DNA from: Polyangiaceae bacterium
Lineage (GTDB): Bacteria > Myxococcota_A > Polyangia > Polyangiales > Polyangiaceae
Direction: 5' to 3'
DNA: 64,000 nucleotides
NCBI GenBank assembly: GCA_016933275.1
Contig: JAFGBI010000303.1
Coordinates: 1-64,000 of the forward strand
The stretch's first letter is position 1, and the number at the start of each line of letters is the position of its first letter. The position numbers and the translations under genes are program-made. Below, one piece after another: positions 1 through 64,000 of the stretch. The notes beneath the pieces were generated by a model. It had not been told where the DNA came from, did no database searches, and saw only the letters and a program-made list of their open reading frames with translations.

Positions 1-504
1 GTACCGGTCCCGATCCGCTTCCTCCTCGGGACGGCGGACATAGGGGGGGATCGGCACGGAACCCTCGCGCGCGATCGCCTCCGCCACCGGCTCGTCGCTA
101 TGAAGCTCCACCGTCAGCGTGCCGTCCGCTCCCCGCTCTAGTACGTCCACGCGCAGTCCTCCCACCTCTACCACCGCTCCGGGACGCAGCGGGCGATTGG
201 ACCGCCCCAGGGCGCTCCACACCGTCGCCACCTCCACCGACTCGTCGCGCGATGGACCGAGGAGCAGAACCTCGACCCGCCCCCCCGTCCCCGCTCGGTG
301 ACCCCGCAGGCGGGCGCGGATCACGCGGCTGTCGTTGATGACGACGAGCGCACCGGGGGGCACGAGGTGCGGCCAGTCACGAACGCTCTGGTGCATGAGC
401 CCCTCGGGCGACACCACGAGGAGCCTCGCTCCATCCCGTTCGGGCAGGGGGTGCTGCGCGATCCGTTCCACGGGGAGCGCGTAGTCGAGGTCGGCTGTGC
501 GCAA
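1..504 (-). CDS. queA: QueA, tRNA ribosyltransferase-isomerase (N-terminal part, cut by window edge)
   Basis: S-adenosylmethionine:tRNA ribosyltransferase-isomerase moves the ribosyl part of SAM onto 7-aminomethyl-deazaguanine in tRNA, late in queuosine synthesis, in the cytosol. The minus-strand translation, not offered in the ORF track because it begins with TTG, reads RTADLDYALPVERIAQHPL, then PERDGARLLVV and VVINDSRVIRARL. This is the characteristic QueA N-terminus (family LPxxLIAQxPxxxRDxSRLL and NDTRVIPARL). The TTG start lies 16 bases after the stop of the upstream NtrC gene, so the two probably share a transcript. The reading frame is open to base 1; 168 codons are visible of a usual ~340-350. 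The start codon is inferred from family alignment; no strong ribosome site is seen. Confidence 0.9.
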   Translation of the reverse strand, partial: MRTADLDYALPVERIAQHPLPERDGARLLVVSPEGLMHQSVRDWPHLVPPGALVVINDSRVIRARLRGHRAGTGGRVEVLLLGPSRDESVEVATVWSALGRSNRPLRPGAVVEVGGLRVDVLERGADGTLTVELHSDEPVAEAIAREGSVPIPPYVRRPEEEADRDRY

Positions 505-520
505 CCTGATACCCGTGAGA

Positions 521-1945
521 TCAGCGGGACTCGTAGGTGATCCCCAGCCGCGTCATCTTTCGCCACAGCGTCGTCGGGCTGATATCGAGGCCTTCGGCCG
601 CCCGCTCTCGGCTCCCGTCGAACGCCTTGAGCGCCGCCTCGACCGCCTCCCTTTCCGCTTCGTCCACGATGTCGGCGAGGGTTCGACCGGTCGTCCGCGA
701 CGCACGGGGCGGTGCCTGCGGCAGAATGTCGTCCACGGTGACGACCCCCCCGGAGCAGAGCGCTACCGCCTGCTCCACCATGTTCTCCATCTCTCGCACG
801 TTGCCAGGATAGTCATGCACCAGTAGCCGTTCCATGACATTGTCGGCGAATCGCGCCCGCACGCTCATCTTCCGGTTGTACTTCTCCAGGAAGAACTCCG
901 CCAGGAGCGGGATATCCTCCCGCCGATCGCGGAGCGGCGGGAGGTGGAACCGCGCTACGTTCAACCGGTAATAGAGATCCTGACGAAAACGCCGCTCCTC
1001 GACCGCCGCGACCAGATCCACGTTCGTCGCGGCAACGACCCTGATGTTCACCTTGATCGGACGGTTCTCCCCCACGCGCCGGATTTCCCCGTCCTGGATC
1101 GAGCGCAAGAGCTTCGCCTGGAACGACAGCGTCGTCTCCGCGATCTCGTCGAAGAAGAACGTCCCCCCATCCGCCTCCTCGAACAACCCCTTGCGCGCGG
1201 AGAGTGCCCCGGTGAAGGCACCCCGCGCATGACCGAAGAGCTCGCTCTCGAGCAGCGTCTCGGTGATCGCAGCGCAATTGACGGTAACGAACGGGCGCTC
1301 GGCGCGTTTGCTGTTCGCGTGCACCGCCCGCGCGACGAGCTCCTTTCCGGTCCCGCTGTCGCCCGTGATGAGCACGATGGCGTCCGTGGGTGCGATCTTG
1401 ACGACCTTGGAGAGGACGTCTCGAATCGTCTGCGAGCGACCGATGATGTTCTCGAAGTGGTAGCGTTCCTTGAACTCCTGAGCGAAGAGTCGCACTTGCC
1501 CATGGAGACGACGGCTCTCGATCGCCTTCGTCACCTTCACGAGCAACTCCTGTTCACCGAACGGCTTCTGGATGTAGTCGAAGGCACCCAGCCGCATCGC
1601 CTCCACGGCACTCTCGATGGTACCGTAGGCGGTCATGACGATGACCTCGGTCATCGGTTGTGCCTCTTTGATCGTGCGCAGGACGTCGATGCCGTCGCAG
1701 TCGCCCATTCGAAGATCGGTGATCACCAGGTCGTAGGCTCCGGTCGCCCCCTTCTCCCGCCCTTCGCTGCCGTCACTGGCCTCATCGACCTCGTACCCGG
1801 CCCCGCGAAGGAGCATCGCGAGCGTCGTGCGCATGTTGCGCTGATCATCGACGACCAGAATCTTCTCGCCGAGCTGGGGCTCCATCGCGGTCTTGCCAGG
1901 AACGCCCTGCGTGGTCTTCTCGCTCTTGTTCGTGCTGCCAGACAT
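521..1945 (-). CDS. NtrC-family sigma-54-dependent response regulator
   Basis: Cytosolic transcription activator that, once phosphorylated, would drive sigma-54 polymerase. Order of domains: receiver (about residues 28-143) with acidic pocket VVDDQ and phospho-acceptor Asp77 in VITDLRM; AAA+ ATPase (about 165-400) with Walker A GDSGTGKE (195-202) and the sigma-54 contact loop GAFTGA (242-247); and a Fis-type helix-turn-helix at the C-terminus (ERAAEGLDISPTTLWRKM). The length of 474 aa is normal. It lies 94 bases downstream of a hybrid histidine kinase on the same strand, its likely partner, and 16 bases upstream of queA. The target genes cannot be told from the sequence. The first ~27 residues precede the receiver and are low in complexity; a later start at Met21 is possible. 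Confidence 0.95.
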   Translation of the reverse strand: MSGSTNKSEKTTQGVPGKTAMEPQLGEKILVVDDQRNMRTTLAMLLRGAGYEVDEASDGSEGREKGATGAYDLVITDLRMGDCDGIDVLRTIKEAQPMTEVIVMTAYGTIESAVEAMRLGAFDYIQKPFGEQELLVKVTKAIESRRLHGQVRLFAQEFKERYHFENIIGRSQTIRDVLSKVVKIAPTDAIVLITGDSGTGKELVARAVHANSKRAERPFVTVNCAAITETLLESELFGHARGAFTGALSARKGLFEEADGGTFFFDEIAETTLSFQAKLLRSIQDGEIRRVGENRPIKVNIRVVAATNVDLVAAVEERRFRQDLYYRLNVARFHLPPLRDRREDIPLLAEFFLEKYNRKMSVRARFADNVMERLLVHDYPGNVREMENMVEQAVALCSGGVVTVDDILPQAPPRASRTTGRTLADIVDEAEREAVEAALKAFDGSRERAAEGLDISPTTLWRKMTRLGITYESR

Positions 1946-2039
1946 CGTCGTTGCCGCTCAGAGGTCGGTCCCACCCTGGGGCGGCCCCTGCCATCACCTG
2001 GGAATCTAGGCTATGACCGTTCGCTGCCGCCCGCCAGCG

Positions 2040-3509
2040 TCATGTACGGGGACGGTTCTGGGCAAGCGCGATCGCCGCCGTGAGCTCCTTGAAGTCGAAG
2101 GGTTTCTCGAGCAGTCTCACCTGCGGTCCGAGGCTCGGAGCCGCGCGGGAGCCGCTCGCCGAAATGAGTACGATTCCCAGGCCGGGACGGGCGGCACGAA
2201 GCTCCTCCGCCAACTGACGGCCGTCTCCATCCCGCAAACGCACATCGATGACCGCAACCTCAATCTCCGCAGCGTAGGTGCGGAAGAGATCGCGCGACTC
2301 GGCCGCGCTCAGTGCGGCAAAGACCGTGTGCCCAGCCCGGCGCAGTTGTCGCGCGACGGCGCCAACCAAGGCGGCTTCGTCGTCGGCGAGGAGCAGCGTC
2401 ACCGCCGACCCCACGGCCTCCTTCACCGTGACCACTACTGGATCGACCTGCACCACGGAGGTGATCGGCCAATCCACGATGAAGAGCGCGCCGCCGGCGC
2501 GACTCGCATCCACCGTCACCGTCGCGCCTGTCGTCCGGGCAACCGCGTCCACGATCGCTAAACCGAGCCCGGTGCCATAGCACTCGCCGCCCTGCTCCGC
2601 GTCGCCCCCCTTGGTGGTAAAGTACGGTTCGAAGATCCGAGCGCGTAGCTCGTTGGGGATGCCGGGCCCCGAGTCGGCGACGCTGAACCGAACACCGCCG
2701 GAGGGCCGGCGCTTGAGCTCGACCTCGATCCCGCCCCCTCGCGACCGGGTAGCGTCCCGTGCGTTGACCATCAGGTTGAGGATGAGCTGATGCAACCGCG
2801 CCCGATCACCCACCACCTCGGCGACGCGGGGCTCGAGATCGAGGACAATCGGGACCCCCGCGGAGCCGCGCCCGAGGACCGCCGCGATGGCTCGGATCTC
2901 CTCGGCCAGGTCCACCGGCCGCCAGCTACCGGTTTCCTCGAACGCGATCGACCGGAGCGAGCGTGCCAACGCCGCGCCGCGTTCGGCGAAATCGATGATG
3001 GCCCGGAAGTCGCGCGCGGGGTCGCCTTCTCCCTCCAAAGCGTCCTGCAGGCCCGCCTGCGCCGTGGAGACGATGGTCGACAGCATGTTGTTCACATCGT
3101 GGCTCAGGCCTCCGGAGAACCGCGCGATGGTTTCGCTGCGTTCGCGCTGGGCGCGTGCCGTCGAGGTGGTGACCCGCTCCGTCTGGTCAACCAACGCCAG
3201 CAGGTACCCGTGACCCCCGGCAATGAACGCTCCATGTGCCTCCACGCGGAGCTCGCCCTCCGCTCTGGTTCGCACCAGGAGGTCGTCGACCCGAAATTCG
3301 GCTTGCCTGCTCAGCAGGCGGCGCACGAAGCTCGCGAGGCCGGTGGACACGCCTTCCATCAGTTCGTCGGCACGACGACCGACAGCGTCCTCGCCGAAAA
3401 CACCGGCGAACCGGCGACTGACCCGGGCAACCACGCCGTTTTCGTCGAGCAGAGCCTGCAGCGTGGGCGCATGCTCGAACGCTTCGGCGAGCGGGTCGTT
3501 CGGGTCCAT
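2040..3509 (-). CDS. Soluble hybrid sensor histidine kinase (PAS-kinase-receiver)
   Basis: Sensor kinase without any membrane span, so a cytosolic input is likely. Visible parts: an N-terminal PAS-like region (first ~115 residues, beginning AFEHAPTLQALLDENGVV), a phospho-acceptor His in GGLSHDVNNML, an HATPase domain with N box LILNLMVNARDA, G1 DSGPGIP and G2 GTGLGLAI, and a C-terminal receiver domain with LLLADDE, phospho-Asp in VIDVRLRDGDG and Lys in EKPFDF. It lies directly upstream of the NtrC-type regulator, which suggests a phosphorelay that may use the internal receiver as a side branch or phosphate sink. The track starts at a TTG at 3515; I prefer the in-frame ATG two codons later. 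No clear ribosome site supports either. Confidence 0.92.
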   Translation of the reverse strand: MDPNDPLAEAFEHAPTLQALLDENGVVARVSRRFAGVFGEDAVGRRADELMEGVSTGLASFVRRLLSRQAEFRVDDLLVRTRAEGELRVEAHGAFIAGGHGYLLALVDQTERVTTSTARAQRERSETIARFSGGLSHDVNNMLSTIVSTAQAGLQDALEGEGDPARDFRAIIDFAERGAALARSLRSIAFEETGSWRPVDLAEEIRAIAAVLGRGSAGVPIVLDLEPRVAEVVGDRARLHQLILNLMVNARDATRSRGGGIEVELKRRPSGGVRFSVADSGPGIPNELRARIFEPYFTTKGGDAEQGGECYGTGLGLAIVDAVARTTGATVTVDASRAGGALFIVDWPITSVVQVDPVVVTVKEAVGSAVTLLLADDEAALVGAVARQLRRAGHTVFAALSAAESRDLFRTYAAEIEVAVIDVRLRDGDGRQLAEELRAARPGLGIVLISASGSRAAPSLGPQVRLLEKPFDFKELTAAIALAQNRPRT

Positions 3510-3550
3510 CCGCAAGGTGACTCAACTCTACTCAGCCCGATGGATCGGAT

Positions 3551-5038
3551 CTACCGTCGCCTCCCGCGATCGGTTGCGGTGGCAGCCTCCGGGGCTAGCT
3601 CCTCGACCGCGACGGAATCCTCGGTCTCGCCCACCTGAACCGAGACGCTCGGAGCCGGGACGGCGCGCGAAGGGGCGGGCGGGGTCAGCGATTCCGTGGT
3701 CAGCGCAGCCGCGGTCTGGCTTCCGGCCGATCCGGACGGGGGGTCGGCGGGTCGGCACCCGCGTGGTACGCCCGAGCCCGCCAGCGCCGCCCCCGCCACC
3801 ACGAACCCGATGACGCCGATGACGACCCCGCCCAACCCAAGCGCACGGCTTCGCCGAACGGCGCTCCGCACGGATTCTGACCTGGAGGGGTCGAACGATC
3901 CGGTAAGCTCTGTTGTCCTCCGAGGAGCGTCCCCCGAGAACACCACCCGGTCGAAACTGCTGAGATTGGAGAGCCCACTCACGCTGGGCTCACCCTCCGG
4001 TTCCGCTGCGCGGAACGCTGGCTCCTCGGAGACCAGGCCAGCACGAGCGGCCGCCACCGAACGAAGGGCGCCACGCACCGCCTGACGGCGCGCCTCGATA
4101 CGGTCGCCGAGCACCTTGCGCAACAGCCCGGCGATCCCCGCCCGGGGGACGACGATCCGCTCATCCTTGAGGTAGCGCTCGAGGGCCCGCTGGAAGTCTC
4201 GGGCGGACTGGAATCTCTCGCGCCGGCTGCGTGAGAGTGCCTTCATGGCGATCCGCTCGAGCGCGAGCGGATAGTCCGGGACCAACGACGTCAAGGGGGG
4301 GATCTCTCCCTTCACCACCAGCGAGAGCGTCTCCGCGTCGCTTTCCCCACGGAAGAGACGGCGACCCGTCGTGAGCTCGTAGAGCACGATCCCGAGGGAG
4401 AACACGTCACTGCGGCGATCCACCGGACGGGCGAGCGCCTGCTCGGGGGACATATATCCGAATTTCCCCTTGACATGGCCGACCTCGGTCGCCTCGCTGG
4501 CCCGTAACCTGGCCTTCGCGACCCCGAAATCCACCAGCTTCACCCGCCCACTCGTACTGATGAGGATGTTGTGCGGCGACACGTCTCGGTGCACCACGTT
4601 GAGTTCCACGCCGTTCTCATCCCGGAGCCCGTGCGCCGCGTGGAGACCGGCGGCGGCGTCCGCGATGATCCGAACGGCCATCTCCGGCGGGATCGGCCGC
4701 CGCTTCCCCGCCTCCGCGATCAGGGCGTGGAGCGAGTCACCCTCCACCCATTCCATCGTCATGTAGACCACGCCGTCGATCTCGCCGACCTCGTAGAGAT
4801 CGACAACGCTGGGATGCCGGATGCGCGAAACCAGCTGTCCCTCATCGAGGAACATCTTGACGAACTCGACCTCCTCCGCGAGGTTCGAATGGATCGTCTT
4901 GACCGCGACGATCCGGGAGTCTTCGGCGCGAACCGCGTGCTCGTGGGCAACCCACACACTCGCCATGCCCCCCCGCCCGATCTTCACCAGGAGGTCATAT
5001 CGACCGAACCTCGTGCCGCGTTCGAGCTCACGAACCAT
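3551..5038 (-). CDS. Membrane-anchored Ser/Thr protein kinase (Hanks type)
   Basis: Eukaryotic-like kinase of 495 aa. The kinase domain fills roughly residues 10-290: P-loop GRGGMASVW, catalytic Lys in VAVKTI, HRDVSPHNIL catalytic loop, DFGVAK, and GYMSPEQ. A juxtamembrane stretch follows, then one membrane span near residue 410 (LGGVVIGVIGFVVAGAAL) and a short Pro/Ser-rich tail outside the membrane with no PASTA or other sensor domain. The track begins 129 codons upstream, but that extension is non-protein-like and runs into a repeat element. I therefore start at the ATG giving MVRELERGTRFGRYDLL, which is where family members begin. It lies 35 bases upstream of the hybrid kinase start, so co-transcription is possible. 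Substrates are unknown. Confidence 0.93.
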   Translation of the reverse strand: MVRELERGTRFGRYDLLVKIGRGGMASVWVAHEHAVRAEDSRIVAVKTIHSNLAEEVEFVKMFLDEGQLVSRIRHPSVVDLYEVGEIDGVVYMTMEWVEGDSLHALIAEAGKRRPIPPEMAVRIIADAAAGLHAAHGLRDENGVELNVVHRDVSPHNILISTSGRVKLVDFGVAKARLRASEATEVGHVKGKFGYMSPEQALARPVDRRSDVFSLGIVLYELTTGRRLFRGESDAETLSLVVKGEIPPLTSLVPDYPLALERIAMKALSRSRRERFQSARDFQRALERYLKDERIVVPRAGIAGLLRKVLGDRIEARRQAVRGALRSVAAARAGLVSEEPAFRAAEPEGEPSVSGLSNLSSFDRVVFSGDAPRRTTELTGSFDPSRSESVRSAVRRSRALGLGGVVIGVIGFVVAGAALAGSGVPRGCRPADPPSGSAGSQTAAALTTESLTPPAPSRAVPAPSVSVQVGETEDSVAVEELAPEAATATDRGRRR

Positions 5039-5522
5039 CTTCGCAGGTGCCCCGGTTGGGAGAAGACCGAAAACTCCACGGTACCCCGAATCGCTCCCGC
5101 GTGAACCATCCCTCGTGTCGCTCGGGTCTTGGTTCCCCAGCAGAAGGGTGCTACTCGACGGGCCGAATGGGAGCCCTGGAGCACCGATCAGGCTGCCAAC
5201 GGAAGCGGCGCCGCTCAAAATGCACCCCAATTCGACCCTGGATCTGCCCACTCGGCGCTGCCGAGCGGGCCCCGACACCCGGTGCCCTTGACGTGGGTCC
5301 TGTGCAGAGCAAGGGACCCGCGGCGTCCCGGCCCCACGCCGCTTCACCGCATGGGGTGCGTTTCCAGCGCCACCCTGGGCGAGGCTTGCTGCCCGTTCGG
5401 TGCCCGACGCCCTCACCCACCCCACGGATGCTGGGTGGGACCCGGAGGACGCGGGTCCCTAGGTTGTTGATTTTTCGCAGCAATCAACCCGATTGCTGCA
5501 TTGGCCCCAAGAGGAACATGCC
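5039..5522. other. Gene-free gap with palindromic element copy X
   Basis: 484 bases between the divergent Ser/Thr kinase and small helical protein genes. The right three-quarters is filled by an inverted-repeat element (copy X, see repeat entry). The left part (5039-5170) should hold the kinase promoter, but I see no convincing -35/-10 pair. ORFs on both strands here are arginine- and proline-rich shadows without family resemblance. Confidence 0.6.
5176..5499. repeat. Palindromic dispersed element, copy X (long form)
   Basis: Shares blocks in the same order with copy Y at 16991-17144: GGAGCACCGATCAGG, GCCAAC, a GGCG-rich arm, GCGTTTCCA, CTGCCNGTTCGGTGC, then TAGGT(T/C)GTTGATTT followed by a hairpin with perfect 9-base arms (GCAGCAATC at 5477-5485, GATTGCTGC at 5491-5499). 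Copy X is about twice as long because of extra GC-rich sequence in the middle (an inner GCACCCC/GGGGTGC pair is visible) and an extra segment (about 5406-5460) before TAGG. The terminal hairpin sits 23 bases before the ATG of the next gene. Confidence 0.75.
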
Positions 5523-5966
5523 ATGGCAACGCTGCGCGAGAAACTCAGCACCGGAACCAAACGACAGGCAGTCGTGGATGACGCCCTCCTCGTCCTCGAC
5601 CAGGAGGTCGCGGACAAGTCCGGACTAACCGGAATCGCCATCAAGGCGGCCTACGCGATGGTGAAGGGGGTCAAGCCCGGGTTCATCCGCGAGGTGGTCG
5701 ACCACCTGCTGGATGACTTCGTGGACGCCCTCGAGCCAATCGCGGCCGAGGCCGCGGAAAAGGGGCAGCGAGCGGGGCCCTACCTCGAGACGAACCGGAG
5801 TCGGGTCGCCGATGCCCTCCTCGCCATCACGGACCGCAAGGCGCAGAACGCCCAGAACCGCGCCATCAAGGCCGCATACGAGAGGCTCCGTCCCACCGCC
5901 AAGAAGCACGTCGAGGCCGCGGCACCTCGTCTTGGTCGAATGATGGAAAAGCACCTCGCCGACTGA
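5523..5966 (+). CDS. Small conserved helical protein, function unknown
   Basis: 147-residue, soluble, probably all-helical protein (MATLREKLSTGTKRQAVV...), with a central stretch AAYAMVKGVKPGFIREVV and a basic, Ala-rich C-terminal half. It resembles a small family of unknown function that I recall from myxobacteria and actinobacteria, but I cannot name a role. The track starts ten codons earlier; I chose ATG 5523 because GAGGAAC lies 5-10 bases upstream and the first ten codons would come from the repeat hairpin. There is no signal peptide or membrane segment. It is monocistronic in appearance, flanked by two different dispersed repeats. Confidence 0.75.
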   Translation: MATLREKLSTGTKRQAVVDDALLVLDQEVADKSGLTGIAIKAAYAMVKGVKPGFIREVVDHLLDDFVDALEPIAAEAAEKGQRAGPYLETNRSRVADALLAITDRKAQNAQNRAIKAAYERLRPTAKKHVEAAAPRLGRMMEKHLAD

Positions 5967-6567
5967 GGTCCCCACTGGTCTTTCTGCCAGGCCAGAATTG
6001 TACAGTATTCCAATCGGTTTTGTGTAATAATCCGCCAGGGTGGGCGTACCTTCTGCGCCGAGGTGGTCCGAGCCGCTGAAGAGACGGCCTCGCCCGCTCC
6101 TGCCTCGCTTCGATCCCACGGCCTTGCTGCTCGGTGGGGACTCAGGTCGGCTGGGGCCGAGCGTGACCAACTCGATGTCGGATCGGGTGGTGCTGGCTGG
6201 ATCAGCAATCGATGGCGGCCCGCTCGGCCACCGCCCAACCACCAAAGAGGGGGTCGTCTCACGACGATCCTGACCCGGCGGAGCCGAAACCAAACAGGCC
6301 GTCCGCGGTCAGCGGTCCGCTGTCAGGTGAAACCCGGAGACCCCGATCGCTGACGCCCGATTGCTGATGGCCGCGAGAACATTGAAAAAAATTCTGCCGG
6401 ATCCGGTCAAGACAACACCGCCAAGGGACGAGCCACCCTGCCCCTAGCTCGCTCGTGAGCAGCGAGCAGGTTCGACCGATCTCGGGGGCCCGCCCTGGCT
6501 CGACGCACCTGCGCTGACCGGTTTCTGCGGGACACGTGGGCCTTCCTGCGCTATCACCCCGCGCACC
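5967..6567. other. Gene-free gap with AT-rich patch and repeat copy A
   Basis: 601 bases. Just after the stop codon lies a GU-containing hairpin (CTGGTC...GGCCAG, about 5973-5994), then a conspicuous AT-rich patch (about 5995-6033, AATTGTACAGTATTCC and GTGTAATAATCC) in otherwise very GC-rich DNA, which could be a promoter or binding site. Repeat copy A fills 6283-6438. A small 7-base hairpin, GCTCGCT/AGCGAGC, follows near 6448. ORFs across the gap look like shadows. Confidence 0.5.
6283..6438. repeat. Dispersed ~150-bp repeat, copy A
   Basis: Shows the same series of blocks as copies B and C at 52.8-53.1 kb: GCCGAAACCAA at the left, a (G)GCCGTC..GGTCAGCG block, GATTGCTGA, CGAGAACATTGA, then the best-conserved box TCTGCCGGATCCGGTCAAGA and CGCCAAGGGAC at the right. 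In copy A a run of seven A's interrupts the region just before the box. No coding potential is evident. Confidence 0.7.
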
Positions 6568-6708
6568 ATGGGCACCCCGCAGGACCCGCCAGCCAGAAGA
6601 AAGCAACGCAAGCGCCGCGCCCGAAAGAACGAGGCGTGGGAAGCCACTCGCGCCGCCGAGAACGCGGAGGCCGCGAAGCCAAAGGCTCCGCCGAAGACCA
6701 CGACTTGA
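6568..6708 (+). CDS. Tiny basic hypothetical protein (46 aa)
   Basis: An ORF below the track's length limit: MGTPQDPPARRKQRKRRAR, then KNEAWEATRAAENAEAAKP and a Lys/Pro/Thr-rich end. The strongly basic N-terminal half followed by an Ala/Glu helix-prone half looks like a real small nucleic-acid- or ribosome-associated protein rather than a random reading frame, and the other frames here read much less like protein. There is no good ribosome site, and it lies 73 bases upstream of the zinc-ribbon gene on the same strand. A GC hairpin (CCCCC..GGGGG, near 6716-6730) follows the stop. Function unknown; it could be spurious. Confidence 0.45.
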   Translation: MGTPQDPPARRKQRKRRARKNEAWEATRAAENAEAAKPKAPPKTTT

Positions 6709-6780
6709 GCCAGGCCCCCGCAGGGGGGATCACGACGGCGATGACCGTAGCCACAGGCTGCTCGCAGCGCGTGTCCTCCT

Positions 6781-7554
6781 GTGCCTTCGATTCCGGCGGT
6801 TCACGTGGTAGATCCGCGTTGCATGGATGGTGCGCGCGTATTTCGCTGCCCTGCGTGTGGAGGCGACGTCAGCGAGTGGGCACGTGGTTGCCCGTTCTGC
6901 CGGGCTCCACTCGCCACGGTGCGATGCGGCAACTGCTTCCACATGAACGTTCCTCAGGCCGTCCATTGCTCCGGGTGTGGGCGCGAGCTGGCACTCGAAC
7001 CGATCGGAGAGCCATCGGCGATGGCTTGCCCTCGCTGCGAGACCCCTCTGCTGGCGTTGCCGCAGGGGCCAGGATCCCTGTTCGACTGCGCGCAATGTGG
7101 GGGGCAGTTCGTGGAGAACGCCCTGCTCCGTGACCTCGTCGAGCAGCAGCGTGTCGTTCGGCCGGTCGCCGGGTTCCCGCCGACCAGCCAGGTACCGTCT
7201 ACCGAGACCGTGCGCTACCTGGCCTGTCCCGCCTGCGCGAAGCTCATGCATCGGAAGAACTTCGGACGGAGGAGTGGAGTCATCGTGGATGTCTGTCCGC
7301 ACCATGGAATCTGGTTCGATGCCGGTGAGTTGCCGCGTATCTTGAGCTTCGTCTCGAGCGGGGGACTCGAACGGGCCGCGGCACTGCACCGGGAAGAAGA
7401 GCGGATGGCATCGCTCCGCGGCGGGTCGTCTGGCCCCTCGTCCGCGGCCCTCTCGAGCGGTGTCCCGAGCCATCGTTTCGACGCCGAGCTCCTCAGCGAT
7501 CTCGCCGAAGTGGGGCGGGACTTCCTCGGATACCTCCGCACCCTCATCCGTTGA
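6781..7554 (+). CDS. Multi-zinc-ribbon protein with C-terminal zf-TFIIB-like motif
   Basis: 257 aa with eight Cys-pair knuckles forming four zinc ribbons: CPACGG/CPFC (about 23-40), CGNC/CSGC (49-67), CPRC/CAQC (83-103), and CPAC/CPHHG in the last. The last runs into IWFDAGELPRIL, the signature ending of zf-TFIIB-type ribbons (CPxC...C..C.G.WxDxGEL). Such proteins are predicted to bind nucleic acid or protein; the exact role is unknown. There is no membrane span. The tail (about 200-257) is Ser/Gly-rich and ends in a predicted helix. The track start is GTG 6781; ATG 6823 (MDGARVFRCPACGG) is an equally plausible start. It lies upstream of clpS on the same strand with a 90-base gap. Confidence 0.8.
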   Translation: MPSIPAVHVVDPRCMDGARVFRCPACGGDVSEWARGCPFCRAPLATVRCGNCFHMNVPQAVHCSGCGRELALEPIGEPSAMACPRCETPLLALPQGPGSLFDCAQCGGQFVENALLRDLVEQQRVVRPVAGFPPTSQVPSTETVRYLACPACAKLMHRKNFGRRSGVIVDVCPHHGIWFDAGELPRILSFVSSGGLERAAALHREEERMASLRGGSSGPSSAALSSGVPSHRFDAELLSDLAEVGRDFLGYLRTLIR

Positions 7555-7644
7555 CTCGCCCCGCCTGCCGGCTCGGTCGGTTCACACCGGCAGGCTCGAC
7601 AGCGCGGCCAACGCGAACAAGAATTGTCCAAGCCAACCCTCACC

Positions 7645-7983
7645 ATGGCAAGCCACCGCCGTTCGTCCCAACCCGAAGAGCGGGGCGACGTCAATGTCGC
7701 CGAGCGAACCAGCACCTCCGAGCCCCGTCGGTACAACGTCGTCTTCCACAACGACGACTACACGACCATGGAATTCGTCGTCCTCGTGTTGACCCGGTTC
7801 TTTCACAGGGACGAGACCGAGGCGACTCGCATCATGTTGGAGGTACACCATCGTGGGTTCGGCGTCGTGGGCACATTCACCCGCGACGTCGCAGAAACGA
7901 AGGCTCAACAGGTCATGGAGTACGCTCGCGAACACGGCCACCCGCTCCGCTGCTCCGCCGAACCCGAGGGGATGACGAGCTGA
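7645..7983 (+). CDS. clpS: ClpS, ClpA adaptor
   Basis: Adaptor that binds the N-domain of ClpA and hands over N-end-rule substrates to ClpAP protease. The core matches the family: [17 protein letters not shown], the [11 protein letters not shown] helix and the [21 protein letters not shown]-terminal stretch. The first ~28 residues are a polar, disordered-looking extension, as is common. At 112 aa it has normal length. ATG 7645 is chosen; the track's TTG at 7624 adds seven residues. Its stop lies 16 bases before the clpA start, so the pair is co-transcribed as in most proteobacteria. Confidence 0.95.
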
Positions 7984-7999
7984 CCGGAGAAACCCCGCG

Positions 8000-10303
8000 A
8001 TGAAGGTCAGCACCGAGCTCGAGATTGCACTGTCCCTGGCCAGTCGAGAGGCCTTTCGGCGACGCCACGATCTGATGTTGGTCGAGCACCTGCTCTTCGC
8101 GCTACTCCACGACGCAACCACCGCGCGCATCGTGGCCAAGTCTGGCGGAGATGTGGATGCGATCAAGCTGTCGCTCGACCATTTCCTCGCGCACGAGGTC
8201 ACGGAGGTCCCCTCGGACCACCCGCTGAACCCCGTACCGTCGCGGGGATTCCACCGCGTGCTCCAACGTGCGGCGTTTCACGTGCAGTCGAGTGGAAAGG
8301 AGGAACTCGGGGGAGCGAATGTCCTCGTTGCCATCTTCTCCGAACCCGACTCTCCGGCCGTCAAGGCGCTCGCCGACGCGGGCGTTACTCGACTCGACGT
8401 GGTGAGCTACATCAGCCACGGGATCGCCAAGGATGGCGACGACGAGGTCGACGAAGCCGCAGATCTGGAAGGCGACGACGAGGTCGGACCGGCTGCCGAG
8501 GAACCCGCCGCGGACCCACTGGCCCGCTTCGCGCAGAACCTCAACGAACGCGCCGCTGCCGGGGAAATCGAGCCGCTCGTCGGCAGAGAACGTGAGCTTC
8601 GTCGGGCCATCCAGGTCCTGGCCCGACGCCGCAAGAACAATCCTCTCTTCGTAGGAGACGCCGGGGTCGGCAAGACGGCCATCGTGGAGGGCCTGGCGGC
8701 GCGGCTTGAAGCCGGTGACGTACCGGAGGCGTTGCGGGGCTCGGTGATCTACTCGCTGGACATGGGCGCTCTGCTCGCGGGCACCAAGTTCCGTGGGGAT
8801 TTCGAGAGCCGGGTGAAGGCCGTGCTGAAGGCGCTCAGCAAGATCCGCGGATCGATCCTGTTCGTTGACGAGCTCCACAGCGTCATCGGGGCGGGTTCGA
8901 CGAGCGGTAGCACGATGGACGCGGCAAACCTCCTCAAGCCCGCCCTCGCCTCGGGGAAGATGCGCTGCATCGGCGCCACCACGTTCGAGGAGTACCGGAG
9001 CCATGTCGAGCGGGATCGCGCGCTCGCCCGACGGTTTCAGAGGATCGAGGTCCTCGAGCCCTCCGTCGAGGAAACCATCCTCATCCTCGATGGGCTGCGG
9101 CCCCGCTACGAGGAGTATCACGGCGTGCGCTATGCTGACGGCGCCCTGGAAGCCGCGGCGCGCCTGGCTTCACGCCACCTCTCGGACCGAAGGATGCCCG
9201 ACAAGGCGATCGACTTGATGGACGAGGCCGGTGCCGACGCGAAGCTCGAGGAGGGCCGAGACGCTGAGGTGAACATCGGGCGGATCGAGGCCGTGGTGGC
9301 GCGGATGGCGCAGATCCCACCGCGTCAGGTGAGCTCCGACGACAGGGCCGCTCTGCGCGATCTCGAGCGGGACCTGAACCAGGTCGTCTTCGGCCAGGAG
9401 CGCGCGATCCGGGAGCTCGCCACCGCCATCAAGCTGGCCCGCGCCGGACTCCGACCACCGAGCCAACCGATCGGCTCGTACCTTTTTACAGGGCCGACGG
9501 GCGTCGGCAAGACGGAGGTAGCCCGCCAGCTGGCAAGGACGCTGGGGATCGAGCTTCTTCGGTTCGACATGAGCGAGTACATGGAACGCCACACCGTGGC
9601 GCGCCTGATCGGTGCCCCTCCCGGCTACGTCGGCTACGACCGAGGTGGGCTACTCACCGAGGCAATGGCGAAGACGCCCCACGCCGTCCTCCTCCTGGAC
9701 GAGATCGAGAAGGCACATCCGGATGTGTTCAACGTCCTCTTGCAGGTGATGGACCACGGCACCCTGACAGACAACAACGGCAAGAAGTCCGACTTCTGCA
9801 ACGCCATCCTCGTCATGACCAGCAACGTCGGCGCCGCAGACCTGGCGCGGAACCCCGTGGGGTTCGGGAATCGGGACAAGACCGGCGGCGATGACATCGC
9901 ATTTCGCAACACCTTCAGCCCGGAATTCCGCAATCGCCTCGATGCCCGTATCCGTTTCGACGCGCTCTCGCCTGCCACGATGCTTCACGTCGTCGACAAG
10001 TTCCTCGGTGAGCTCTCGGGGCAGCTCGCTGAGCGCAACGTCGCCATCACTGTGACACCGCGTGCTCGTCAGTACCTGGCCGACAAGGGGTACGACCGGG
10101 ACAACGGGGCGCGCCCCCTCGCTCGAATCATTCAAGACGAGATCAAGCGTCGCCTAGGGGACGAGCTCATCTTCGGGGAGCTCGCCAATGGTGGCCAGGT
10201 AGAGATCGACGCCGTTGCTGGCGAGCTCGGATTCCGGTTCGACTCGTCGTCATCGGCGGCCAAAGAACAGCCGGGTTTGACCCACGACGAGTCCCCGCGC
10301 TAG
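8000..10303 (+). CDS. clpA: ClpA, AAA+ unfoldase of ClpAP
   Basis: ATP-driven unfoldase that threads substrates into ClpP. 767 aa. N-domain (1-145) for ClpS binding, followed by an acidic linker ([17 protein letters not shown]). The first AAA domain has Walker A GDAGVGKT and the D1 sequence [14 protein letters not shown]; the second has [22 protein letters not shown] and the sensor-2 region [13 protein letters not shown]. The ClpP-docking tripeptide loop is present as VGF (in NPVGFGNRD), at the place of the IGL/IGF loop. ATG 8000 follows a good ribosome site (GGAGAAA). It is ClpA rather than ClpB or ClpC, because it lacks the coiled-coil middle domain and has clpS next to it. Confidence 0.96.
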
Positions 10304-10387
10304 CCCTGCCCCCCGGAACGAGGATCTGTCGCACCCCGAAGGAACGAGCCGGAGAGACTGGCACGGTCCTCGCATTCCGACCTCGGC

Positions 10388-10525
10388 ATGAATGCCGCCA
10401 CCCCACCGAGGCTGGTCCGGTCCGCCCTCGGCGGATTCGGAATCGGGTTGCTGGTCCTGCTTTCCACTGGGATCATCCTCGCTGCCTCCGGGGTTGGTCC
10501 GCCTCCTCCCGTACTCCATCGTTGA
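10388..10525 (+). CDS. Small single-span membrane protein (45 aa)
   Basis: An ORF below the track limit, 84 bases after clpA on the same strand: a short polar start (MNAATPPRLVRSALGG), one hydrophobic helix (FGIGLLVLLSTGIILAASG) and a Pro-rich tail (PPPPVLHR). The clean basic-inside N-terminus and the single span argue for a real small membrane protein. No obvious ribosome site, and no family is recognised. It may be co-transcribed with clpSA. Confidence 0.5.
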   Translation: MNAATPPRLVRSALGGFGIGLLVLLSTGIILAASGVGPPPPVLHR

Positions 10526-10618
10526 GGACCGAACGTGCGATCGGCTCGACCCGGCTGTGCCAGAACGTGCCAGCAGCTCCAGCTCGCCCAGCCAGGTACG
10601 GGCTCTGGTCAGGCCGAA

Positions 10619-11803
10619 TCAGGGAGCGGGGATGGGAGCGGCGCTGACGGTCGCTGGAGGATCCGGGCTCGGCGTGCTCCCGCTCGCTGCCGGGACCGGG
10701 ACGGGCGTAGTCCCGCTGGACGCGGCTGCGGCTCGCGCGGCGATGCGCGCCTTGACCGCCGTGGCGAGCGCACAGCTGTTGGCTTGTCGCTGTTGCGCCG
10801 CGATGCTGCGCTGCTGGTCCTCGGTTCGATCTCCCGACGCCAGATGCAGGCTGCGTTGCTCGCCAACCGGGATGAACCGACCCTCGGCCGGTGCGCGCAC
10901 GCGCAGGAGCTGACGGCCGCTCCCGAGCTCCCAGACCCCCACCCGCGCCATGTGCGGCACCCGCTGCACTCGCTCCTCGACCGTTTCGTACCCGTCGAGC
11001 TTCTCCGGCAGCCCATCCTTCGGGTTCTCGTCGAGCACCGCCGTAAAGACCTCGGCCCCGTCCATCATCTTCACCGCGATCGGGACGTCGTTCCGGCTCA
11101 CATGGTCGAGCTCCCTCTCGAAAGCCCGCACCTTCAGCTCGTTCGTCGCCTCATGGAGCTCATCGGTCCAGTCCGTGCTTAGCACTCGCAGCGCGCCATA
11201 GGCCAGACGGAGGTTATACGGGCGCGGAGGGGGCACGCAGACGTTGTACTCGTTGCACAAGAGCCCAGGCTCGCAGTCGGTCAGAGCCTTGCACGCGGGC
11301 CCTGCCCGCGGATCCGCTTCTCTCCGACGGACGAACATGCACGCGACGAACCCATCGAGCAGAGAGGAGGATGCCGCATGCCTCAACGCCTTCTCGGGCT
11401 TCGCCGATTCGATGTGCACCCGAAGGTAGATGCCAGGCCGCTCCTGGACCTTCTCGAGCGCGACCCCTGCATCCATTCGGTCGCCCTCGTATGGTCCCGC
11501 GAGGTCGGCGACCCACGCCTCGATCCGATCCATGTGAGGAACCACCTCGGGGGCGAGCACCGATGCCACCGCCCGCTGCTTCGCCATCACCTCCGCCTTT
11601 CGGCTCTCCAGCTGGCCTTGCGTTACCTTCCAGTACCCCACTCCAAAGGTCGAGAGGATCACCCCCGTCCACAGCCAGAACCGCGGCGCCCCTTGGTCTC
11701 TCAGCGGATAGACCCCGCGACGAAGCGCACTGCGCCGCTCCGCCCGCGCCTGGTTCAGCGATGGCAGTCCGCGCCGACTCGGCCCTCTCTCTACTTCTGC
11801 CAT
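10619..11803 (-). CDS. Membrane-anchored protein of the ExbBD locus, with Cys-rich motif
   Basis: 394 aa, no family recognised. A basic cytosolic N-terminus (about 40 residues) is followed by one span (FWLWTGVILSTFGVGYW), a helical stretch (QGQLESRKAEVMAKQRAV), a periplasmic body of about 250 residues, and an Ala/Pro/Ser-rich tail. In the middle is a cysteine cluster, CKALTDCEPGLLCNEYNVC, of the DCxxGxxC type common in myxobacterial exported proteins. It is the last gene of the minus-strand ExbB-ExbD-ExbD arm (249-base gap after the second ExbD gene), so I infer a periplasmic partner or regulator of that motor. That role is inference only. Confidence 0.7.
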   Translation of the reverse strand: MAEVERGPSRRGLPSLNQARAERRSALRRGVYPLRDQGAPRFWLWTGVILSTFGVGYWKVTQGQLESRKAEVMAKQRAVASVLAPEVVPHMDRIEAWVADLAGPYEGDRMDAGVALEKVQERPGIYLRVHIESAKPEKALRHAASSSLLDGFVACMFVRRREADPRAGPACKALTDCEPGLLCNEYNVCVPPPRPYNLRLAYGALRVLSTDWTDELHEATNELKVRAFERELDHVSRNDVPIAVKMMDGAEVFTAVLDENPKDGLPEKLDGYETVEERVQRVPHMARVGVWELGSGRQLLRVRAPAEGRFIPVGEQRSLHLASGDRTEDQQRSIAAQQRQANSCALATAVKARIAARAAAASSGTTPVPVPAASGSTPSPDPPATVSAAPIPAP

Positions 11804-12052
11804 GCTCGCGCCTGCTCAAGAATCTCGAACCACGCGGCCACCGTGACCGCTACCGGAAGCATTGGACCCATTCGCTCCCCATGGTGTTCCACACCACTCG
11901 CACCCGCCCCTGCGAGCATCCCCTGCCCGCCGACAAAGCGCGAACGGGCAGCCCCCGTTTCGCACAGGGCGCTGCCCGTCTGGGGCCTCATGGCAAATCC
12001 CGCGCTCCGTCGGGCTTGGCTGGGATGTCCTCGGAATACTCCGGGCTCAGCC

Positions 12053-12637
12053 TCACTCGCCGCCGCCGCTGTCCCCGCCACCCAAGCGTCCGACCATGAA
12101 GCTGATGTTCGGATAGCCAGCGAAGGCCGAGGTCTGGAAGACGCTCTTTACCACCAGTGCAGGAACCTTTCGGTCAACCTGCAGGATGGCGACCCCCGGG
12201 AACTCCCTGCCGGGATTGATCTGCTTCCAGAGCTCCCGCTTGTTCTTCAGCACGCTGAACAGCTCGTCCACCCTCTGCAGCCGGTTGGCCTCGACGATCG
12301 CGTTCACGTTCCCCGATGGCACTCCATCAACCAAGATCTGAGTCCCCGTGATGGCGACCATTGGAGCCTCGACCATGTCGAGCACGTTCGCCGCGTTCGG
12401 GAGGCGGACGTTCTTGTCGAGGGGAAGCTCACCCGAGGCGGAGAAGCTCGAGAGCAAGAAGAGCACGATGCAGAGGAGGAAGTCGATGAACGGAATGAGC
12501 GGGAGCTCGAAGTTCACGCTCCGGCCGCCGCCGCCGGCGACCTTCTTGCGGACGAACGCCAGCGTGATGTGGTGTTTCAGGACAGGCCCGGGTACCGAAA
12601 TCGGCTGGCGAAAGCGGTGAAGTGCTTTGTCGGACAC
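12053..12637 (-). CDS. ExbD/TolR-family motor subunit (second in minus arm)
   Basis: Rotor/stator-type protein that works with ExbB in using the proton gradient. 194 aa. A basic N-terminus of about 45 residues, then FELPLIPFIDFLLCIVLFLL with the essential membrane Asp kept (PFID), then a periplasmic domain of about 125 residues. The N-terminal extension before the span is longer than in E. coli ExbD, and the periplasmic domain ends in a Gly/Asp-rich tail. It shares the sequence SVNFELPLIPFIDFLLC with the next gene upstream, 13 bases away, so the two arose by duplication. Which protein it energises is not evident; there is no TonB-like gene here. Confidence 0.9.
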   Translation of the reverse strand: MSDKALHRFRQPISVPGPVLKHHITLAFVRKKVAGGGGRSVNFELPLIPFIDFLLCIVLFLLSSFSASGELPLDKNVRLPNAANVLDMVEAPMVAITGTQILVDGVPSGNVNAIVEANRLQRVDELFSVLKNKRELWKQINPGREFPGVAILQVDRKVPALVVKSVFQTSAFAGYPNISFMVGRLGGGDSGGGE

Positions 12638-12650
12638 AATCGATCCCCTT

Positions 12651-13217
12651 TCAGTTCGCGGCGAACGTCACCATGAAAGCGGGGACGGTTTCGACCGCAC
12701 CACCAACGTTGTACTCACGCTGCGGGGTGTTGATGGCATCGATCACGGCAATCACGTCCTGGAAATGCGTCGAGTTATCGACGTGGAGCACCGCGCGATC
12801 GAACTTCTTGTCAGTCGGCGCTCGGTGGGAACCGTTCTGCTTCCACTCCGCCTCGATCTTCTTGGCGAGGTCCGGATACTGGATATCCTCGTTCGTCCCG
12901 ATCGGCACCGCCTTGCGGTCGACGTCGATGGTGTTGACGACCGTGCTCCCTTCCTTCCACACAAGCTGGAACTTTCGCTCACCGCGCATCTCGACATGAA
13001 GCTCCTTGGGCTTCTCTTGCTTGTCGATGTCCTCTTCCGGGCGAGGCGGACCCGGCACGCGGGCATCAGCGTTGATCCGAGCCATCTGTGACCACACCGC
13101 CGTGATCAGGAGGAAGGAGACGAGGCAGAGGAGGAAGTCGATGAACGGAATGAGCGGGAGCTCGAAATTGACACTGCGCTTTCCGCCGTGTCCGCCGCCT
13201 GTGTCGATACTTGCCAT
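12651..13217 (-). CDS. ExbD/TolR-family motor subunit (first in minus arm)
   Basis: 188 aa. A short N-terminus (MASIDTGGGHGGKRS), one span with the proton-path Asp (LPLIPFIDFLLCLVSFLL), then a periplasmic domain holding a charged segment (EEDIDKQEKPKELHVEM) and the usual ExbD-like end (FDRAVLHVDNSTHFQDVIAV, the DxxxxxxxVxxVxDxxxxAG region of the family). It is a paralogue of the downstream ExbD. It lies 123 bases downstream of the ExbB gene on the same strand. Confidence 0.92.
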   Translation of the reverse strand: MASIDTGGGHGGKRSVNFELPLIPFIDFLLCLVSFLLITAVWSQMARINADARVPGPPRPEEDIDKQEKPKELHVEMRGERKFQLVWKEGSTVVNTIDVDRKAVPIGTNEDIQYPDLAKKIEAEWKQNGSHRAPTDKKFDRAVLHVDNSTHFQDVIAVIDAINTPQREYNVGGAVETVPAFMVTFAAN

Positions 13218-13340
13218 GGTGCTAGCTTCCTAATTCGCCGGGCCCGCGAGGGACCTTGCTGCCAACGTACCGGCCGAGGTGACGACGGGCGAGCTGCCGC
13301 GGGCGAGACGCAACCGACGGAGCCCGCCCGTTGCCCTACC

Positions 13341-13997
13341 TCACGCGTTCTCGAGCCCCTGGAGGTTCACCTTCTGGCGATTGGCCACCACTAGGTTCAG
13401 GACCGAAACGGAAGCCTCGTTGATGTCGTCCTCCAAGGCCTGGGTCTTGGTCTGCATGATGGCGAACCCGGTCAGCGAGATGATCGCGGCGATCAGGCCA
13501 AACGCCGTGCAGTTCATCGCCTCGGAGATCCCCTCCGCGAGGATCCGGGCCTTCTGGCTCGGATCGACGGACTCGCCACCAACCGCGCCGAACGCCTTGA
13601 TCAGACCGGTGATCGTGCCAAACAGGCCGGAGAGCATGGCCAGGTTCGAGAACAAGGCGAGCAAGGAGGTTCGCTTGTTGATCTTCGGCATCTCCTTGAG
13701 CGCGGCCTCGTCCATCGCGGCCTGAACCTCTTCGTCGGGACGGTTCACCTTGACCAGACCAGCCTGGACGATGCGCGCGAGCGGCGCGTTGGCTGCCGAC
13801 GCCATCTTCACGGCCTTGGCCACGTCACCGGCGAGGATGCACTTCTGCATCGTGGCAAGGAAGACCTCCTTGTTGATCGATGCTCCGAACAGGTAGACCG
13901 CACGTTCGGCGATGACTGCGATGGCGCAGACCAACCAGAAAAGGATGATCCACATCGCCCAACCGCCCTCTTGATAGTGACGCCATAGAGATGCCAT
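13341..13997 (-). CDS. ExbB/TolQ-family motor subunit (minus arm)
   Basis: 218 aa, three membrane spans in the ExbB pattern: one near residues 14-33, a large cytosolic loop, then two near 110-140 and 165-190. The family signatures are present: LSGLFGTITGLIKAFGAV in span 2 and EGISEAMNCTAFGLIAAII in span 3, with the conserved pore Thr residues kept. ATG 13997 follows GGAAGG at a good distance. A candidate promoter (TTGACG at 14149-14154, on the minus strand) lies upstream. It is transcribed away from the second ExbB gene with an 828-base gap between. Confidence 0.93.
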   Translation of the reverse strand: MASLWRHYQEGGWAMWIILFWLVCAIAVIAERAVYLFGASINKEVFLATMQKCILAGDVAKAVKMASAANAPLARIVQAGLVKVNRPDEEVQAAMDEAALKEMPKINKRTSLLALFSNLAMLSGLFGTITGLIKAFGAVGGESVDPSQKARILAEGISEAMNCTAFGLIAAIISLTGFAIMQTKTQALEDDINEASVSVLNLVVANRQKVNLQGLENA

Positions 13998-14825
13998 GAA
14001 TACCTTCCGCCTGTTTTTCGTTGCGACCGTATTGCCCGGCGACGGCGGCAGAGGGTCTCACCCCCGGCAACCGGCGAGTTCACGTCAGTTCGAATCCACG
14101 AACACTGGAGTCCGGGACGGCGCTATCTTGCTGAAGTGAACCCGAACCCGTCAAGAGAGTTTGGGTCCCTACGCGATGTTCGTTCAGTACGGGAACTTTA
14201 CACGGAAGAACGGGCAGATCTGGAGGCCGCCCGAGCGCTCCGCAGCGAGTTCCGTAGGTGGCGAGCAAGGTGCGGACGTCCTGGCCGCGCCTCCTCCACC
14301 GAGTGTTGCTTCTGTAACTGATCGCCCGTTGCCGCAGGCGGCCCCGCCCTCGCCGGAGGTCGATGCTACCCAGGTGCAGGATCGACGGCTCACCCGACGC
14401 CGTTCGCCGGCCGAACCACGCGGTCGAGATACCTTACTACTGGGCGCTTCTCGCCCCGGCGCTGAACCCAGCACCGTCCCACGGCGTCCTGTGAACGACG
14501 ATCCTGGCCACCAACCCGCTCGCCAGGCTGACCGCTCGTCCCCAAGGCCCGGGGTCCTGCGGGCCTGAAGAAGAGGAAGAGAAGGAGCGACCCGGACCGG
14601 CTCGTCCCGATCCACCTGGCACGCCGATGGATGCGCCCCGACGCCGGCGGCAAGGCGGCGGATTGCTGCCGAAAAAGCGGGGTCGGTCTGGTTCTTCGGC
14701 CGGGGCGCAGCGAGTCTGGTTGCGCGAGGTCTTGCGGGGCGGCTATAGTCGCTCGCGTTTCGGCGCGGGCGTCGCGCGGGGTGGACGCAGAATCGACGTT
14801 CGGCATCCTGGGAAAGGAACTGGGA
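13998..14825. other. Long divergent intergenic region between two ExbB genes
   Basis: 828 bases without a credible gene. It should carry the control regions of both motor arms. On the minus strand TTGACG (14149-14154) with AAGATA (14124-14129, spacing 19) is a weak promoter candidate for the left arm. On the plus strand a better one lies at 14720-14749. The middle (about 14220-14600) is GC-rich with only shadow ORFs. Nothing resembling a tRNA or a repeat copy was seen. Confidence 0.5.
14720..14749 (+). promoter_or_regulatory. Candidate sigma-70 promoter for right ExbBD arm
   Basis: TTGCGC (14720-14725) and TATAGT (14744-14749), 18 bases apart, 77 bases before the ATG of the right-arm ExbB gene. 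It is among the clearest -35/-10 pairs in this GC-rich window. Confidence 0.5.
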
Positions 14826-15497
14826 ATGGAGTTCTTGTTCGCCGCAGAGGGAGTCGGGTTCTTCAACCAGCTGGTCGACGCCTTCAAGCACAATCCGACC
14901 TTCATGGTGTTGAACATGTGCACTTTGGCGATCGTGTTGACGATCGTCGTCGAGCGCTTCGTGTTCCAGCTGACGCGGTACCGCGTCAACTCCAAGGAGT
15001 TCTTCGCACAGGTGAAGAAGCTCGTCCAAGCGGGAAACGTCGATCGTGCGATCAAGCTGAGCGAGGCGAGTGACTACCCGATCCTCCAGCTCGTCCGCGC
15101 CGGATTGACCCACGCCAACAAGGGACCAGACGAGATCGACGCGGCCCTCAGCGAGAAGCTGTCCGAGCTCAAGCCAGAAGCAGAGAAGCGGGTGGGATCG
15201 CTCTGGTCCCTGGCCAACATCGCCACTCTCATCGGGCTCCTGGGTACCGTGTCCGGCCTGATCACCACCTTCGCGGCCATCGCGGCCCCGGGGCTGTCCC
15301 AGTCCGACAAGCAACGGATGCTCTCGAACGGCATCGCGGAAGCCATGTACAACACGGCGTTGGGATTGGGGATCGCGGTCTTCTGTATGATCACCCACAT
15401 CTTGCTCCACACCCGGGCCAAATCAATCCAGCACGACCTAGAATCGACCATGGAGCGCACCTTCAATCTGTTGACGGTGACGCAGCGTTCTGGCTGA
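14826..15497 (+). CDS. ExbB/TolQ-family motor subunit (plus arm)
   Basis: 223 aa with three spans: NMCTLAIVLTIVVERFVF near residues 31-48, and two later spans carrying ATLIGLLGTVSGLITTFAAI and GIAEAMYNTALGLGIAVF, the ExbB signature with pore Thr residues. The track begins 65 codons upstream. I start at ATG 14826 because AAAGGAAC lies at ribosome-site distance and the upstream codons are not protein-like. It differs clearly from the minus-arm ExbB, so the two arms are not a recent duplication. It is followed by two ExbD genes. Confidence 0.93.
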   Translation: MEFLFAAEGVGFFNQLVDAFKHNPTFMVLNMCTLAIVLTIVVERFVFQLTRYRVNSKEFFAQVKKLVQAGNVDRAIKLSEASDYPILQLVRAGLTHANKGPDEIDAALSEKLSELKPEAEKRVGSLWSLANIATLIGLLGTVSGLITTFAAIAAPGLSQSDKQRMLSNGIAEAMYNTALGLGIAVFCMITHILLHTRAKSIQHDLESTMERTFNLLTVTQRSG

Positions 15498-15533
15498 CGT
15501 CGAGCCCTAGCGTCGCTCTCCAACAGAGCCTCC

Positions 15534-16094
15534 ATGGAACAGGTCCAGTCCCTCAGCGCAGCCCAGCGGGCCAGGATCCGCCGCCTCAGCCAGCCGCGAG
15601 AGCTCAGTCCCGATGAAGAGGGCGGCGAGCTCAACATCGTCCCGTTCCTCGATATCATCGTGAACATCCTCATCTTCGTGCTGGCGACGGTGGCGGTGAC
15701 CTTCACTGCCACCATCACCACTTCGCCCCCCGCCAGCCGAGGCGGCGGCGTCCGCAAGGAGATGGAGAGCACGGCCCTCAACCTCACCGTCATCATCGTG
15801 AACGACGGATTCAGCATCAAGGCTTCGGGCGGCAACGTCGCGCCCGGCTGCGCCGGTGTCGGGGCGGGGCTCGCGATCCCCAAGCGAGGACAGGAGTACG
15901 ACTACGCCGCGCTCAACGCTTGCGTCTCCAAGCTCAAGCGCTCGAACCCCGATTTCGAGTCGGAGACCCAGGCGTTCATCAGCGCCAACCCGGGAACCCC
16001 ATACCAGGAAGTCGTGCACGTCGCCGACGCGCTGCGCACCACCGCGAACGGGGAGACCCTCTTCGACGAGATCAACTTCAAGGTGTCGCGATGA
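15534..16094 (+). CDS. ExbD/TolR-family motor subunit (plus arm, first)
   Basis: 186 aa. A polar N-terminus (about 30 residues), then ELNIVPFLDIIVNILIFVLA with the essential Asp, and a periplasmic domain that includes a Gly/Ala-rich insert with Cys (APGCAGVGAGLAI) before the C-terminal ExbD-like segment (QEVVHVADALRTT). It lies 36 bases after ExbB. Its stop overlaps the next start (ATGA), so translation is coupled. Confidence 0.9.
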   Translation: MEQVQSLSAAQRARIRRLSQPRELSPDEEGGELNIVPFLDIIVNILIFVLATVAVTFTATITTSPPASRGGGVRKEMESTALNLTVIIVNDGFSIKASGGNVAPGCAGVGAGLAIPKRGQEYDYAALNACVSKLKRSNPDFESETQAFISANPGTPYQEVVHVADALRTTANGETLFDEINFKVSR

Positions 16095-16708
16095 ACCCAC
16101 CCGGTCCTTCACCAATGGGGTCTGCCGGTCCTGCGGCCCCCGCCGCGCGGTACAAGGCCGAGCTCCGCAGGTCGATCCGTCGCAACGCGATGGATCCCGA
16201 GATAAACTTCCTCAACATCACCGCGATGCTGGACATCATGACCATCATCCTGGTCTTCTTGCTGAAGAACCTGGGTGAGACCACGGCCTCGGTGCCGCAG
16301 AGTGATGACCTCCGACTCCCCACGTCCATCATCCAGACCCAGCCCCCGACCGAGGGCGTGATCGTCACCGTCTCCAAGAGCCAAATCCTCGTGGGTGATG
16401 ACAAGGTGGTCACGTTGCCCAGCCGTGACTCGATGGTGCAGACGGGCGCCGGTGCGAACAACAAGCGGAGCGGACCGCAGGATCTTTACATCGTGCCCCT
16501 GGGCAATGCGCTGCAGGCGGCGCGAAAGACCGACAAGCTCATCCGCCAAGCGAAGGGGCTCGACCCCACGATGTCCGAGGCCATCGTCATCGCCGACGGG
16601 ACCACGCCCTATCGGCTGCTGATCGAGGTCCTCCACACCCTCGGGCAAAACGAGTTCGGGCGGTATCATCTCATGGTGATGCAGGCCAAGAGCGCCCCCC
16701 CGAAGTAA
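16091..16708 (+). CDS. ExbD/TolR-family motor subunit (plus arm, second, divergent)
   Basis: 205 aa. The ATG at 16091 overlaps the preceding stop by four bases; the track's earlier start is out of keeping with this coupling. The Asp-containing span is NFLNITAMLDIMTIILVFLL: the Asp is kept but the usual Pro-Phe-Ile/Leu-Asp is replaced by Ala-Met-Leu-Asp. The periplasmic part ends with an ExbD-like SEAIVIADGTTPYRLLIEVL. The N-terminus is Pro/Ala-rich. The replaced Pro and the extra copy suggest specialised stoichiometry or a distinct partner. Confidence 0.85.
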   Translation: MNPPGPSPMGSAGPAAPAARYKAELRRSIRRNAMDPEINFLNITAMLDIMTIILVFLLKNLGETTASVPQSDDLRLPTSIIQTQPPTEGVIVTVSKSQILVGDDKVVTLPSRDSMVQTGAGANNKRSGPQDLYIVPLGNALQAARKTDKLIRQAKGLDPTMSEAIVIADGTTPYRLLIEVLHTLGQNEFGRYHLMVMQAKSAPPK

Positions 16709-16844
16709 TGGCTAAAAACCGGCACCGTCGCCGGACTGCCCCGCCTCCGCAGAACCGGCGGCTGGCGACCGAATCCCCCCTGGCCCGCGGAGTAGCGGAG
16801 ACACCACCGTCCAAGGATTGGACACCAACTGCCACCAATATTCG

Positions 16845-16934
16845 GGAGAGCCCAGGATACTCCTGGAGAGCCCAGGATACTCCGGAGAGCCCAGTTCTCC
16901 GGAGGACCCAGGCGTCCGGAGCACCTAGTCTTCC
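16845..16934. repeat. Tandem array of five 17-20-bp units with palindromic ends
   Basis: Units run GGAGAGCCCAGGATACTCCT, GGAGAGCCCAGGATACTCC, GGAGAGCCCAGTTCTCC, GGAGGACCCAGGCGTCC and GGAGCACCTAGTCTTCC. Each begins GGAG and ends TCC, so each can fold back on itself. The last units decay in sequence but keep the ends. The array is directly adjacent to palindromic element copy Y. Confidence 0.8.
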
Positions 16935-16990
16935 GGGGAATGGAGCCTGCACCGAAGACACCCCGAGCTGAGACCCCCATCCGAACTGGC

Positions 16991-17144
16991 CTAGAGCACC
17001 GATCAGGTTGCCAACAGCAACGGCGGCGCTGGAAACGCGTCCGTGCGAGGCGAGGACGCGTTTCCAACGCTGCCTCTGGAGAGGTCTGCTGCCGGTTCGG
17101 TGCTCTAGGTCGTTGATTTGACGCAGCAATCACCTGATTGCTGC
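16991..17144. repeat. Palindromic dispersed element, copy Y (compact form)
   Basis: Outer arms CTAGAGCACCGA (16991-17002) and TCGGTGCTCTAG (17097-17108) are a perfect 12-base inverted repeat. An inner perfect 12-base pair, GGAAACGCGTCC (17031-17042) with GGACGCGTTTCC (17054-17065), is nested inside and extends further with one mismatch. Fifteen bases after the outer arm is a separate hairpin with perfect 10-base arms and a CC loop (GCAGCAATCA / TGATTGCTGC, 17123-17144). The same order of blocks is found in copy X at 5.2-5.5 kb. Confidence 0.85.
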
Positions 17145-17484
17145 TCTAGTGAATGAGCCCAAGCAGGTTCGTCGGTCCGCCGGCCACTTTTTGGCCCGCA
17201 CCCTCGAATCTTCGGCTCCCGGGCTTGCCCCACCCCATCCCATCGTGCTAGGTGGTGGCGCGTAACTGAAACGTCGCTCCCGCGGGGGGAGCGTCCCGGG
17301 CGCCAGCGCCGGATTTCTACGATATCCCAGCTGTCTGCCGATTGTGCTTGGCTCGGAGTGGCCTCGTTTGGATCGCCGCCTGCCGCGGCCCGAGCGTGGC
17401 TCCTGTGCTCAAGCAAACTCCCGGGATAATTCCCCGCTGGATGGCAGCGATGCGGTCCTCGCGATCGCCCAATAGCCTCCTGCC

Positions 17485-19629
17485 GTGACCGAGATCGGGC
17501 TCACCGCTTTCATCAACCTGTTCGGGTTGGTCTTCGCCATCGTGCTGGCGCGATGGGTCGTCTCCGTTGATGCGGGGTCACCCGACTTGCGTCGCCTCGA
17601 CGGTGCCGTGAAACGTGCCGTGGACCTCCAGCTTCTGCGCCTCTTCCGCCAGGTGAGTGTCATCGGCGCGGTCGCGCTGTTGCTCCCCATCGCCAGTCAG
17701 GGACTGCGAATTTGGGGCGCCGCGCCCCCGCCGCACCTCGCGGACACCCTCTTCTGCGCGCTCGGTACCACCGTCGGGGCGCTCATGGCCTGCGGCACGG
17801 CCTACTTCAGCGCGCAGCTCGCGCGGGCTGGCGCCGTCCGGGCGGTGGCCGCCGCCCGGCGCGACACGGCCGCCGCGGTGACCATCATCCTGCGGTCAAC
17901 CGGCGCCGCCGCGGTCTTCGCGTCCGCGGTGACCGTCCTGGCCGACGTGCTCCTGTTCCTGCTGGTCGTCGCCATCGACGGCGGATTCTCGAGAGGAGAC
18001 GGGATGGCGGGGGCTACCGCGCGCGGCGCGCTCCATCTCACCGGCGTGGCATTCGGTGCCGGTGCCGCCGCGCTCGCGATCCAGCGAGCAGGCATGGTGT
18101 ACAGGACGGCAGCCGCGGTGGCGGCGGAGATCGCGATCGAGACCTCGGGCTCGCTCGAACACCATGACGCCCGCAATCCCGCGGTGGTCGCTGCCCTCGT
18201 CGGCAGCCACATCGGTCGCACGGCACCCCGGGTCCTCGATTTCCAAGTCGCCGTGGCCATGGCTGGGGCCCTGCTCGCCCCCCTCGCCACCCTGGTGTAC
18301 GAGGCCACGGGCTCGGTGGGAGCGGCGCTGCTCCCGATCGTGGTGCACGCCTTCGCTGCGCTGGCGAGCGCGGTTGGGTTGTTGGTCGTTCGCGTCGGAC
18401 CACGCGAGAATGCCACGAGGGCGCTCTTCCGCGGTCAGCTATCCAGCACGATCGTGGCGACAGGCGGGCTGGCGGGCGCGACGGTGTGGCTCGTCGGGGC
18501 CCATTGGCGGCTCCTGTTCGCCTGTGGATTGCCCACCCTCGTGGCCCTCGTCGCAGCGTCGTACGGGACCCGAATGCGGGCGCGGTCTCGCTTCGGCCTC
18601 CCTCGGGAGCTCAGCGCAGCTCAGCGCACTGGCTTCGTGCCCGCGCTCACGACAAGCTTGGGCGCCGGACTCGAAGCGACGGTTCTCCCCGTCATCACCA
18701 CCGGCCTCGGCCTCATCGTCACCTGGCGCCTCGGCGTGATGACCGAGCTACCCCATGGCGGAATCATCGCCCTCTCGGTGGCCACTGCCCTCCTTCTTAG
18801 CACGGCGCCGTTCGTCCTTGCCCTCGCCACTCTCGATCCCATGGCCAGCGACACCGTCGGGGTGCTGGCGTTGACGCCCGAGGTCGAGTCCGACAGCACC
18901 ATCCAGCGCGTCCGCTCGCTCGACGAAGCTGGCTTCGCGGTGGGTCATGTGGCACAGCCCTACCTCGCTCTCGTGGGGGGCGTGGTAGCCCTGGGCGCCA
19001 TCTGGATCTTGGATCTGGCTGGCACACCGAGCGAGAAGGTCATTTCGAGCGGGATTGACATGGTGCGGCCCGAGGTCATCTGGGGCGGAGTGGTGGGTGC
19101 CGCCGTCGTCCTGGCTCTGGTCGGCAACACCGCGCGAACTACGGCCCGCGGTGCCATCGACCTCGCCGGCGAGATCGACCGCCAGCTGCGGCGCTTTCCG
19201 CGGGAGCACGGGGTCTCCCAGATCCCCCCCGGCTACACACCGAGCTACCGAGCCTGCATCGATCTCGCTGCCGCGGCTTCTGCGCGCGGCTGGGTGCCGC
19301 TGGCGGGAGCCCTCGCCGCACCACTCCTCGTCGCGATCGCATCGGCACCACTCGGGCTCGGCGATCCCTCACCTCCCCATCGTGCGTTGGTCGCGTTGGT
19401 CATCGTAACGACGGCGACGGGACTCGGCCTGGCCCTCGCCGCCGGCAGCACCGGAACCCTGCTCACCAGTCATCGGCGAACCCCGCGTCGTCCGGCCACG
19501 ACCGACGGTGACTCGGCGAGCGCCCTGGCGATCGGGGAGACCCTCACCACGGCAGTTGGGCCAACGGCACTGTTGATCGTCAAGGTCGTCGCCATCGCGG
19601 CCCTCTCGCTCGTCCCCTCCCTTGGCTAG
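17485..19629 (+). CDS. Membrane-pyrophosphatase homologue with the catalytic motifs lost
   Basis: 714-residue, many-span protein that follows membrane H+/Na+-pyrophosphatases from end to end. The N-terminal LVFAIVLARWVVSVDAGSPD, the TAYFSAQLARAGAVRAVAAA region and EIDRQLRRFP...PSYRACIDLAAAA are all in family order, as are the C-terminal VGPTALLIVKVVAIAALSLV. The PPi/Mg motifs are gone. The family's DVGADLVGK is AVAAEIAIE (about 211-219). ADNVGDNVGDCAG is AALVGSHIGRTAP (about 236-248). DNAGGIAEM is DTVGVLALT. GNTTKA is GFAVGH. GDPFKDTAGPS near the end is ETLTTAVGPTA. Spacing and membrane layout survive, so this is not simple decay. I infer a non-hydrolysing pseudo-pyrophosphatase (channel, regulator or scaffold). 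GTG start; the gene stands alone. Confidence 0.82.
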   Translation: MTEIGLTAFINLFGLVFAIVLARWVVSVDAGSPDLRRLDGAVKRAVDLQLLRLFRQVSVIGAVALLLPIASQGLRIWGAAPPPHLADTLFCALGTTVGALMACGTAYFSAQLARAGAVRAVAAARRDTAAAVTIILRSTGAAAVFASAVTVLADVLLFLLVVAIDGGFSRGDGMAGATARGALHLTGVAFGAGAAALAIQRAGMVYRTAAAVAAEIAIETSGSLEHHDARNPAVVAALVGSHIGRTAPRVLDFQVAVAMAGALLAPLATLVYEATGSVGAALLPIVVHAFAALASAVGLLVVRVGPRENATRALFRGQLSSTIVATGGLAGATVWLVGAHWRLLFACGLPTLVALVAASYGTRMRARSRFGLPRELSAAQRTGFVPALTTSLGAGLEATVLPVITTGLGLIVTWRLGVMTELPHGGIIALSVATALLLSTAPFVLALATLDPMASDTVGVLALTPEVESDSTIQRVRSLDEAGFAVGHVAQPYLALVGGVVALGAIWILDLAGTPSEKVISSGIDMVRPEVIWGGVVGAAVVLALVGNTARTTARGAIDLAGEIDRQLRRFPREHGVSQIPPGYTPSYRACIDLAAAASARGWVPLAGALAAPLLVAIASAPLGLGDPSPPHRALVALVIVTTATGLGLALAAGSTGTLLTSHRRTPRRPATTDGDSASALAIGETLTTAVGPTALLIVKVVAIAALSLVPSLG

Positions 19630-19695
19630 ACCCCAGCTGAGCCAGCCTGGGATCCATCGCCTTCATCCCATCCCCTCTCCTGCAAGGATCGGCGC

Positions 19696-22600
19696 TTGTC
19701 ATCGATATCAGAGACGCTCTCCACCCTCTCGGACCGAGGCCTTCGTAGACTGCTCGGTGCGCGGACCTTCCTCCGAGGCCTTGACTACGAAAAGCGCAAG
19801 GTGGTCGAAGAGGTCGAGATCAACGAGTCCAACGCGCGCGGTCGGGTGCGGGGTTCCGATCCCGACCCCTACGAGACAACGATCCGCCTCGGTGGCGATG
19901 GGATCACCTCGTACTGCACTTGCCCGGCGTTCCAGAAGACGAGCCAGCACTGCAAGCATGTCGCCGCGCTGCTCATCACCGTGCGCAACCAAGCGCGCGC
20001 TCAACTGCCTCGTCAGCAGCCGCAGCCCGCGCCGGTCGCGGTGCCAGCGCCGGCGGCGGTGCCGACGGCCGTCAACCAGGACCAGAGCAAGGCGAGCCGT
20101 CGGCGCGATCGCCGACGCCGGGTACAATCCCAGCAACACGCCGTGCCCCCGGGCATGCAGTTGCCCCCGACGTCCAACGCGAGCGCTCGCTCGACGGGGA
20201 TCGGGGCTTGGCTCACGCCCCAGGGACTCGTCAGAGGCCGGCCGCTCGAGTTTCGCATCCACGTCCGCCAGGGCGGCCTCACCGTGACCGTTCTCGACAC
20301 CGACGCCCGAGTGCCCCTGCTCCCGAGCGTCGCCCTCTCCTGGCAGGCCCACTCGCCCTCGCCGGAACGCGAGGCGTTGCGCGTCCTCACTCGCTTCGAG
20401 AGTGGCAACCCCCGCCACCCCGCCGTGGACATCCGCGGGGAAGACGCGGCGGAGCTCCTCCCCCACCTCGTCGGCCTCCGGGTGCTGCTCGAGCCCGCCC
20501 TCATGCAGCTCCGGTTCGTCGAGGAGCCCATCCGTCCCCATTTCGATCTGGAGATGATCGGCAACGACACGATCGTGTGCAAAGCCACCTTCGAGCGCAA
20601 CGGCGATGGCCGCCGCTTCCAGCTCGGTTCTGGTGGTTGGTTCGAGGGTGCCCCGGGTTGGCACATCGATACCAGCGAGGGCACGGCGCGCCCTCTCGAC
20701 CGCCGCGTCTCGCCGGCCGCGCTCGCACGGCTCTTGCGGAGCTCTACCATCGCAGAACCGGCGTCGGAGCTCATCTCCCTGATCACCGACGGGCTCCCAC
20801 GGGTCGCACTCGAGATGGGGGCAGAGCTCCCGGATCTCTCCCAAGTCGCGGATGTCACCGACCTCGAGCCCACCTTCCGTCTCCGGGCCACCGGTTCTCT
20901 CACCGAAGTCCAGGCCAGCCTGTCCGCCTCGTACGGCGACGAGGAGGTCGAGATCCGCGCTGACGGGATGTCGCCACCGGTCCGCATCATTCCGCCCCGT
21001 GAGGGTCAGAAGCGGGCAAAGGTGATCCGCTTCGACATCGTCGCCCAGCAACGTGCCGCCGAGGAGCTGGCCTCCCTGGGGCTCGGTGCCGACGAATCCG
21101 GCGCCACCTTCATCGCCGAAGGGGATCGTGCGATCCAGTTCTGGGCCGAAGGGGTGGGCTCCCTCCCCGAGACCTGGGACCTCTACGTGCCCGAGGATCT
21201 CGTGGGCGCTCAGGTCCGCCGTGGATTCGTCGGGATGAACGCTCGGGTCTCGAGCGGAGTCGACTGGCTCGCGGTGAAGATCTCCTACGAGAGCGAAGGG
21301 ATCGGGGTCGAACGCACGGAGCTCGAGCGCTGCCTTCGCGAAGGCCGGAAGTTCGTCCGACTCAGTGACAACTCCTTCGCCCAGCTCGACCCCGATAAGG
21401 TCCGCGCCATGATGGATCGAGAGATAGAGCTTCTGGCGTCCTCCGGAAAGGCGGGCAAGCTCTCGCTCTCCCAAGCGGGACGGGTCCAGGAGCTCCTGCA
21501 GCAGGCGGAAACCGCCACCATCGCGGCCTCGACTCGCGCCCTCTTCGATAAGCTCACCAACATCCAGGAGATCAAGCAGCTCAAGCGGCCGCGAGGCCTC
21601 AGGGCGGTTCTCCGCCCATACCAGGAACAGGGGCTCTCCTGGCTCAAATTCATCGACGATCTCGGGTCGGGCGGCGTACTCGCCGATGACATGGGCCTGG
21701 GCAAGACGGTCCAGACCTTGGCGCTCTTCATGGCGCTGAAGCAGGAGAAGCGGCCGCTACGCGCCCTGATCGTGGCCCCCACCAGCGTCGTCACCAACTG
21801 GACCCGCGAGATCGAGCGTTTCACCCCGACCTTGACGACCGCGCTGTGGCACGGAGCCGGGCGTCGCGAACAGAAGAAGGATCTCGGGAGCGCGAACGTC
21901 ATCATCACAAGCTATGCGCTCCTGCGTCGTGACATCGATCTCTTGAAGAAGATCAAGCTCGACTACGCGATCCTCGACGAGGCCCAGAACATCAAGAACC
22001 CGCTCAGCGCGACGGCCCAAGCGGCACGCGAGCTGCTAGCGGACCGCCGCCTGGCCCTCACGGGCACCCCGATCGAGAACCGACTCAGCGAGATTTGGTC
22101 GATCTTCGAGTTCGTCAGCCCCGGCCTCCTGCCACCACTCGCCAAGTTCGAGGAGAAGTTCGCTCGACCCATCGATCAAGGCGATTCTCGCGCGGCAGCG
22201 CGGCTGCGGGCGGTGATCCATCCGTTCATCCTTCGCCGCACCAAGCTCGAGGTCGCCAAGGACCTCCCGCCCAAGCTCGAGGTTGACAAGATCGTGGATC
22301 TCGCTCCCGATCAGCGCGCGATCTACACGCAGGTGCTGCGCGAGGTGCGCGCCCAGGTCATGGGTGAGGTCGAACGAGCCGGCATGGCCAGGAGCCAGCT
22401 CCACATCCTCGCCGGGCTGACCAAGCTCCGCCAGGCAGCGTGCGATCCGCGTCTCCTCGGCTTGCCGCGTGAGTTCAGCCACGATGACAGCGGCAAGCTG
22501 AGCGCGCTCCGGGAACTGGTCGACGAGGTCGAGTCTGGCGGACACAAAGTGCTCGTGTTCAGCCAGTTCGTCTCGATGCTGAAGCTTGTCCGAGACGCGC

Positions 22601-23001
22601 TGGACGAGGATCGAATCAAGTACGAGTACCTCGACGGAAGTACCACCGACCGCGCGGAGCGCATCAACCGGTTCCAGAGCGATCCCACCATTTCGGTCTT
22701 TCTGATCAGCCTGAAAGCGGGCGGCACGGGCCTCAACCTGACCGCAGCGGATACGGTGATCCATTTTGATCCGTGGTGGAACCCCGCCGTCGAGGACCAG
22801 GCGTCCGACCGTGCCCACCGAATCGGCCAGAGCAAGGTCGTGACCGTGTATCGGCTGGTCGCAGCGGGTACGATCGAAGAGAAGATCCTCGAGCTCAAGC
22901 AGAAGAAGAAGGACCTCGTAGCGGCGGTCTTGAGCGAGGATTCGCCCGCCGGGAAGAAGCTGACGCGCGACGATCTGGACGAGCTCTTCCGGCTCGAGTG
23001 A
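19696..23001 (+). CDS. SWIM-zinc-finger SNF2-family ATPase
   Basis: 1101 aa. Near the N-terminus is a SWIM zinc finger (YCTCPAFQKTSQHCKHVAAL, CxC...CxH), then a linker rich in Gln/Pro/Arg, a long middle region (about 150-600), and a complete SNF2 translocase at the C-terminus. The translocase motifs are I DDMGLGKT, II DEAQ, III LTGTPIENR, and V/VI LKAGGTGLNL and DRAHRIGQ. Such proteins move along duplex DNA and remodel protein-DNA complexes; the bacterial role is not settled. The TTG start is supported by AAGGA at proper spacing. The 66-base gap from the preceding gene is short. Confidence 0.92.
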   Translation: MSSISETLSTLSDRGLRRLLGARTFLRGLDYEKRKVVEEVEINESNARGRVRGSDPDPYETTIRLGGDGITSYCTCPAFQKTSQHCKHVAALLITVRNQARAQLPRQQPQPAPVAVPAPAAVPTAVNQDQSKASRRRDRRRRVQSQQHAVPPGMQLPPTSNASARSTGIGAWLTPQGLVRGRPLEFRIHVRQGGLTVTVLDTDARVPLLPSVALSWQAHSPSPEREALRVLTRFESGNPRHPAVDIRGEDAAELLPHLVGLRVLLEPALMQLRFVEEPIRPHFDLEMIGNDTIVCKATFERNGDGRRFQLGSGGWFEGAPGWHIDTSEGTARPLDRRVSPAALARLLRSSTIAEPASELISLITDGLPRVALEMGAELPDLSQVADVTDLEPTFRLRATGSLTEVQASLSASYGDEEVEIRADGMSPPVRIIPPREGQKRAKVIRFDIVAQQRAAEELASLGLGADESGATFIAEGDRAIQFWAEGVGSLPETWDLYVPEDLVGAQVRRGFVGMNARVSSGVDWLAVKISYESEGIGVERTELERCLREGRKFVRLSDNSFAQLDPDKVRAMMDREIELLASSGKAGKLSLSQAGRVQELLQQAETATIAASTRALFDKLTNIQEIKQLKRPRGLRAVLRPYQEQGLSWLKFIDDLGSGGVLADDMGLGKTVQTLALFMALKQEKRPLRALIVAPTSVVTNWTREIERFTPTLTTALWHGAGRREQKKDLGSANVIITSYALLRRDIDLLKKIKLDYAILDEAQNIKNPLSATAQAARELLADRRLALTGTPIENRLSEIWSIFEFVSPGLLPPLAKFEEKFARPIDQGDSRAAARLRAVIHPFILRRTKLEVAKDLPPKLEVDKIVDLAPDQRAIYTQVLREVRAQVMGEVERAGMARSQLHILAGLTKLRQAACDPRLLGLPREFSHDDSGKLSALRELVDEVESGGHKVLVFSQFVSMLKLVRDALDEDRIKYEYLDGSTTDRAERINRFQSDPTISVFLISLKAGGTGLNLTAADTVIHFDPWWNPAVEDQASDRAHRIGQSKVVTVYRLVAAGTIEEKILELKQKKKDLVAAVLSEDSPAGKKLTRDDLDELFRLE

Positions 23002-23024
23002 CGCCTGGCCGACAGCTCGCTTGG

Positions 23025-24149
23025 CTACCGTCGCATCGAAACGCCCATGAGCAGACCGAATGCGATGAGGGAGGTGACCAGGCTCGACCCCCCGTAGGAG
23101 AAGAGCGGGAGCGTGATCCCCACGACCGGGAGGATCCCCATCGCCATCCCCGCGTTCGCCAGCGTGTGCCAGAAGACGATGGAGCCGACTCCAACCGAGA
23201 CGCCGGCGCCGAAGCGGTCCTTGGCCTGCGAGGCGACGTTGATCGCCCAAATGCAAAGGAACGCATAGGTACCGAGGAGCACCAACCCGCCGAGCAGCCC
23301 CCAATCCTCGGCGAATACGGCGAGGGGGAAATCGCTGAACTGGTCGGGCAGGAAACCGAACTGGTTCTGGGTCCCTTGCATGAACCCCTCACCCCAGAGC
23401 CCGCCGTTGCCGATCGCAATCCGTGACTGCAGCGCATGCCACCCAGTCCCGGTCTTGTCCGCCTCCGGGTCGAGGAAGCTCGTGATACGATCCCGCTGGT
23501 AGCCGTGCATGCCGTAGCTCCACAACAAGAACGCGGCCGCGCTACCGAGCCCCGCCAACGTGATCACCGCCCGTGGCCGGATCTTCGACATCGAGATCAT
23601 GGTCATCGCCGTGGATAGGTAGATGAGCGAAGTACCGAGGTCAGGCTGCACCATCACCAGGGCAACGGGCACGAGCGTGAAGACGACGGCGGGAAGCAGG
23701 TCGATCAGCGTGCGTGGCTCGGTCTTGGGATCGTCGTGGAGGAACTTGGCGAGAACCAGCACCAGGATGACCTTCATGAATTCGCTGGGCTGGAAGGTGA
23801 AGCCCCCGAGCTCGATCCACCGCCGCGCGCCGCGCGTGTCGGCTCCGAGCACGAAGACCAAGCACAGGGAGAGGATCCCGGCTGCATAGAGGGGGTATGC
23901 GAGCCGCTCGTACTGTCGGTAGTCGATGGCGGCGACCAGGATCCCGGCGAGCATCCCGACCACGAGCCAGTAGATCTGCGACACGTAGACGTCCGCCAGT
24001 CCGGCCCGCGCCCCGGCGCCGATGTACGGGCTGGTCGCGCTATAGAGATTGACCACCCCCATCGTGGCCACGGCGACGACCCCCGTCATCAGGGCCCAAT
24101 CGATCTGAACCCCGGAACGAGAAGAAAGCCCATCGCTTCCGCGCGGCAT
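23025..24149 (-). CDS. rodA: RodA, SEDS peptidoglycan polymerase
   Basis: Glycosyltransferase of the elongasome; partner of PBP2 in lateral wall synthesis. 374 aa with about ten membrane spans and SEDS signatures (FLPDQFSDFPLAVFAEDWGL near the end, GVSMRR at the C-terminus). The start overlaps the mrdA stop by one base (TGATG), which explains why I reject the track's longer start. It is the last gene of the mreBCD-mrdA-rodA operon and converges with the SNF2 gene over a 23-base gap. Confidence 0.96.
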   Translation of the reverse strand: MPRGSDGLSSRSGVQIDWALMTGVVAVATMGVVNLYSATSPYIGAGARAGLADVYVSQIYWLVVGMLAGILVAAIDYRQYERLAYPLYAAGILSLCLVFVLGADTRGARRWIELGGFTFQPSEFMKVILVLVLAKFLHDDPKTEPRTLIDLLPAVVFTLVPVALVMVQPDLGTSLIYLSTAMTMISMSKIRPRAVITLAGLGSAAAFLLWSYGMHGYQRDRITSFLDPEADKTGTGWHALQSRIAIGNGGLWGEGFMQGTQNQFGFLPDQFSDFPLAVFAEDWGLLGGLVLLGTYAFLCIWAINVASQAKDRFGAGVSVGVGSIVFWHTLANAGMAMGILPVVGITLPLFSYGGSSLVTSLIAFGLLMGVSMRR

Positions 24150-26107
24150 CAGGGCACCTTCTCGGTGGACTTCCGGTGCGCTGCCGTTCGTTTCGCCTTG
24201 AGGTTCTCCCAATCCTGAACGATGCGCATACCAACCGGCACTGCGTTCTTCCCGCCGCCGCCGCCGTGCTCCACCAGAACGACGATCGCGATCTCGGGTG
24301 CCTTGGCGGGCGCGTACCCGGTAAACCAAGCGTGGTCGCGATTGAAGTACCACACCTTGTCGGGATCCACCCCCCGCGGGGTCGCTCGGCTCACCTGCGC
24401 CGTCCCGGTCTTGCCCGCCACGTCGACCCCCGCGATCCGCTCCGCGTGCGCGGTACCGTGACGGTCGGCCACGACGTCAGTGAGCGCGCGCTTGATGAGG
24501 CCGAGGTGATCCTGGTCCAGTTCGACCAGCCGCCGCACCCGCGGTGGGAACTCCTGCACGACGGTCCCATCGCTGGTTTCGATGCTCCGAACCACCTGCG
24601 GCTGGTACAGCGTCCCGCCGTTGGCGAGGGCCGCATACGCCAACGCCTGCTGCAACACCGTCACCGTGGTCGCGCCCTGTCCGATCGCGGCATTGAGGGT
24701 GAATCCGCCGCGGAAAGCACCCTTGTAGCGGCGCCGGTACCAGCTTCGAGTCGGCATTCTCCCGGGCGCCTCGGGGTTCGTGCCCACCCCCGTCTTCGCT
24801 CCGAACCCGAAGTCGCGCCCGACCTTGGCCAGTCGGTCGATGCCGGTCTTTCCGGGCGCATTCTGCAGCGCCTCGCCGAGAGCATAGAAATAGGTGTTGC
24901 AGGACACCACGATGGCCTCGTGGAGGTCGACGTTCCCGTGGACGCTAGTGCAACGGAAGTACCGCTTGCCGTACCAATACCCCCCGCGACAGTTCACCAT
25001 GCCCCGAGCATCGATCAGACGATCCGCCAGGCCCGCCAGAGCGCTGAAGGGCTTGTAGGTCGACCCGGGCGGATATGCCGCCGAGATGGTCTTGTCGAGG
25101 GTCGGGCGAAGCGGATCGGCGTAGAGCCGGCGAAACGCCTCGCGAACCGCCTTGGTCCCGCTCCCGCCGGAGACCACGTTGGGATCGAAGCTCGGCTTCG
25201 AGTACGCCGCCAGGATTCGTCCCGTGCGCACGTCGACGACGACGACGGCGCCTGCCAACTGCGTCCGCATCGCCGCATGCACCGCACGCATGAGCTCGAT
25301 GTCGATCGTCAGCGAGACGTCACGTCCTGGCACCGGATCGAGCTGCCGCGGCTCGTCGAGGTACTTGGCCTCGATCTCCTCGGGATTGAGGTTGGGCCGG
25401 CTCAATCCGCGCACGACCTTCTTCCACCCCCGCTGGCCGCGGAGGTAGCTCTCCCAACGCCGTTCGATGCCGACGGCTCCGATGCGGTCCCCCGCCCGAT
25501 ACCCGTGATCGCCGATGCGCGCGAGGTCCTCCGCGTCCACTTCGCGCATGTATCCGAGCAGGTGGGCGCCGAGTTCTCCGTGCGGGTAGTACCGCACGGG
25601 CACCGGAGCCACGTCGACCCCGACCAGCCCCTCACCAGGCCGGGGTTTCCGCCCGCGGACCTCTTGGGTCTTCAGCGCTGCCACGACGTCCCGAGTGACG
25701 TCGACCTTCAGCAGCGTCTGCTGCATCTTGCGCGGCCCATCGCGAGCCTCGCGGATGTAGGCCTCAAGCGTCGCCTGCACCTCGGGCTCGAGACCCATGA
25801 GCTTGACGACGCGTGGCCAGGTCGTTTCGAGATCGATGACCCCCGGCGTGACGTAAACGTTGTACGACGGCCGGTTCGCCGCCAGGACCGTACCGTTGAC
25901 GTCGCGCAGGACGCCCCGCGACGTCGCGAGCGGAGTGCGACGAACGATGTTCGTCCGGGCCTCGGTGCGGTGTAGCTCCGCCTCGAGCACCTGGAGCTGG
26001 ACGAGCCGTCCGGTCAGCACGGCGAAGGTACCGAGAACGACGAGCACCATCCACCGGTATCGCCGGCGGAACTCCCCGACGTCGGAGCGTTGCACCAGGA
26101 AGTCCAC
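24149..26107 (-). CDS. mrdA: Penicillin-binding protein 2 (MrdA), transpeptidase
   Basis: Class B PBP that cross-links peptidoglycan during elongation. 652 aa. A cytosolic start and one membrane anchor (WMVLVVLGTFAVLTGRLV), a dimerisation/pedestal domain, then the transpeptidase with SxxK in PPGSTYKPFSAL, SxN in VVSCNTYFY and KTG in AGKTGTAQ. The start is GTG with GAGAGGAAC upstream. It sits 12 bases after mreD. Confidence 0.96.
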   Translation of the reverse strand: MDFLVQRSDVGEFRRRYRWMVLVVLGTFAVLTGRLVQLQVLEAELHRTEARTNIVRRTPLATSRGVLRDVNGTVLAANRPSYNVYVTPGVIDLETTWPRVVKLMGLEPEVQATLEAYIREARDGPRKMQQTLLKVDVTRDVVAALKTQEVRGRKPRPGEGLVGVDVAPVPVRYYPHGELGAHLLGYMREVDAEDLARIGDHGYRAGDRIGAVGIERRWESYLRGQRGWKKVVRGLSRPNLNPEEIEAKYLDEPRQLDPVPGRDVSLTIDIELMRAVHAAMRTQLAGAVVVVDVRTGRILAAYSKPSFDPNVVSGGSGTKAVREAFRRLYADPLRPTLDKTISAAYPPGSTYKPFSALAGLADRLIDARGMVNCRGGYWYGKRYFRCTSVHGNVDLHEAIVVSCNTYFYALGEALQNAPGKTGIDRLAKVGRDFGFGAKTGVGTNPEAPGRMPTRSWYRRRYKGAFRGGFTLNAAIGQGATTVTVLQQALAYAALANGGTLYQPQVVRSIETSDGTVVQEFPPRVRRLVELDQDHLGLIKRALTDVVADRHGTAHAERIAGVDVAGKTGTAQVSRATPRGVDPDKVWYFNRDHAWFTGYAPAKAPEIAIVVLVEHGGGGGKNAVPVGMRIVQDWENLKAKRTAAHRKSTEKVP

Positions 26108-26119
26108 GTCCGTTCCTCT

Positions 26120-26677
26120 CTACGATGCCCCTTCGGCTGGACCCCTCGTGGACCCTGTCCCTCCCGAATGCAGCCGCTGGACCCAGCGGAAAACGAGGGG
26201 AGCGAAGAGGGCGGTCGCGATGGCGTGCGGCAGAAGAACCGTCGAAATCTCAACTGGACGCCGCGTGTCTGCCCCGAACACCGCGAGCAGCACGAGGACC
26301 AGCAGCCCTTCCACCAGCGCGAACGCAAAAGCGAGTGACATCCGAGGGAGTAGCGTCTGCGCCGTCAAGCGAACCCCGGCCATTCTCGCCAACCACCACA
26401 GCGCGACGTAAGTGAACGAGAAGAGCCCAATCGGCGCATCGGCGAGGATATCCAACGCATACCCGAGGCAGAACGCCAAAATGGCACCGCGCCCCATGCT
26501 GCTCTCCTGAACCCCGAGGAACACCACGATCGGCAGGACCAGGTTGGGCGTCGCCCCGTGCAGATAGGGCACGACGAAGTCCGGAACGACCCCCTCCATC
26601 ATGGCCATGATGCGATAGACGTTCGCCTGCGTCAGGGTGAGCAGCACGCCGAGCAGGATCAGCGAAAGGTTTCGCAT
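26120..26677 (-). CDS. mreD: MreD, rod-shape membrane protein
   Basis: 185 aa integral membrane protein, with about five spans, of the elongasome. The divergent sequence is identified by position between mreC and mrdA, by the typical length, and by the MreD-like FCLGYALDILADAPIGLFSF (the GxxxDxxxxxPxG region). ATG with AGGAAG upstream. Nine bases separate it from mreC. Confidence 0.92.
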   Translation of the reverse strand: MRNLSLILLGVLLTLTQANVYRIMAMMEGVVPDFVVPYLHGATPNLVLPIVVFLGVQESSMGRGAILAFCLGYALDILADAPIGLFSFTYVALWWLARMAGVRLTAQTLLPRMSLAFAFALVEGLLVLVLLAVFGADTRRPVEISTVLLPHAIATALFAPLVFRWVQRLHSGGTGSTRGPAEGAS

Positions 26678-26686
26678 GGGTGCTTC

Positions 26687-27556
26687 CTACCGAGCACCTC
26701 GGCCCCGTTCGTGAGTCACGGAACAATCCTTGGTGTCGGTGAGAACGATCAGCACCTCCTCGAGCCGCGAGTAGTCCACCGTCGGTTCGGCCTCGACTTC
26801 CTGGTAGATGCCGAACTCCCGCCGCATCACGCGCGTCACTCTGGCCACCGGCAGACCCTTCGGGAAGCGGCAGCCGACGCCGCTGGTCAGCAGCAGGTCG
26901 CCGACGTCAATCTCGTCGGTTCGCTGGACATACTCGACGCGCACCTCATACCGCTTGCGGTTCCCGGTGCCCCGCACGAAGCCGCGGGCGCCGGTCCGTT
27001 CGACCACGACGTCGACCCCGAAGCCGCTGTCCACGGTGAGCTGCACGTCAACCTTGTCGCCGGCCACGCGGAGCACCGTCCCGACCGTACCGTCGAGGGA
27101 CACCACCGGCATGTTGTCGCGAAGACCCGCCGCGGGGCTGTCCAGCACCACGTGTGCCACCCGGAAGTACTCGGTCGTATCCTTGGCGACAACGACTGCA
27201 CTCACGGTCTCATCCGGTATCGCCTCGCGCAGCCCCAACAGCCGTTGAAGACGACGATTCTCCGCCTCGGCTGCCTCGAGCTCGCGCAGCCTCCGGCGCA
27301 GTCGGGCGTTCTCGAACACGAGCCGGTTGTTGTCCTCCTTCACGTCGACCAAGTAGACGTAGCTTGAGACGATCCGCGACACCCCGCGCGCGAGCACTGC
27401 CGCCACGTACTCGAGCGGCGCCGCCACCGTCATCAGCGCCCGATCAACGACGCTCATGTCCTCCGGACGACGCACGCTCGCGCGCAGGAAGAAGAACGGC
27501 ACCGCGAGCAGCACCACTACGATGACGATGTCACGGTACCGCTTGAAGGACCCCAA
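26687..27556 (-). CDS. mreC: MreC, rod-shape determining protein
   Basis: 289 aa. Periplasmic elongasome component that activates PBP2. One N-terminal span (IVIVVVLLAVPFFFL), a coiled coil (about 75-115: KEDNNRLVFENARLRRRL, LEAAEAENRRLQRLL), then the beta-barrel MreC domain (GTVGTVLRVAGDKVDVQLTV; ending in VTRVMRREFGIYQEVEAEP). The start is TTG with GGAGGGG upstream. It lies 17 bases after mreB. Confidence 0.95.
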   Translation of the reverse strand: MGSFKRYRDIVIVVVLLAVPFFFLRASVRRPEDMSVVDRALMTVAAPLEYVAAVLARGVSRIVSSYVYLVDVKEDNNRLVFENARLRRRLRELEAAEAENRRLQRLLGLREAIPDETVSAVVVAKDTTEYFRVAHVVLDSPAAGLRDNMPVVSLDGTVGTVLRVAGDKVDVQLTVDSGFGVDVVVERTGARGFVRGTGNRKRYEVRVEYVQRTDEIDVGDLLLTSGVGCRFPKGLPVARVTRVMRREFGIYQEVEAEPTVDYSRLEEVLIVLTDTKDCSVTHERGRGAR

Positions 27557-27573
27557 GGTCGGCCCCTCCCAAC

Positions 27574-28617
<1,044 letters not shown>

Positions 28618-28810
28618 TCAGCAATCCAACGAGCAGACGGGGCACAGCCACTGCTGGATCGGGAACCCCCGAACTGGCTTACTCAGCGGCGAGCGTTTCT
28701 TCGGCCGGTTCCTAGCACGCGCCGCACGCCACGTGCAATCGGCGCCGACGGGCATCCTGCTCCGACGTTCAGCTAAGCTTCCCTGTCTCTACCCCTTCGC
28801 TCGCGACGGC

Positions 28811-29740
28811 CTACTCCTCGTCCCAGTCGTCCCAGTCCCGTTTCTTCTCGCGTCCACGCTTCGGACGGGTGATCTCGCCCTCGGGCGCCCCGCCGCGCTT
28901 CTTCTTCTTCTCCGGTCGATCCCCGCGGCGGCGCCCGTCGACCTTCCCGGACTCGAGGAAGGGCGGAGGGCCCGGCGCAACGGCAGGTGGACTTGAAACG
29001 CGGGGTGGCAGGGGCTCCCGGGACGGCCGCAAGCTCGGATCGTGGCGTTCGGGCCGCTCCGGACGTTCTCCGCGAGGATGGGCCAGGTTCACCATCAGAC
29101 GACGCCCGCCGAGGTCGACGTCCCGCAGCGCCGCGACGGCCTCGTTGGCAGCCTCGGTGGTCGCCATGGTGACGAAACCAAACCCGCGAGGTCTCCCGTC
29201 CGGACCCATCGGCAGATGGACGCGCGCCGGACAGGCCGCGCCATGTTGTTCGAACAGAGCCTCGACGTCAGCCAACGCACAGTCGTAGGGGAGATTGCCG
29301 ACGTACAGCGTTCGGTCTGCACCGCGGTCCGCTCCCACGGTCGGCCCAGGACCTGAACGCTCCGCGCCGTGAACCCGCGGACCTCCATCGCGAGACTCGG
29401 CACGGTCGTAGCCGCGGGGCGGACCCTCACGACCCTCACCTCGTTCGAATCCCCGCGGGGCCCCTTCGCGCCTCGGGGCCTCGGCCTGGAAGGGTCGAAC
29501 AGAGATCGATCGGCCCGCCTGGATCGACCCGTCAAGGGCGCGACGAGCTTGCGCCGCCTGCTCTGCGGACGCGAGGGTCACGAAGCCGAAGCCGCGCGGC
29601 CTACCCGTCATCCGATCGCGAGGCAAGCTCACGTCTGTCACCGTGCCGCCCGTCGCTGCGAAGATCTGTCGAAGCACATCCTCCGTGACGGAATCCGGCA
29701 AGCCCGCTACGAAGAGCTTCCGTTCATCCTCGGTCGCCAT
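28811..29740 (-). CDS. Two-RRM RNA-binding protein with basic and acidic tail
   Basis: 309 aa. Two RNA-recognition motifs. The first (about 7-85) has RNP2 KLFVAGL and RNP1 RGFGFVTL; the second (about 145-220) has RNP2 TLYVGNL and RNP1 RGFGFVTM. Between them is an Arg/Gly/Glu-rich linker (EGREGPPRG...). After the second comes an Arg/Pro/Lys-rich tail with KKKKRGG, ending in DWDDWDEE. Single-RRM relatives are common in myxobacteria and cyanobacteria, where some are cold-induced; tandem RRMs with such tails are less usual. Its 5' region holds a promoter-like pair and an inverted repeat (see entries). It probably acts in RNA stability or translation. Confidence 0.9.
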   Translation of the reverse strand: MATEDERKLFVAGLPDSVTEDVLRQIFAATGGTVTDVSLPRDRMTGRPRGFGFVTLASAEQAAQARRALDGSIQAGRSISVRPFQAEAPRREGAPRGFERGEGREGPPRGYDRAESRDGGPRVHGAERSGPGPTVGADRGADRTLYVGNLPYDCALADVEALFEQHGAACPARVHLPMGPDGRPRGFGFVTMATTEAANEAVAALRDVDLGGRRLMVNLAHPRGERPERPERHDPSLRPSREPLPPRVSSPPAVAPGPPPFLESGKVDGRRRGDRPEKKKKRGGAPEGEITRPKRGREKKRDWDDWDEE

Positions 29741-30065
29741 TGCTGCGAAACAATCCCGGTATCGTGTCGCGGCGACCGGCGCCGCGCGGCTTTCGGAGCA
29801 TCGAGGTCGGAAAACACGATACGTGGCGCAAGAACGCCGTCAAGTCACCTTTCGCAGCGCGCCCTCCCCCGCCTCTTCGACCCGGCTTCCGACCGCGAGG
29901 AAACCCACGCCCGCCGCAGAGCTCGGCTCCGAACCCAACCTGGGCTCGACGGACCAGCAAAAACATCGCTCTTTGCCCGAGCCCCGGGAACCGGTCGCGA
30001 GGTTGGCTGCTTCCCTGCACCTCTGGTCCGTGTATCCTGAAGCTTCGCCCGGCGCCCTCGACCCG
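29741..30065. other. Divergent intergenic region (RRM gene / lipid kinase gene)
   Basis: 325 bases. The left third holds the RRM-gene promoter candidate and inverted repeat. I see no convincing promoter for the lipid kinase; the right part (29870-30065) is GC-rich with shadow ORFs only. Confidence 0.5.
29759..29843 (-). promoter_or_regulatory. Candidate promoter and overlapping inverted repeat of the RRM gene
   Basis: On the minus strand TTGACG (29838-29843) and TATCGT (29816-29821) are 16 bases apart. The perfect inverted repeat ACACGATAC (29814-29822) / GTATCGTGT (29759-29767) has one arm on the -10 box and the other just before the start codon. It could be a two-site operator or, if transcribed in part, influence translation. 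Confidence 0.45.
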
Positions 30066-30992
30066 ATGAAGACCCGTATCCTTGTCAATCCACGGGCCGG
30101 CAGCGGCGCCGCCGCGACAAGGGTGCCCGCGGTCGAGCTCTCCCTTCGCGAGCGGGGACACGTGGTGGACCTCGAGCGGACGCGAGGCCCCGGAGATGCA
30201 ACACGAATCATCCGGGAGGCCCGGGAGGAAGGGGTCGATTGCGTGGTCATCGTGGGTGGCGACGGGACGCTCAACGAGGCCTGCCAGGCATACCTCGACG
30301 ACCAAGGGCGGCTATTGGAGGGGCCGGAGCTTGCCATCGTCCCCGCTGGCACCGGGGGTGATTTCCGGAAGACCTTCGACCTGGGAACGGACACGGCCGC
30401 GGCGGTCGCCCGCATGGATGAGTCGCCGGGTCGGCGGGTCGACCTCGGCGTCGCGGAGTTCAGGGACCACCGTGGAACGCCCACGCGCCGGGCCTTCGTG
30501 AACATCCTGAGCTTCGGTCTCGGCGGACTGACGGACCGCGTCGTCGCTGGCGGCCCCAAGTGGGTCGGCGGACGGGTGGCCTTCTTCACCGGCGCCCTGA
30601 GGGCGCTGTTCGCCTACCAGAACCTCCCCGTGCGCTTGACGGTCGATGGAGCCTCCTGCCTCGAGGCGCCCATCCTCAACGTGGCGATCGCCAACGGCCG
30701 GTACTTCGGCGCCGGGATGAAGATCGCGCCAGAGGCCGATCCGAGCGATGGCCAGTTCGACGTCGTGGCGCTCTACGACCTCACGCGAGCTCAGGGGCTG
30801 GGACTCGCCTACAAGATCTATCGAGGAACCCACCCCGGCTCACCGGGCGTCCGTGTCGCGACAGGCCGAGAGATCCATGCTGCCCCCGCCCGCAGCTCCT
30901 TGGAGGTCCTGATCGATCTCGATGGAGAGACACCTGGCCGGCTTCCGTTGGACGCCCGCATCATCCCGGGGGCGCTTCGCTTCCGCATCTAG
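30066..30992 (+). CDS. Lipid kinase (diacylglycerol kinase / YegS family)
   Basis: 308 aa. Soluble or peripheral kinase that transfers phosphate from ATP to a lipid hydroxyl. Family motifs: ILVNPRAGSG at the start, VIVGGDGTLNEACQ (the GGDGT nucleotide motif), VPAGTGGDF, and a C-terminal beta domain (LNVAIANGRYFGAGMKIAPE; DGQFDVVALYDL). The track begins 141 codons upstream; I use ATG 30066, where the family starts. The lipid substrate cannot be told. Confidence 0.93.
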   Translation: MKTRILVNPRAGSGAAATRVPAVELSLRERGHVVDLERTRGPGDATRIIREAREEGVDCVVIVGGDGTLNEACQAYLDDQGRLLEGPELAIVPAGTGGDFRKTFDLGTDTAAAVARMDESPGRRVDLGVAEFRDHRGTPTRRAFVNILSFGLGGLTDRVVAGGPKWVGGRVAFFTGALRALFAYQNLPVRLTVDGASCLEAPILNVAIANGRYFGAGMKIAPEADPSDGQFDVVALYDLTRAQGLGLAYKIYRGTHPGSPGVRVATGREIHAAPARSSLEVLIDLDGETPGRLPLDARIIPGALRFRI

Positions 30993-31009
30993 CGGCATCA
31001 CCATCTGGT

Positions 31010-31930
31010 TCAGCTGCGAGCGGCACGGGCGGCGCGACGAGCCGCCCGTCGCTGGGACGGGGAACCGCGCGGGGGCGCGCCGAGCCCGCGAACGGGTCCC
31101 GCGGCGGCCAGCACGAGCGAGTCGTCCTCGTCGGGGGACGACCGGTGCATGAGGTGCCAAAGGAACCCAACGCCGACGACCACCAGCACGATCGACAACC
31201 ACTGCGCCGGTGTCAGCGCGAAGTACCGCGCATCACCCACCCGCAGAAAATCCAGGGCGAACCGCACGGGTGCGTAATAGAGCGCCATCGTGGCAATGAA
31301 GAACCCCCACGGACGGCGGCGCCGCCGGAGGAGGAGGAACGCCACCGCGAGGGGGATGGTGAGCACCATCTCGTACAGGCCGAGGTCATAGCGGCCCCCG
31401 TTGGGAAACTGGACCGCGAACCAAGCATCGCTCTCGAGTCCCGGATGGTCGTGGGCCACGGAACAACCCATACGCCCGAACACCCATCCGACGGGGAGCG
31501 CGCTGGCCAGCACATCGGCATAGGGCAGTACCCGCTGCCCCGAACGGGCGCGCCAGACGAACGCACCCACCACCCCGCCGATGAAGCCCGCGAAGCTGCT
31601 CAATCCATCCCAGACCCGAAGCACCACCAGCGGGTCCTCGACGAGCTCGCGTGGTCGGTAGAACAAGACCTCCAAGACGTGGCCGATGATGAACCCGAGC
31701 CCGACCACCCAGGTGATGAACGATCCCATTCGCTTCTCGTCGAGCCCGACGCGCCGCGCCTGTCGCACGGCAAGGTACGCACCGAGGTAGACCCCGACGG
31801 CGACGAGCACGCCAAACGGCTGGATCGCGATGGGGATTGGGGGAAAACCACCACCGAGCGCGCCTTCTGGGACCAACGTGAGGACGAGGCGTTCGGTCGG
31901 GATGTACGGGATCAGGGGATCGAGAGCCAC
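31010..31930 (-). CDS. Lgt-like (prolipoprotein diacylglyceryl transferase family) membrane protein
   Basis: 306 aa with about seven spans and the Lgt layout: N-terminal QPFGVLVAVGVYLGAYLA, a GRMGC motif at the place of the Lgt signature Arg (E. coli GRxGNFxN), and a C-terminal RFALDFLRVGD, equivalent to the conserved Arg near the end. Two family landmarks differ: the GGMSFHGG region reads DGLSSFAGFIGG, so the His is Ala, and GNFIN reads GCSVAHDH. It is therefore either a divergent Lgt or a paralogue with another acceptor. It lies 13 bases downstream of a lipoprotein gene, which fits lipoprotein maturation. The Arg-rich tail (RRAARRAARAARS) is odd. Confidence 0.8.
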   Translation of the reverse strand: MALDPLIPYIPTERLVLTLVPEGALGGGFPPIPIAIQPFGVLVAVGVYLGAYLAVRQARRVGLDEKRMGSFITWVVGLGFIIGHVLEVLFYRPRELVEDPLVVLRVWDGLSSFAGFIGGVVGAFVWRARSGQRVLPYADVLASALPVGWVFGRMGCSVAHDHPGLESDAWFAVQFPNGGRYDLGLYEMVLTIPLAVAFLLLRRRRRPWGFFIATMALYYAPVRFALDFLRVGDARYFALTPAQWLSIVLVVVGVGFLWHLMHRSSPDEDDSLVLAAAGPVRGLGAPPRGSPSQRRAARRAARAARS

Positions 31931-31943
31931 GGGAGGAGGGTTT

Positions 31944-32972
31944 CTACCACGGGGGGGCGATGATTCCAGCCTCGGCTCCGGGCCCAGAGTCTGCCGCCTT
32001 GTCCTCAGACACCACCGGCTCCACGACGACCCGATCCTCCTCGGTGTTCACCGGAGCAGCGATCATGGTGACCCGCACCCCGTCGCAGGTTCGGACGAGC
32101 ACGGTCGGGCTGGTCGCGGCAGTCGCGCAGCGCGCCGCGGGAAGGACCCGCTCGAGCGCGTTCTCGGCGACCGTCAGCGCCACCGCAACTGCCTCGAGGC
32201 GGGCGAGCGGATCGTCAGGAGCCACGGGTCTGAGCGACACTGCCTCCGCCACCCGGTTCCAGAGCTCCGGACCAGTCAGCACCGCACGAGCGACCCGTCC
32301 GCGTTCGAGCTCGACGACCACGTCGAAGATCGCTTGCCGGCTCGATAGCGCCCCTGCCTCCGGGACTGCATAGTCCAGGCTCAACGTCTTCGCGCAACGA
32401 CCGCCGACACAGCGCGCCATGGGCCGCAGGATCCGCCAATGGTGCAGGAACGTCGAATCGAGCTCGGAGGTCGGGGCGCCCCAGGTCCGGATCCCAGCGA
32501 GCAACTGGATGAATCGGGTCACCTCGACCAAGAGGATCTGCCTGCCGCGCTGGGCTGCGTCGAGCTCGGCCGCGATCTCACGAGCCCGAAGCTCGAAGCG
32601 TTGCTCCCGCTCCCGTGCATACTCCCGAGCGAGCTCGAGCTCACGGACTCGACGCGCAACCTCGCCATGGTGGAGCCCCTGCGGAAGCGCCGCGAGGTAC
32701 GCACGAAGCCTCGGCAAGCTGTCGTAGGACTCCGCCCAGTAGCGAGCCTCTTCGGCTCGGTACCATCGCCCCAACTCCTCGGTCCAAACCCCGCCGGGAT
32801 AGCGGTTGAGGTACGCATGGGCGGCGGTGAGCCTCTCCTCGACGGTTTCGGCAGTGCGAACCTCGCGGTAAGCTGCGTATTCTGCCGGCCGGGCACCGAG
32901 GCGCCGAAGCCCAGCACAACCGGTGACCACCAGCGCGAAGACCAGCAGCCCCAAAGCCACCCGTCGGCTCAC
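31944..32972 (-). CDS. Lipoprotein, helical, function unknown
   Basis: 342 aa. Lipoprotein signal MSRRVALGLLVFALVVTGCAG (lipobox VTGC). The N-terminal half is helical and tetratricopeptide-like in feel (YAAYREVRTAETVEERLTAA; LNRYPGG), then a charged coiled-coil-like run (ELELAREYAREREQRFELRA), and a C-terminal half with scattered Cys. No family recognised. It overlaps the upstream Cys-rich gene by four bases (coupled) and precedes the Lgt-like gene. Confidence 0.8.
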   Translation of the reverse strand: MSRRVALGLLVFALVVTGCAGLRRLGARPAEYAAYREVRTAETVEERLTAAHAYLNRYPGGVWTEELGRWYRAEEARYWAESYDSLPRLRAYLAALPQGLHHGEVARRVRELELAREYAREREQRFELRAREIAAELDAAQRGRQILLVEVTRFIQLLAGIRTWGAPTSELDSTFLHHWRILRPMARCVGGRCAKTLSLDYAVPEAGALSSRQAIFDVVVELERGRVARAVLTGPELWNRVAEAVSLRPVAPDDPLARLEAVAVALTVAENALERVLPAARCATAATSPTVLVRTCDGVRVTMIAAPVNTEEDRVVVEPVVSEDKAADSGPGAEAGIIAPPW

Positions 32973-33382
32973 TTCCCCTCCGGTGGCGGACAGAAGTCAC
33001 ACTCGGTGGGCAGGCGGGGCGAGTCGTCGTCAACATAGGTCGCGAAGGCACCGCATGCGGCGGCCTCGATCGCCCGCAGACAGACCTCCCCATCGTGGAC
33101 GAGAGGGACGCAGTCTTCCGGGAACGCCGTTGGGTTCGTCTCCGCCCCGAAACACGCATCGCGACAGGCCTGCGTGCCAAGCGAGCACCGGGTGCACTGC
33201 TCGCACTCGATCTCGCGCAGTTGCTGGAAGAAGCGGGCGGGCTCCAGCGTCTCCCTGGGTTGGCCGCACCCCCCCACGTCGCCGGGCACGGCTCCGAGGC
33301 TCCCAAACACGACGAGGACAACGCCGGCCAGGCGCAGCTCCAGGCGGACCGGGATCTCCGCGGACCGGGGGCTCATCGCCAC
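32969..33382 (-). CDS. Cys-rich exported protein, function unknown
   Basis: 137 aa. A hydrophobic N-terminal segment (LELRLAGVVLVVFGSLGAV) followed by GGCGQ, which may be a lipobox, then a mature part with at least eleven Cys, including ECEQCTRCSLGTQACRDAC and CDFCPP. This looks like a disulfide-rich periplasmic or surface lipoprotein of the type common in myxobacteria. It overlaps the OMP-like gene upstream by 10 bases and the lipoprotein gene downstream by 4, so all are one operon. Confidence 0.75.
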   Translation of the reverse strand: MAMSPRSAEIPVRLELRLAGVVLVVFGSLGAVPGDVGGCGQPRETLEPARFFQQLREIECEQCTRCSLGTQACRDACFGAETNPTAFPEDCVPLVHDGEVCLRAIEAAACGAFATYVDDDSPRLPTECDFCPPPEGK

Positions 33383-34032
33383 ACCTCGTAGTCGACGACT
33401 CCGCCCAGCGAGAGGCCAACGAGGGGGATAGCCGTTCGCTCACGCTCATGCGTCGCCGCCCCGAAGAACAGGCTGCCCGAAAGCTCGGCCGTCAGACCCA
33501 AGCCCGCACGGGCATACCAGGCAGCCGCGATCGCCGTCTCGATCCCGGTCGTCACGTCAGGATTGAGGACGACTGGAACGCCAAGCCGCCCCCGCGCGTG
33601 CCATCGCGGTCCTGGACGCCATAAGGCAAGGTAGGCTGGCGTCACCACGTGTTGGGACACCCCAGTGAGCGCCGACGAGAACCCAACGGTCGAGCCGTGC
33701 TGCAGCCCCCCAACGGGTCCTCGGGTCCATCCGAGGGCGAGGTCGAGGTAGGGCGCCGTCACCGAGACGGACTCGGCGGTCTTTCCGAGCGGAGTGGACA
33801 GTCGATACGGATTGTTGAGGCGGAGGGCGCGGCCCATCATGACCGTGCCGATCCAACGCCCCACCGCACCCCGAGGTGGGAGGGGCGTCACCGCCACCGC
33901 CCCTCCGGATGGCTCGGGATCACCTCGCCCGCTCACGCGAGGATTCGAGGTAGCCACCCCCGACGCCACCGGCTCGACCGCTCCCGCACCGCACACGCCA
34001 AGAACCACGGCGGCCACGACGAGCGCGGACAT
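33373..34032 (-). CDS. Exported probable outer-membrane beta-barrel protein
   Basis: 219 aa from the chosen ATG (34032). A classical signal peptide (MSALVVAAVVLGVCGAGAV), a Gly/Pro/Ser-rich stretch, then alternating polar/hydrophobic strands (YLDLALGWTRGPVGG; ARAGLGLTAELSGSLFFGA) ending VVDYEVWR, with a terminal aromatic-Arg pair. I infer a small beta-barrel; no family is assigned. The track's extra 39 codons upstream overlap pepP-like coding and lack protein character. Confidence 0.7.
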   Translation of the reverse strand: MSALVVAAVVLGVCGAGAVEPVASGVATSNPRVSGRGDPEPSGGAVAVTPLPPRGAVGRWIGTVMMGRALRLNNPYRLSTPLGKTAESVSVTAPYLDLALGWTRGPVGGLQHGSTVGFSSALTGVSQHVVTPAYLALWRPGPRWHARGRLGVPVVLNPDVTTGIETAIAAAWYARAGLGLTAELSGSLFFGAATHERERTAIPLVGLSLGGVVDYEVWR

Positions 34033-34039
34033 CCCTGGC

Positions 34040-35329
34040 CTACGGTGCGCAGGCAGCCTCGATGGCCTCCACCGACTTGGGCGCGGCCGAAGTGAGCACC
34101 AGCGCACCATCGCTCGACACCAGTACATCGTCTTCGATGCGCACGCCAATCCCCGCGAAGGGGCCGGCTTCCCCGCTCGATGCGAAATAAAGCCCCGGTT
34201 CGACCGTGATCACCATCCCCTCCTTGAGCCGGCAGGGACCCTCAGCGTCGCTATAGACGCCCGCATCGTGGACATCAAGACCCAAAAAATGGCTGGTCCG
34301 GTGCATGTAGTACGGCTTTACGCGCTCCTCCTCGATCGCGGTGGCGACCGGTCCCTGGACGAGCCCAAGGTCGACGAGACCGCGAGTGAGCACCTCGACC
34401 GCAGCGCCGTGAACGATGTCGAGCGTGACCCCCGGACGCACGGCCTGCACCGCGGCTCCCTGCGCCGCCAACACCAGCTCGTAGATCTCGGCCTGCGCCG
34501 ACGTGAATCGGCCGCAGACCGGAAAGGTACGCGTCACGTCGGCCGCATAGTGCATGTACTCGCAACCCGCATCGATGAGCACCAGGTCTCCCGCCTCGAA
34601 CCGCCCATCGTTCCGGTCATAATGGAGGATCGTCGCATTTTTGCCCCCGGCAACGATGGGCGGATAGGCGGGACGCCGAGCACCCCCAGCTCGGAACTCC
34701 GCGAGGAGCACGGCCTCGATCTCCGCCTCGCTGACCCCGGCCCGGGCCCGCTGCATCGCGGCTCGGTGGGCGGCACAGGTGATCGCTATGGCTCGCTCCA
34801 TCTCGGCGAGTTCGGCCGCAGACTTGATGCTGCGTAGCGGTCCGAGGACGGTGCCCGGATCGACGATCGCGTGGGGCGAGAACACCCCCTGCCGGGCCCT
34901 CGCCCGCACTCGGTCGACCGCCTCGAGCACACGGTCATCGAGCCGCCGGTCCCTACCGAGCCGAAAAAACAGCCGCGACACGTTCTCGAGCAGCTTCGGG
35001 AGCTCGGCCTCGAGCTCGGCCAGGGGGAACGCGGCGTCGACCCCCAACGCATCCGGCGCACCCTCCACGCCGACACGCGGGCCGTACCATCGCTCTCGCT
35101 CGGGATCCCGCGGACGGACGAAGACCACACACGGCCGCTCAGCACCCGATCTCAAGACGAGCACCGCGTCCGGCTCGTCGAACCCCGTCAAGTACCAGAA
35201 GTCCGAATCCTGACGGAACGGCTCCCCAACCCCACCGTATGCGCCCTCGCGCCGCGCCGGGACGACCATGACTCCAGGATGGATGGCCGCTAGGACGGCG
35301 GCGCGGCGAGCGGCGTGTTCCCCATGCAT
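34040..35329 (-). CDS. pepP: M24B aminopeptidase (Xaa-Pro aminopeptidase, PepP-like)
   Basis: 429 aa cytosolic metallopeptidase that removes N-terminal residues before proline. An N-terminal creatinase-like domain (RQDSDFWYLTGFDEPDAVL) and a C-terminal pita-bread domain with the metal ligands visible: Asp in VLIDAGCEY and AADVTRTFP, His in HRTSHFLGLDVHD, Glu in VITVEPGLYF and GIGVRIEDDVLV. I chose ATG 35329 because GGAG lies 10 bases upstream and the PepP N-terminus begins near there; the track adds 28 residues. It is seven bases upstream of the OMP-like gene, the head of this minus-strand operon. Confidence 0.93.
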   Translation of the reverse strand: MHGEHAARRAAVLAAIHPGVMVVPARREGAYGGVGEPFRQDSDFWYLTGFDEPDAVLVLRSGAERPCVVFVRPRDPERERWYGPRVGVEGAPDALGVDAAFPLAELEAELPKLLENVSRLFFRLGRDRRLDDRVLEAVDRVRARARQGVFSPHAIVDPGTVLGPLRSIKSAAELAEMERAIAITCAAHRAAMQRARAGVSEAEIEAVLLAEFRAGGARRPAYPPIVAGGKNATILHYDRNDGRFEAGDLVLIDAGCEYMHYAADVTRTFPVCGRFTSAQAEIYELVLAAQGAAVQAVRPGVTLDIVHGAAVEVLTRGLVDLGLVQGPVATAIEEERVKPYYMHRTSHFLGLDVHDAGVYSDAEGPCRLKEGMVITVEPGLYFASSGEAGPFAGIGVRIEDDVLVSSDGALVLTSAAPKSVEAIEAACAP

Positions 35330-35427
35330 CAGTGGTGACTCCGGCTCCACATACCTAGCACGGCGCAGTACGACGGGAAGCGCCGTTGCCGTTTGACGGG
35401 CCGGGGTCGCCACGGTAGAGCGGCCGG

Positions 35428-35874
35428 GTGGAGAGCGAGCCTCCGGTTGGCGATGAAAGGGACCGCGAACGGGGCCGTCCCGATCGCATTCTTCCGGAAC
35501 TCCTCAAGCGAGCCTTCGAGGTTGGCGTAGGCAAGTTGGCGGACGGACCCGAGACCGTACGTTCGTTCGTGCACGAGCTGAGGTTCCCCAAGGAGGTCCT
35601 CAGCATCCTGGTGACCCAGCTCGAAGAGACGAAGCAGGGGATGTCCAGCGCCGTCGCCAAGGAGGTCCGCGAGTTTCTGGCGCAAACCAACCTCGGCGAG
35701 CAGCTCGCAACGGCGCTGAGCCGGCTCTCGCTGGAGGTGAAGACGGAGATACGGTTCGTGCCCAATGACGCAGTGACGAAGCCACCAGCATCGACGGAGG
35801 TTCGAATGGGTCGAACCCCGAGCGATCCCCCGGTTGGCTCACCCCAGCGCGCGAAGGACGATGACCTTGGCTAA
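35428..35874 (+). CDS. Small helical protein, phasin-like in character
   Basis: 148 aa, starting with GTG. A charged start, then amphipathic helices (LPELLKRAFEVGVGKLADG; TVRSFVHELRFPKEVLSILV; EETKQGMSSAVAKEVREFL) and a disordered Pro/Thr tail. The profile recalls coiled-coil or phasin-like proteins, but I do not assign a family. Its end overlaps the next gene by 14 bases, so they are coupled. Divergent from pepP with a 98-base gap. Confidence 0.65.
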   Translation: MESEPPVGDERDRERGRPDRILPELLKRAFEVGVGKLADGPETVRSFVHELRFPKEVLSILVTQLEETKQGMSSAVAKEVREFLAQTNLGEQLATALSRLSLEVKTEIRFVPNDAVTKPPASTEVRMGRTPSDPPVGSPQRAKDDDLG

Positions 35875-36322
35875 ACCACTCGGTGCAGGGAGCGAAATCG
35901 ATGCCTGGTGCACGAAGTGCCGAATGGACCTCGGACACCGCATCGTGGCCATGCTGGACGGGCGACCCAAGCGGGTCGAGTGCCAGACGTGCGGCTCGCA
36001 ACACAACTATCGCCCAGCCAAGACGGGCAAGGGGACTCCGGCCTCCCGCACTCGCCCCCCAGCGGCCAGTGGGGGAACCGGGGGCGGCTCGGCCCATCGT
36101 GCCAAGGTGGAGGCCTCACGGCGTGCGGATTGGGAGGCGCATGTCCTGGGGCAGGCCGCCACCGCGTTCTCGCGCTTCTCGATCGAACGCACCTACGCCG
36201 TCGGTGAGCTGGTGCTCCACCGGAAGTTCGGCGAGGGGTATGTCGTCGAGCTGCTCGAGGGGAAGAAGGTGTCCATCATGTTCGGCGATGGGCTCCGAAC
36301 CCTGGTGCATGGACAAAAATGA
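35861..36322 (+). CDS. Zinc-ribbon protein with small C-terminal beta domain
   Basis: 153 aa. An N-terminal zinc ribbon (WCTKC, 23 residues, CQTC), a Thr/Ala/Gly-rich linker, and a C-terminal domain, VGELVLHRKFGEGYVVELL then SIMFGDGLRTLVHG, which resembles the small beta module at the end of UvrD/Rep helicases (VGDxVxHPKFGxGxV). I infer nucleic-acid or polymerase binding. ATG 35861 with AAGGA upstream; the track start is nine codons earlier. Confidence 0.75.
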   Translation: MTLAKPLGAGSEIDAWCTKCRMDLGHRIVAMLDGRPKRVECQTCGSQHNYRPAKTGKGTPASRTRPPAASGGTGGGSAHRAKVEASRRADWEAHVLGQAATAFSRFSIERTYAVGELVLHRKFGEGYVVELLEGKKVSIMFGDGLRTLVHGQK

Positions 36323-36346
36323 GGACGGCACCCCCGTGCCCCCGGC

Positions 36347-37093
36347 TCACTGGCTGGGGCATGACCCGGCCGGCACCGGAAACCGTCGCCGGAGACCCGC
36401 CAGCTCGACGCGAGTGAGTGGGCGCCATTGGCCGGGAGCGAGGTCCGTGCACCCGATCCCCGCAAAGGAGACGCGTACCAGGCGGAGCACGTTCTGCCCG
36501 GCTGCCTCGCCAAGCCGACGGACCTGTCGGTTGCGCCCTTCGTGTAGCACGATCGAGAGCCAGGCCTTGTTTCCGTTCGTGCGCGCGAGGGATACCGCCG
36601 CGGGCTGGGTCCATCTCCCGTCGATGAAAATGGGACGACGCCAGAGCGCGAGCTCCCGCTCAGCAACGGGCCCGCGGACCTTCGCCAGGTATTCCTTCTC
36701 GACCCGTGAGCGCGGGTGGCCGAGCTTGGCCGCGAGCTCGCCGTCGTTCGTCAGGAGCAGCACTCCACTGGTGTGGTAGTCGAGCCGCCCAACCGGCACC
36801 ACACGAATCCCGATCGCGCGCACGTGGGCAGCGACCGTCGGCCGTCCCTCGGGGTCCCGCAAGGTCGTGACCATCCCGCGGGGCTTGTGCAGCACGAAAT
36901 AGACGAGCGGCTCGGGCTCGATCCGTCGCCCGTCCACCTCGACGACCTCGCGCTCCGAGTCGACCGTCACCCCGAGCTCACGCACGATCCTCCCGGCGAC
37001 CGCCACCCGGCCGTCGCGAATCAGTGCCTCGGCCCCGCGGCGTGACGCGACCCCCGCCCGAGCCAGGATCTTCTGCAGGCGATCGCAGCTCAT
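36347..37093 (-). CDS. rluB: RsuA/RluB-family rRNA pseudouridine synthase
   Basis: 248 aa. Converts a uridine of large-subunit rRNA to pseudouridine. An N-terminal S4 RNA-binding domain (RLQKILARAGVASRRGAE), then the catalytic domain with the Asp in VGRLDYHTSGVLLLTNDGE, KPRGMVTT, and VLHEGRNRQVRRL near the end. RluB and RluE/F relatives are hard to separate by eye; the S4 domain and length favour RluB. It converges with the zinc-ribbon gene over 24 bases. Confidence 0.9.
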   Translation of the reverse strand: MSCDRLQKILARAGVASRRGAEALIRDGRVAVAGRIVRELGVTVDSEREVVEVDGRRIEPEPLVYFVLHKPRGMVTTLRDPEGRPTVAAHVRAIGIRVVPVGRLDYHTSGVLLLTNDGELAAKLGHPRSRVEKEYLAKVRGPVAERELALWRRPIFIDGRWTQPAAVSLARTNGNKAWLSIVLHEGRNRQVRRLGEAAGQNVLRLVRVSFAGIGCTDLAPGQWRPLTRVELAGLRRRFPVPAGSCPSQ

Positions 37094-37150
37094 GCGAACG
37101 GCACCGCCGTGATCGTCACCAACCCTGACACCTTCCCCCCGGCGGGAGGT

Positions 37151-37909
37151 TCACCGCTTGCGTGCACTGACGCGAGCATCGGTGGGTCCCGCGTCGGCCT
37201 CCGACTGCTCCGCCTCGCGCCGCTCCTTCTCTCGCTTCTCCTCCGCTTCCATCTCGCGCCGCTCCGCATCCCGGAATGCCACCTCGTCGCGATCCCACCG
37301 GTCCACCTTGCCGTCGCCGTCGATGTCCACCCCGCGGCGCTGCAGCCTCCCGTCCTCGTAGATCTCCCACGTGTCGGTTCGACCGTCGAAATCGTCGTCG
37401 AGCTCGGCCCGGAGCTTCTTGCCGTGCACGTAGACGCGCTTCTCGTCGGGCTGCCCATCGCGGTTACGATCCACTTGGAGCTCGGCAACCCGGCCAGTAG
37501 CGAAGGTCGTCCACGTGTCGATCTTGCCATCGTAGTCCGTGTCAGCCATCTCCTTCAGCGGGTCGCCATCGTCGTCGTAGGTTCGAACGACGTCCTTGAT
37601 TCCATCCAGGTTCTGATCGACCTCGCGGCACAGGAGGACACGGTGCGCGTCGTCCCCCCGCCCGACGACGGCATAGACGCGACGGATGTTGGGCTGGATG
37701 GCCCGAGAACTGGCGGTTTCCTCGACTTCCCGATCCACCCTCCCCTCGTGAGCACAACGGGATCGGTCGTCCTCCGTCTCGATTGCGGAAGCGGCTCGAG
37801 CGGCCGCTGGTGCCTCTGAGGTCGCCTGCTTCTGTTTGGCGCAGGCATAGACGACAAGGGATGCGGCCAGAGTCAGGGCCGCCAAGGAACCCCAAGCATC
37901 ACTTGCCAT
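37151..37909 (-). CDS. DxDxDG-repeat lipoprotein (second of a tandem pair)
   Basis: 252 aa from the chosen ATG (37909). Lipoprotein signal MASDAWGSLAALTLAASLVV then YACAKQ. The body carries at least five calcium-loop-like motifs spaced along it: DQNLDGIKD, DTDYDGKID, DRNRDGQPD, DDDFDGRTD and DIDGDGKVD, many followed by W/T-rich strands (WTTF, WEIY). The end is a Glu/Arg-rich helix (EEKREKERREAEQSEAD). The pattern is that of EF-hand-like or dockerin-like Ca-binding loops in exported proteins. Overlaps the upstream paralogue by 11 bases. Confidence 0.8.
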   Translation of the reverse strand: MASDAWGSLAALTLAASLVVYACAKQKQATSEAPAAARAASAIETEDDRSRCAHEGRVDREVEETASSRAIQPNIRRVYAVVGRGDDAHRVLLCREVDQNLDGIKDVVRTYDDDGDPLKEMADTDYDGKIDTWTTFATGRVAELQVDRNRDGQPDEKRVYVHGKKLRAELDDDFDGRTDTWEIYEDGRLQRRGVDIDGDGKVDRWDRDEVAFRDAERREMEAEEKREKERREAEQSEADAGPTDARVSARKR

Positions 37910-38645
37910 CCGAGCCCTCCTCGCCCTTGGCGTTCTCGACCTCGGTCGGCAGGGAATCGGGACGCTGGAAATCGGGAGATTTGTGGCGGAACTCATCGCG
38001 CGCCGGGGGAACATAACCGGACTCGCAGAGATCGACGCCAGATTGCGCGTCACGCTTGCCATCTCCGTTCGCATCGCCGTACATCATCGGGCAGTCTGGC
38101 TTCTTGGCGTTGGGATACTCCCACCACTCGTCAATCCTCCCGTCACCGTTCCCGTCCCGTTCCGATCGCGCGATCTTGCCACCCTTCAGGTAGTGCCAGG
38201 TGTCGATCTGCCCGCCAACGGTGGTTGCCTGGCGGATCTCCGTCAGGTACCCGTTCACGTAGATGCGCACCTCCGTGACGGCGGCATCCCGACTGTACGC
38301 GTACTCACGGCGTCGCACCCGCCCGCGATCGTCGAAGTAGGTGAAGATATCGGGTACGCCATCGCGGTTCAGGTCGACCGCCTGGCACACCGGCTTCCCC
38401 GTCCGCTTGACGGTGCTGATCTCGGGGCGACCGTCGCCGTCCGCGTCGAGCTTCTCTTCGGCGCGATCGAGAGGGCAGTCCTCATGGGCGACGGCAGCCG
38501 GCGTGACCCCCTCCTGGTGGGCCAATCGAGCCGCCCGCCGGGATGAGGAGTTACAACCTAGTTGCAATCCTACCGAGATGGCCATGAGTGAGAGGAGGGG
38601 AGGGACGAACCCGCAGGAGAGGCGACTGCCCCGCCAACCCCGCAC
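37899..38645 (-). CDS. DxDxDG-repeat lipoprotein (first of a tandem pair)
   Basis: About 248 aa from the GTG at 38645; the exact start is uncertain. This gives a plausible lipoprotein signal (RGWRGSRLSCGFVPPLLSLM... LQLGC). Motifs DADGDGRPE, DLNRDGVPD, DGNGDGRID and DANGDGKRD, with strands such as DTWHYLKGGKIA, mirror the downstream gene, so the two are tandem duplicates. GGTGGAG lies just before the chosen codon. The track's start at 38945 is unlikely, because its first ~95 codons do not look like protein. Confidence 0.72.
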   Translation of the reverse strand: MRGWRGSRLSCGFVPPLLSLMAISVGLQLGCNSSSRRAARLAHQEGVTPAAVAHEDCPLDRAEEKLDADGDGRPEISTVKRTGKPVCQAVDLNRDGVPDIFTYFDDRGRVRRREYAYSRDAAVTEVRIYVNGYLTEIRQATTVGGQIDTWHYLKGGKIARSERDGNGDGRIDEWWEYPNAKKPDCPMMYGDANGDGKRDAQSGVDLCESGYVPPARDEFRHKSPDFQRPDSLPTEVENAKGEEGSDGK

Positions 38646-38998
38646 CTCCACCGGTGGGTGCGAGTCAGTGACCCGCCGGCCAATAGTCCCCCTCGGAGAG
38701 ACGGTGAATGGCTTCATCGGTATAGCCCGAGAACCCGGCGAACGCGCTCCACCGGGAGCCGCGGTCCGGGACCGCAAGCATGGTAGGACCGGTGCTCCAC
38801 CTCGTGCAAGCTGCCCCATAACCCACCGCGCTATCCGGCCGGCTGAACCGTGCCGCTCCGCAGAACGTCCCGTCGGCCGAAGCGCAAATGCCTGAAATGC
38901 GTTGCGTTTGTTGGGCACCTCGGGGAGGCGGCCGATTGACAACACACGTATGGGAATCTAATGTAACGGCTGGCACCTCGCTCCGGACCAGATCTCCC
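38646..38998. other. Divergent intergenic region with strong promoter for the RHH gene
   Basis: 353 bases between the DxDxDG lipoprotein gene and the ribbon-helix-helix gene. Apart from the consensus-like promoter near its right end, I see only GC-rich sequence and shadow ORFs. Confidence 0.5.
38936..38964 (+). promoter_or_regulatory. Consensus-like sigma-70 promoter of the RHH gene
   Basis: TTGACA (38936-38941) and TAATGT (38959-38964) with the ideal 17-base spacer, 34 bases before the ATG. It is the best -35/-10 match in the window and predicts strong basal expression. Confidence 0.7.
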
Positions 38999-39241
38999 AT
39001 GTCACGCAAGAAGATCTCGACCACCGTCTACATCACGCCGGAGCAGAACGACCGTCTTCATCTCTTGCACACTCGCACCCAAGTGCCCGTCGCCGTGTAC
39101 ATTCGCGAGGGTATCGACCTCGTGCTCAAGCGCTATGAGCACGCGCTTCCGGGTCAGATGACCCTCATCGATGCACCCAAACGCGGGCCAAAGAAGAAGG
39201 ACGATGCCCTTCCCACCGACGAGTCGGTGAAGCCTGGCTGA
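38999..39241 (+). CDS. Ribbon-helix-helix (CopG/Arc-like) protein
   Basis: 80 aa. The N-terminal KISTTVYITPEQNDRLHLLH and VPVAVYIREGIDLVLKRYE form a beta strand and two helices of the MetJ/Arc fold, so it is a likely dimeric DNA-binding regulator; a basic tail (KRGPKKKDD) follows. There is no toxin gene beside it, which argues against a classical antitoxin. It lies 162 bases upstream of lepA on the same strand, with its own strong promoter, so autoregulation or regulation of lepA is possible. Confidence 0.85.
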   Translation: MSRKKISTTVYITPEQNDRLHLLHTRTQVPVAVYIREGIDLVLKRYEHALPGQMTLIDAPKRGPKKKDDALPTDESVKPG

Positions 39242-39403
39242 AGCGCTGGCTCGATTTGGGTGGACGTCCCCCTGAGTCCTGCTTGACCCTCGCTCGGGCT
39301 CCACGCCAAAAAGAACGTGGGGGGTTGAGGCTGGTGGAGACGCACCCTCCGCGCTAGACCGCGACGCTCCCACCTACCGAGCCCTGCTCGTCCTCCCCCG
39401 CAC

Positions 39404-41209
39404 ATGCCTGCACCACCGTCACGCATCCGCAACTTCAGCATCATCGCGCACGTGGATCACGGCAAGAGCACCCTCGCCGACCGGATCCTCGACGTGACCG
39501 GTGCCTTGTCCGAGCGTGAGCGGGTCGACCAGTTCCTCGACAAGCTGGAGCTCGAGCGCGAACGCGGCATCACGATCAAGGCACAAACGGTGCGGCTCCA
39601 GTATCGCACGGGGGATGGTGCCGTCTACCAACTACAGCTCATCGATACCCCCGGCCACGTGGACTTCAACTACGAAGTCTCGTCGAGCTTGCGCGCATGT
39701 GAGGGTGCTCTCCTGGTCGTCGATGCCACCCAGGGTGTACAGGCACAGACGGTCGCCAACGTCTACCTTGCCCTGGAGAACGACCTTGAGATCGTGCCGG
39801 TCATCAACAAGATCGATCTCCCGAGCGCCGATGTCGATCGGGCGGCCCAAGACATCGAGCAGGTGATTGGGCTCGACTGCAGCGGCGCGGTGCTCGCTAG
39901 CGGGAAGACTGGCCAGGGGGTTGCCGAACTGCTCGAGGCCGTCATCTCCCGCATCCCTCCACCCCAGGGCGACCCCGCGGCCCCGCTCCGCGCTCTGGTG
40001 TATGATAGCTGGTACGATAGCTACCGCGGCGCCGTGGTGAACATCCGCGTGTTCGAGGGGACGCTCCGCAAGGGCGACAAGATCCTCTTGATGGCAACAC
40101 GCCGCACCTACGAGGTGACGGCGCTCGGCTGCTTCAGTCCTCACCCGGTCGCGCTCGACGAGCTGGGACCCGGCGAAGTCGGCTTCGTCGCGGCGAGCAT
40201 CAAGAGCGTGGAGGACACCAAGATCGGCGACACCATCACCCTCGCTGCCCGCCCCGCGTCCACCCCGCTTCCCGGATTTCGCGTGGTAAAACCCATGGTC
40301 TTCGCGGGGCTCTTCCCCACTGACGCCGCGCAGTACGAGGACCTTCGGGACGCACTCAGCAAGCTCCACCTCAACGATGCGTCGTTCAGCTTCGAACCGG
40401 ACACCTCCGAGGCGCTCGGGTTCGGCTTCCGCTGCGGGTTCTTGGGCCTCCTGCACATGGAGATCGTCCAAGAGCGCCTCGAACGCGAGTACGACATCGA
40501 CCTTATCACGACCGCCCCGAGCGTCGTCTACCACGCGTACACGAAGGGAGGTGACCTCGTAACGGTCGACAGCCCCTCGAAGATGCCGCTGGCGGGCGAT
40601 GTGGAGCGTGTCGAGGAGCCGATCATGAAGGTCACCATCCACGTCCCGAACGAATTCGTCGGGGCAGTGGTGCCACTGTGCGAGGAGCGGCGCGGCATCC
40701 AGCTCGACATCACCTATCCGACCCCGGACCACGTCGTCATCGTCTACGAGCTCCCGCTCGCCGAGGTCATCCTGGATTTCCACGACAAGCTGAAGAGCGT
40801 CTCGCGTGGCTACGCGAGCATGGACTACGAGCTCGTCGGCTATCGCGCGAACGATCTGGTGAAACTCGACATTCTGGTGAACGGAGAACCCCTCGATGCG
40901 TTGAGCGTCATCGTCCACCGGTCGGCAGCGTACTACCAGGGCCGCGCGCTGGCCTCGAAGCTCAAGGAGCTCGTTCCGCGCCAGCAGTACGAGGTGGCGA
41001 TCCAGGCGGCCCTGGGCAACAAGGTGATCAGTCGCGTCACGGTCAAAGCGCTCCGAAAGGACGTTACGGCCAAGTGCTATGGCGGCGACATCACGCGCAA
41101 GCGCAAGCTCCTCGAGAAGCAGCGCGAGGGCAAGCGCCGGATGAAGTCGGTCGGCAACATTGACATGCCGCAGGAGGCGTTCCTGGCCGTCCTCAAGCTC
41201 GAGACCTGA
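39404..41209 (+). CDS. lepA: LepA (EF4), ribosomal back-translocase GTPase
   Basis: 601 aa cytosolic GTPase that acts on stalled or initiating ribosomes. G1 AHVDHGKST, switch GITIKAQ, G3 DTPGHVDF, G4 NKID; the EF-G-like domains follow, and the LepA-specific C-terminal domain ends [17 protein letters not shown]. Length and motif order are as in the family. Start ATG 39404 ([20 protein letters not shown]). Confidence 0.98.
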
Positions 41210-41281
41210 GGGGCGGAGGAACGGTCGGAACCGCGTCCGCCCGCGTACGGGGGGACGTGGCCGGGAGTGGCCCAGCCGGAG

Positions 41282-41321
41282 AAGGGCGACCACGAAAGGG
41301 TGGCCACGAAAGGGCGACCAG
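41282..41321. repeat. Short tandem repeat between lepA and M16 genes
   Basis: Three near-copies of a 13-14-base unit: GAAGGGCGACCAC, GAAAGGGTGGCCAC and GAAAGGGCGACCAG, in the 231-base gap. Probably slippage; no function implied. Confidence 0.5.
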
Positions 41322-41440
41322 AACCGAGGACCGGCGAAGCCCGCCACGAGACCGCCGAAATCCCTTGCGCATCCTCCCCTGCCCGCCCTATCGATTGCGG
41401 GATGTGTTCCACGTGCTCGCGCGAGCCCTGGCTCCTCGAA

Positions 41441-42826
41441 ATGGCCCGCACTGCTCCTGAGTACGGCCGCGCGGAGCACGTGGGCTCGATCGCCTTCGGG
41501 TCTCTGCTAACGATCGAGCGGTTCCGTTTCGCCAATGGGCTCGCCCTGCTCCTATGCGAAGACCACTCGGCACCGGTCGTCGCCTACCAGACGTGGTTCC
41601 GCGTTGGATCGCGCCACGAGCGTCCCGGCAAGACGGGCCTGGCGCACCTCTTCGAGCACTTGATGTTCAACGAGAGCGAGGGGTGCCCACAGGGTGAATA
41701 CGACCGACGGTTGGAGGAAGCCGGCGCCGAGAACAACGCCTCCACCTGGCTCGACTGGACGCAATACACGGTCGCCGCTCCCGCCGATCAGCTCGCGGTG
41801 GTCGTGGAGCTCGAGGCCAACCGCATGGGCCACCTCGTACTCCGAGATCCGCAGGTCGGCTGCGAGAAGGAGGTGGTCGCCAACGAGCGTCGATTTCGCG
41901 TCGAGGACGACGTCGAGGGAACGGTCAGCGAAACCCTCTGGACAACGGCGTTCGACCGCCACCCCTATCGGTGGCCCACGATTGGCTGGATGGAGGACAT
42001 CGAGGGGTTCACAACCGATGACTGCCTCGAGTTTTATCGAACCCATTACGCACCGAACAACGCCACCATCGTGGTCGTCGGTGACGTCAACGAAGCAGAC
42101 GTGGTGCGGCGTCTCGCCGATGCCTACGGCAGGTTCCCCCCGGGGCCCCTCGCGCTCGAGGATTGCTGGCCCGAGCCGCCGCAGACCGAAGAGCGCCAAC
42201 GCGAGATTCGCCAGCCATCGGCGACAGAGAAGCTCGCGGTCGGGTATCACGGACCCGCGCTGGGAGACGCTGACCATGCCGCCGTGTCCGTGCTCGCGGA
42301 GGTGCTCTTCGGGGGCCGGGCGAGCCGGTGCCACCAGACGTTGGTGCGCGACCGCGAAATCGCAATCGAGACCCGCGCCTTCGTCGGCCAGTTCCGCGAC
42401 CCTGGCCTCATCGAGATCTTCGCTGCCACCCGCTCTGGCCACACGGCGGAGGAGCTCCTCGCCGCGATCGACCTGGAGATAGAGCGGGTACGGGCAGAGC
42501 CCGTCCCAGAAGCGGAGATCGAGCGAGCGCGAGCGCGTCTCGAGCTCGCGCTGGTGTCTGGCCTGGAAACGGCGGACGGCAAGGCCACCACCATCGGCTT
42601 CTTCGACGCCGTCCTCGGCCAACCCGCGCTGGCCTTCGAGCGACTCGCAGCGCTCCGGTCGATCGATGCCAACGCCCTCCTGCGCGCCGCGCGCCGGTAC
42701 CTGTCTCGGACCCAGCGCACGGTGATCCTGGTGCGCATTCGCGAATCGGCGACCGGCGGCGGCCCGATGGACGCCGATCCCGACGGGCCATTGCAGATCG
42801 CTGACGGAGAGGGGATCGGCTCGTGA
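41441..42826 (+). CDS. M16B zinc peptidase, catalytic subunit
   Basis: 461 aa. Inverzincin: the zinc motif HxxEH is visible as HLFEHLMF, with the distal Glu in the following helix region (VVELEANRMGHLVL ... EKEVVANER). The N-terminus (LTIERFRFANGLALLLCEDH) and VVVGDVN are typical. The track's long N-terminal extension is Arg-rich and lacks family resemblance; ATG 41441 is the most reasonable start, though an ATG at 41402 is possible. Its stop overlaps the next start (GTGA). It probably forms a heterodimer with the next protein. Confidence 0.9.
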   Translation: MARTAPEYGRAEHVGSIAFGSLLTIERFRFANGLALLLCEDHSAPVVAYQTWFRVGSRHERPGKTGLAHLFEHLMFNESEGCPQGEYDRRLEEAGAENNASTWLDWTQYTVAAPADQLAVVVELEANRMGHLVLRDPQVGCEKEVVANERRFRVEDDVEGTVSETLWTTAFDRHPYRWPTIGWMEDIEGFTTDDCLEFYRTHYAPNNATIVVVGDVNEADVVRRLADAYGRFPPGPLALEDCWPEPPQTEERQREIRQPSATEKLAVGYHGPALGDADHAAVSVLAEVLFGGRASRCHQTLVRDREIAIETRAFVGQFRDPGLIEIFAATRSGHTAEELLAAIDLEIERVRAEPVPEAEIERARARLELALVSGLETADGKATTIGFFDAVLGQPALAFERLAALRSIDANALLRAARRYLSRTQRTVILVRIRESATGGGPMDADPDGPLQIADGEGIGS

Positions 42827-44136
42827 CGACTCGCGAAGACGGCGCTCCGGTTCTCGGCGCGGTGCTCGTCGAGTCGAGCCACGCCCTGCCCCTCGTCGCG
42901 GTGACCGTCGCCCTCCGGTGCGGTGCCGCCACCGATCCCCCGGATCGGGAGGGCCGCGCGCGGTTCACCGCGCGGCTGATGCGCCGCACCGCGGGCGGAA
43001 GGACCGCGCAGTCCCTCGACACATACATCGACACCCTCGGCGCCGCCCTCGGGGTGGACGCATCCTACAGCAGCATAGCGTTCCAGGGCGTCGTCGTGAG
43101 CCGCTCCTTCCCTCGGTTCGTCGAGCTGCTCGGCGACGTGCTCGGTGCACCCGACCTCACCGGCCAGGAGTTCGAGCGGTTGCGACGAGAGTGCATCGGA
43201 GAGCTGGTGGAGGTCCTCGACAACGATCGTGTGCTGGCCCAACGCTGGTTCCGACGCCGCCTGTTCGCTGAGGATGCCTTCGGGCGCTCGGTCGCCGGAA
43301 CCCAGCGCTCCATCAACGAGCTCGAGGTGAGCGATGTGGAGGCGTTCCATCTTGGCCAGGTCACCGCGGAAAACGTCGTGCTCGCGTTCGCCGGTGCCGT
43401 GGATGACGACCAAGCTCGCTCCTCTGCCGAACACATCTTTGGACGCATCCCTCGTGGCGAGCGCATCGTCGAGACAACCGCCGACCCTCGTCCGCCCGCG
43501 TCCCGCCGTCTCGTCATCGTCGACAAGCCGGAGCGCACCCAGACGCAGATCCTCATCGGTGGGTTGGGAACCCGGACGGATGACCCCGACCACACCGCCC
43601 TCCAGGTGGGCAACACCATCTTCGGTGGGACCTTCGGGGCCCGGCTGGCCCGCGAGATCCGCGTGGAGCGCGGCTGGTCGTACGGCGCCTACTCGAACCT
43701 GACCATCGATCGCCGCCGCCACGCCTTCAACCTCTGGACATTCCCCAAGGCGGAGGACGCCGCCCGCTGTATTCGGCACCAGCTCGGTATGCTGGAGCGC
43801 TGGTGCAACGCCGGCATCACCTCCGACGAATTGGAGCAAGCGAAGCGCTACCTCACACGCTCGCACGTCTTCGCGGTCGACACGGCAGCCAAACGAGTCT
43901 CTCTGGCGCTCGACGAGGCGATCTACGATCTTCCGCGGGGCTACTACGCCAGCTACACGGAGCGCGTGAACGCAGTCTCGCTCGACGAGGTGAACTCCGC
44001 GATCCGCCGCCGCATTGACCCGAAGAACGTGCTGGTGGTCGTCTTGGGCACGGCGAGCGTCATCGCCGACTCGATCCGCGCAGCCATCGATGACCTTGCC
44101 ACGAGCGAGATCGTGCCCTTCGACGCCGACCCGTGA
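42823..44136 (+). CDS. M16B peptidase-like, non-catalytic subunit
   Basis: 437 aa homologue of the preceding protein, GTG start overlapping its stop by four bases. At the place of HxxEH it reads ARFTARLMRR, so the zinc ligands and catalytic Glu are absent. The C-terminal half keeps the substrate-handling R/Y pair region (GGTFGARLAREIRVERGWSYGAYS). This is the usual active/inactive arrangement of bacterial M16 pairs. Confidence 0.9.
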   Translation: MTTREDGAPVLGAVLVESSHALPLVAVTVALRCGAATDPPDREGRARFTARLMRRTAGGRTAQSLDTYIDTLGAALGVDASYSSIAFQGVVVSRSFPRFVELLGDVLGAPDLTGQEFERLRRECIGELVEVLDNDRVLAQRWFRRRLFAEDAFGRSVAGTQRSINELEVSDVEAFHLGQVTAENVVLAFAGAVDDDQARSSAEHIFGRIPRGERIVETTADPRPPASRRLVIVDKPERTQTQILIGGLGTRTDDPDHTALQVGNTIFGGTFGARLAREIRVERGWSYGAYSNLTIDRRRHAFNLWTFPKAEDAARCIRHQLGMLERWCNAGITSDELEQAKRYLTRSHVFAVDTAAKRVSLALDEAIYDLPRGYYASYTERVNAVSLDEVNSAIRRRIDPKNVLVVVLGTASVIADSIRAAIDDLATSEIVPFDADP

Positions 44137-44223
44137 TTCTCTCGGCCCCGCCGACAGCGGGAGCGCGACGAAACGAGACGTCGGCGTCCCGCGGTCGGTC
44201 GCCGTCCCCGCGCGGCCGACCCT

Positions 44224-44874
44224 TCAGAAGCCGAAGTACCCCATCATCCCCACCGCGAGCCCGACGTCGTATAGGTGGAGGTCGGCCTCGCCGCGGACCG
44301 GCGGATCGTACTCGCCGAAGAGCCCGATGTCCGCGACCGGTCCGATGGTGAATGCGAAGCCCCTCGCCGGTGCAAGCACGAAGAGAGCCTCGGCGTTCAA
44401 CGCGAACTGGGTCGAGTCCGTACCCTGGTCATCGATCGAGTAATACGAGACCCCCCAGCGGGGCCAGATGCCAGCCCAGTCGGCGAACATCCACGCCCCC
44501 CCGATTCGAGGTCCGAAGAAGAACGAGTTGTAGGTGGCGTCATCGGCGTCATCGGGCTCGGTATCGGAATGGGCGAACCCGATGCTCCCCCCGATGCTCA
44601 AGTGGTCGGTCAGGAAGTAGTCGACGCTGAGCCGCGGCACCGTGAAGGGGGTGAGCCCCGGCTCCTGCATGAGGAAGCCGACCTCGGTGACGTCGTCGCC
44701 GTCCTCGTAGGCGAGATTGTCATCCCCGTCGATCTGACGATGGGTCAGGTAGAGCCCGAAGAGCCGATCGGCGGAGAACACGACGGTGCGCCGATCCCCG
44801 AAATCCTCGGCGGCAGCGGTCCCGGCCGCCAACATCAGCGTGAGCACGGGGGCGGCGATGAGCGTCTTGTGCAC
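44224..44874 (-). CDS. Outer-membrane beta-barrel protein (OmpW/OMP-beta-brl-like)
   Basis: 216 aa. GTG 44874 follows AGGAGAG at ideal distance, and gives a signal peptide (HKTLIAAPVLTLMLAAGTAAA). The mature part has alternating strands (RLSVDYFLTDHLSIGGSIGF; FFFGPRIGGAWMF) and ends in GMMGYFGF, a C-terminal Phe as in barrel proteins. Exact family not assigned. The track start is 23 codons earlier and lacks a signal peptide. Confidence 0.82.
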   Translation of the reverse strand: MHKTLIAAPVLTLMLAAGTAAAEDFGDRRTVVFSADRLFGLYLTHRQIDGDDNLAYEDGDDVTEVGFLMQEPGLTPFTVPRLSVDYFLTDHLSIGGSIGFAHSDTEPDDADDATYNSFFFGPRIGGAWMFADWAGIWPRWGVSYYSIDDQGTDSTQFALNAEALFVLAPARGFAFTIGPVADIGLFGEYDPPVRGEADLHLYDVGLAVGMMGYFGF

Positions 44875-44936
44875 GGTCGCTCTCCTGGGTTCCTGCGCCG
44901 CGGCCCACGACGGGTGCGTGCGGTGACCGGGCGAGT

Positions 44937-46670
44937 TCACCAAAGGTCGAGAGATTCCGCAACCTCTCGCGTGGCCGCTTCGGCCACACCACCGAGTTCG
45001 GCTTCCACTACCCGCACGTCCTGTCCATCGCGGATTTCACGATGGACCTCGGTGTAAATCTTCAGCTTCGGTTCCGTGCCGCTCGGGCGCAACAAGACTC
45101 GACTGCCACCGTCCAGGTGGAGCTCGACGACGTCTGCGGCGCCGCGCCACGACGGCGCTCCCGCTTCGGGCACCGAGAAGTCCCGGATACGTTCCACGCC
45201 GATCCCCGCGATCTGAGTCGGGGGTGCGGTCCTGATCCGCGCCATCGCGGCCGCAATCCGCGCTGCTCCGCGCCACCCCGCCACGGCAAGCGACCGCGGG
45301 TGGCTCACCCACAGGCCGTGTCGTCGATAGAGCTCATCCAGCCTTTCGCGCACACTGCGTCCCTCACCGCGGCAACGCGCCGCGATGTCCGCAAACAGAA
45401 GGGCGGCGCTGATCCCGTCCTTGTCCCGCACCATGGGGAGCGCGTACCCGAGCGCCTCCTCGTAGCCGAACACGAACCTTACTCCGGCGTCGCGCTCGAG
45501 CGCGAGCCCGGCATTGCAGATCCATTTGAATCCGGTCAAGGTCCGTTCCGAACGAGCACCGTAGGCGGCGGCAATCCGTTCGATCATCGGGCTCGACACG
45601 ACCGTCGAGACGACCAGCGGGGTCGGGGTGGGGCTCGCGCGAGAGAGCAGGTCGTCGGCCAGCAGGATCCCGATCTGATCCCCCGTGAGCTGGGTGAAAC
45701 GACCCGATGGCGTTGGTATGCACACGCTCAAACGATCGGCATCCGGGTCGTTGGCAAGGACGAGATCGGCACGGGCCGCCACTGCGTCCCTCACCGCAAG
45801 GTCGAGGACGTGAGGTTCCTCGGGATTGGGGAAGGGGGCGGTAGGGAACGTACCATCTGGTTCGGCCTGCTCGGCGACCATCGTGAAGCTCGAGTACCCC
45901 GCGCGGCGGAAGGTCCGCTCGACGAAGCGCGCACCGACACCATGCAGCGGGGTGTAGACGACCCGGAGATCACGCGCCCGGTTGCTGGCGTCCCGCAGAG
46001 TGTCGAGCTCGGCGAGGTATCGCTCGAAGAGCTCCTCCGAAATGGGCTCTGCCCGCGGATGGGCTCCGGAGAAGACACCCTCGACACAGCGTACCGATCG
46101 GGCAGCCCCCGCGGCCGCGATCCGCTTCGCGATCTCCGCATTGGCGGGAGCGTTGAGCTGCGCGGCGTTCGCCGCATAGACCTTGTATCCGTTGTACTCG
46201 GCAGGGTTGTGGCTGGCCGTGATCGCCACGGCCGCGATCGCTCCGAGCTGCTTCGCTGCGTAGGCGACCAGCGGCGTGGGAACCGGCCGGTCGAAGTACC
46301 GCACGACGAGCCCCGCCGCCACCAGGACTCCCGCAGTGGTCTCCGCGAACTCGCGACTGGTGAGGCGGGCGTCGTGGCCCACGATCACGGGAAGGGTGCG
46401 GGAATCGACCATGCGATCGAGCAGGTAGTCGGCCAACCCCCGGGTGGTGCGGGTGACGACGGCCCGGTTCATTCGGTTCGAACCAGCACCGACGATCCCA
46501 CGAAGGCCCGCGGTCCCGAACGCGAGCTCACCGCCAACTCGGTCCGCCAGGGCGTCGTTGTCCGCCGCGGCAACCAGGGCGGCGAGCTCGGACTGGGTGT
46601 TCGGATCGGGATCGGCGTCGATCCAGGCCTGGGCCATGGCGGCCCAGTCAACTCCGGGAATGTCGCTCAT
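44937..46670 (-). CDS. Phosphohexomutase (phosphoglucomutase/phosphomannomutase)
   Basis: 577 aa of the alpha-D-phosphohexomutase family, interconverting 1- and 6-phosphates of hexoses. N-terminal FGTAGLRGIVGAGSNRMN, active-site Ser in TASHNPAEYNGYKVY, metal loop NDPDADRLSV, sugar loop FGYEEALGYAL, phosphate loop RPSGTEPKLKIYTE. The length (577) and GYEEALG point to the PGM2-like / PgcA branch rather than AlgC. The C-terminal gene 44224 lies 62 bases on. Confidence 0.94.
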   Translation of the reverse strand: MSDIPGVDWAAMAQAWIDADPDPNTQSELAALVAAADNDALADRVGGELAFGTAGLRGIVGAGSNRMNRAVVTRTTRGLADYLLDRMVDSRTLPVIVGHDARLTSREFAETTAGVLVAAGLVVRYFDRPVPTPLVAYAAKQLGAIAAVAITASHNPAEYNGYKVYAANAAQLNAPANAEIAKRIAAAGAARSVRCVEGVFSGAHPRAEPISEELFERYLAELDTLRDASNRARDLRVVYTPLHGVGARFVERTFRRAGYSSFTMVAEQAEPDGTFPTAPFPNPEEPHVLDLAVRDAVAARADLVLANDPDADRLSVCIPTPSGRFTQLTGDQIGILLADDLLSRASPTPTPLVVSTVVSSPMIERIAAAYGARSERTLTGFKWICNAGLALERDAGVRFVFGYEEALGYALPMVRDKDGISAALLFADIAARCRGEGRSVRERLDELYRRHGLWVSHPRSLAVAGWRGAARIAAAMARIRTAPPTQIAGIGVERIRDFSVPEAGAPSWRGAADVVELHLDGGSRVLLRPSGTEPKLKIYTEVHREIRDGQDVRVVEAELGGVAEAATREVAESLDLW

Positions 46671-46915
46671 GCCTCCAGCCTACACCGGAAGCCGCCCGAA
46701 TTGAGGGCGGGTCGGCGATCCAGAGGGACCACCGGGCGCAGATCTCGCCGTGGGGCGCCGCCCGTTCCCCTCTCACCCATACCCGGCGAAGCCGGTTTGG
46801 GATCCGAACAGGCACCGCCCGCGATCCGCGCGACCGGCCCTCGGTGCCGCCAACCTCGGGGAGGCGCGCACCTACCCGGAAAGCCCCAGAAGGTCGGCGA
46901 CGCGACGAGCATGGG

Positions 46916-48115
46916 TCAACCTCCCGGCTCCTGCTTCGATGGCCAAGCGGCGACGACCGAACGGCCATGTATCGCGAGCTGCCCGCAGGCGCCAGCGACG
47001 TCGTCCCCGTGCCGCCTCCGCACGAACGCGCTGTAGCCAGCCCGAACCAGGAGGTCCCTGAACTCCGCCACCCGCGCGTCCGCGGGGACACCCCAAGGCG
47101 ATCCAGGAATAGGGTTCATCGGAATGAGGTTTACCTTGACGCGAATCCCCCTGAGGAGACGGATGAGCTCCTGGGCCTGGCCTGCGCTGTCGTTGACGCC
47201 AGCGACAAGCGTGTACTCCACGGTGATCCGTCGCCGCCGCGGTAGCGGGTACGCACGAAGGCACGCCATGAGCTCCGCGATTGGGTACCTCCTGTTGATG
47301 GGAACGAGGCGCTCTCGAGTGGCGTCATCCGGCGCGTGGATCGAGACGGCGAGCCCCACCTTGCCGGCAAAATCCTCTCCCAGACGGCGGATCCCCGGAA
47401 CGAGCCCGACCGTGCTGACCGTGATACGCCGAGGACTGAAGCCCAGTCCGTCCGGATGGGTGAGCAGCCTGAGTGCCCGCGCAGTCGCGTCGTAGTGGTG
47501 CAGCGGCTCGCCCATGCCCATGAACACCAGGTTCCTCAGGACCTCGCCCGCACCAAGCTGGCGACGAGCCAGCAGCACCTGTTGGACGATCTCGGCCGGG
47601 TCGAGTCCGCGTCCCAGCCCCATCTTGCCGCTCGCGCAGAAGGTGCACCCCATCGCGCAGCCGTACTGGGTCGAAACGCACAGCGTGGTCCGACGGTTCG
47701 AGGGCACGAGGACCTCGTCGTCGCCGTCCTCGTCATCGATCACGGCCGCGTCAGCGTCCACCTCGTCCGCGTTCGGGTCTCGGCCCATGGGGATGAGCAC
47801 ACACTCGATCCGCGCGCCGTCAGCCAGCTCGACGAGGAGTTTGCGGGTGTCGTCCTGCGAACGGTGCACGCTCGCGACTCGTCCCGGCACCTCGATGTCC
47901 ATCCCGGCGAGCGTGCCACGCAGGTTCCGTGACAGATCCGTCATCGCGGCCGGGTCGAAGACGCCACGCGCGTGGAGCCACCGGAATACCTGTTGCCCCC
48001 GGTAGCTCGGCTCGCCGAGCCGAGCGAGCACCGTGGCCCACTCGGCGGGGAGCCGCGCGAGCGGATGGAGGCGAGCCGCGAGGCTCGGGTCGAGCTCAGA
48101 GGACGCCCGACTCAC
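46916..48115 (-). CDS. rlmN: RlmN, 23S rRNA/tRNA adenine-C2 methyltransferase
   Basis: 399 aa radical-SAM enzyme that methylates A2503 of 23S rRNA and A37 of some tRNAs. Cluster motif CAMGCTFC, GMGEPLHHYD, VSTVGL, and the catalytic C-terminal Cys in GDDVAGACGQL. It carries an unusual acidic insert (NADEVDADAAVIDDEDGDDE) before the radical-SAM domain, absent in E. coli RlmN. It starts four bases inside the end of mazG (coupled). Confidence 0.95.
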   Translation of the reverse strand: MSRASSELDPSLAARLHPLARLPAEWATVLARLGEPSYRGQQVFRWLHARGVFDPAAMTDLSRNLRGTLAGMDIEVPGRVASVHRSQDDTRKLLVELADGARIECVLIPMGRDPNADEVDADAAVIDDEDGDDEVLVPSNRRTTLCVSTQYGCAMGCTFCASGKMGLGRGLDPAEIVQQVLLARRQLGAGEVLRNLVFMGMGEPLHHYDATARALRLLTHPDGLGFSPRRITVSTVGLVPGIRRLGEDFAGKVGLAVSIHAPDDATRERLVPINRRYPIAELMACLRAYPLPRRRRITVEYTLVAGVNDSAGQAQELIRLLRGIRVKVNLIPMNPIPGSPWGVPADARVAEFRDLLVRAGYSAFVRRRHGDDVAGACGQLAIHGRSVVAAWPSKQEPGG

Positions 48116-48951
48116 CGCCGTTTCGCCTCCTCCCAGTACCCGTCGAGTTCGTCCAACGAGAGCCCCCGCCCCGGTCTTCCGTCGACACCACGCGGCCAGT
48201 TGCCGTGCCGCTCCTTGACCCGAGCCTCGACGTGCGCAAAGCGACCAACGAACTTGTCGGCGGTCTTGCGGAGCGCGTCCTCCGGATCGAGCTCAAGGTG
48301 GCGCGCCAGGTTGACGAGCGCAAAGAGCACGTCGCCGAGTTCGTGCTCCATGGCTTCGCGGGAGCCGGTCACCAGGGCTTGGTCGAGCTCCGCGAGCTCC
48401 TCCGTAACCTTGGCCCGGGAACCACGACCATCGTGCCAATCGAAGCCCACCTCCGCCGCCCGAGCGCTCAATCGCCTTGCCCGCTCGAGGGCGGGCAAGG
48501 CCCGCGCAACGCCGTCGAGCAGACCCCGGCGGTGCTTCTCGGTGGCCTTGATCGCCTCCCAGTTCTCGACCACCGCCTGCGACCCATCGACGACGACGTC
48601 ACCGAACACGTGTGGATGCCGGCGCACCAGCTTCTCGCAGATGCCTCGCACCACGTCGTCGGGCCCAAAAGCCCCCGCACGCCGGGCAAGCTCCGCTTGG
48701 AACACAATTTGCAGCGCGAGGTCCCCCAGCTCCTCGCAGAGATGGGCCAGGTCACCGGAATCGATGGCATCGATCACCTCACAGGCCTCCTCCAACACGT
48801 AGCGTCGAAGACTGAGGAGGGTTTGCTCGCGATCCCAAGGACAGCCATCCTCGGAGAGAAGCCGTTGCATCAGCGCAACGAGGGTGCCAAAGGTCTGCCC
48901 CGCTTGTGCGTCGAGCGGGAGGGCGCCAGGGATATCGAAGGGTCGTGGCAT
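48112..48951 (-). CDS. mazG: MazG, nucleoside triphosphate pyrophosphohydrolase
   Basis: 279 aa with two MazG domains. The first has the motif EEACEVIDAI ... EELGDLALQIVFQ, the second EELAELDQAL ... HELGDVLFALVNLA, and DGCPWDREQT near the start. Hydrolyses NTPs, including damaged and possibly (p)ppGpp-related ones. Start at 48951; the overlap with rlmN implies one operon. Confidence 0.96.
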   Translation of the reverse strand: MPRPFDIPGALPLDAQAGQTFGTLVALMQRLLSEDGCPWDREQTLLSLRRYVLEEACEVIDAIDSGDLAHLCEELGDLALQIVFQAELARRAGAFGPDDVVRGICEKLVRRHPHVFGDVVVDGSQAVVENWEAIKATEKHRRGLLDGVARALPALERARRLSARAAEVGFDWHDGRGSRAKVTEELAELDQALVTGSREAMEHELGDVLFALVNLARHLELDPEDALRKTADKFVGRFAHVEARVKERHGNWPRGVDGRPGRGLSLDELDGYWEEAKRR

Positions 48952-49141
48952 GGGTCGTGGTTCGTGCGAGAGTGGCGCACCAGGGGGAGCGCCGCGGGAT
49001 CCGGTTCAGTCGGCGACGACCGCGACCGGGCAACCGCTGGCCGTAGAGTAGGCGCAGGCTGGGTGCGGAGCCCGGTGCGGAGCATGGGCCGACGAGACGG
49101 TAACACTCGATAGGCCGCCCCGCACGGCGCGCGAAGACCGC

Positions 49142-50068
49142 TCACGGAGGTCCTTCGATGAGACGCCCCGAGGCCCCGCCCACCAGTACCGCGGCTCGGG
49201 CCTCCAGAGCCGTACGCATCACCCGCGCCAGCGCGAGCCCGCGACCCTGGGTTTCGCTCACCCCGCTGCTGCTCACCTCCCCCACTGGTGTTCCGTCGGC
49301 GGCAAGCTTCACCTCCGTCCCCGGCGGAGGGGCGACGGGTTGGTCGAACAGGATCGACCCGAGCCGGCGCCGCACCTTCCCGCGCATCCCCGCCATGCAC
49401 ACGACCTCCTGGCCGAGGTAGCAGCCCTTCGTCCAAGAAACCCCACGTTGGTCGAGCCCTGCCTGGTGAGGGTTGTCCTCCGTGCCGTAGTCCACTCCGA
49501 ATTCCGGCCAGCCCCGTTCCAGCCGCAGCCTGACGAAATCGTCGGCGGTCGCCTCCGCCACGCAGGGCTCGGTGTGAATGAGCACCTCGATTGCCTCCCG
49601 GACCGTGGGGCGAGGCACAATCAGTACCCCACCACCGATGCCGAGCCAGTCGAGCCGCCCCGCGACCGCCCCTTCCATCAGCTGACCTGCGGCAGCCACT
49701 ACGGCCCCTCCCCGCGGTCCGTGGACGAAGAGCCATGCCAGCGCGCCCGTGGCGTCGAAGATGGCCGCCTCCTCCATGATCAGCAGACGTTCGAGGGAAT
49801 CCCGCAGGGTCTCGGCCCTGCCGGGAGCCACCGCTACGAACACCCGGTCCGGCGCCGCGACGATGGAGACGTCCGATTGGATCTTGCCTTGCCGGTTCAG
49901 CAAGAGCCCCCACACCCCCGCCCCCATCTCGAGACGTCCCACCTCGCAGGTAACGATGGCGTTGAGCCACGTCAGGCGGTCCTCTCCGGTGACCACGAGC
50001 GTGCCTTGTGAGGATCGGTCGACCACGAGCGCCCCTTCTCGGGCCGCCTGGGCTGCCTTCGCGGTCAT
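49142..50068 (-). CDS. ygfZ: YgfZ, folate-dependent Fe-S cluster maturation protein
   Basis: 308 aa GcvT-like folate binder that assists Fe-S enzymes. The signature KGCYLGQEVVCMAGMRGK (family KGCYxGQExV) is clear, together with WLNAIVTCEV and RLDWLGIGGG. MTAKAAQ at 50068 is preferred because GGAG lies nine bases upstream; the track begins five codons earlier with only an abutting AGAAGG. It is flanked by short gaps on both sides. Confidence 0.92.
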   Translation of the reverse strand: MTAKAAQAAREGALVVDRSSQGTLVVTGEDRLTWLNAIVTCEVGRLEMGAGVWGLLLNRQGKIQSDVSIVAAPDRVFVAVAPGRAETLRDSLERLLIMEEAAIFDATGALAWLFVHGPRGGAVVAAAGQLMEGAVAGRLDWLGIGGGVLIVPRPTVREAIEVLIHTEPCVAEATADDFVRLRLERGWPEFGVDYGTEDNPHQAGLDQRGVSWTKGCYLGQEVVCMAGMRGKVRRRLGSILFDQPVAPPPGTEVKLAADGTPVGEVSSSGVSETQGRGLALARVMRTALEARAAVLVGGASGRLIEGPP

Positions 50069-50162
50069 GCCACGTCGCTCCATCCTTCTGCCGGCCGAAA
50101 CCCGCCCCGCGCCGGACCGGTCGTGCCCGAAGCCTGGACATCCCGAGCGAAGAACGGTGGCA

Positions 50163-51068
50163 TCAGTCGGACCCTGGTACAGAAGAACTGACCAGGTAGA
50201 TGGGGCCGTCCTTCAAGGAGACCGTGCGGGTGGCCCCATCGGGTTCGAGCAGGGTCAGACTGAAACCCGTGCGAACACTCGCTCTTATGACAGAACGTAC
50301 CTCCCCTTCCACCATCTGTCGCACCGCCTTGCCGTTGATGGCGATGATCCGATCGCCCCGCGCACATCCGGCCCGATCCGCTGGCGATTCCTCCTCGACC
50401 CGAGTGACGAGCACCTCCGCGGCGTGCACCTCCAGCGACAGTCCGACACCGATGACGGCGTGCGCCGGTTCCACCAATAGCCTGACGCTCGCGCCGCTGT
50501 CGCACTGAACCTCTCGACCTCCCTCATCGGCAGCCTCCTCGACCCCGGTCAGCTCGACCATACAGATGGGCCGAGGCTGCATCGCGTTCTTGTCGTAGAT
50601 CTCGATCCGGAGCTCGGCGCGCGGCCCAATCCGATAGTTACCGCTGGGACCATCGGACCAATCGGGCACGAGCGTGTTCGGTTGCGGTTGGGTACGAAAG
50701 AGCTCCCGGTTGTCGAGAAAGACGATGGCGTAGGGATCTGGTGCCTTGCCACCCACCTCGTCCCACGCCCGTCCGTCACGGGTGCGTTTGGGGATCTTGG
50801 CGCTGCCGAGACGAAGGTACACGAGGTGGTTGGGGGGTGGGGGGTCGAGCGTCGCCGAATCCGCCGTCGTCGAACGAACCGGGGTCGAGAACGCGGGGAA
50901 GGCCGGAGCGCATCCGGCAGAGCCCACCCCCCCCATCCAGGCCAACGCGCACAACATGAGCTTGTGCGACGCACGCCAACGGTGATCCAGTCGTCGAACC
51001 CTGGGATCACGCTCGTGTGCTGTCGTCCGTGAGGAGTCTCGTGGCATGTCGATTGCGGCTTCGCCCAT
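50163..51068 (-). CDS. Lipoprotein with C2-like and PDZ domains
   Basis: 301 aa. A 35-residue basic start leads to a hydrophobic stretch and lipobox (LCALAWMGGVGSAGC). A C2-like domain follows (about 80-170): APDPYAIVFLDNRELFRT and NTLVPDWSDG show the C2 hallmarks D-P-Y and T-L-x-P-x-W. Then comes a PDZ domain (about 215-285): LEVHAAEVLVTRVEEESPAD, AGCARGDRIIAINGKAV. C2 plus PDZ in one periplasmic lipoprotein is uncommon. Likely a protein- or lipid-binding scaffold; partner unknown. The start could be later (Met8). Confidence 0.75.
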   Translation of the reverse strand: MGEAAIDMPRDSSRTTAHERDPRVRRLDHRWRASHKLMLCALAWMGGVGSAGCAPAFPAFSTPVRSTTADSATLDPPPPNHLVYLRLGSAKIPKRTRDGRAWDEVGGKAPDPYAIVFLDNRELFRTQPQPNTLVPDWSDGPSGNYRIGPRAELRIEIYDKNAMQPRPICMVELTGVEEAADEGGREVQCDSGASVRLLVEPAHAVIGVGLSLEVHAAEVLVTRVEEESPADRAGCARGDRIIAINGKAVRQMVEGEVRSVIRASVRTGFSLTLLEPDGATRTVSLKDGPIYLVSSSVPGSD

Positions 51069-51332
51069 GATCCAGGCGCAACTTTAGCGGATGCGCAGCC
51101 AGTCGTCAGCCGGTCCGACTCAATGCCCCCTGATCGCCATGTCATGCTCGGTGGCGAAGCCGGACGTCCGACACGCGTTCGGCCACTTGATGCGCCGAAC
51201 GCGCCGCTACCCACCCGATCGCGAGGGGCCATGCGACGTGCAGGATCACGTTCCAGGCACTATGCTTGATGTACGTACCACCGCGCTGCCAAGGCAGTCT
51301 TCTTCACCAATCCGAGCGAGGCAACCAGGCCC

Positions 51333-52163
51333 ATGGCCCGCATGTTCGGTCTGATCGGTAACCGCCCCGACCTAGCCACCAGGGTGCTCCAAGCACACGC
51401 GGCCGTGCTCCATTGCCAATGCCCACCGGGCAGATCCGTCGGGTGGGGCGTCGGGTTCTACCAGAACGGGGAGGTTCTGCTCAGGCGCCGCCCCAGCGAC
51501 GATCGCCCGCTCATCGATCTGACCGAGTCCGGGATCGAGATGCGAACCGACGCGGTGATTGGCCATGTCCGAGAGGCGTGCGTGGGCGCACTCCGAACGG
51601 AAAACACGCAGCCCTTTCGGTACCGTTCGTGGCTCTTCGCCCAGCGCGGTACCGTCCATGGGTTCGACCGATTGGGGCCACGCCTGCTCGACAACGTCGC
51701 GACCTTCCTGCGACCAAATGTGCGGGGGGACACGGACGCCGAACTGGTCTGCTATGTCTTCCTGTCGTTCCTCCACGACGCCAACGAGCTCGACGCGCCG
51801 CGCACCGAACACCCGCACGTAGTGGAGGCACTCCGCGCTTCGATCGCGCTGGTGGACCGACTGTCGGCCGAGGAGGGGTACCCTGAGAACGACCTCGATC
51901 TGCTGGTCAGCAACGGGGAGAGCATCTATGCGGTCCACGGCGCCGGTGGGATGGGGTATCGGGAGCTCGCGGGACGTCGGGATGCCGAAGCACTCCTGCT
52001 GAACGGGGACCAGCTCGGAGCCCGGATCCCTGGTATCGAGCAGACCCGGTACACCCTGATCGCCTCGCCGGTCCCTCCTGCAACGCCAGAATGGACAAGG
52101 CTGCCGTCCCGGGTGATCTTCACGGCAGCCCGTGAAGCCCCACCAACGGTCGAGCCACTCTAA
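51333..52163 (+). CDS. Class II glutamine amidotransferase-like protein without the catalytic Cys
   Basis: 276 aa of the Ntn-hydrolase GATase-2 fold (YafJ/EgtC-like): SVGWGVGFYQNGEVLL, IGHVREACVGALRTENTQPF and WLFAQRGTVHGF align with the family's GWGIGFY, AHVRxAS.G and FAHNGTI. The nucleophile, which must be Cys2 after removal of Met, is Ala2 (MARMFGLIG), and the oxyanion Asn of HNG is Arg in QRG. Glutamine hydrolysis is thus unlikely. Next to a lipoprotein gene with a 32-base overlap. Function unknown. Confidence 0.82.
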   Translation: MARMFGLIGNRPDLATRVLQAHAAVLHCQCPPGRSVGWGVGFYQNGEVLLRRRPSDDRPLIDLTESGIEMRTDAVIGHVREACVGALRTENTQPFRYRSWLFAQRGTVHGFDRLGPRLLDNVATFLRPNVRGDTDAELVCYVFLSFLHDANELDAPRTEHPHVVEALRASIALVDRLSAEEGYPENDLDLLVSNGESIYAVHGAGGMGYRELAGRRDAEALLLNGDQLGARIPGIEQTRYTLIASPVPPATPEWTRLPSRVIFTAAREAPPTVEPL

Positions 52164-52818
52164 CCCACACCGCCGGACGGAAGTACGGAGGTGGATCCTC
52201 GCAAGCTCGGGAGCCGCTGCGCTCCTCGGGTGTGCGCCGGGAAGGTCCCCTTTCCCAACGACCACCTCCCTCGACGATGCGCCCCGCGCGCCGGCAGGGG
52301 TGGTTGCCAGACCCACGGTCGCCTTGCCATCCGCCAGCGCTTGGGCCGCGACGTCCGCAGGGATCGTCACGCTTCGAGCGCCATCCGACGGCCTTCTCAC
52401 CCGCGCGGTAGTAGACCAGTTCTTCGAGGCGCTCGTGACGGAGAACGCGAGTGCTCTCGCGCAGCTGCTGGCCCCGGACGTCCGCCTGCTGGACGCTCGG
52501 CGCGGCGCCGAGGTGAATGCACTCTCGTTCTGGCAGGCCCGAATGGCCCAGCTCGACTACGGTCTTCTGAAGGACCGAGTCGTTTTTCGCCCGACCGAAA
52601 TCACGGTCTACCGGGGGGGGGCCGCGGTCGAGGTGGGAGCGAAGCGAGCGAGCCTCTCCTTCGAGGTGCCGGAAGGCACCGTCCTGGTCGAGGTCCCCAT
52701 CGTGAGCAGCCGAGTGGGGGCCGTGGACCTCTTGGGCGAAAAACTGTGGTTTGTTTTGAAGCCGGACCCAAACGGGTACAGGATCGCCGGGTTGGTGGAG
52801 AACTCGACCTCACCCTAG
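52132..52818 (+). CDS. Lipoprotein with SnoaL/NTF2-like domain
   Basis: 228 aa, GTG start within the end of the previous gene (coupled). A basic start and lipobox (SSGAAALLGCAPG). The C-terminal half (VVDQFFEALVTENASALAQL; LGEKLWFVLKPDPNGYRIAG) has the look of a SnoaL/NTF2-like cone fold, usually a small-ligand binding or scaffold domain. The assignment is by eye and moderate. Confidence 0.65.
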   Translation: MKPHQRSSHSNPHRRTEVRRWILASSGAAALLGCAPGRSPFPTTTSLDDAPRAPAGVVARPTVALPSASAWAATSAGIVTLRAPSDGLLTRAVVDQFFEALVTENASALAQLLAPDVRLLDARRGAEVNALSFWQARMAQLDYGLLKDRVVFRPTEITVYRGGAAVEVGAKRASLSFEVPEGTVLVEVPIVSSRVGAVDLLGEKLWFVLKPDPNGYRIAGLVENSTSP

Positions 52819-52825
52819 ACCGGCG

Positions 52826-52974
52826 GGGCCTATACCGGACAGGCCGTCAGCGATCAGCCGTAGGGTAGAACGGGGGATCCCTGATCGTTCGCGCCTGATT
52901 GCTGACCGCCACGAGGACATTGAGAAATCTCCTGCCAGATTCGGTCGAGATCCGGTCGCCAAGGGGCCACCCCG
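52826..52974. repeat. Dispersed ~150-bp repeat, copy B
   Basis: Blocks GGCCGTCAGCG, GATTGCTGA, CGAGGACATTGAGAAA, CCTGCCAGATTCGGTCGAGA and CGCCAAGGGGCCACCC in the order of copies A and C. Tandem with copy C. Confidence 0.75.
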
Positions 52975-52977
52975 GAT

Positions 52978-53130
52978 GAGCCGAAACCAACCCGGCCATC
53001 GGCCGTCAGCGTTCGGTTGTGAGGCAAGAGGCGGAGAAGCTGGCTGTTTTCGGCTGATGGTTGACTGAAACGAAGACCCCGAGAAATTCTCTGCCAGATT
53101 CGGTCAAGACCGCGCCGCCAAGAGACTAGG
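52978..53130. repeat. Dispersed ~150-bp repeat, copy C
   Basis: Begins GAGCCGAAACCAA as copy A does, then GGCCGTCAGCG, GCTGATGG, CGAGAAATTC, TCTGCCAGATTCGGTCAAGA and CGCCAAGAGAC. It ends at the ribosome-site region of the following gene. Confidence 0.78.
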
Positions 53131-53132
53131 CA

Positions 53133-54089
53133 ATGACCTTCGCTCCCCCCTCCCATTGCCCCAATTGCGGCACCCCCGTGTTGCAGGGTACCTCGCGGTG
53201 CCCGAGGTGTGGCGGGCCGTTGATCACGGTGACGCCGCGGTGGGCCTCCAGCGGTCCTCCACCGGCTGCGCCCTCCACCCCCCCTGGCGGGCGGCCGCCG
53301 AACGCCGACCTAGGCAGCCCTCCGATCGGACCCGGTGGTACCCCCGTTGCGGGCTACGAGGTGAGTCAACGACCCCGGTCCGACCGGGTCCCCTTTCGCC
53401 CAATCGAGCCACCCAGGCGCCCTCGGCTTCCCGTTCCCCTGGTCGTGGCGGGTGCCGCGCTGTCGGCGGTTGCCATCATCGGGCTCGCATGGATCGCCTA
53501 TCCTCGCGCCGCCGGCAGCGCGATCGATGGGGCGCAGCCGGGGGCCGCCACGAGCGGCGATCCCGATGGGCTCGAGGGTGGGCTTCGAGGAGCGAAGCGC
53601 TCAGAAGGCCCAGGCCAGGGACCGTCCGTGGAAGCGACCGATCTGCTTGCGCGAGCAAAGACCTTGGGAGGCGAGTGGAACCGCGACGCGGTGCTCGTCT
53701 CCCTCCGGGCCGATCCCATCGTCGCGGGACGAGTGCCCGTCGAGAAGGGGGGGACCGTAGAATTCGTCTTCGCCATCCCCGCTGGGAAGCTCGGTCCAGG
53801 AGCTCGAGTCGGCAAGGATCGCTTCACGGTCACCTTCACCGGTACGGAGCCGACGACACGAATCTCGGCCGATGCGGCGTTGGGTCGAGGGGTGGCCGAT
53901 CCGGCCTGCACAGGCAACGACGCGTGGCGCGCGGCGGTCGCTTCGGGCGTCCCATCCAACGCGCGAACGACGCTGACCTACACCAACAGTGAGAAGCATG
54001 AGCGCGCCGTGTGGCGCGCGGAGTCCGCGGAGGATCCCAAGCTCAACCGCACCATCGACGGGCAGCGCTGCACCATCCTGACACGGTGA
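53133..54089 (+). CDS. Zinc-ribbon membrane protein, function unknown
   Basis: 318 aa. N-terminal zinc ribbon (HCPNCGTPVLQGTSRCPRCG), a Pro/Gly-rich linker, one span (VPLVVAGAALSAVAIIGLAW) and an exported C-terminal domain of about 180 residues with no recognised family. The layout (cytosolic ribbon, disordered linker, span, periplasmic domain) is common in myxobacterial signalling-like proteins. ATG 53133; no clear ribosome site. Confidence 0.8.
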   Translation: MTFAPPSHCPNCGTPVLQGTSRCPRCGGPLITVTPRWASSGPPPAAPSTPPGGRPPNADLGSPPIGPGGTPVAGYEVSQRPRSDRVPFRPIEPPRRPRLPVPLVVAGAALSAVAIIGLAWIAYPRAAGSAIDGAQPGAATSGDPDGLEGGLRGAKRSEGPGQGPSVEATDLLARAKTLGGEWNRDAVLVSLRADPIVAGRVPVEKGGTVEFVFAIPAGKLGPGARVGKDRFTVTFTGTEPTTRISADAALGRGVADPACTGNDAWRAAVASGVPSNARTTLTYTNSEKHERAVWRAESAEDPKLNRTIDGQRCTILTR

Positions 54090-54181
54090 CCGAACGCCGC
54101 CCGCGCCCAATCGGATCTGGAAGCCCCAATCAACGCGCTGATGCCGCGACCATCCCGTGGAGGGTCACCGAGGCACCGCCT

Positions 54182-54649
54182 CTACATCCCCGAAATGATC
54201 CTGAAGGAGTCCCCCACCGAGATGAGCTCGAGACGGTTGTCCGCGACCTTGCGGCGCCAGATATCGCCCTTCTGAGTGGGGACCTTGTAGCTCGCGCTGA
54301 AGGTGTACTCGACGTAGATTTCGTCGTTCCGTCCCCGCGCCACGCGTCGGTAGCGGATCTCGTAGCGAATCGCCTTGGTGCTGGCAAACTTCGTCTCGAG
54401 GTACCCCTGCAGACCCGCGTAGTCGAGGTCGTCGGTGGCGTCGGCGTTGCCTCCGTCCTCGTAGTAGGTCGGATCGGCCATCTCGAGGAGCTGGCTGGTG
54501 TTGCGCCGCTCGACCGCCTTCCGGTACTGCTCACAGAAGTCGATGACTTCGCGGTTGAATGCGTTGTCCTCTACGTCCGTGTTCGGGATGAAAGCCCGCG
54601 CACAGGCGGTAGCTAGGAGGAGGAGAAGGGGGAACGCTGCGAGCCGCAT
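54182..54649 (-). CDS. Lipoprotein, NTF2-like in part, function unknown
   Basis: 155 aa from the chosen ATG (54649), which gives a clean lipoprotein signal (MRLAAFPLLLLLATACARAF, lipobox ATAC). The mature part begins with a helical FNREVIDFCEQYRKAVERRN typical of SnoaL/NTF2-like beginnings, then alternating strands (AIRYEIRYRRVARGRNDEIY). The track begins 37 codons earlier. Converges with the zinc-ribbon gene. Confidence 0.72.
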   Translation of the reverse strand: MRLAAFPLLLLLATACARAFIPNTDVEDNAFNREVIDFCEQYRKAVERRNTSQLLEMADPTYYEDGGNADATDDLDYAGLQGYLETKFASTKAIRYEIRYRRVARGRNDEIYVEYTFSASYKVPTQKGDIWRRKVADNRLELISVGDSFRIISGM

Positions 54650-54900
54650 AACCGAGTTGGGAAACGCCACACGCGGACGTTCCATTCCAGACGGCGAGAA
54701 CCTGCCAGATCGTAGGGGCGGGCGGCAAGGCTGTGGATCTCGTCCGACGGACAGCCGCACGACCGACGGGCCGACTCATCCGTGGAGCGAGGCCAGGATC
54801 CGGATACCCCGGCCCAGAGAACCCCACCCTCTGGACCATGGGACTTGCCCTATCCGACGCTTTTTCCCAGCCGAGGTCGCCTCCGCCAGGGACTTTTCAC

Positions 54901-55926
54901 TCACGCCTTCACCTTGCGCAAGATCGCGCCAACGACGTCCGCGTCCCGGACGCCATCCGCCTCCGCGCGGTACCCGAGCACCAGCCGGTGCCGCAGAGCC
55001 GGCAAGACCAGCGCCGCGACGTCCTCCACGTCAGCCGCCATCTCGCCGCGGAGCGCAGCGCGCGCCTTGGCTGCCAGCACCAAGGCCTGGCTTCCCCGCG
55101 GGCCGGCGCCGAAGCGGACATACTGGACCACATCCTTCGGGGCATCCGGTGAGACGGGGCGAGATGCGCGAGCGAGCCGCACGGCGTAGTTGACAGCCTC
55201 GTCGGTGATGGGGATCCGAGGCACCAGCGCACCCAAGGAGCGGATCTCGTCCGCAGTCACGATCGGCGAGATGGTGGGAAGGGCGCCGGAGGTCGTCCTA
55301 CGCGCGATCTCCTGCTCTTCGTCCTCCGACGGGTATTCGACGTGGACCTCCAGCAGGAACCGGTCGAGCTGCGCCTCGGGCAGTGCGTACGTTCCCTCCT
55401 GCTCGATCGGATTCCGGGTGGCGAAGACCTGGAACGGGTCAGGAAGGGCGTGGGTTTCCCCGCCAACGGTGACGTGGCGCTCCTGCATCGCCTGCAGCAG
55501 GGCGGCCTGGGTCTTCGGTGGCGTGCGGTTGATCTCATCGGCCAAGACGAGGTTGTGAAAGATCGGTCCGGCCATGAACCGCGTTTCCCGGCGCACCACA
55601 GCGCCCGCCTCCACCTCGTGGAGCACGTCGGTTCCCGTGATGTCGGCCGGCAGCAAATCGGGCGTGAACTGGACGCGACCGAAGGTCAGCGACAGGGCTC
55701 GTGACACGCTCGAGACGAGCAACGTCTTGGCGAGCCCCGGTACGCCCACGAGGAGAGCGTGGCCACGTGCGAGCAGGGTAATGAGCATCGCCTCAACGAC
55801 CGTCTCCTGCCCCACGACGACCCGCGCCACCTCGCGGCCAAGCTCGCTCATCGCCGTGGAGCAGCGCGTCAGCAGCTCGAGAGCGTTCGCGTCACCGTCC
55901 GGAACCAAGGGAGATTGCATCGACAT
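54901..55926 (-). CDS. MoxR-family AAA+ ATPase
   Basis: 341 aa. Walker A GVPGLAKT, Walker B VLADEINRTPPKTQAALLQA, and RNPIEQEGTYALPEAQLDRF typical of MoxR. The C-terminal helical lid ends in VGAILRKVKA. MoxR proteins act as chaperones that mature partners, usually with DUF58 and VWA proteins encoded beside them; none are here, so the partner is elsewhere. ATG 55926 chosen; the track is 36 codons longer. Confidence 0.95.
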   Translation of the reverse strand: MSMQSPLVPDGDANALELLTRCSTAMSELGREVARVVVGQETVVEAMLITLLARGHALLVGVPGLAKTLLVSSVSRALSLTFGRVQFTPDLLPADITGTDVLHEVEAGAVVRRETRFMAGPIFHNLVLADEINRTPPKTQAALLQAMQERHVTVGGETHALPDPFQVFATRNPIEQEGTYALPEAQLDRFLLEVHVEYPSEDEEQEIARRTTSGALPTISPIVTADEIRSLGALVPRIPITDEAVNYAVRLARASRPVSPDAPKDVVQYVRFGAGPRGSQALVLAAKARAALRGEMAADVEDVAALVLPALRHRLVLGYRAEADGVRDADVVGAILRKVKA

Positions 55927-56032
55927 CAATCGCGCAGCGATGGGGCACCGAACGGGCGGCCTGACGCGGCGCAGCTTATCACCCAGCCCCGCTTGCCCCA
56001 ACCCCTGCCCTGGCGCTATGGGATGGCCAGTC

Positions 56033-56338
56033 ATGGCGCAGGCGGGAGCGGACAGCCCTCATGCGAAGCTCGCCGAGCCGAACGAAGGGGTGTTCGACAC
56101 GGGGCCGGCTTCGAGCGTTCGGACGGTGGTGGAGCGCCCCCCATGGGGTCTTGCGCGCGGCATGATCTCGAGTGAGCCCTGGGCGGTCACCACCCTGGGG
56201 ACGACGCTCGTTGTCCTCGGCCTCGGGGCGGTCGCATGGCGGGCGGTGGCGGGGTGGCGCGCTTCAAGGTCGCGGCGGCGGCAACAGACCCGCCGCCCGC
56301 CAGACCAGGGATACCTGTCCCCCCCCCAAACGAGGTAG
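56033..56338 (+). CDS. Small single-span membrane protein (101 aa)
   Basis: Inside a longer track ORF that starts at 55574 and is mostly antisense to moxR. From ATG 56033: a polar N-terminus (MAQAGADSPHAKLAEPNEGV), one span (AVTTLGTTLVVLGLGAVAW), then an Arg/Gln/Pro-rich tail (RASRSRRRQQTRRPPD). The span followed by basic residues looks real; no family recognised. Divergent from moxR. Confidence 0.5.
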   Translation: MAQAGADSPHAKLAEPNEGVFDTGPASSVRTVVERPPWGLARGMISSEPWAVTTLGTTLVVLGLGAVAWRAVAGWRASRSRRRQQTRRPPDQGYLSPPQTR

Positions 56339-56476
56339 CCCGATCGGTGCTTCGGGCGAACCGACCTCCCGAGGTACCAATCCGAAGCAACGGACCCAGA
56401 CCGGACACCGGAGCCGAACGCAGGAGTGATCGGTATGCCGCGACGGAGCTCGAACGAGCTGGTACCCTAGGGAATC

Positions 56477-57463
56477 ATGGCACGATGGGGGAGTCTAGCC
56501 TGGCGGCCGTTGTTCACCGTCGGCATCCTCCTCTTCCCCTTGTCCTGTGGTGGCGGACGGTCGGAGCGCAGGGGAGCGACGAACCCGCATCGCTCGCCCC
56601 AGCCGGGGCTGGCCGCCGCGGAGAGCCTGCGCGACTTCTCGACGACGGCCGGGCGGGTCGAGCGTTTCGAGGATGTCGATACGGTGATGACCCTCCAGAA
56701 CCGGCTCGGCTCGGGTGCGCTCAACGGCGTGGTGCACCTCGATTTGAGCGCTCGCGGCTGGGGCCCCCAGCTGGCGGAGGTGCTCGCACAGGAAGCGGAC
56801 CTGGGGCAGGTCGAGATCCTCGAGCTCAGTGACAACGGCATCGGTGCCGAAGGCGGCAGAGCCCTCGGCGAGTCGCCCCACCTCGGCGGTCTGCGAGTGC
56901 TCGACGTCGCCGGCAACGACCTCGGTGACGCCGGGATCACCGCGTTGAGTTCCTCCTCCCACCTCTCCCGCCTTGCCGAGCTCAACGCGAGCGGAAATGA
57001 CATCGGTCCCGAGGGGACTCGTGCGCTCGCGCGATCGAGCCTACTAGCCGGCCTCGGATCGCTCGATCTGACCATGGATCCGATCGGTCCCGAGGGAGCG
57101 GAGGCACTGGCCGCTTCATCGCTCGATCATCTGCATTCCCTGTTCCTGCTCGGCTGCGGGATCGAAGCACGAGGGGCGGCGGCGCTGGCAAAATCGCCGG
57201 TGCTCGGCGGCCTCCGGCTCCTCGCACTCTCGGGCAACGCCATCGGGGACGCTGGTGCCCGCGCCTTGGCCTCGAGCACCGTTCTCACCGAACTGCTGAC
57301 CCTCGATCTCAGCGCCAACGACATCGGGCCCGACGGCGCTCGCGCGCTCGCCGAATCCAAAGCCCTTGGCACCGTACGGGCGCTCGAGCTCTATGGAAAC
57401 GACGTCGGCGAATCCGGAACCGGATTGCTGAGGCACAGATTCGGCGCTGGCCTGAAGCAGTGA
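56477..57463 (+). CDS. Leucine-rich-repeat lipoprotein (ribonuclease-inhibitor type)
   Basis: 328 aa. Lipoprotein signal ending PLSCGGG, a short linker, then about nine LRRs of the RNI type with the repeated pattern LxxLxxLxLSxNxIGxxGAxALA (for example LEILELSDNGIGAEGGRALG and LTLDLSANDIGPDGARALAE). ATG 56477 with AGGGAATC upstream. Likely a surface or periplasmic binding protein. LRR-RNI lipoproteins are frequent in myxobacteria. Confidence 0.88.
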   Translation: MARWGSLAWRPLFTVGILLFPLSCGGGRSERRGATNPHRSPQPGLAAAESLRDFSTTAGRVERFEDVDTVMTLQNRLGSGALNGVVHLDLSARGWGPQLAEVLAQEADLGQVEILELSDNGIGAEGGRALGESPHLGGLRVLDVAGNDLGDAGITALSSSSHLSRLAELNASGNDIGPEGTRALARSSLLAGLGSLDLTMDPIGPEGAEALAASSLDHLHSLFLLGCGIEARGAAALAKSPVLGGLRLLALSGNAIGDAGARALASSTVLTELLTLDLSANDIGPDGARALAESKALGTVRALELYGNDVGESGTGLLRHRFGAGLKQ

Positions 57464-57504
57464 CCCCACGCTCGTGCACGAGGCGAGCCCCCCGATCGGC
57501 CCCG

Positions 57505-58461
57505 CTACATCGATCGCAGTTCGGCCACGACTGCGGCGAGCGCCCGCGGCCAGGCGCTCTGGAACAGGAGCCGGTGCCCATCGATGGGGTGCTCGAAGCC
57601 GAGGACGGCCGCGTGGAGCGCGTGGCGACCGAGGCGCGCGACCAGAGCGACGAGCGGGGTGCCCCGCGCCTCCCCTCCGTAGAGCACATCCCCCAGCACG
57701 GGTGTCCTTGCCCGTTCTGAAAGGTGAACTCGGATCTGATGGGTACGGCCCGTTTCGAGACGGCATTCCACGAGGGCGGCTAACCCGTGCGCCAGCACCT
57801 CCACGATTCGCACGTGGGTGACCGCCCGCCGACCGTCTGCCACGAACGAGCTGAAACGCAGCCGCGAGCGGGGATGACGACCGTGCAGCACGTCGATCGT
57901 ACCCTCGCGGGGAACGCCGATCGTGAGCGCGCGATAGATCCGATCCATGGAATGTGCCGCGAGCTGTCGCTTGAGTCCTTCCCTTGTAACATCGTCCTTG
58001 GCGACGACGAGGAGGCCGCTCGTATCCTTGTCGAGCCGGTGCACGATCCCGGGTCGCAACGCGCCCTCGGCGTCCTTGGCGTCGACCACCGAGGCAGAGA
58101 AGCCCGGTCGCGCCAGCAGGCCATTTACCAGCGTCCTCCGCGCGTGTCCCCGCGCTGGGTGCACGACCAGCCCCGCCGGCTTGTCGATCACGGCGAGGTG
58201 CTCGTCTTCGAACACCACGTCGAAGACCACATCAGCGTCCGGCTCCGCCCGTGAGGGAGGGGCCGGCCCCGGATCCACCTCGATCACCGCTCCGGGCCCA
58301 ACCACATCGCGGGGCCGGCAGGGAGCCCCGTTCACCAGCACCCGCCCTTCGGTGATCCAACGCTGGACGGTGGACCTCGATACCCCCAAGAGACGGAGAG
58401 CCAGGACCTTGTCCACGCGATCGCGAAGGTCGTCCGCTCCGAGCACCAACCGATGGGCCAT
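57505..58461 (-). CDS. rluD: RluA/RluD-family rRNA pseudouridine synthase
   Basis: 318 aa. S4 domain at the N-terminus (RVDKVLALRLLGVSRSTVQR) then the RluA catalytic domain with GIVHRLDKDTSGLLVVAK containing the catalytic Asp. The sequence is close to RluD (U1911/1915/1917 of 23S rRNA), but the exact target is not provable by eye. Converges with the LRR gene; 31 bases from the next gene. Confidence 0.9.
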   Translation of the reverse strand: MAHRLVLGADDLRDRVDKVLALRLLGVSRSTVQRWITEGRVLVNGAPCRPRDVVGPGAVIEVDPGPAPPSRAEPDADVVFDVVFEDEHLAVIDKPAGLVVHPARGHARRTLVNGLLARPGFSASVVDAKDAEGALRPGIVHRLDKDTSGLLVVAKDDVTREGLKRQLAAHSMDRIYRALTIGVPREGTIDVLHGRHPRSRLRFSSFVADGRRAVTHVRIVEVLAHGLAALVECRLETGRTHQIRVHLSERARTPVLGDVLYGGEARGTPLVALVARLGRHALHAAVLGFEHPIDGHRLLFQSAWPRALAAVVAELRSM

Positions 58462-58492
58462 GGGGGGGTCTCGGCCGGCCCCGCTGGTTCGG

Positions 58493-58756
58493 CTACCAGA
58501 TCCTGCTCTTGATGTGGCCCTTGGATTTCACGAGGATGTCTACGAGCGCCCGATCGTAGAAGTTCTTTCCGTATAACTCTGGGGACACCCGGCTCTTGAA
58601 CAACGCGCGTCCTTCTTCTATCTCCTCGTCGAGCTCCTCGAAGAGCGTGTCACTCTCGATCCCTCGTACGATCTTCTCTTCGTTGTAGAGGGAAAGGTCG
58701 CTGGCGATGGCGCGGGCGAGCCGACGGGCGGCCTCTTCGGTTTCGATCAGCGGCAT
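58493..58756 (-). CDS. Small helical protein, function unknown
   Basis: 87 aa from ATG 58756: EEAARRLARAIASDLSLYNE, EKIVRGIESDTLFEELDEEI, and a C-terminus SPELYGKNFYDRALVDILV. A compact all-helical profile that I recall as conserved in deltaproteobacteria next to various genes; no function known. The track start is 103 codons earlier and non-protein-like there. Confidence 0.7.
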   Translation of the reverse strand: MPLIETEEAARRLARAIASDLSLYNEEKIVRGIESDTLFEELDEEIEEGRALFKSRVSPELYGKNFYDRALVDILVKSKGHIKSRIW

Positions 58757-58815
58757 CTCGGTCGGTCTCCAGGGGTACCGGCAGTATCCCCCGTGGTCCC
58801 GCGCGGTGTCAAAGA

Positions 58816-60309
58816 TCACCCGCCCGGTGAGACTCTGGGATCCGGGCGTGGTGACGACATGGCACGCGCAGGAACGAAGGCGGCGCCAGCCAGCGCGCCC
58901 AGGACGCAGAAGGTCACCATCGAGTAGCGCCCCGCGCCGAAGAAGACCGCATGTGCCAGGGCGGTCGTCCCCACCACGGCCACCGCCAGGGCAGCAGGTG
59001 GGTGGACCTGCAGCCTGCGACCGAGGAGAACGGTCCCGAACACGAGGCCCAGGTAGGCAAGCCATCCGGGTCGCCCCAGGGCCGCGGCCCCCGCGGCCCC
59101 GAGCACGGCAGCCAGGGGCCAGGAGGCGGGCTCGACGAGACGGCCGCGCCAGCCTACCCCCTCACGCCAAATCGCCAACAGAGCCGCCAACAGGAGGAGG
59201 CGCTGCCAGAGGGCCTCCGCGAGATCGAGCCCACGCGCCACCCGGTTGCCAAAGGCCGCTTGGTTCGCGGTGTGTAGGTAGTAGCTCGCCGCCCCGCCAC
59301 CGTCGAAGGTCCCGGAGAGCTTGGCCGGGACGAGGGCAAGCCAGCGGAGTGGATCCGCGAGGACATCGCGAATTCCGGCTCGCCCGAAGCAGCGGTCCTT
59401 CTCCACCTCCCCGAACACGTGGCGGCATTCGAACGGGACTCCGACCCGTTCGATCGGAACCCACTGCCCGGTCGCGCCAGGAGCGGCGCCGATCAGCAGA
59501 TTCCAGCCCGCGTTGGCGCTCACGAACGCGCATGCCTCCGGGTGGAAGCGCCCCGGCGAGGACGCTGACATCATGAAGCAGTTCCGCAAGGTCCAGGGGG
59601 CGACCGTGAGCATGGCCAGCACCAGGGCCAGGAGCCCCGATGAAAGGCGTCCCCGCCAACCCGCCTCGGACCGGGCCGCCACGAGGCCGAACAGCGGGGC
59701 GAGGAGGATCGTCTGCGGTCGAACCAGCGTGGTGAAGCCGAGCAGTCCGCCGAGGGTGACGCGGAGCGCCAGCGACCGCTGTTCCTTGGCCTCGCGAGCC
59801 AGCACGGCCAACGCACCCGCCACCGCAAGGAGGGAGGCCACGACCCCCTCGGTCATCAACGCGGGCGTGTAGGCGATGAGGCCCGGGTGGACGGCGACGA
59901 CCCCCCCGCTCACCAATGCGCCATGCCGACCGGACACGGAGGCCCCGATCCGATGGGCCCCGAGGACACCGACGGCCCCGAGCACCGCGTTAGCGATCAT
60001 GGCGACCTCGGGCACGCCCCCGAACAGGGCGTACAGGCCGCCGATCATCGCGGGGTACCCGACCGGGTAGTGGGCGGCATAGGTGACCACCCCGTCTGGC
60101 CAGAGCCACGTGTACCCCTGGCCCGCTGCAATCCGCTGCGCGACCAGGTGGTAGTACGCCCCATCCGCCACGGGTGGGAATCGCCCCCAGGCCCAACCCA
60201 CGACGGCCAGGCGCAGGGCCAGGCCGAGTCCAGCCAACGCCAAGCCATCCATCCAGGGAGCTCCCTTCCCCGGCCGCTCCCGAGGGGAGGCCTCGTTCCT
60301 TCCCTTCAT
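58816..60309 (-). CDS. ArnT-like glycosyltransferase (GT39/GT83 type)
   Basis: 497 aa with about a dozen spans, start overlapping the maf stop (ATGA). The catalytic-site acidic region at the first loop (PPVADGAYYHLVAQRIAAG) and the LRxxTLLLAP-like stretch (LVRPQTILLAPL) match polyprenyl-phosphate-dependent glycosyltransferases. Substrate unknown; may transfer a sugar to lipid or protein at the periplasmic side. A long C-terminal membrane tail. Confidence 0.85.
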   Translation of the reverse strand: MKGRNEASPRERPGKGAPWMDGLALAGLGLALRLAVVGWAWGRFPPVADGAYYHLVAQRIAAGQGYTWLWPDGVVTYAAHYPVGYPAMIGGLYALFGGVPEVAMIANAVLGAVGVLGAHRIGASVSGRHGALVSGGVVAVHPGLIAYTPALMTEGVVASLLAVAGALAVLAREAKEQRSLALRVTLGGLLGFTTLVRPQTILLAPLFGLVAARSEAGWRGRLSSGLLALVLAMLTVAPWTLRNCFMMSASSPGRFHPEACAFVSANAGWNLLIGAAPGATGQWVPIERVGVPFECRHVFGEVEKDRCFGRAGIRDVLADPLRWLALVPAKLSGTFDGGGAASYYLHTANQAAFGNRVARGLDLAEALWQRLLLLAALLAIWREGVGWRGRLVEPASWPLAAVLGAAGAAALGRPGWLAYLGLVFGTVLLGRRLQVHPPAALAVAVVGTTALAHAVFFGAGRYSMVTFCVLGALAGAAFVPARAMSSPRPDPRVSPGG

Positions 60310-60917
60310 CGCGGCAGCTCCGTGAGGAGCCGAAGGGCCATGAGGTCGAGGAGCACTTCGCAAATGGGCAAGCCCACGACGTTGGAGTAGGAGCCATCGA
60401 TGCGTTCGACCAAGAACGCACCGATCCCCTGGACCGCGTACGCTCCGGCCTTGTCGAGCCCTTCCCCCGTCGCGGCGTAGCGCTCGACTTCACGAGCGTT
60501 GGCTCCGCGCAGGGTCACCCGCGTTTCGATGGTGCGCGCCGTGGTGGCGACGGTAGTCCCGATGAGGGGCCGGATGGCGTACCGTGTCAGGACAGAGTGG
60601 ACCCGCCCCACGAGCCGCCCTACCATCCCCGCCGCCTCGGCGATCGTGGAGGGCTTGCCGAGGATCTCCCCATCCACCACCACCGTCGTATCAGCGACCA
60701 GGATCCCCGAGCAGCCGGTCGCGGAGCCCGTCACGACCACCGCGTCGAGCTTGCTCGCGACGACCCGTCCGAGGTACTCGGCAGGCCCCTCGGCTGCTCG
60801 CACCCCTTCGTCGACCGCGACCGCGGCGATCCGCAGCGGGATGCGGGCAGTTTCGAGGATCTCCCGACGTCGCGGCGACGCGGATCCGAGGAGAAGCGGG
60901 GCGTCGGAGGTGATCAT
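60306..60917 (-). CDS. maf: Maf, nucleotide pyrophosphatase (house-cleaning)
   Basis: 203 aa. Hydrolyses modified or non-canonical nucleoside triphosphates. N-terminal LLLGSASPRRREIL, VVASKLDAV, VADTTVVVDGEILGKP, VHSVLTRYAIR and GAYAVQGIGAFLVERIDGSY are the Maf motifs in order. The track begins 24 codons earlier; ATG 60917 gives the family start. Overlaps the glycosyltransferase gene by four bases. Confidence 0.95.
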   Translation of the reverse strand: MITSDAPLLLGSASPRRREILETARIPLRIAAVAVDEGVRAAEGPAEYLGRVVASKLDAVVVTGSATGCSGILVADTTVVVDGEILGKPSTIAEAAGMVGRLVGRVHSVLTRYAIRPLIGTTVATTARTIETRVTLRGANAREVERYAATGEGLDKAGAYAVQGIGAFLVERIDGSYSNVVGLPICEVLLDLMALRLLTELPR

Positions 60918-61013
60918 CAGGAGCGGCGTCCGGCCGCATAGCACGGCTTCGCCCGCCACGAAAACGTCGCGGGATCTGCCCCACCCCACCGTGGTCGACT
61001 ATCGTCGCGCGCG

Positions 61014-62093
61014 ATGCCGCTCGGCCGAAGGCGTTTCGCAGCGAGCGGGTGCGCTGTCGCAGCCGCCGCCTCCCTGCTGGGTGGAGCGCACCGAGCCGTC
61101 GCGCGATGCCCGACCGACTCGAAGTATTCTCCCTGCCTCGACGCCGATGCCCACTGGCTCGCCCCGCCACACGCCTCGTTCCTCGGCGTCCCCGCTGCCG
61201 TCCCCCTCGGCCCCCCCCGACAGCGCGTCGGCGTCGCCTTCGGTTGGCTGGAGCGCCCCGTCGTGATGACCTTGCCTGGTCCCGACCCGGCCGGACGTGA
61301 GGTGTCGGTCGTCGAGCGGCTCCTCGCCCTATCCCTGCTCACCAGCCACGCCCTGTCTCGCCGGGTGACGCTCGATGCCGTTGTACCGTTCACGGTCACC
61401 CAGCGCGGTCTCGGCATCGAGGGGCTGACCTCGCTCGAACCCCAGCCGAAACCCCGTGTCCTCCGTGACCCTCGCGCAGGAATCAGCTTCGCGCTCGGCA
61501 ACGTGGAGGGTCCGCTCGAGCTTGCCTTGGCGACCCGTTACGTGATGGTGGTGCCGCTCGGGGACGAGCGAACCCTGGGTGGCGAACGCGGCTTCGTCGG
61601 TGCCCCATCATTTGCCGTGGCTGCCCGCCATGGTGGCCTCTTTGCGGGGGCCGAGCTCGGGGCGCGCCTTCGCATGCCCACTGCGCTCGGAGACAGTCGG
61701 CTCGGCACCTCACTCGCCGCTTCCGTCGGCATCGGGTGGGATGTGCTGACGAGGGGTCGCCTCACGCTCACCGCGGAAGCCATCGCGACCCCGGTGCTCG
61801 TGCGCCAACGGCAAGCCTCCGAGGACGCCGGGTCGCCGCGCCTCGTTCCCGCCGAGTGGCTCGCGGGGATCGGCTCGGCGCCCTTCGGGACAGGGCGCCC
61901 CGTGGTAAGCCTCGGCTTCGGCTCGGGGATCCCGCTCTCCCGCCCACCGAGGGGCTTCGAGACGGACGGCCCGAGCTCCGCGGTGACCACACCTCACCTG
62001 CGTGGAGTCCTCTACCTCCGACAAGAGTTGGGACGCCCGCGCGAGAACACCTCCCGATCCGCCACCGGACCCCTCAGCCGACGCCAGCGGTGA
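61014..62093 (+). CDS. Exported probable outer-membrane protein
   Basis: 359 aa. Twin-Arg-like start with a signal peptide (MPLGRRRFAASGCAVAAAAS, cleavage after VAR or similar), then a beta-rich body with many alternating strands (RVTLDAVVPFTVTQRGLGIE; LELALATRYVMVVPLGD; GELGARL...). I infer an outer-membrane barrel or porin-like protein; no family named. The first residues RRRF suggest possible Tat export. Convergent with the OPX gene by one base. Confidence 0.7.
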   Translation: MPLGRRRFAASGCAVAAAASLLGGAHRAVARCPTDSKYSPCLDADAHWLAPPHASFLGVPAAVPLGPPRQRVGVAFGWLERPVVMTLPGPDPAGREVSVVERLLALSLLTSHALSRRVTLDAVVPFTVTQRGLGIEGLTSLEPQPKPRVLRDPRAGISFALGNVEGPLELALATRYVMVVPLGDERTLGGERGFVGAPSFAVAARHGGLFAGAELGARLRMPTALGDSRLGTSLAASVGIGWDVLTRGRLTLTAEAIATPVLVRQRQASEDAGSPRLVPAEWLAGIGSAPFGTGRPVVSLGFGSGIPLSRPPRGFETDGPSSAVTTPHLRGVLYLRQELGRPRENTSRSATGPLSRRQR

Positions 62094-62094
62094 C

Positions 62095-62811
62095 TCAGAA
62101 AACGCGATCCTCGACAAAGATCTGATCGCCAGCCTGCAGCGGAATGTCAGGAGAACGCCCGTCCATGATCGCGCGGATGCTCAACACCACCGTCATGGCC
62201 CCATCGGAGGTCTTTCGGGTGAGCTTGACGCGGTCGGTATCGGCGATCGAGTTGAGTCCCCCGGCGAGCGAGATCGCCTGGACCAAGGTGATGCCTGGTT
62301 CGAGCGGGAAGCTGCCCGGCTCCTGGACTTGACCGAGCACGGTGACTCGCTTGCTGTTGTAGGCCGTGACCCGGACCACGATGCTCGGATCCGTGAAGAC
62401 CTTCTTCTCGATCAATCGACCCCGGTAGACCTCCTGGACCCGCTGCGGCTCGAGCCCCTCGACCTTCAGTCGGTGGACATAGGGGAGATCGATCGTCCCG
62501 TCCGAAGCCACCTGATACTCCGTAGGGAGATCCTTCTCGCCCACGATCTCGACCACGAGGACGTCACCGGGACCGAGAGTGTTGCTCTCGACCGGTAGGG
62601 CCAGCTTCACCTGAGAGTTATCGGGTTTCGGGCCGCACGCGAAGACAACGAACAGGCAGAGGAGGACGCCGCGCAGCCAACCGGCCGATCCGAGCCCATG
62701 CCCCCGCTCCGGGCGACCTGTCCCGCCGCCGACGGCAGGATAGGTCCGGGTGCCACGCACACCACGGCGCCTTCCCGAGAGGGCAGACGTGGGTTTCGGG
62801 GCGGCGCTCAC
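62095..62811 (-). CDS. Short OPX (Wza-type) polysaccharide export lipoprotein
   Basis: 238 aa. Lipoprotein signal (LFVVFACGPK) after a basic, Gly-rich N-terminus. Poly_export domain (LGPGDVLVVEIVGEKDL; SDGTIDLPYVHRLKVEGL) then an SLBB-like region (RVTVLGQVQEPGSFPLEPG; LVQAISLAGGLNSIAD). It lacks the C-terminal amphipathic helix that lets Wza span the outer membrane, so it is a short OPX. Its start overlaps the next gene by four bases. Confidence 0.9.
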   Translation of the reverse strand: MSAAPKPTSALSGRRRGVRGTRTYPAVGGGTGRPERGHGLGSAGWLRGVLLCLFVVFACGPKPDNSQVKLALPVESNTLGPGDVLVVEIVGEKDLPTEYQVASDGTIDLPYVHRLKVEGLEPQRVQEVYRGRLIEKKVFTDPSIVVRVTAYNSKRVTVLGQVQEPGSFPLEPGITLVQAISLAGGLNSIADTDRVKLTRKTSDGAMTVVLSIRAIMDGRSPDIPLQAGDQIFVEDRVF

Positions 62812-64000
62812 AGGAACCAGCGCACCCCGAGGTACGCTTCGAAGCGGGCGAACGAGAGGTCTTCCGTTTCGTCACCGCCCTCGACGATCGGCACCTCGTT
62901 GTCACCCTCGAGCGCGGTGTTGTACCGGAGTGTGGTGTTCACCCCGAACTGGTTGCTGAAGCGGTACTCGGCGAAGAGGACCGAATCGATACGACTCTCC
63001 CAAAAATCCTCCGCACGGACGTCTCCCCCGGCAAAGTAGCTATACGGGTAGTAGATGGCGCTATAGCCCGCCTCGGCGCTGACGAGCAGCACTCCGCCGA
63101 GGAAGTAGGCGAAGTTCAAGTAGGCACGATTGCGCTCGTAGTAGTCCGTGAGGTAGTTGTTCGCGAAGTCTCGGGTGAAGCCGGCGGCGACCGAGGAGAG
63201 CCCGACCTTGGCCCCCTCCTCGGGGAGCTTCGGCTGCGGTGAGATGAACCACTTGACCTCGGCCTGGCCGATGAATCCATCGAAGTCCTCGATGGCCACG
63301 GCGCTGTTCCTGGCGGTGCGTCGGTAGAAGCTCGCCCCCCACCCACCGAGCGCGAGGAGAGCGAAGCGATTCGTGACGAGCCCCCGGAAGCCGATGAGCG
63401 TGCGGAGGGGCTGCGAGTCGTGGAGGATGTTGGCGGCGGGGCTGGTGTAGTGGATGTACCCGAGCTCGGCCCGATAGAGGAGCGCGCTCCGCGGGAGAAA
63501 CCGCCAATGCCCAGTGGTGTTGGCATAGTGGTGGAGGTTGTTCAGATCCCGGTAGCCCCCATCCTCGAAGTAGTTATACCGAAACTCGTAACCGAGCCGC
63601 CAGTCGAACACACCACCGCCTGGACGCCAGATCACGCCGGCCCCGAGTCTCACCAGATCACGATTGAAGACGTGGTTACTGTCGGGATCGTTGGTCGCCT
63701 GCATGATCCGACGGAAGTCACCCAGGACGTCGCCACCCCAGGGCCGCTCCGGCAAGAAATGAGCCTTGAGCCCGAGGTCACCCGCGACATGTCGTTGCTC
63801 ACTAGCGGTCCGCCGATCCGCCGAATTGCCGCTCACCGCGACAAGCTCGCTGTATGACACCGACGTCGTGCCGCGGAACTCCACACCCGGCGGCGCCGCG
63901 TGATCACCATCGCCCTCGCGTCGCTGCTTGCCGAGCGTCGCGACGGAGAAGCTCGGCGTCACGCGCAGGCGTACCGCGGGGATGATGTCCTCCTCATCGT
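62808..64000 (-). CDS. Outer-membrane beta-barrel partner of the OPX (cut by window edge)
   Basis: Frame open to the right edge (the track start at 63962 is internal; codons upstream read DEEDIIPAVRLRV). At least 390 aa of a barrel: repeated aromatic strands (FDWRLGYEFRYNYFEDG; ALLYRAELGYIHYTSPA; AYLNFAYFLGGVLLVSAEA) ending ARFEAYLGVRWFL, with a terminal Phe-Leu. Coupled to the short OPX, this fits the myxobacterial OPX/beta-barrel translocon (Wzp type) of the polysaccharide export pathway. The N-terminus, including any signal peptide, lies outside the window. Confidence 0.82.
   Translation of the reverse strand, partial: DEEDIIPAVRLRVTPSFSVATLGKQRREGDGDHAAPPGVEFRGTTSVSYSELVAVSGNSADRRTASEQRHVAGDLGLKAHFLPERPWGGDVLGDFRRIMQATNDPDSNHVFNRDLVRLGAGVIWRPGGGVFDWRLGYEFRYNYFEDGGYRDLNNLHHYANTTGHWRFLPRSALLYRAELGYIHYTSPAANILHDSQPLRTLIGFRGLVTNRFALLALGGWGASFYRRTARNSAVAIEDFDGFIGQAEVKWFISPQPKLPEEGAKVGLSSVAAGFTRDFANNYLTDYYERNRAYLNFAYFLGGVLLVSAEAGYSAIYYPYSYFAGGDVRAEDFWESRIDSVLFAEYRFSNQFGVNTTLRYNTALEGDNEVPIVEGGDETEDLSFARFEAYLGVRWFL

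Follow-up and report, generated by a model that had tools for sequence, protein, structure and literature searches.

BIMEs, REPINs and other mosaic repeats form modular arrays whose units join at short shared motifs, and the REP/BIME sequences of E. coli bind gyrase or IHF. Among the REP families, GTAG REPs are intergenic, favour convergent and unidirectional gaps between genes, and have termini that often give a TAG stop codon to the flanking open reading frames (PMC3733652, 2013). A preference for particular short motifs is also found in IS5, whose target is CTAG/PyTAPu and is duplicated on insertion (PMC5493358). Here we describe a repeat family, termed family B, which is probably a lineage-specific, non-coding, non-autonomous miniature mobile element of REP/MITE-like character, inserted at CTAR-type tetranucleotides.

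Family B in the window, the genome and related genera

The window, the whole stretch of 64,000 nucleotides that was analysed, belongs to a draft assembly (G000; 8.25 Mb in 464 contigs), in which copy counts are lower bounds. A preliminary description had reported three copies of a repeat in the window, two of them in tandem, and these are real, aligning end to end with a pairwise identity of 64-72%. The box TCTGCCRGATYCGGTCRAGA, which had been noted in all three, occurs three times in the window compared to 0.08 times expected from dinucleotide-preserving shuffles. The limits first given were off by up to ~10 bp and have been improved as follows, with a CYRR-like tetranucleotide after each copy and both subfamilies of the family represented:

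6271-6429, + strand: B copy 1, stand-alone, CATTGA / GATCCGGTC subfamily (nhmmer 130.5 bits; CM match, E 5.8e-32)
6299-6374, + strand: long hairpin region of copy 1, with a 5' heptad arm and an imperfect 3' complement (predicted fold, approximate limits)
52815-52818, no strand: left CTAG tetranucleotide, with the TAG at which the upstream gene stops (sequence; ORF 52132-52818)
52816-52967, + strand: B copy 2, first in the tandem pair (nhmmer 116 bits; CM match)
52842-52910, + strand: long hairpin of copy 2, with heptad-type arms (predicted fold, approximate limits)
52968-53126, + strand: B copy 3, second in the tandem pair, CCCCGAG / GATTCGGTC / GAGAC subfamily (nhmmer 120.8 bits; CM match)
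53126-53129, no strand: right CTAG tetranucleotide (sequence; ORF 53133-54089)

The tandem pair (52816-53126) makes up the entire gap from the gene ending at 52818 to the gene starting at 53133, and copy 2 opens with the three bases, TAG, that serve the upstream gene (52132-52818) as stop codon. Excising the DNA between the two CTAGs would give CTAG, with its stop codon, followed by GCA and ATG (GCA-ATG at 53130-53135), and the locus minus the pair would be a compact operon junction.

These three copies are the local share of a dispersed family. A sequence-only model (R1) built from 43 copies gives at least 154 matches genome-wide (150 candidates scored), a profile HMM marks ~180 B stretches in the retrieved DNA of the genome, and the 16-base box with at most one mismatch has 125 genome-wide matches vs. 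none for the reversed control. The unit is ~155 bp long (range ~145-200 bp) and non-coding. Its consensus begins with CC-YRRS-CCGGCGGAGCCGGAACCAAACAGGCC and a 5' arm of (TCAGCGG)n units, followed by the loop TAGAACGTGGAGAC, the 3' arm CCTGATCGCTGACGCCTGATTGCTGATGGCC and finally ACGAGAACATTGAGAAATNTTCTGCCAGATCCGGTCAAGATCACACCGCCAAGGGA-CYRR. The arms are predicted to pair into a long hairpin, to which folding predictions for many copies add a second, small hairpin and outer stems that are weak. Spacing within the unit does vary, as the preliminary description had it, but what varies is mainly the number of whole 7-bp TCAGCGG units in one hairpin arm, with lengths falling into the classes 17/24/31/38 and 19/26/33. 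These 7-bp steps break any reading frame and speak against a coding role. The non-coding character first proposed is also borne out by gene calls from our own simple 3-periodic model (starts rough, stops exact), as 150 of the 152 copies with a 5' end are clear of every predicted gene. One copy (L186:2999-3150) lies within a long predicted ORF, of which 662 bp precede the element and 2274 bp follow it; in-frame read-through of this copy is possible.

The distribution of B is patchy and lineage-bound. The exact pattern has no match in other GTDB r220 genomes or among IMG/VR viral contigs, and when 38 relatives were searched initially (24 belonging to the same family), the outcome was a single weak partial match, which is a heptad hairpin with flanks unlike those of B. 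A search of 145 genomes including G000 yielded full-length diverged homologues in a single further genus, G065, which has at least 13 of them (best E 2.8e-22); the remaining 143 relatives gave no match. A chromosome-organising or DNA-binding site kept by the host would suit the many copies, their place between genes and the conserved boxes; however, confinement to two genera, division into two diverged subfamilies with many decayed copies, and nesting within another repeat family make this reading very improbable.

The heptad array without the rest of B is found in a few other genera. Arrays of the form (TCAGCNN)n occur in other genera of the family (G016:C229:4173-4309; G023:C9 and C15), and an array in G024 forms a hairpin without B flanks. 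In the assembly G000 itself, long perfect (TCAGCGG)n arrays of at least 9 units are present at contig ends (C9:1-86, C10:1-86, C90:1-86 and C44:217-290). The heptad arm of B can thus expand, and the assembly seems to break at B copies.

Element edges, stop codons and the hairpin

The left edges of B are CYRR (TAA, CAA, TGA, TAG) and the right edges are CYRR as well, mostly CTAG, and the units of tandem B-B arrays share one CYRR/CTAR-like motif between them. Neighbouring genes are convergent around 43 copies, divergent around 26 and in the same direction around 50; gaps that hold B are convergent in 46 of 124 cases vs. 39 of 239 among gaps of at least 30 bp without B. No strand or orientation bias of the element relative to its neighbours was seen across the 152 copies. 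The position of the edges relative to stop codons is exact to the base. Among sense upstream genes, 12 of 75 stop at exactly -3 of the B 5' edge, with only 4 others within 30 bp, and at this spike the stop codon of the gene is the YRR of the left edge. Similarly, 11 of 77 antisense downstream genes end at exactly -1 of the 3' edge (3 others within 30 bp), and here the antisense stop codon is the CTA of the right edge. The probability that random intergenic insertion gives such spikes is ~1e-14 or less. Smaller stop-codon spikes are present at the outer edges of a composite of B and a second repeat (39 and 113 bp). In G065, a simple ORF scan places the end of a long ORF right at a B edge, or a few bases from it at most, for about half of the 13 copies.

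Truncation of genes by inserted B copies was considered as a cause of the spikes and is rejected as unlikely, since it should also produce genes that run on into B and end there in the two remaining frames, of which none was seen, and since the flush genes have native C-termini. The latter is judged from sequence for the genes tested: Pfam domains reach the last residues in flush genes for a 5'-nucleotidase, DsrE, LolA, PqqD and TonB_C, and 15 relatives of the 5'-nucleotidase at L088 end 1-17 aa past the same conserved stretch.

The flush left edges carry TGA six times, TAG five times and TAA once, which is like host stop codon use, whereas CAA and TAA dominate the left edges of the other copies. 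This agreement with host use, and the contrast to the remaining copies, point to the left motif being the target, at least at flush edges. The left motif may also be partly owned by the element rather than the target, because CCAA and CTAA variants are common to nested and stand-alone copies. CTAR sites are rare, with 561 in 0.8 Mb, of which 315 are outside genes or at stops (54 at stop codons, 261 intergenic). Stop codons thus represent ~17% of the CTAR sites outside genes, near the share of B copies with flush edges (23/152), whereas CYRR sites in general would predict less than 2% at stop codons.

The exact position at stop codons and the enrichment in convergent gaps could also be explained if B were a host-maintained RNA, acting just after stop codons as a structured 3'-UTR, a bidirectional terminator or an mRNA stabilizer, and the long GC-rich hairpin with two further stems predicted in many copies would suit such a role. 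The lack of strand bias speaks against it, and so does the behaviour of the hairpin. The preliminary description had read the shared blocks as conserved RNA structure or protein binding; a real dispersed non-coding family with a possible long hairpin stands, but conservation as RNA structure is not supported. Among 21 length-matched copies there is 1 compensatory change vs. 1.2 expected from shuffles, so covariation does not exceed that of shuffles, and although 92% of cells pair in these copies, shuffles pair likewise. Two variable hairpin pairs within the genome show no association (p = 0.36), and adding G065 yields one pair changed from C-G to T-A with an overall p of 0.19. When arms are swapped between copies, the duplex is slightly weaker in two length classes (z ~-2.2) but not in others. 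Folding of the three copies in the window is at best slightly more stable than that of shuffles (z of -1.5, +0.4, and -1.3), Rfam has no match to B at the gathering cut-off or at E<=1, and RNAalifold gave a poor consensus on the first alignment due to the heptad arm. Additionally, B is nearly absent from other genera, and its tandem and nested copies resemble insertion debris. Maintenance by the host as RNA is consequently unlikely. The hairpin is real in form with no evidence of being kept as RNA, B is probably not a regulatory RNA family, and the shared blocks are better accounted for by a mobile element that spread through copying than by selection on RNA.

Proposed target site, companion repeat and possible mobilizing enzyme

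Because the two sides of stand-alone copies are uncorrelated at any offset, B shows no target-site duplication: none was detected in 54-64 stand-alone copies with all offsets tested, and their left and right tetramers are alike no more than by chance (p = 0.89). By inspection, B has no clear terminal inverted repeats, with the edges CCYRRS-CCGGCGG and GGCGG..TCCC sharing only the short block GGCGG.

Approximately 40 copies of B are nested in a companion repeat, MITE-1, at its internal CTAG. MITE-1, made up of modules A and C, measures 152 bp excluding its CTAG-like flanks. Its terminal inverted repeats (CTAGAGCASCRATCAGGTTG) are imperfect, and the flanking tetramers are CTAG-rich, with left and right sides that match weakly (p = 0.005). 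It is present on 95 loci of the same genome within the retrieved DNA, and in the window at:

5176-5499, - strand: MITE-1, partial copy
16991-17149, - strand: MITE-1 copy, 97%

Three other genera have MITE-1 as well, represented by G009 (with 90 A hairpins), G041 and G042, and its hairpin shows paired changes between genera (AGCAGC..GCTGC to AGCGGC..GCCGC). An exact MITE-1 21-mer is present in the deltaproteobacterial MAG SZUA-265 (L266, QJWJ01000538.1), which is the same sequence as relative G009, and this makes a deltaproteobacterial host likelier than a planctomycete one. A further module, with the sequence CTAGGGACCCGCGTCC, follows the MITE-1 hairpin, joined at the same CTAG motif, in the window (~5452-5500) and at L207:1404 and L116:770; it may be one more palindromic element belonging to this modular system.

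No transposase with B ends was found in the draft of 464 contigs when PF01797, PF13546, and PF01609 were searched. For a RAYT parent, PF01797 gives one unrelated IS200-like Y1 gene without B ends (L051:1469-1924), which is the sole Y1_Tnp gene in the assembly and has no B or MITE-1 ends nearby. For an IS701-type parent, PF13546 has no match in the assembly, and of the three genes with PF01609 (DDE_Tnp_1), sought for an IS4/IS5-type parent, none has B ends.

It is possible, if doubtful, that B derives as a MITE from an IS5-like DDE transposon with a YTAR/CTAG target, its 4-bp duplications and terminal repeats having decayed. The CTAG/CTAR edges, the tandem pair in the window bounded by CTAG on both sides, and the nesting of B at the CTAG of MITE-1, with its weakly matching CTAG-rich flanks, agree with this, as does the PyTAPu duplication of IS5, which is mostly CTAG (PMC5493358). 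However, the tetramers on the two sides of stand-alone B copies are unmatched, there is no terminal inverted repeat past the shared GGCGG, and no DDE gene with matching ends was found.

Since no close strain showed an empty site, we infer the movement of B itself from the features of its copies. In the favored reading of B as a REP/MITE-like mobile element, a trans-acting enzyme would insert it beside CTAR-like tetranucleotides (CTAG, CTAA, CTGA). Such motifs are scarce in this GC-rich genome, with more than half of them intergenic or at stop codons. The right edge of B carries the same motif, so that genes on both sides would retain their stop codons, making insertions harmless. What this enzyme would recognize is probably the hairpin, in single-stranded or cruciform form. 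A Y1 enzyme (IS200/RAYT-like) would fit the absent duplication, while a DDE enzyme of IS5 type would fit the CTAG preference and could be at work despite the missing duplication. More speculatively, the insertion machinery may read CTAR tetranucleotides and the edge of B may repeat the motif, such that insertion takes place at stop codons and restores them, whichever strand they are on, with no target duplication; this would amount to a self-made safe-harbour strategy with a transposase not yet described.

Comparison with described repeat families

Family B shows, to single-base detail, how a repeat family can fill intergenic space without harm to genes; the exact match between its edges and native stop codons has been measured in one genus and recurs, more roughly, in a second. 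Compared with IS5-type bacterial MITEs, B is alike in being non-coding and miniature, with CTAG-type edges and nesting with MITE-1, but unlike them it lacks both target duplication and terminal inverted repeats long enough to be useful. Of the features that define MITEs, B has no coding capacity, a high copy number and miniature size. BIMEs and REPINs resemble B in their modular arrays joined at short shared motifs, however, unit sequence, size and joining motif (CTAR in B) differ, and B is without inverted REP pairs.

GTAG REPs are the best-known parallel to B. Both are dispersed, intergenic, high-copy and hairpin-forming, lie between convergent genes, are often grouped, and have stop-supplying termini. 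GTAG REPs are stem-loops of 20-40 bp, whereas B measures ~155 bp and has a hairpin array of 7-bp units; the REP tag is 5'-GTAG, while that of B is CYRR/CTAR, which is YTAG (CTAG/TTAG) on the reverse strand; and GTAG REPs are usually accompanied by a RAYT transposase, with none found for B. B works like a REP but falls outside the REP definition on size, tag and RAYT. In REPs, the distribution over intergenic and convergent gaps has been read as RNA function, and B provides a testable argument that target-site choice may instead cause such a distribution.
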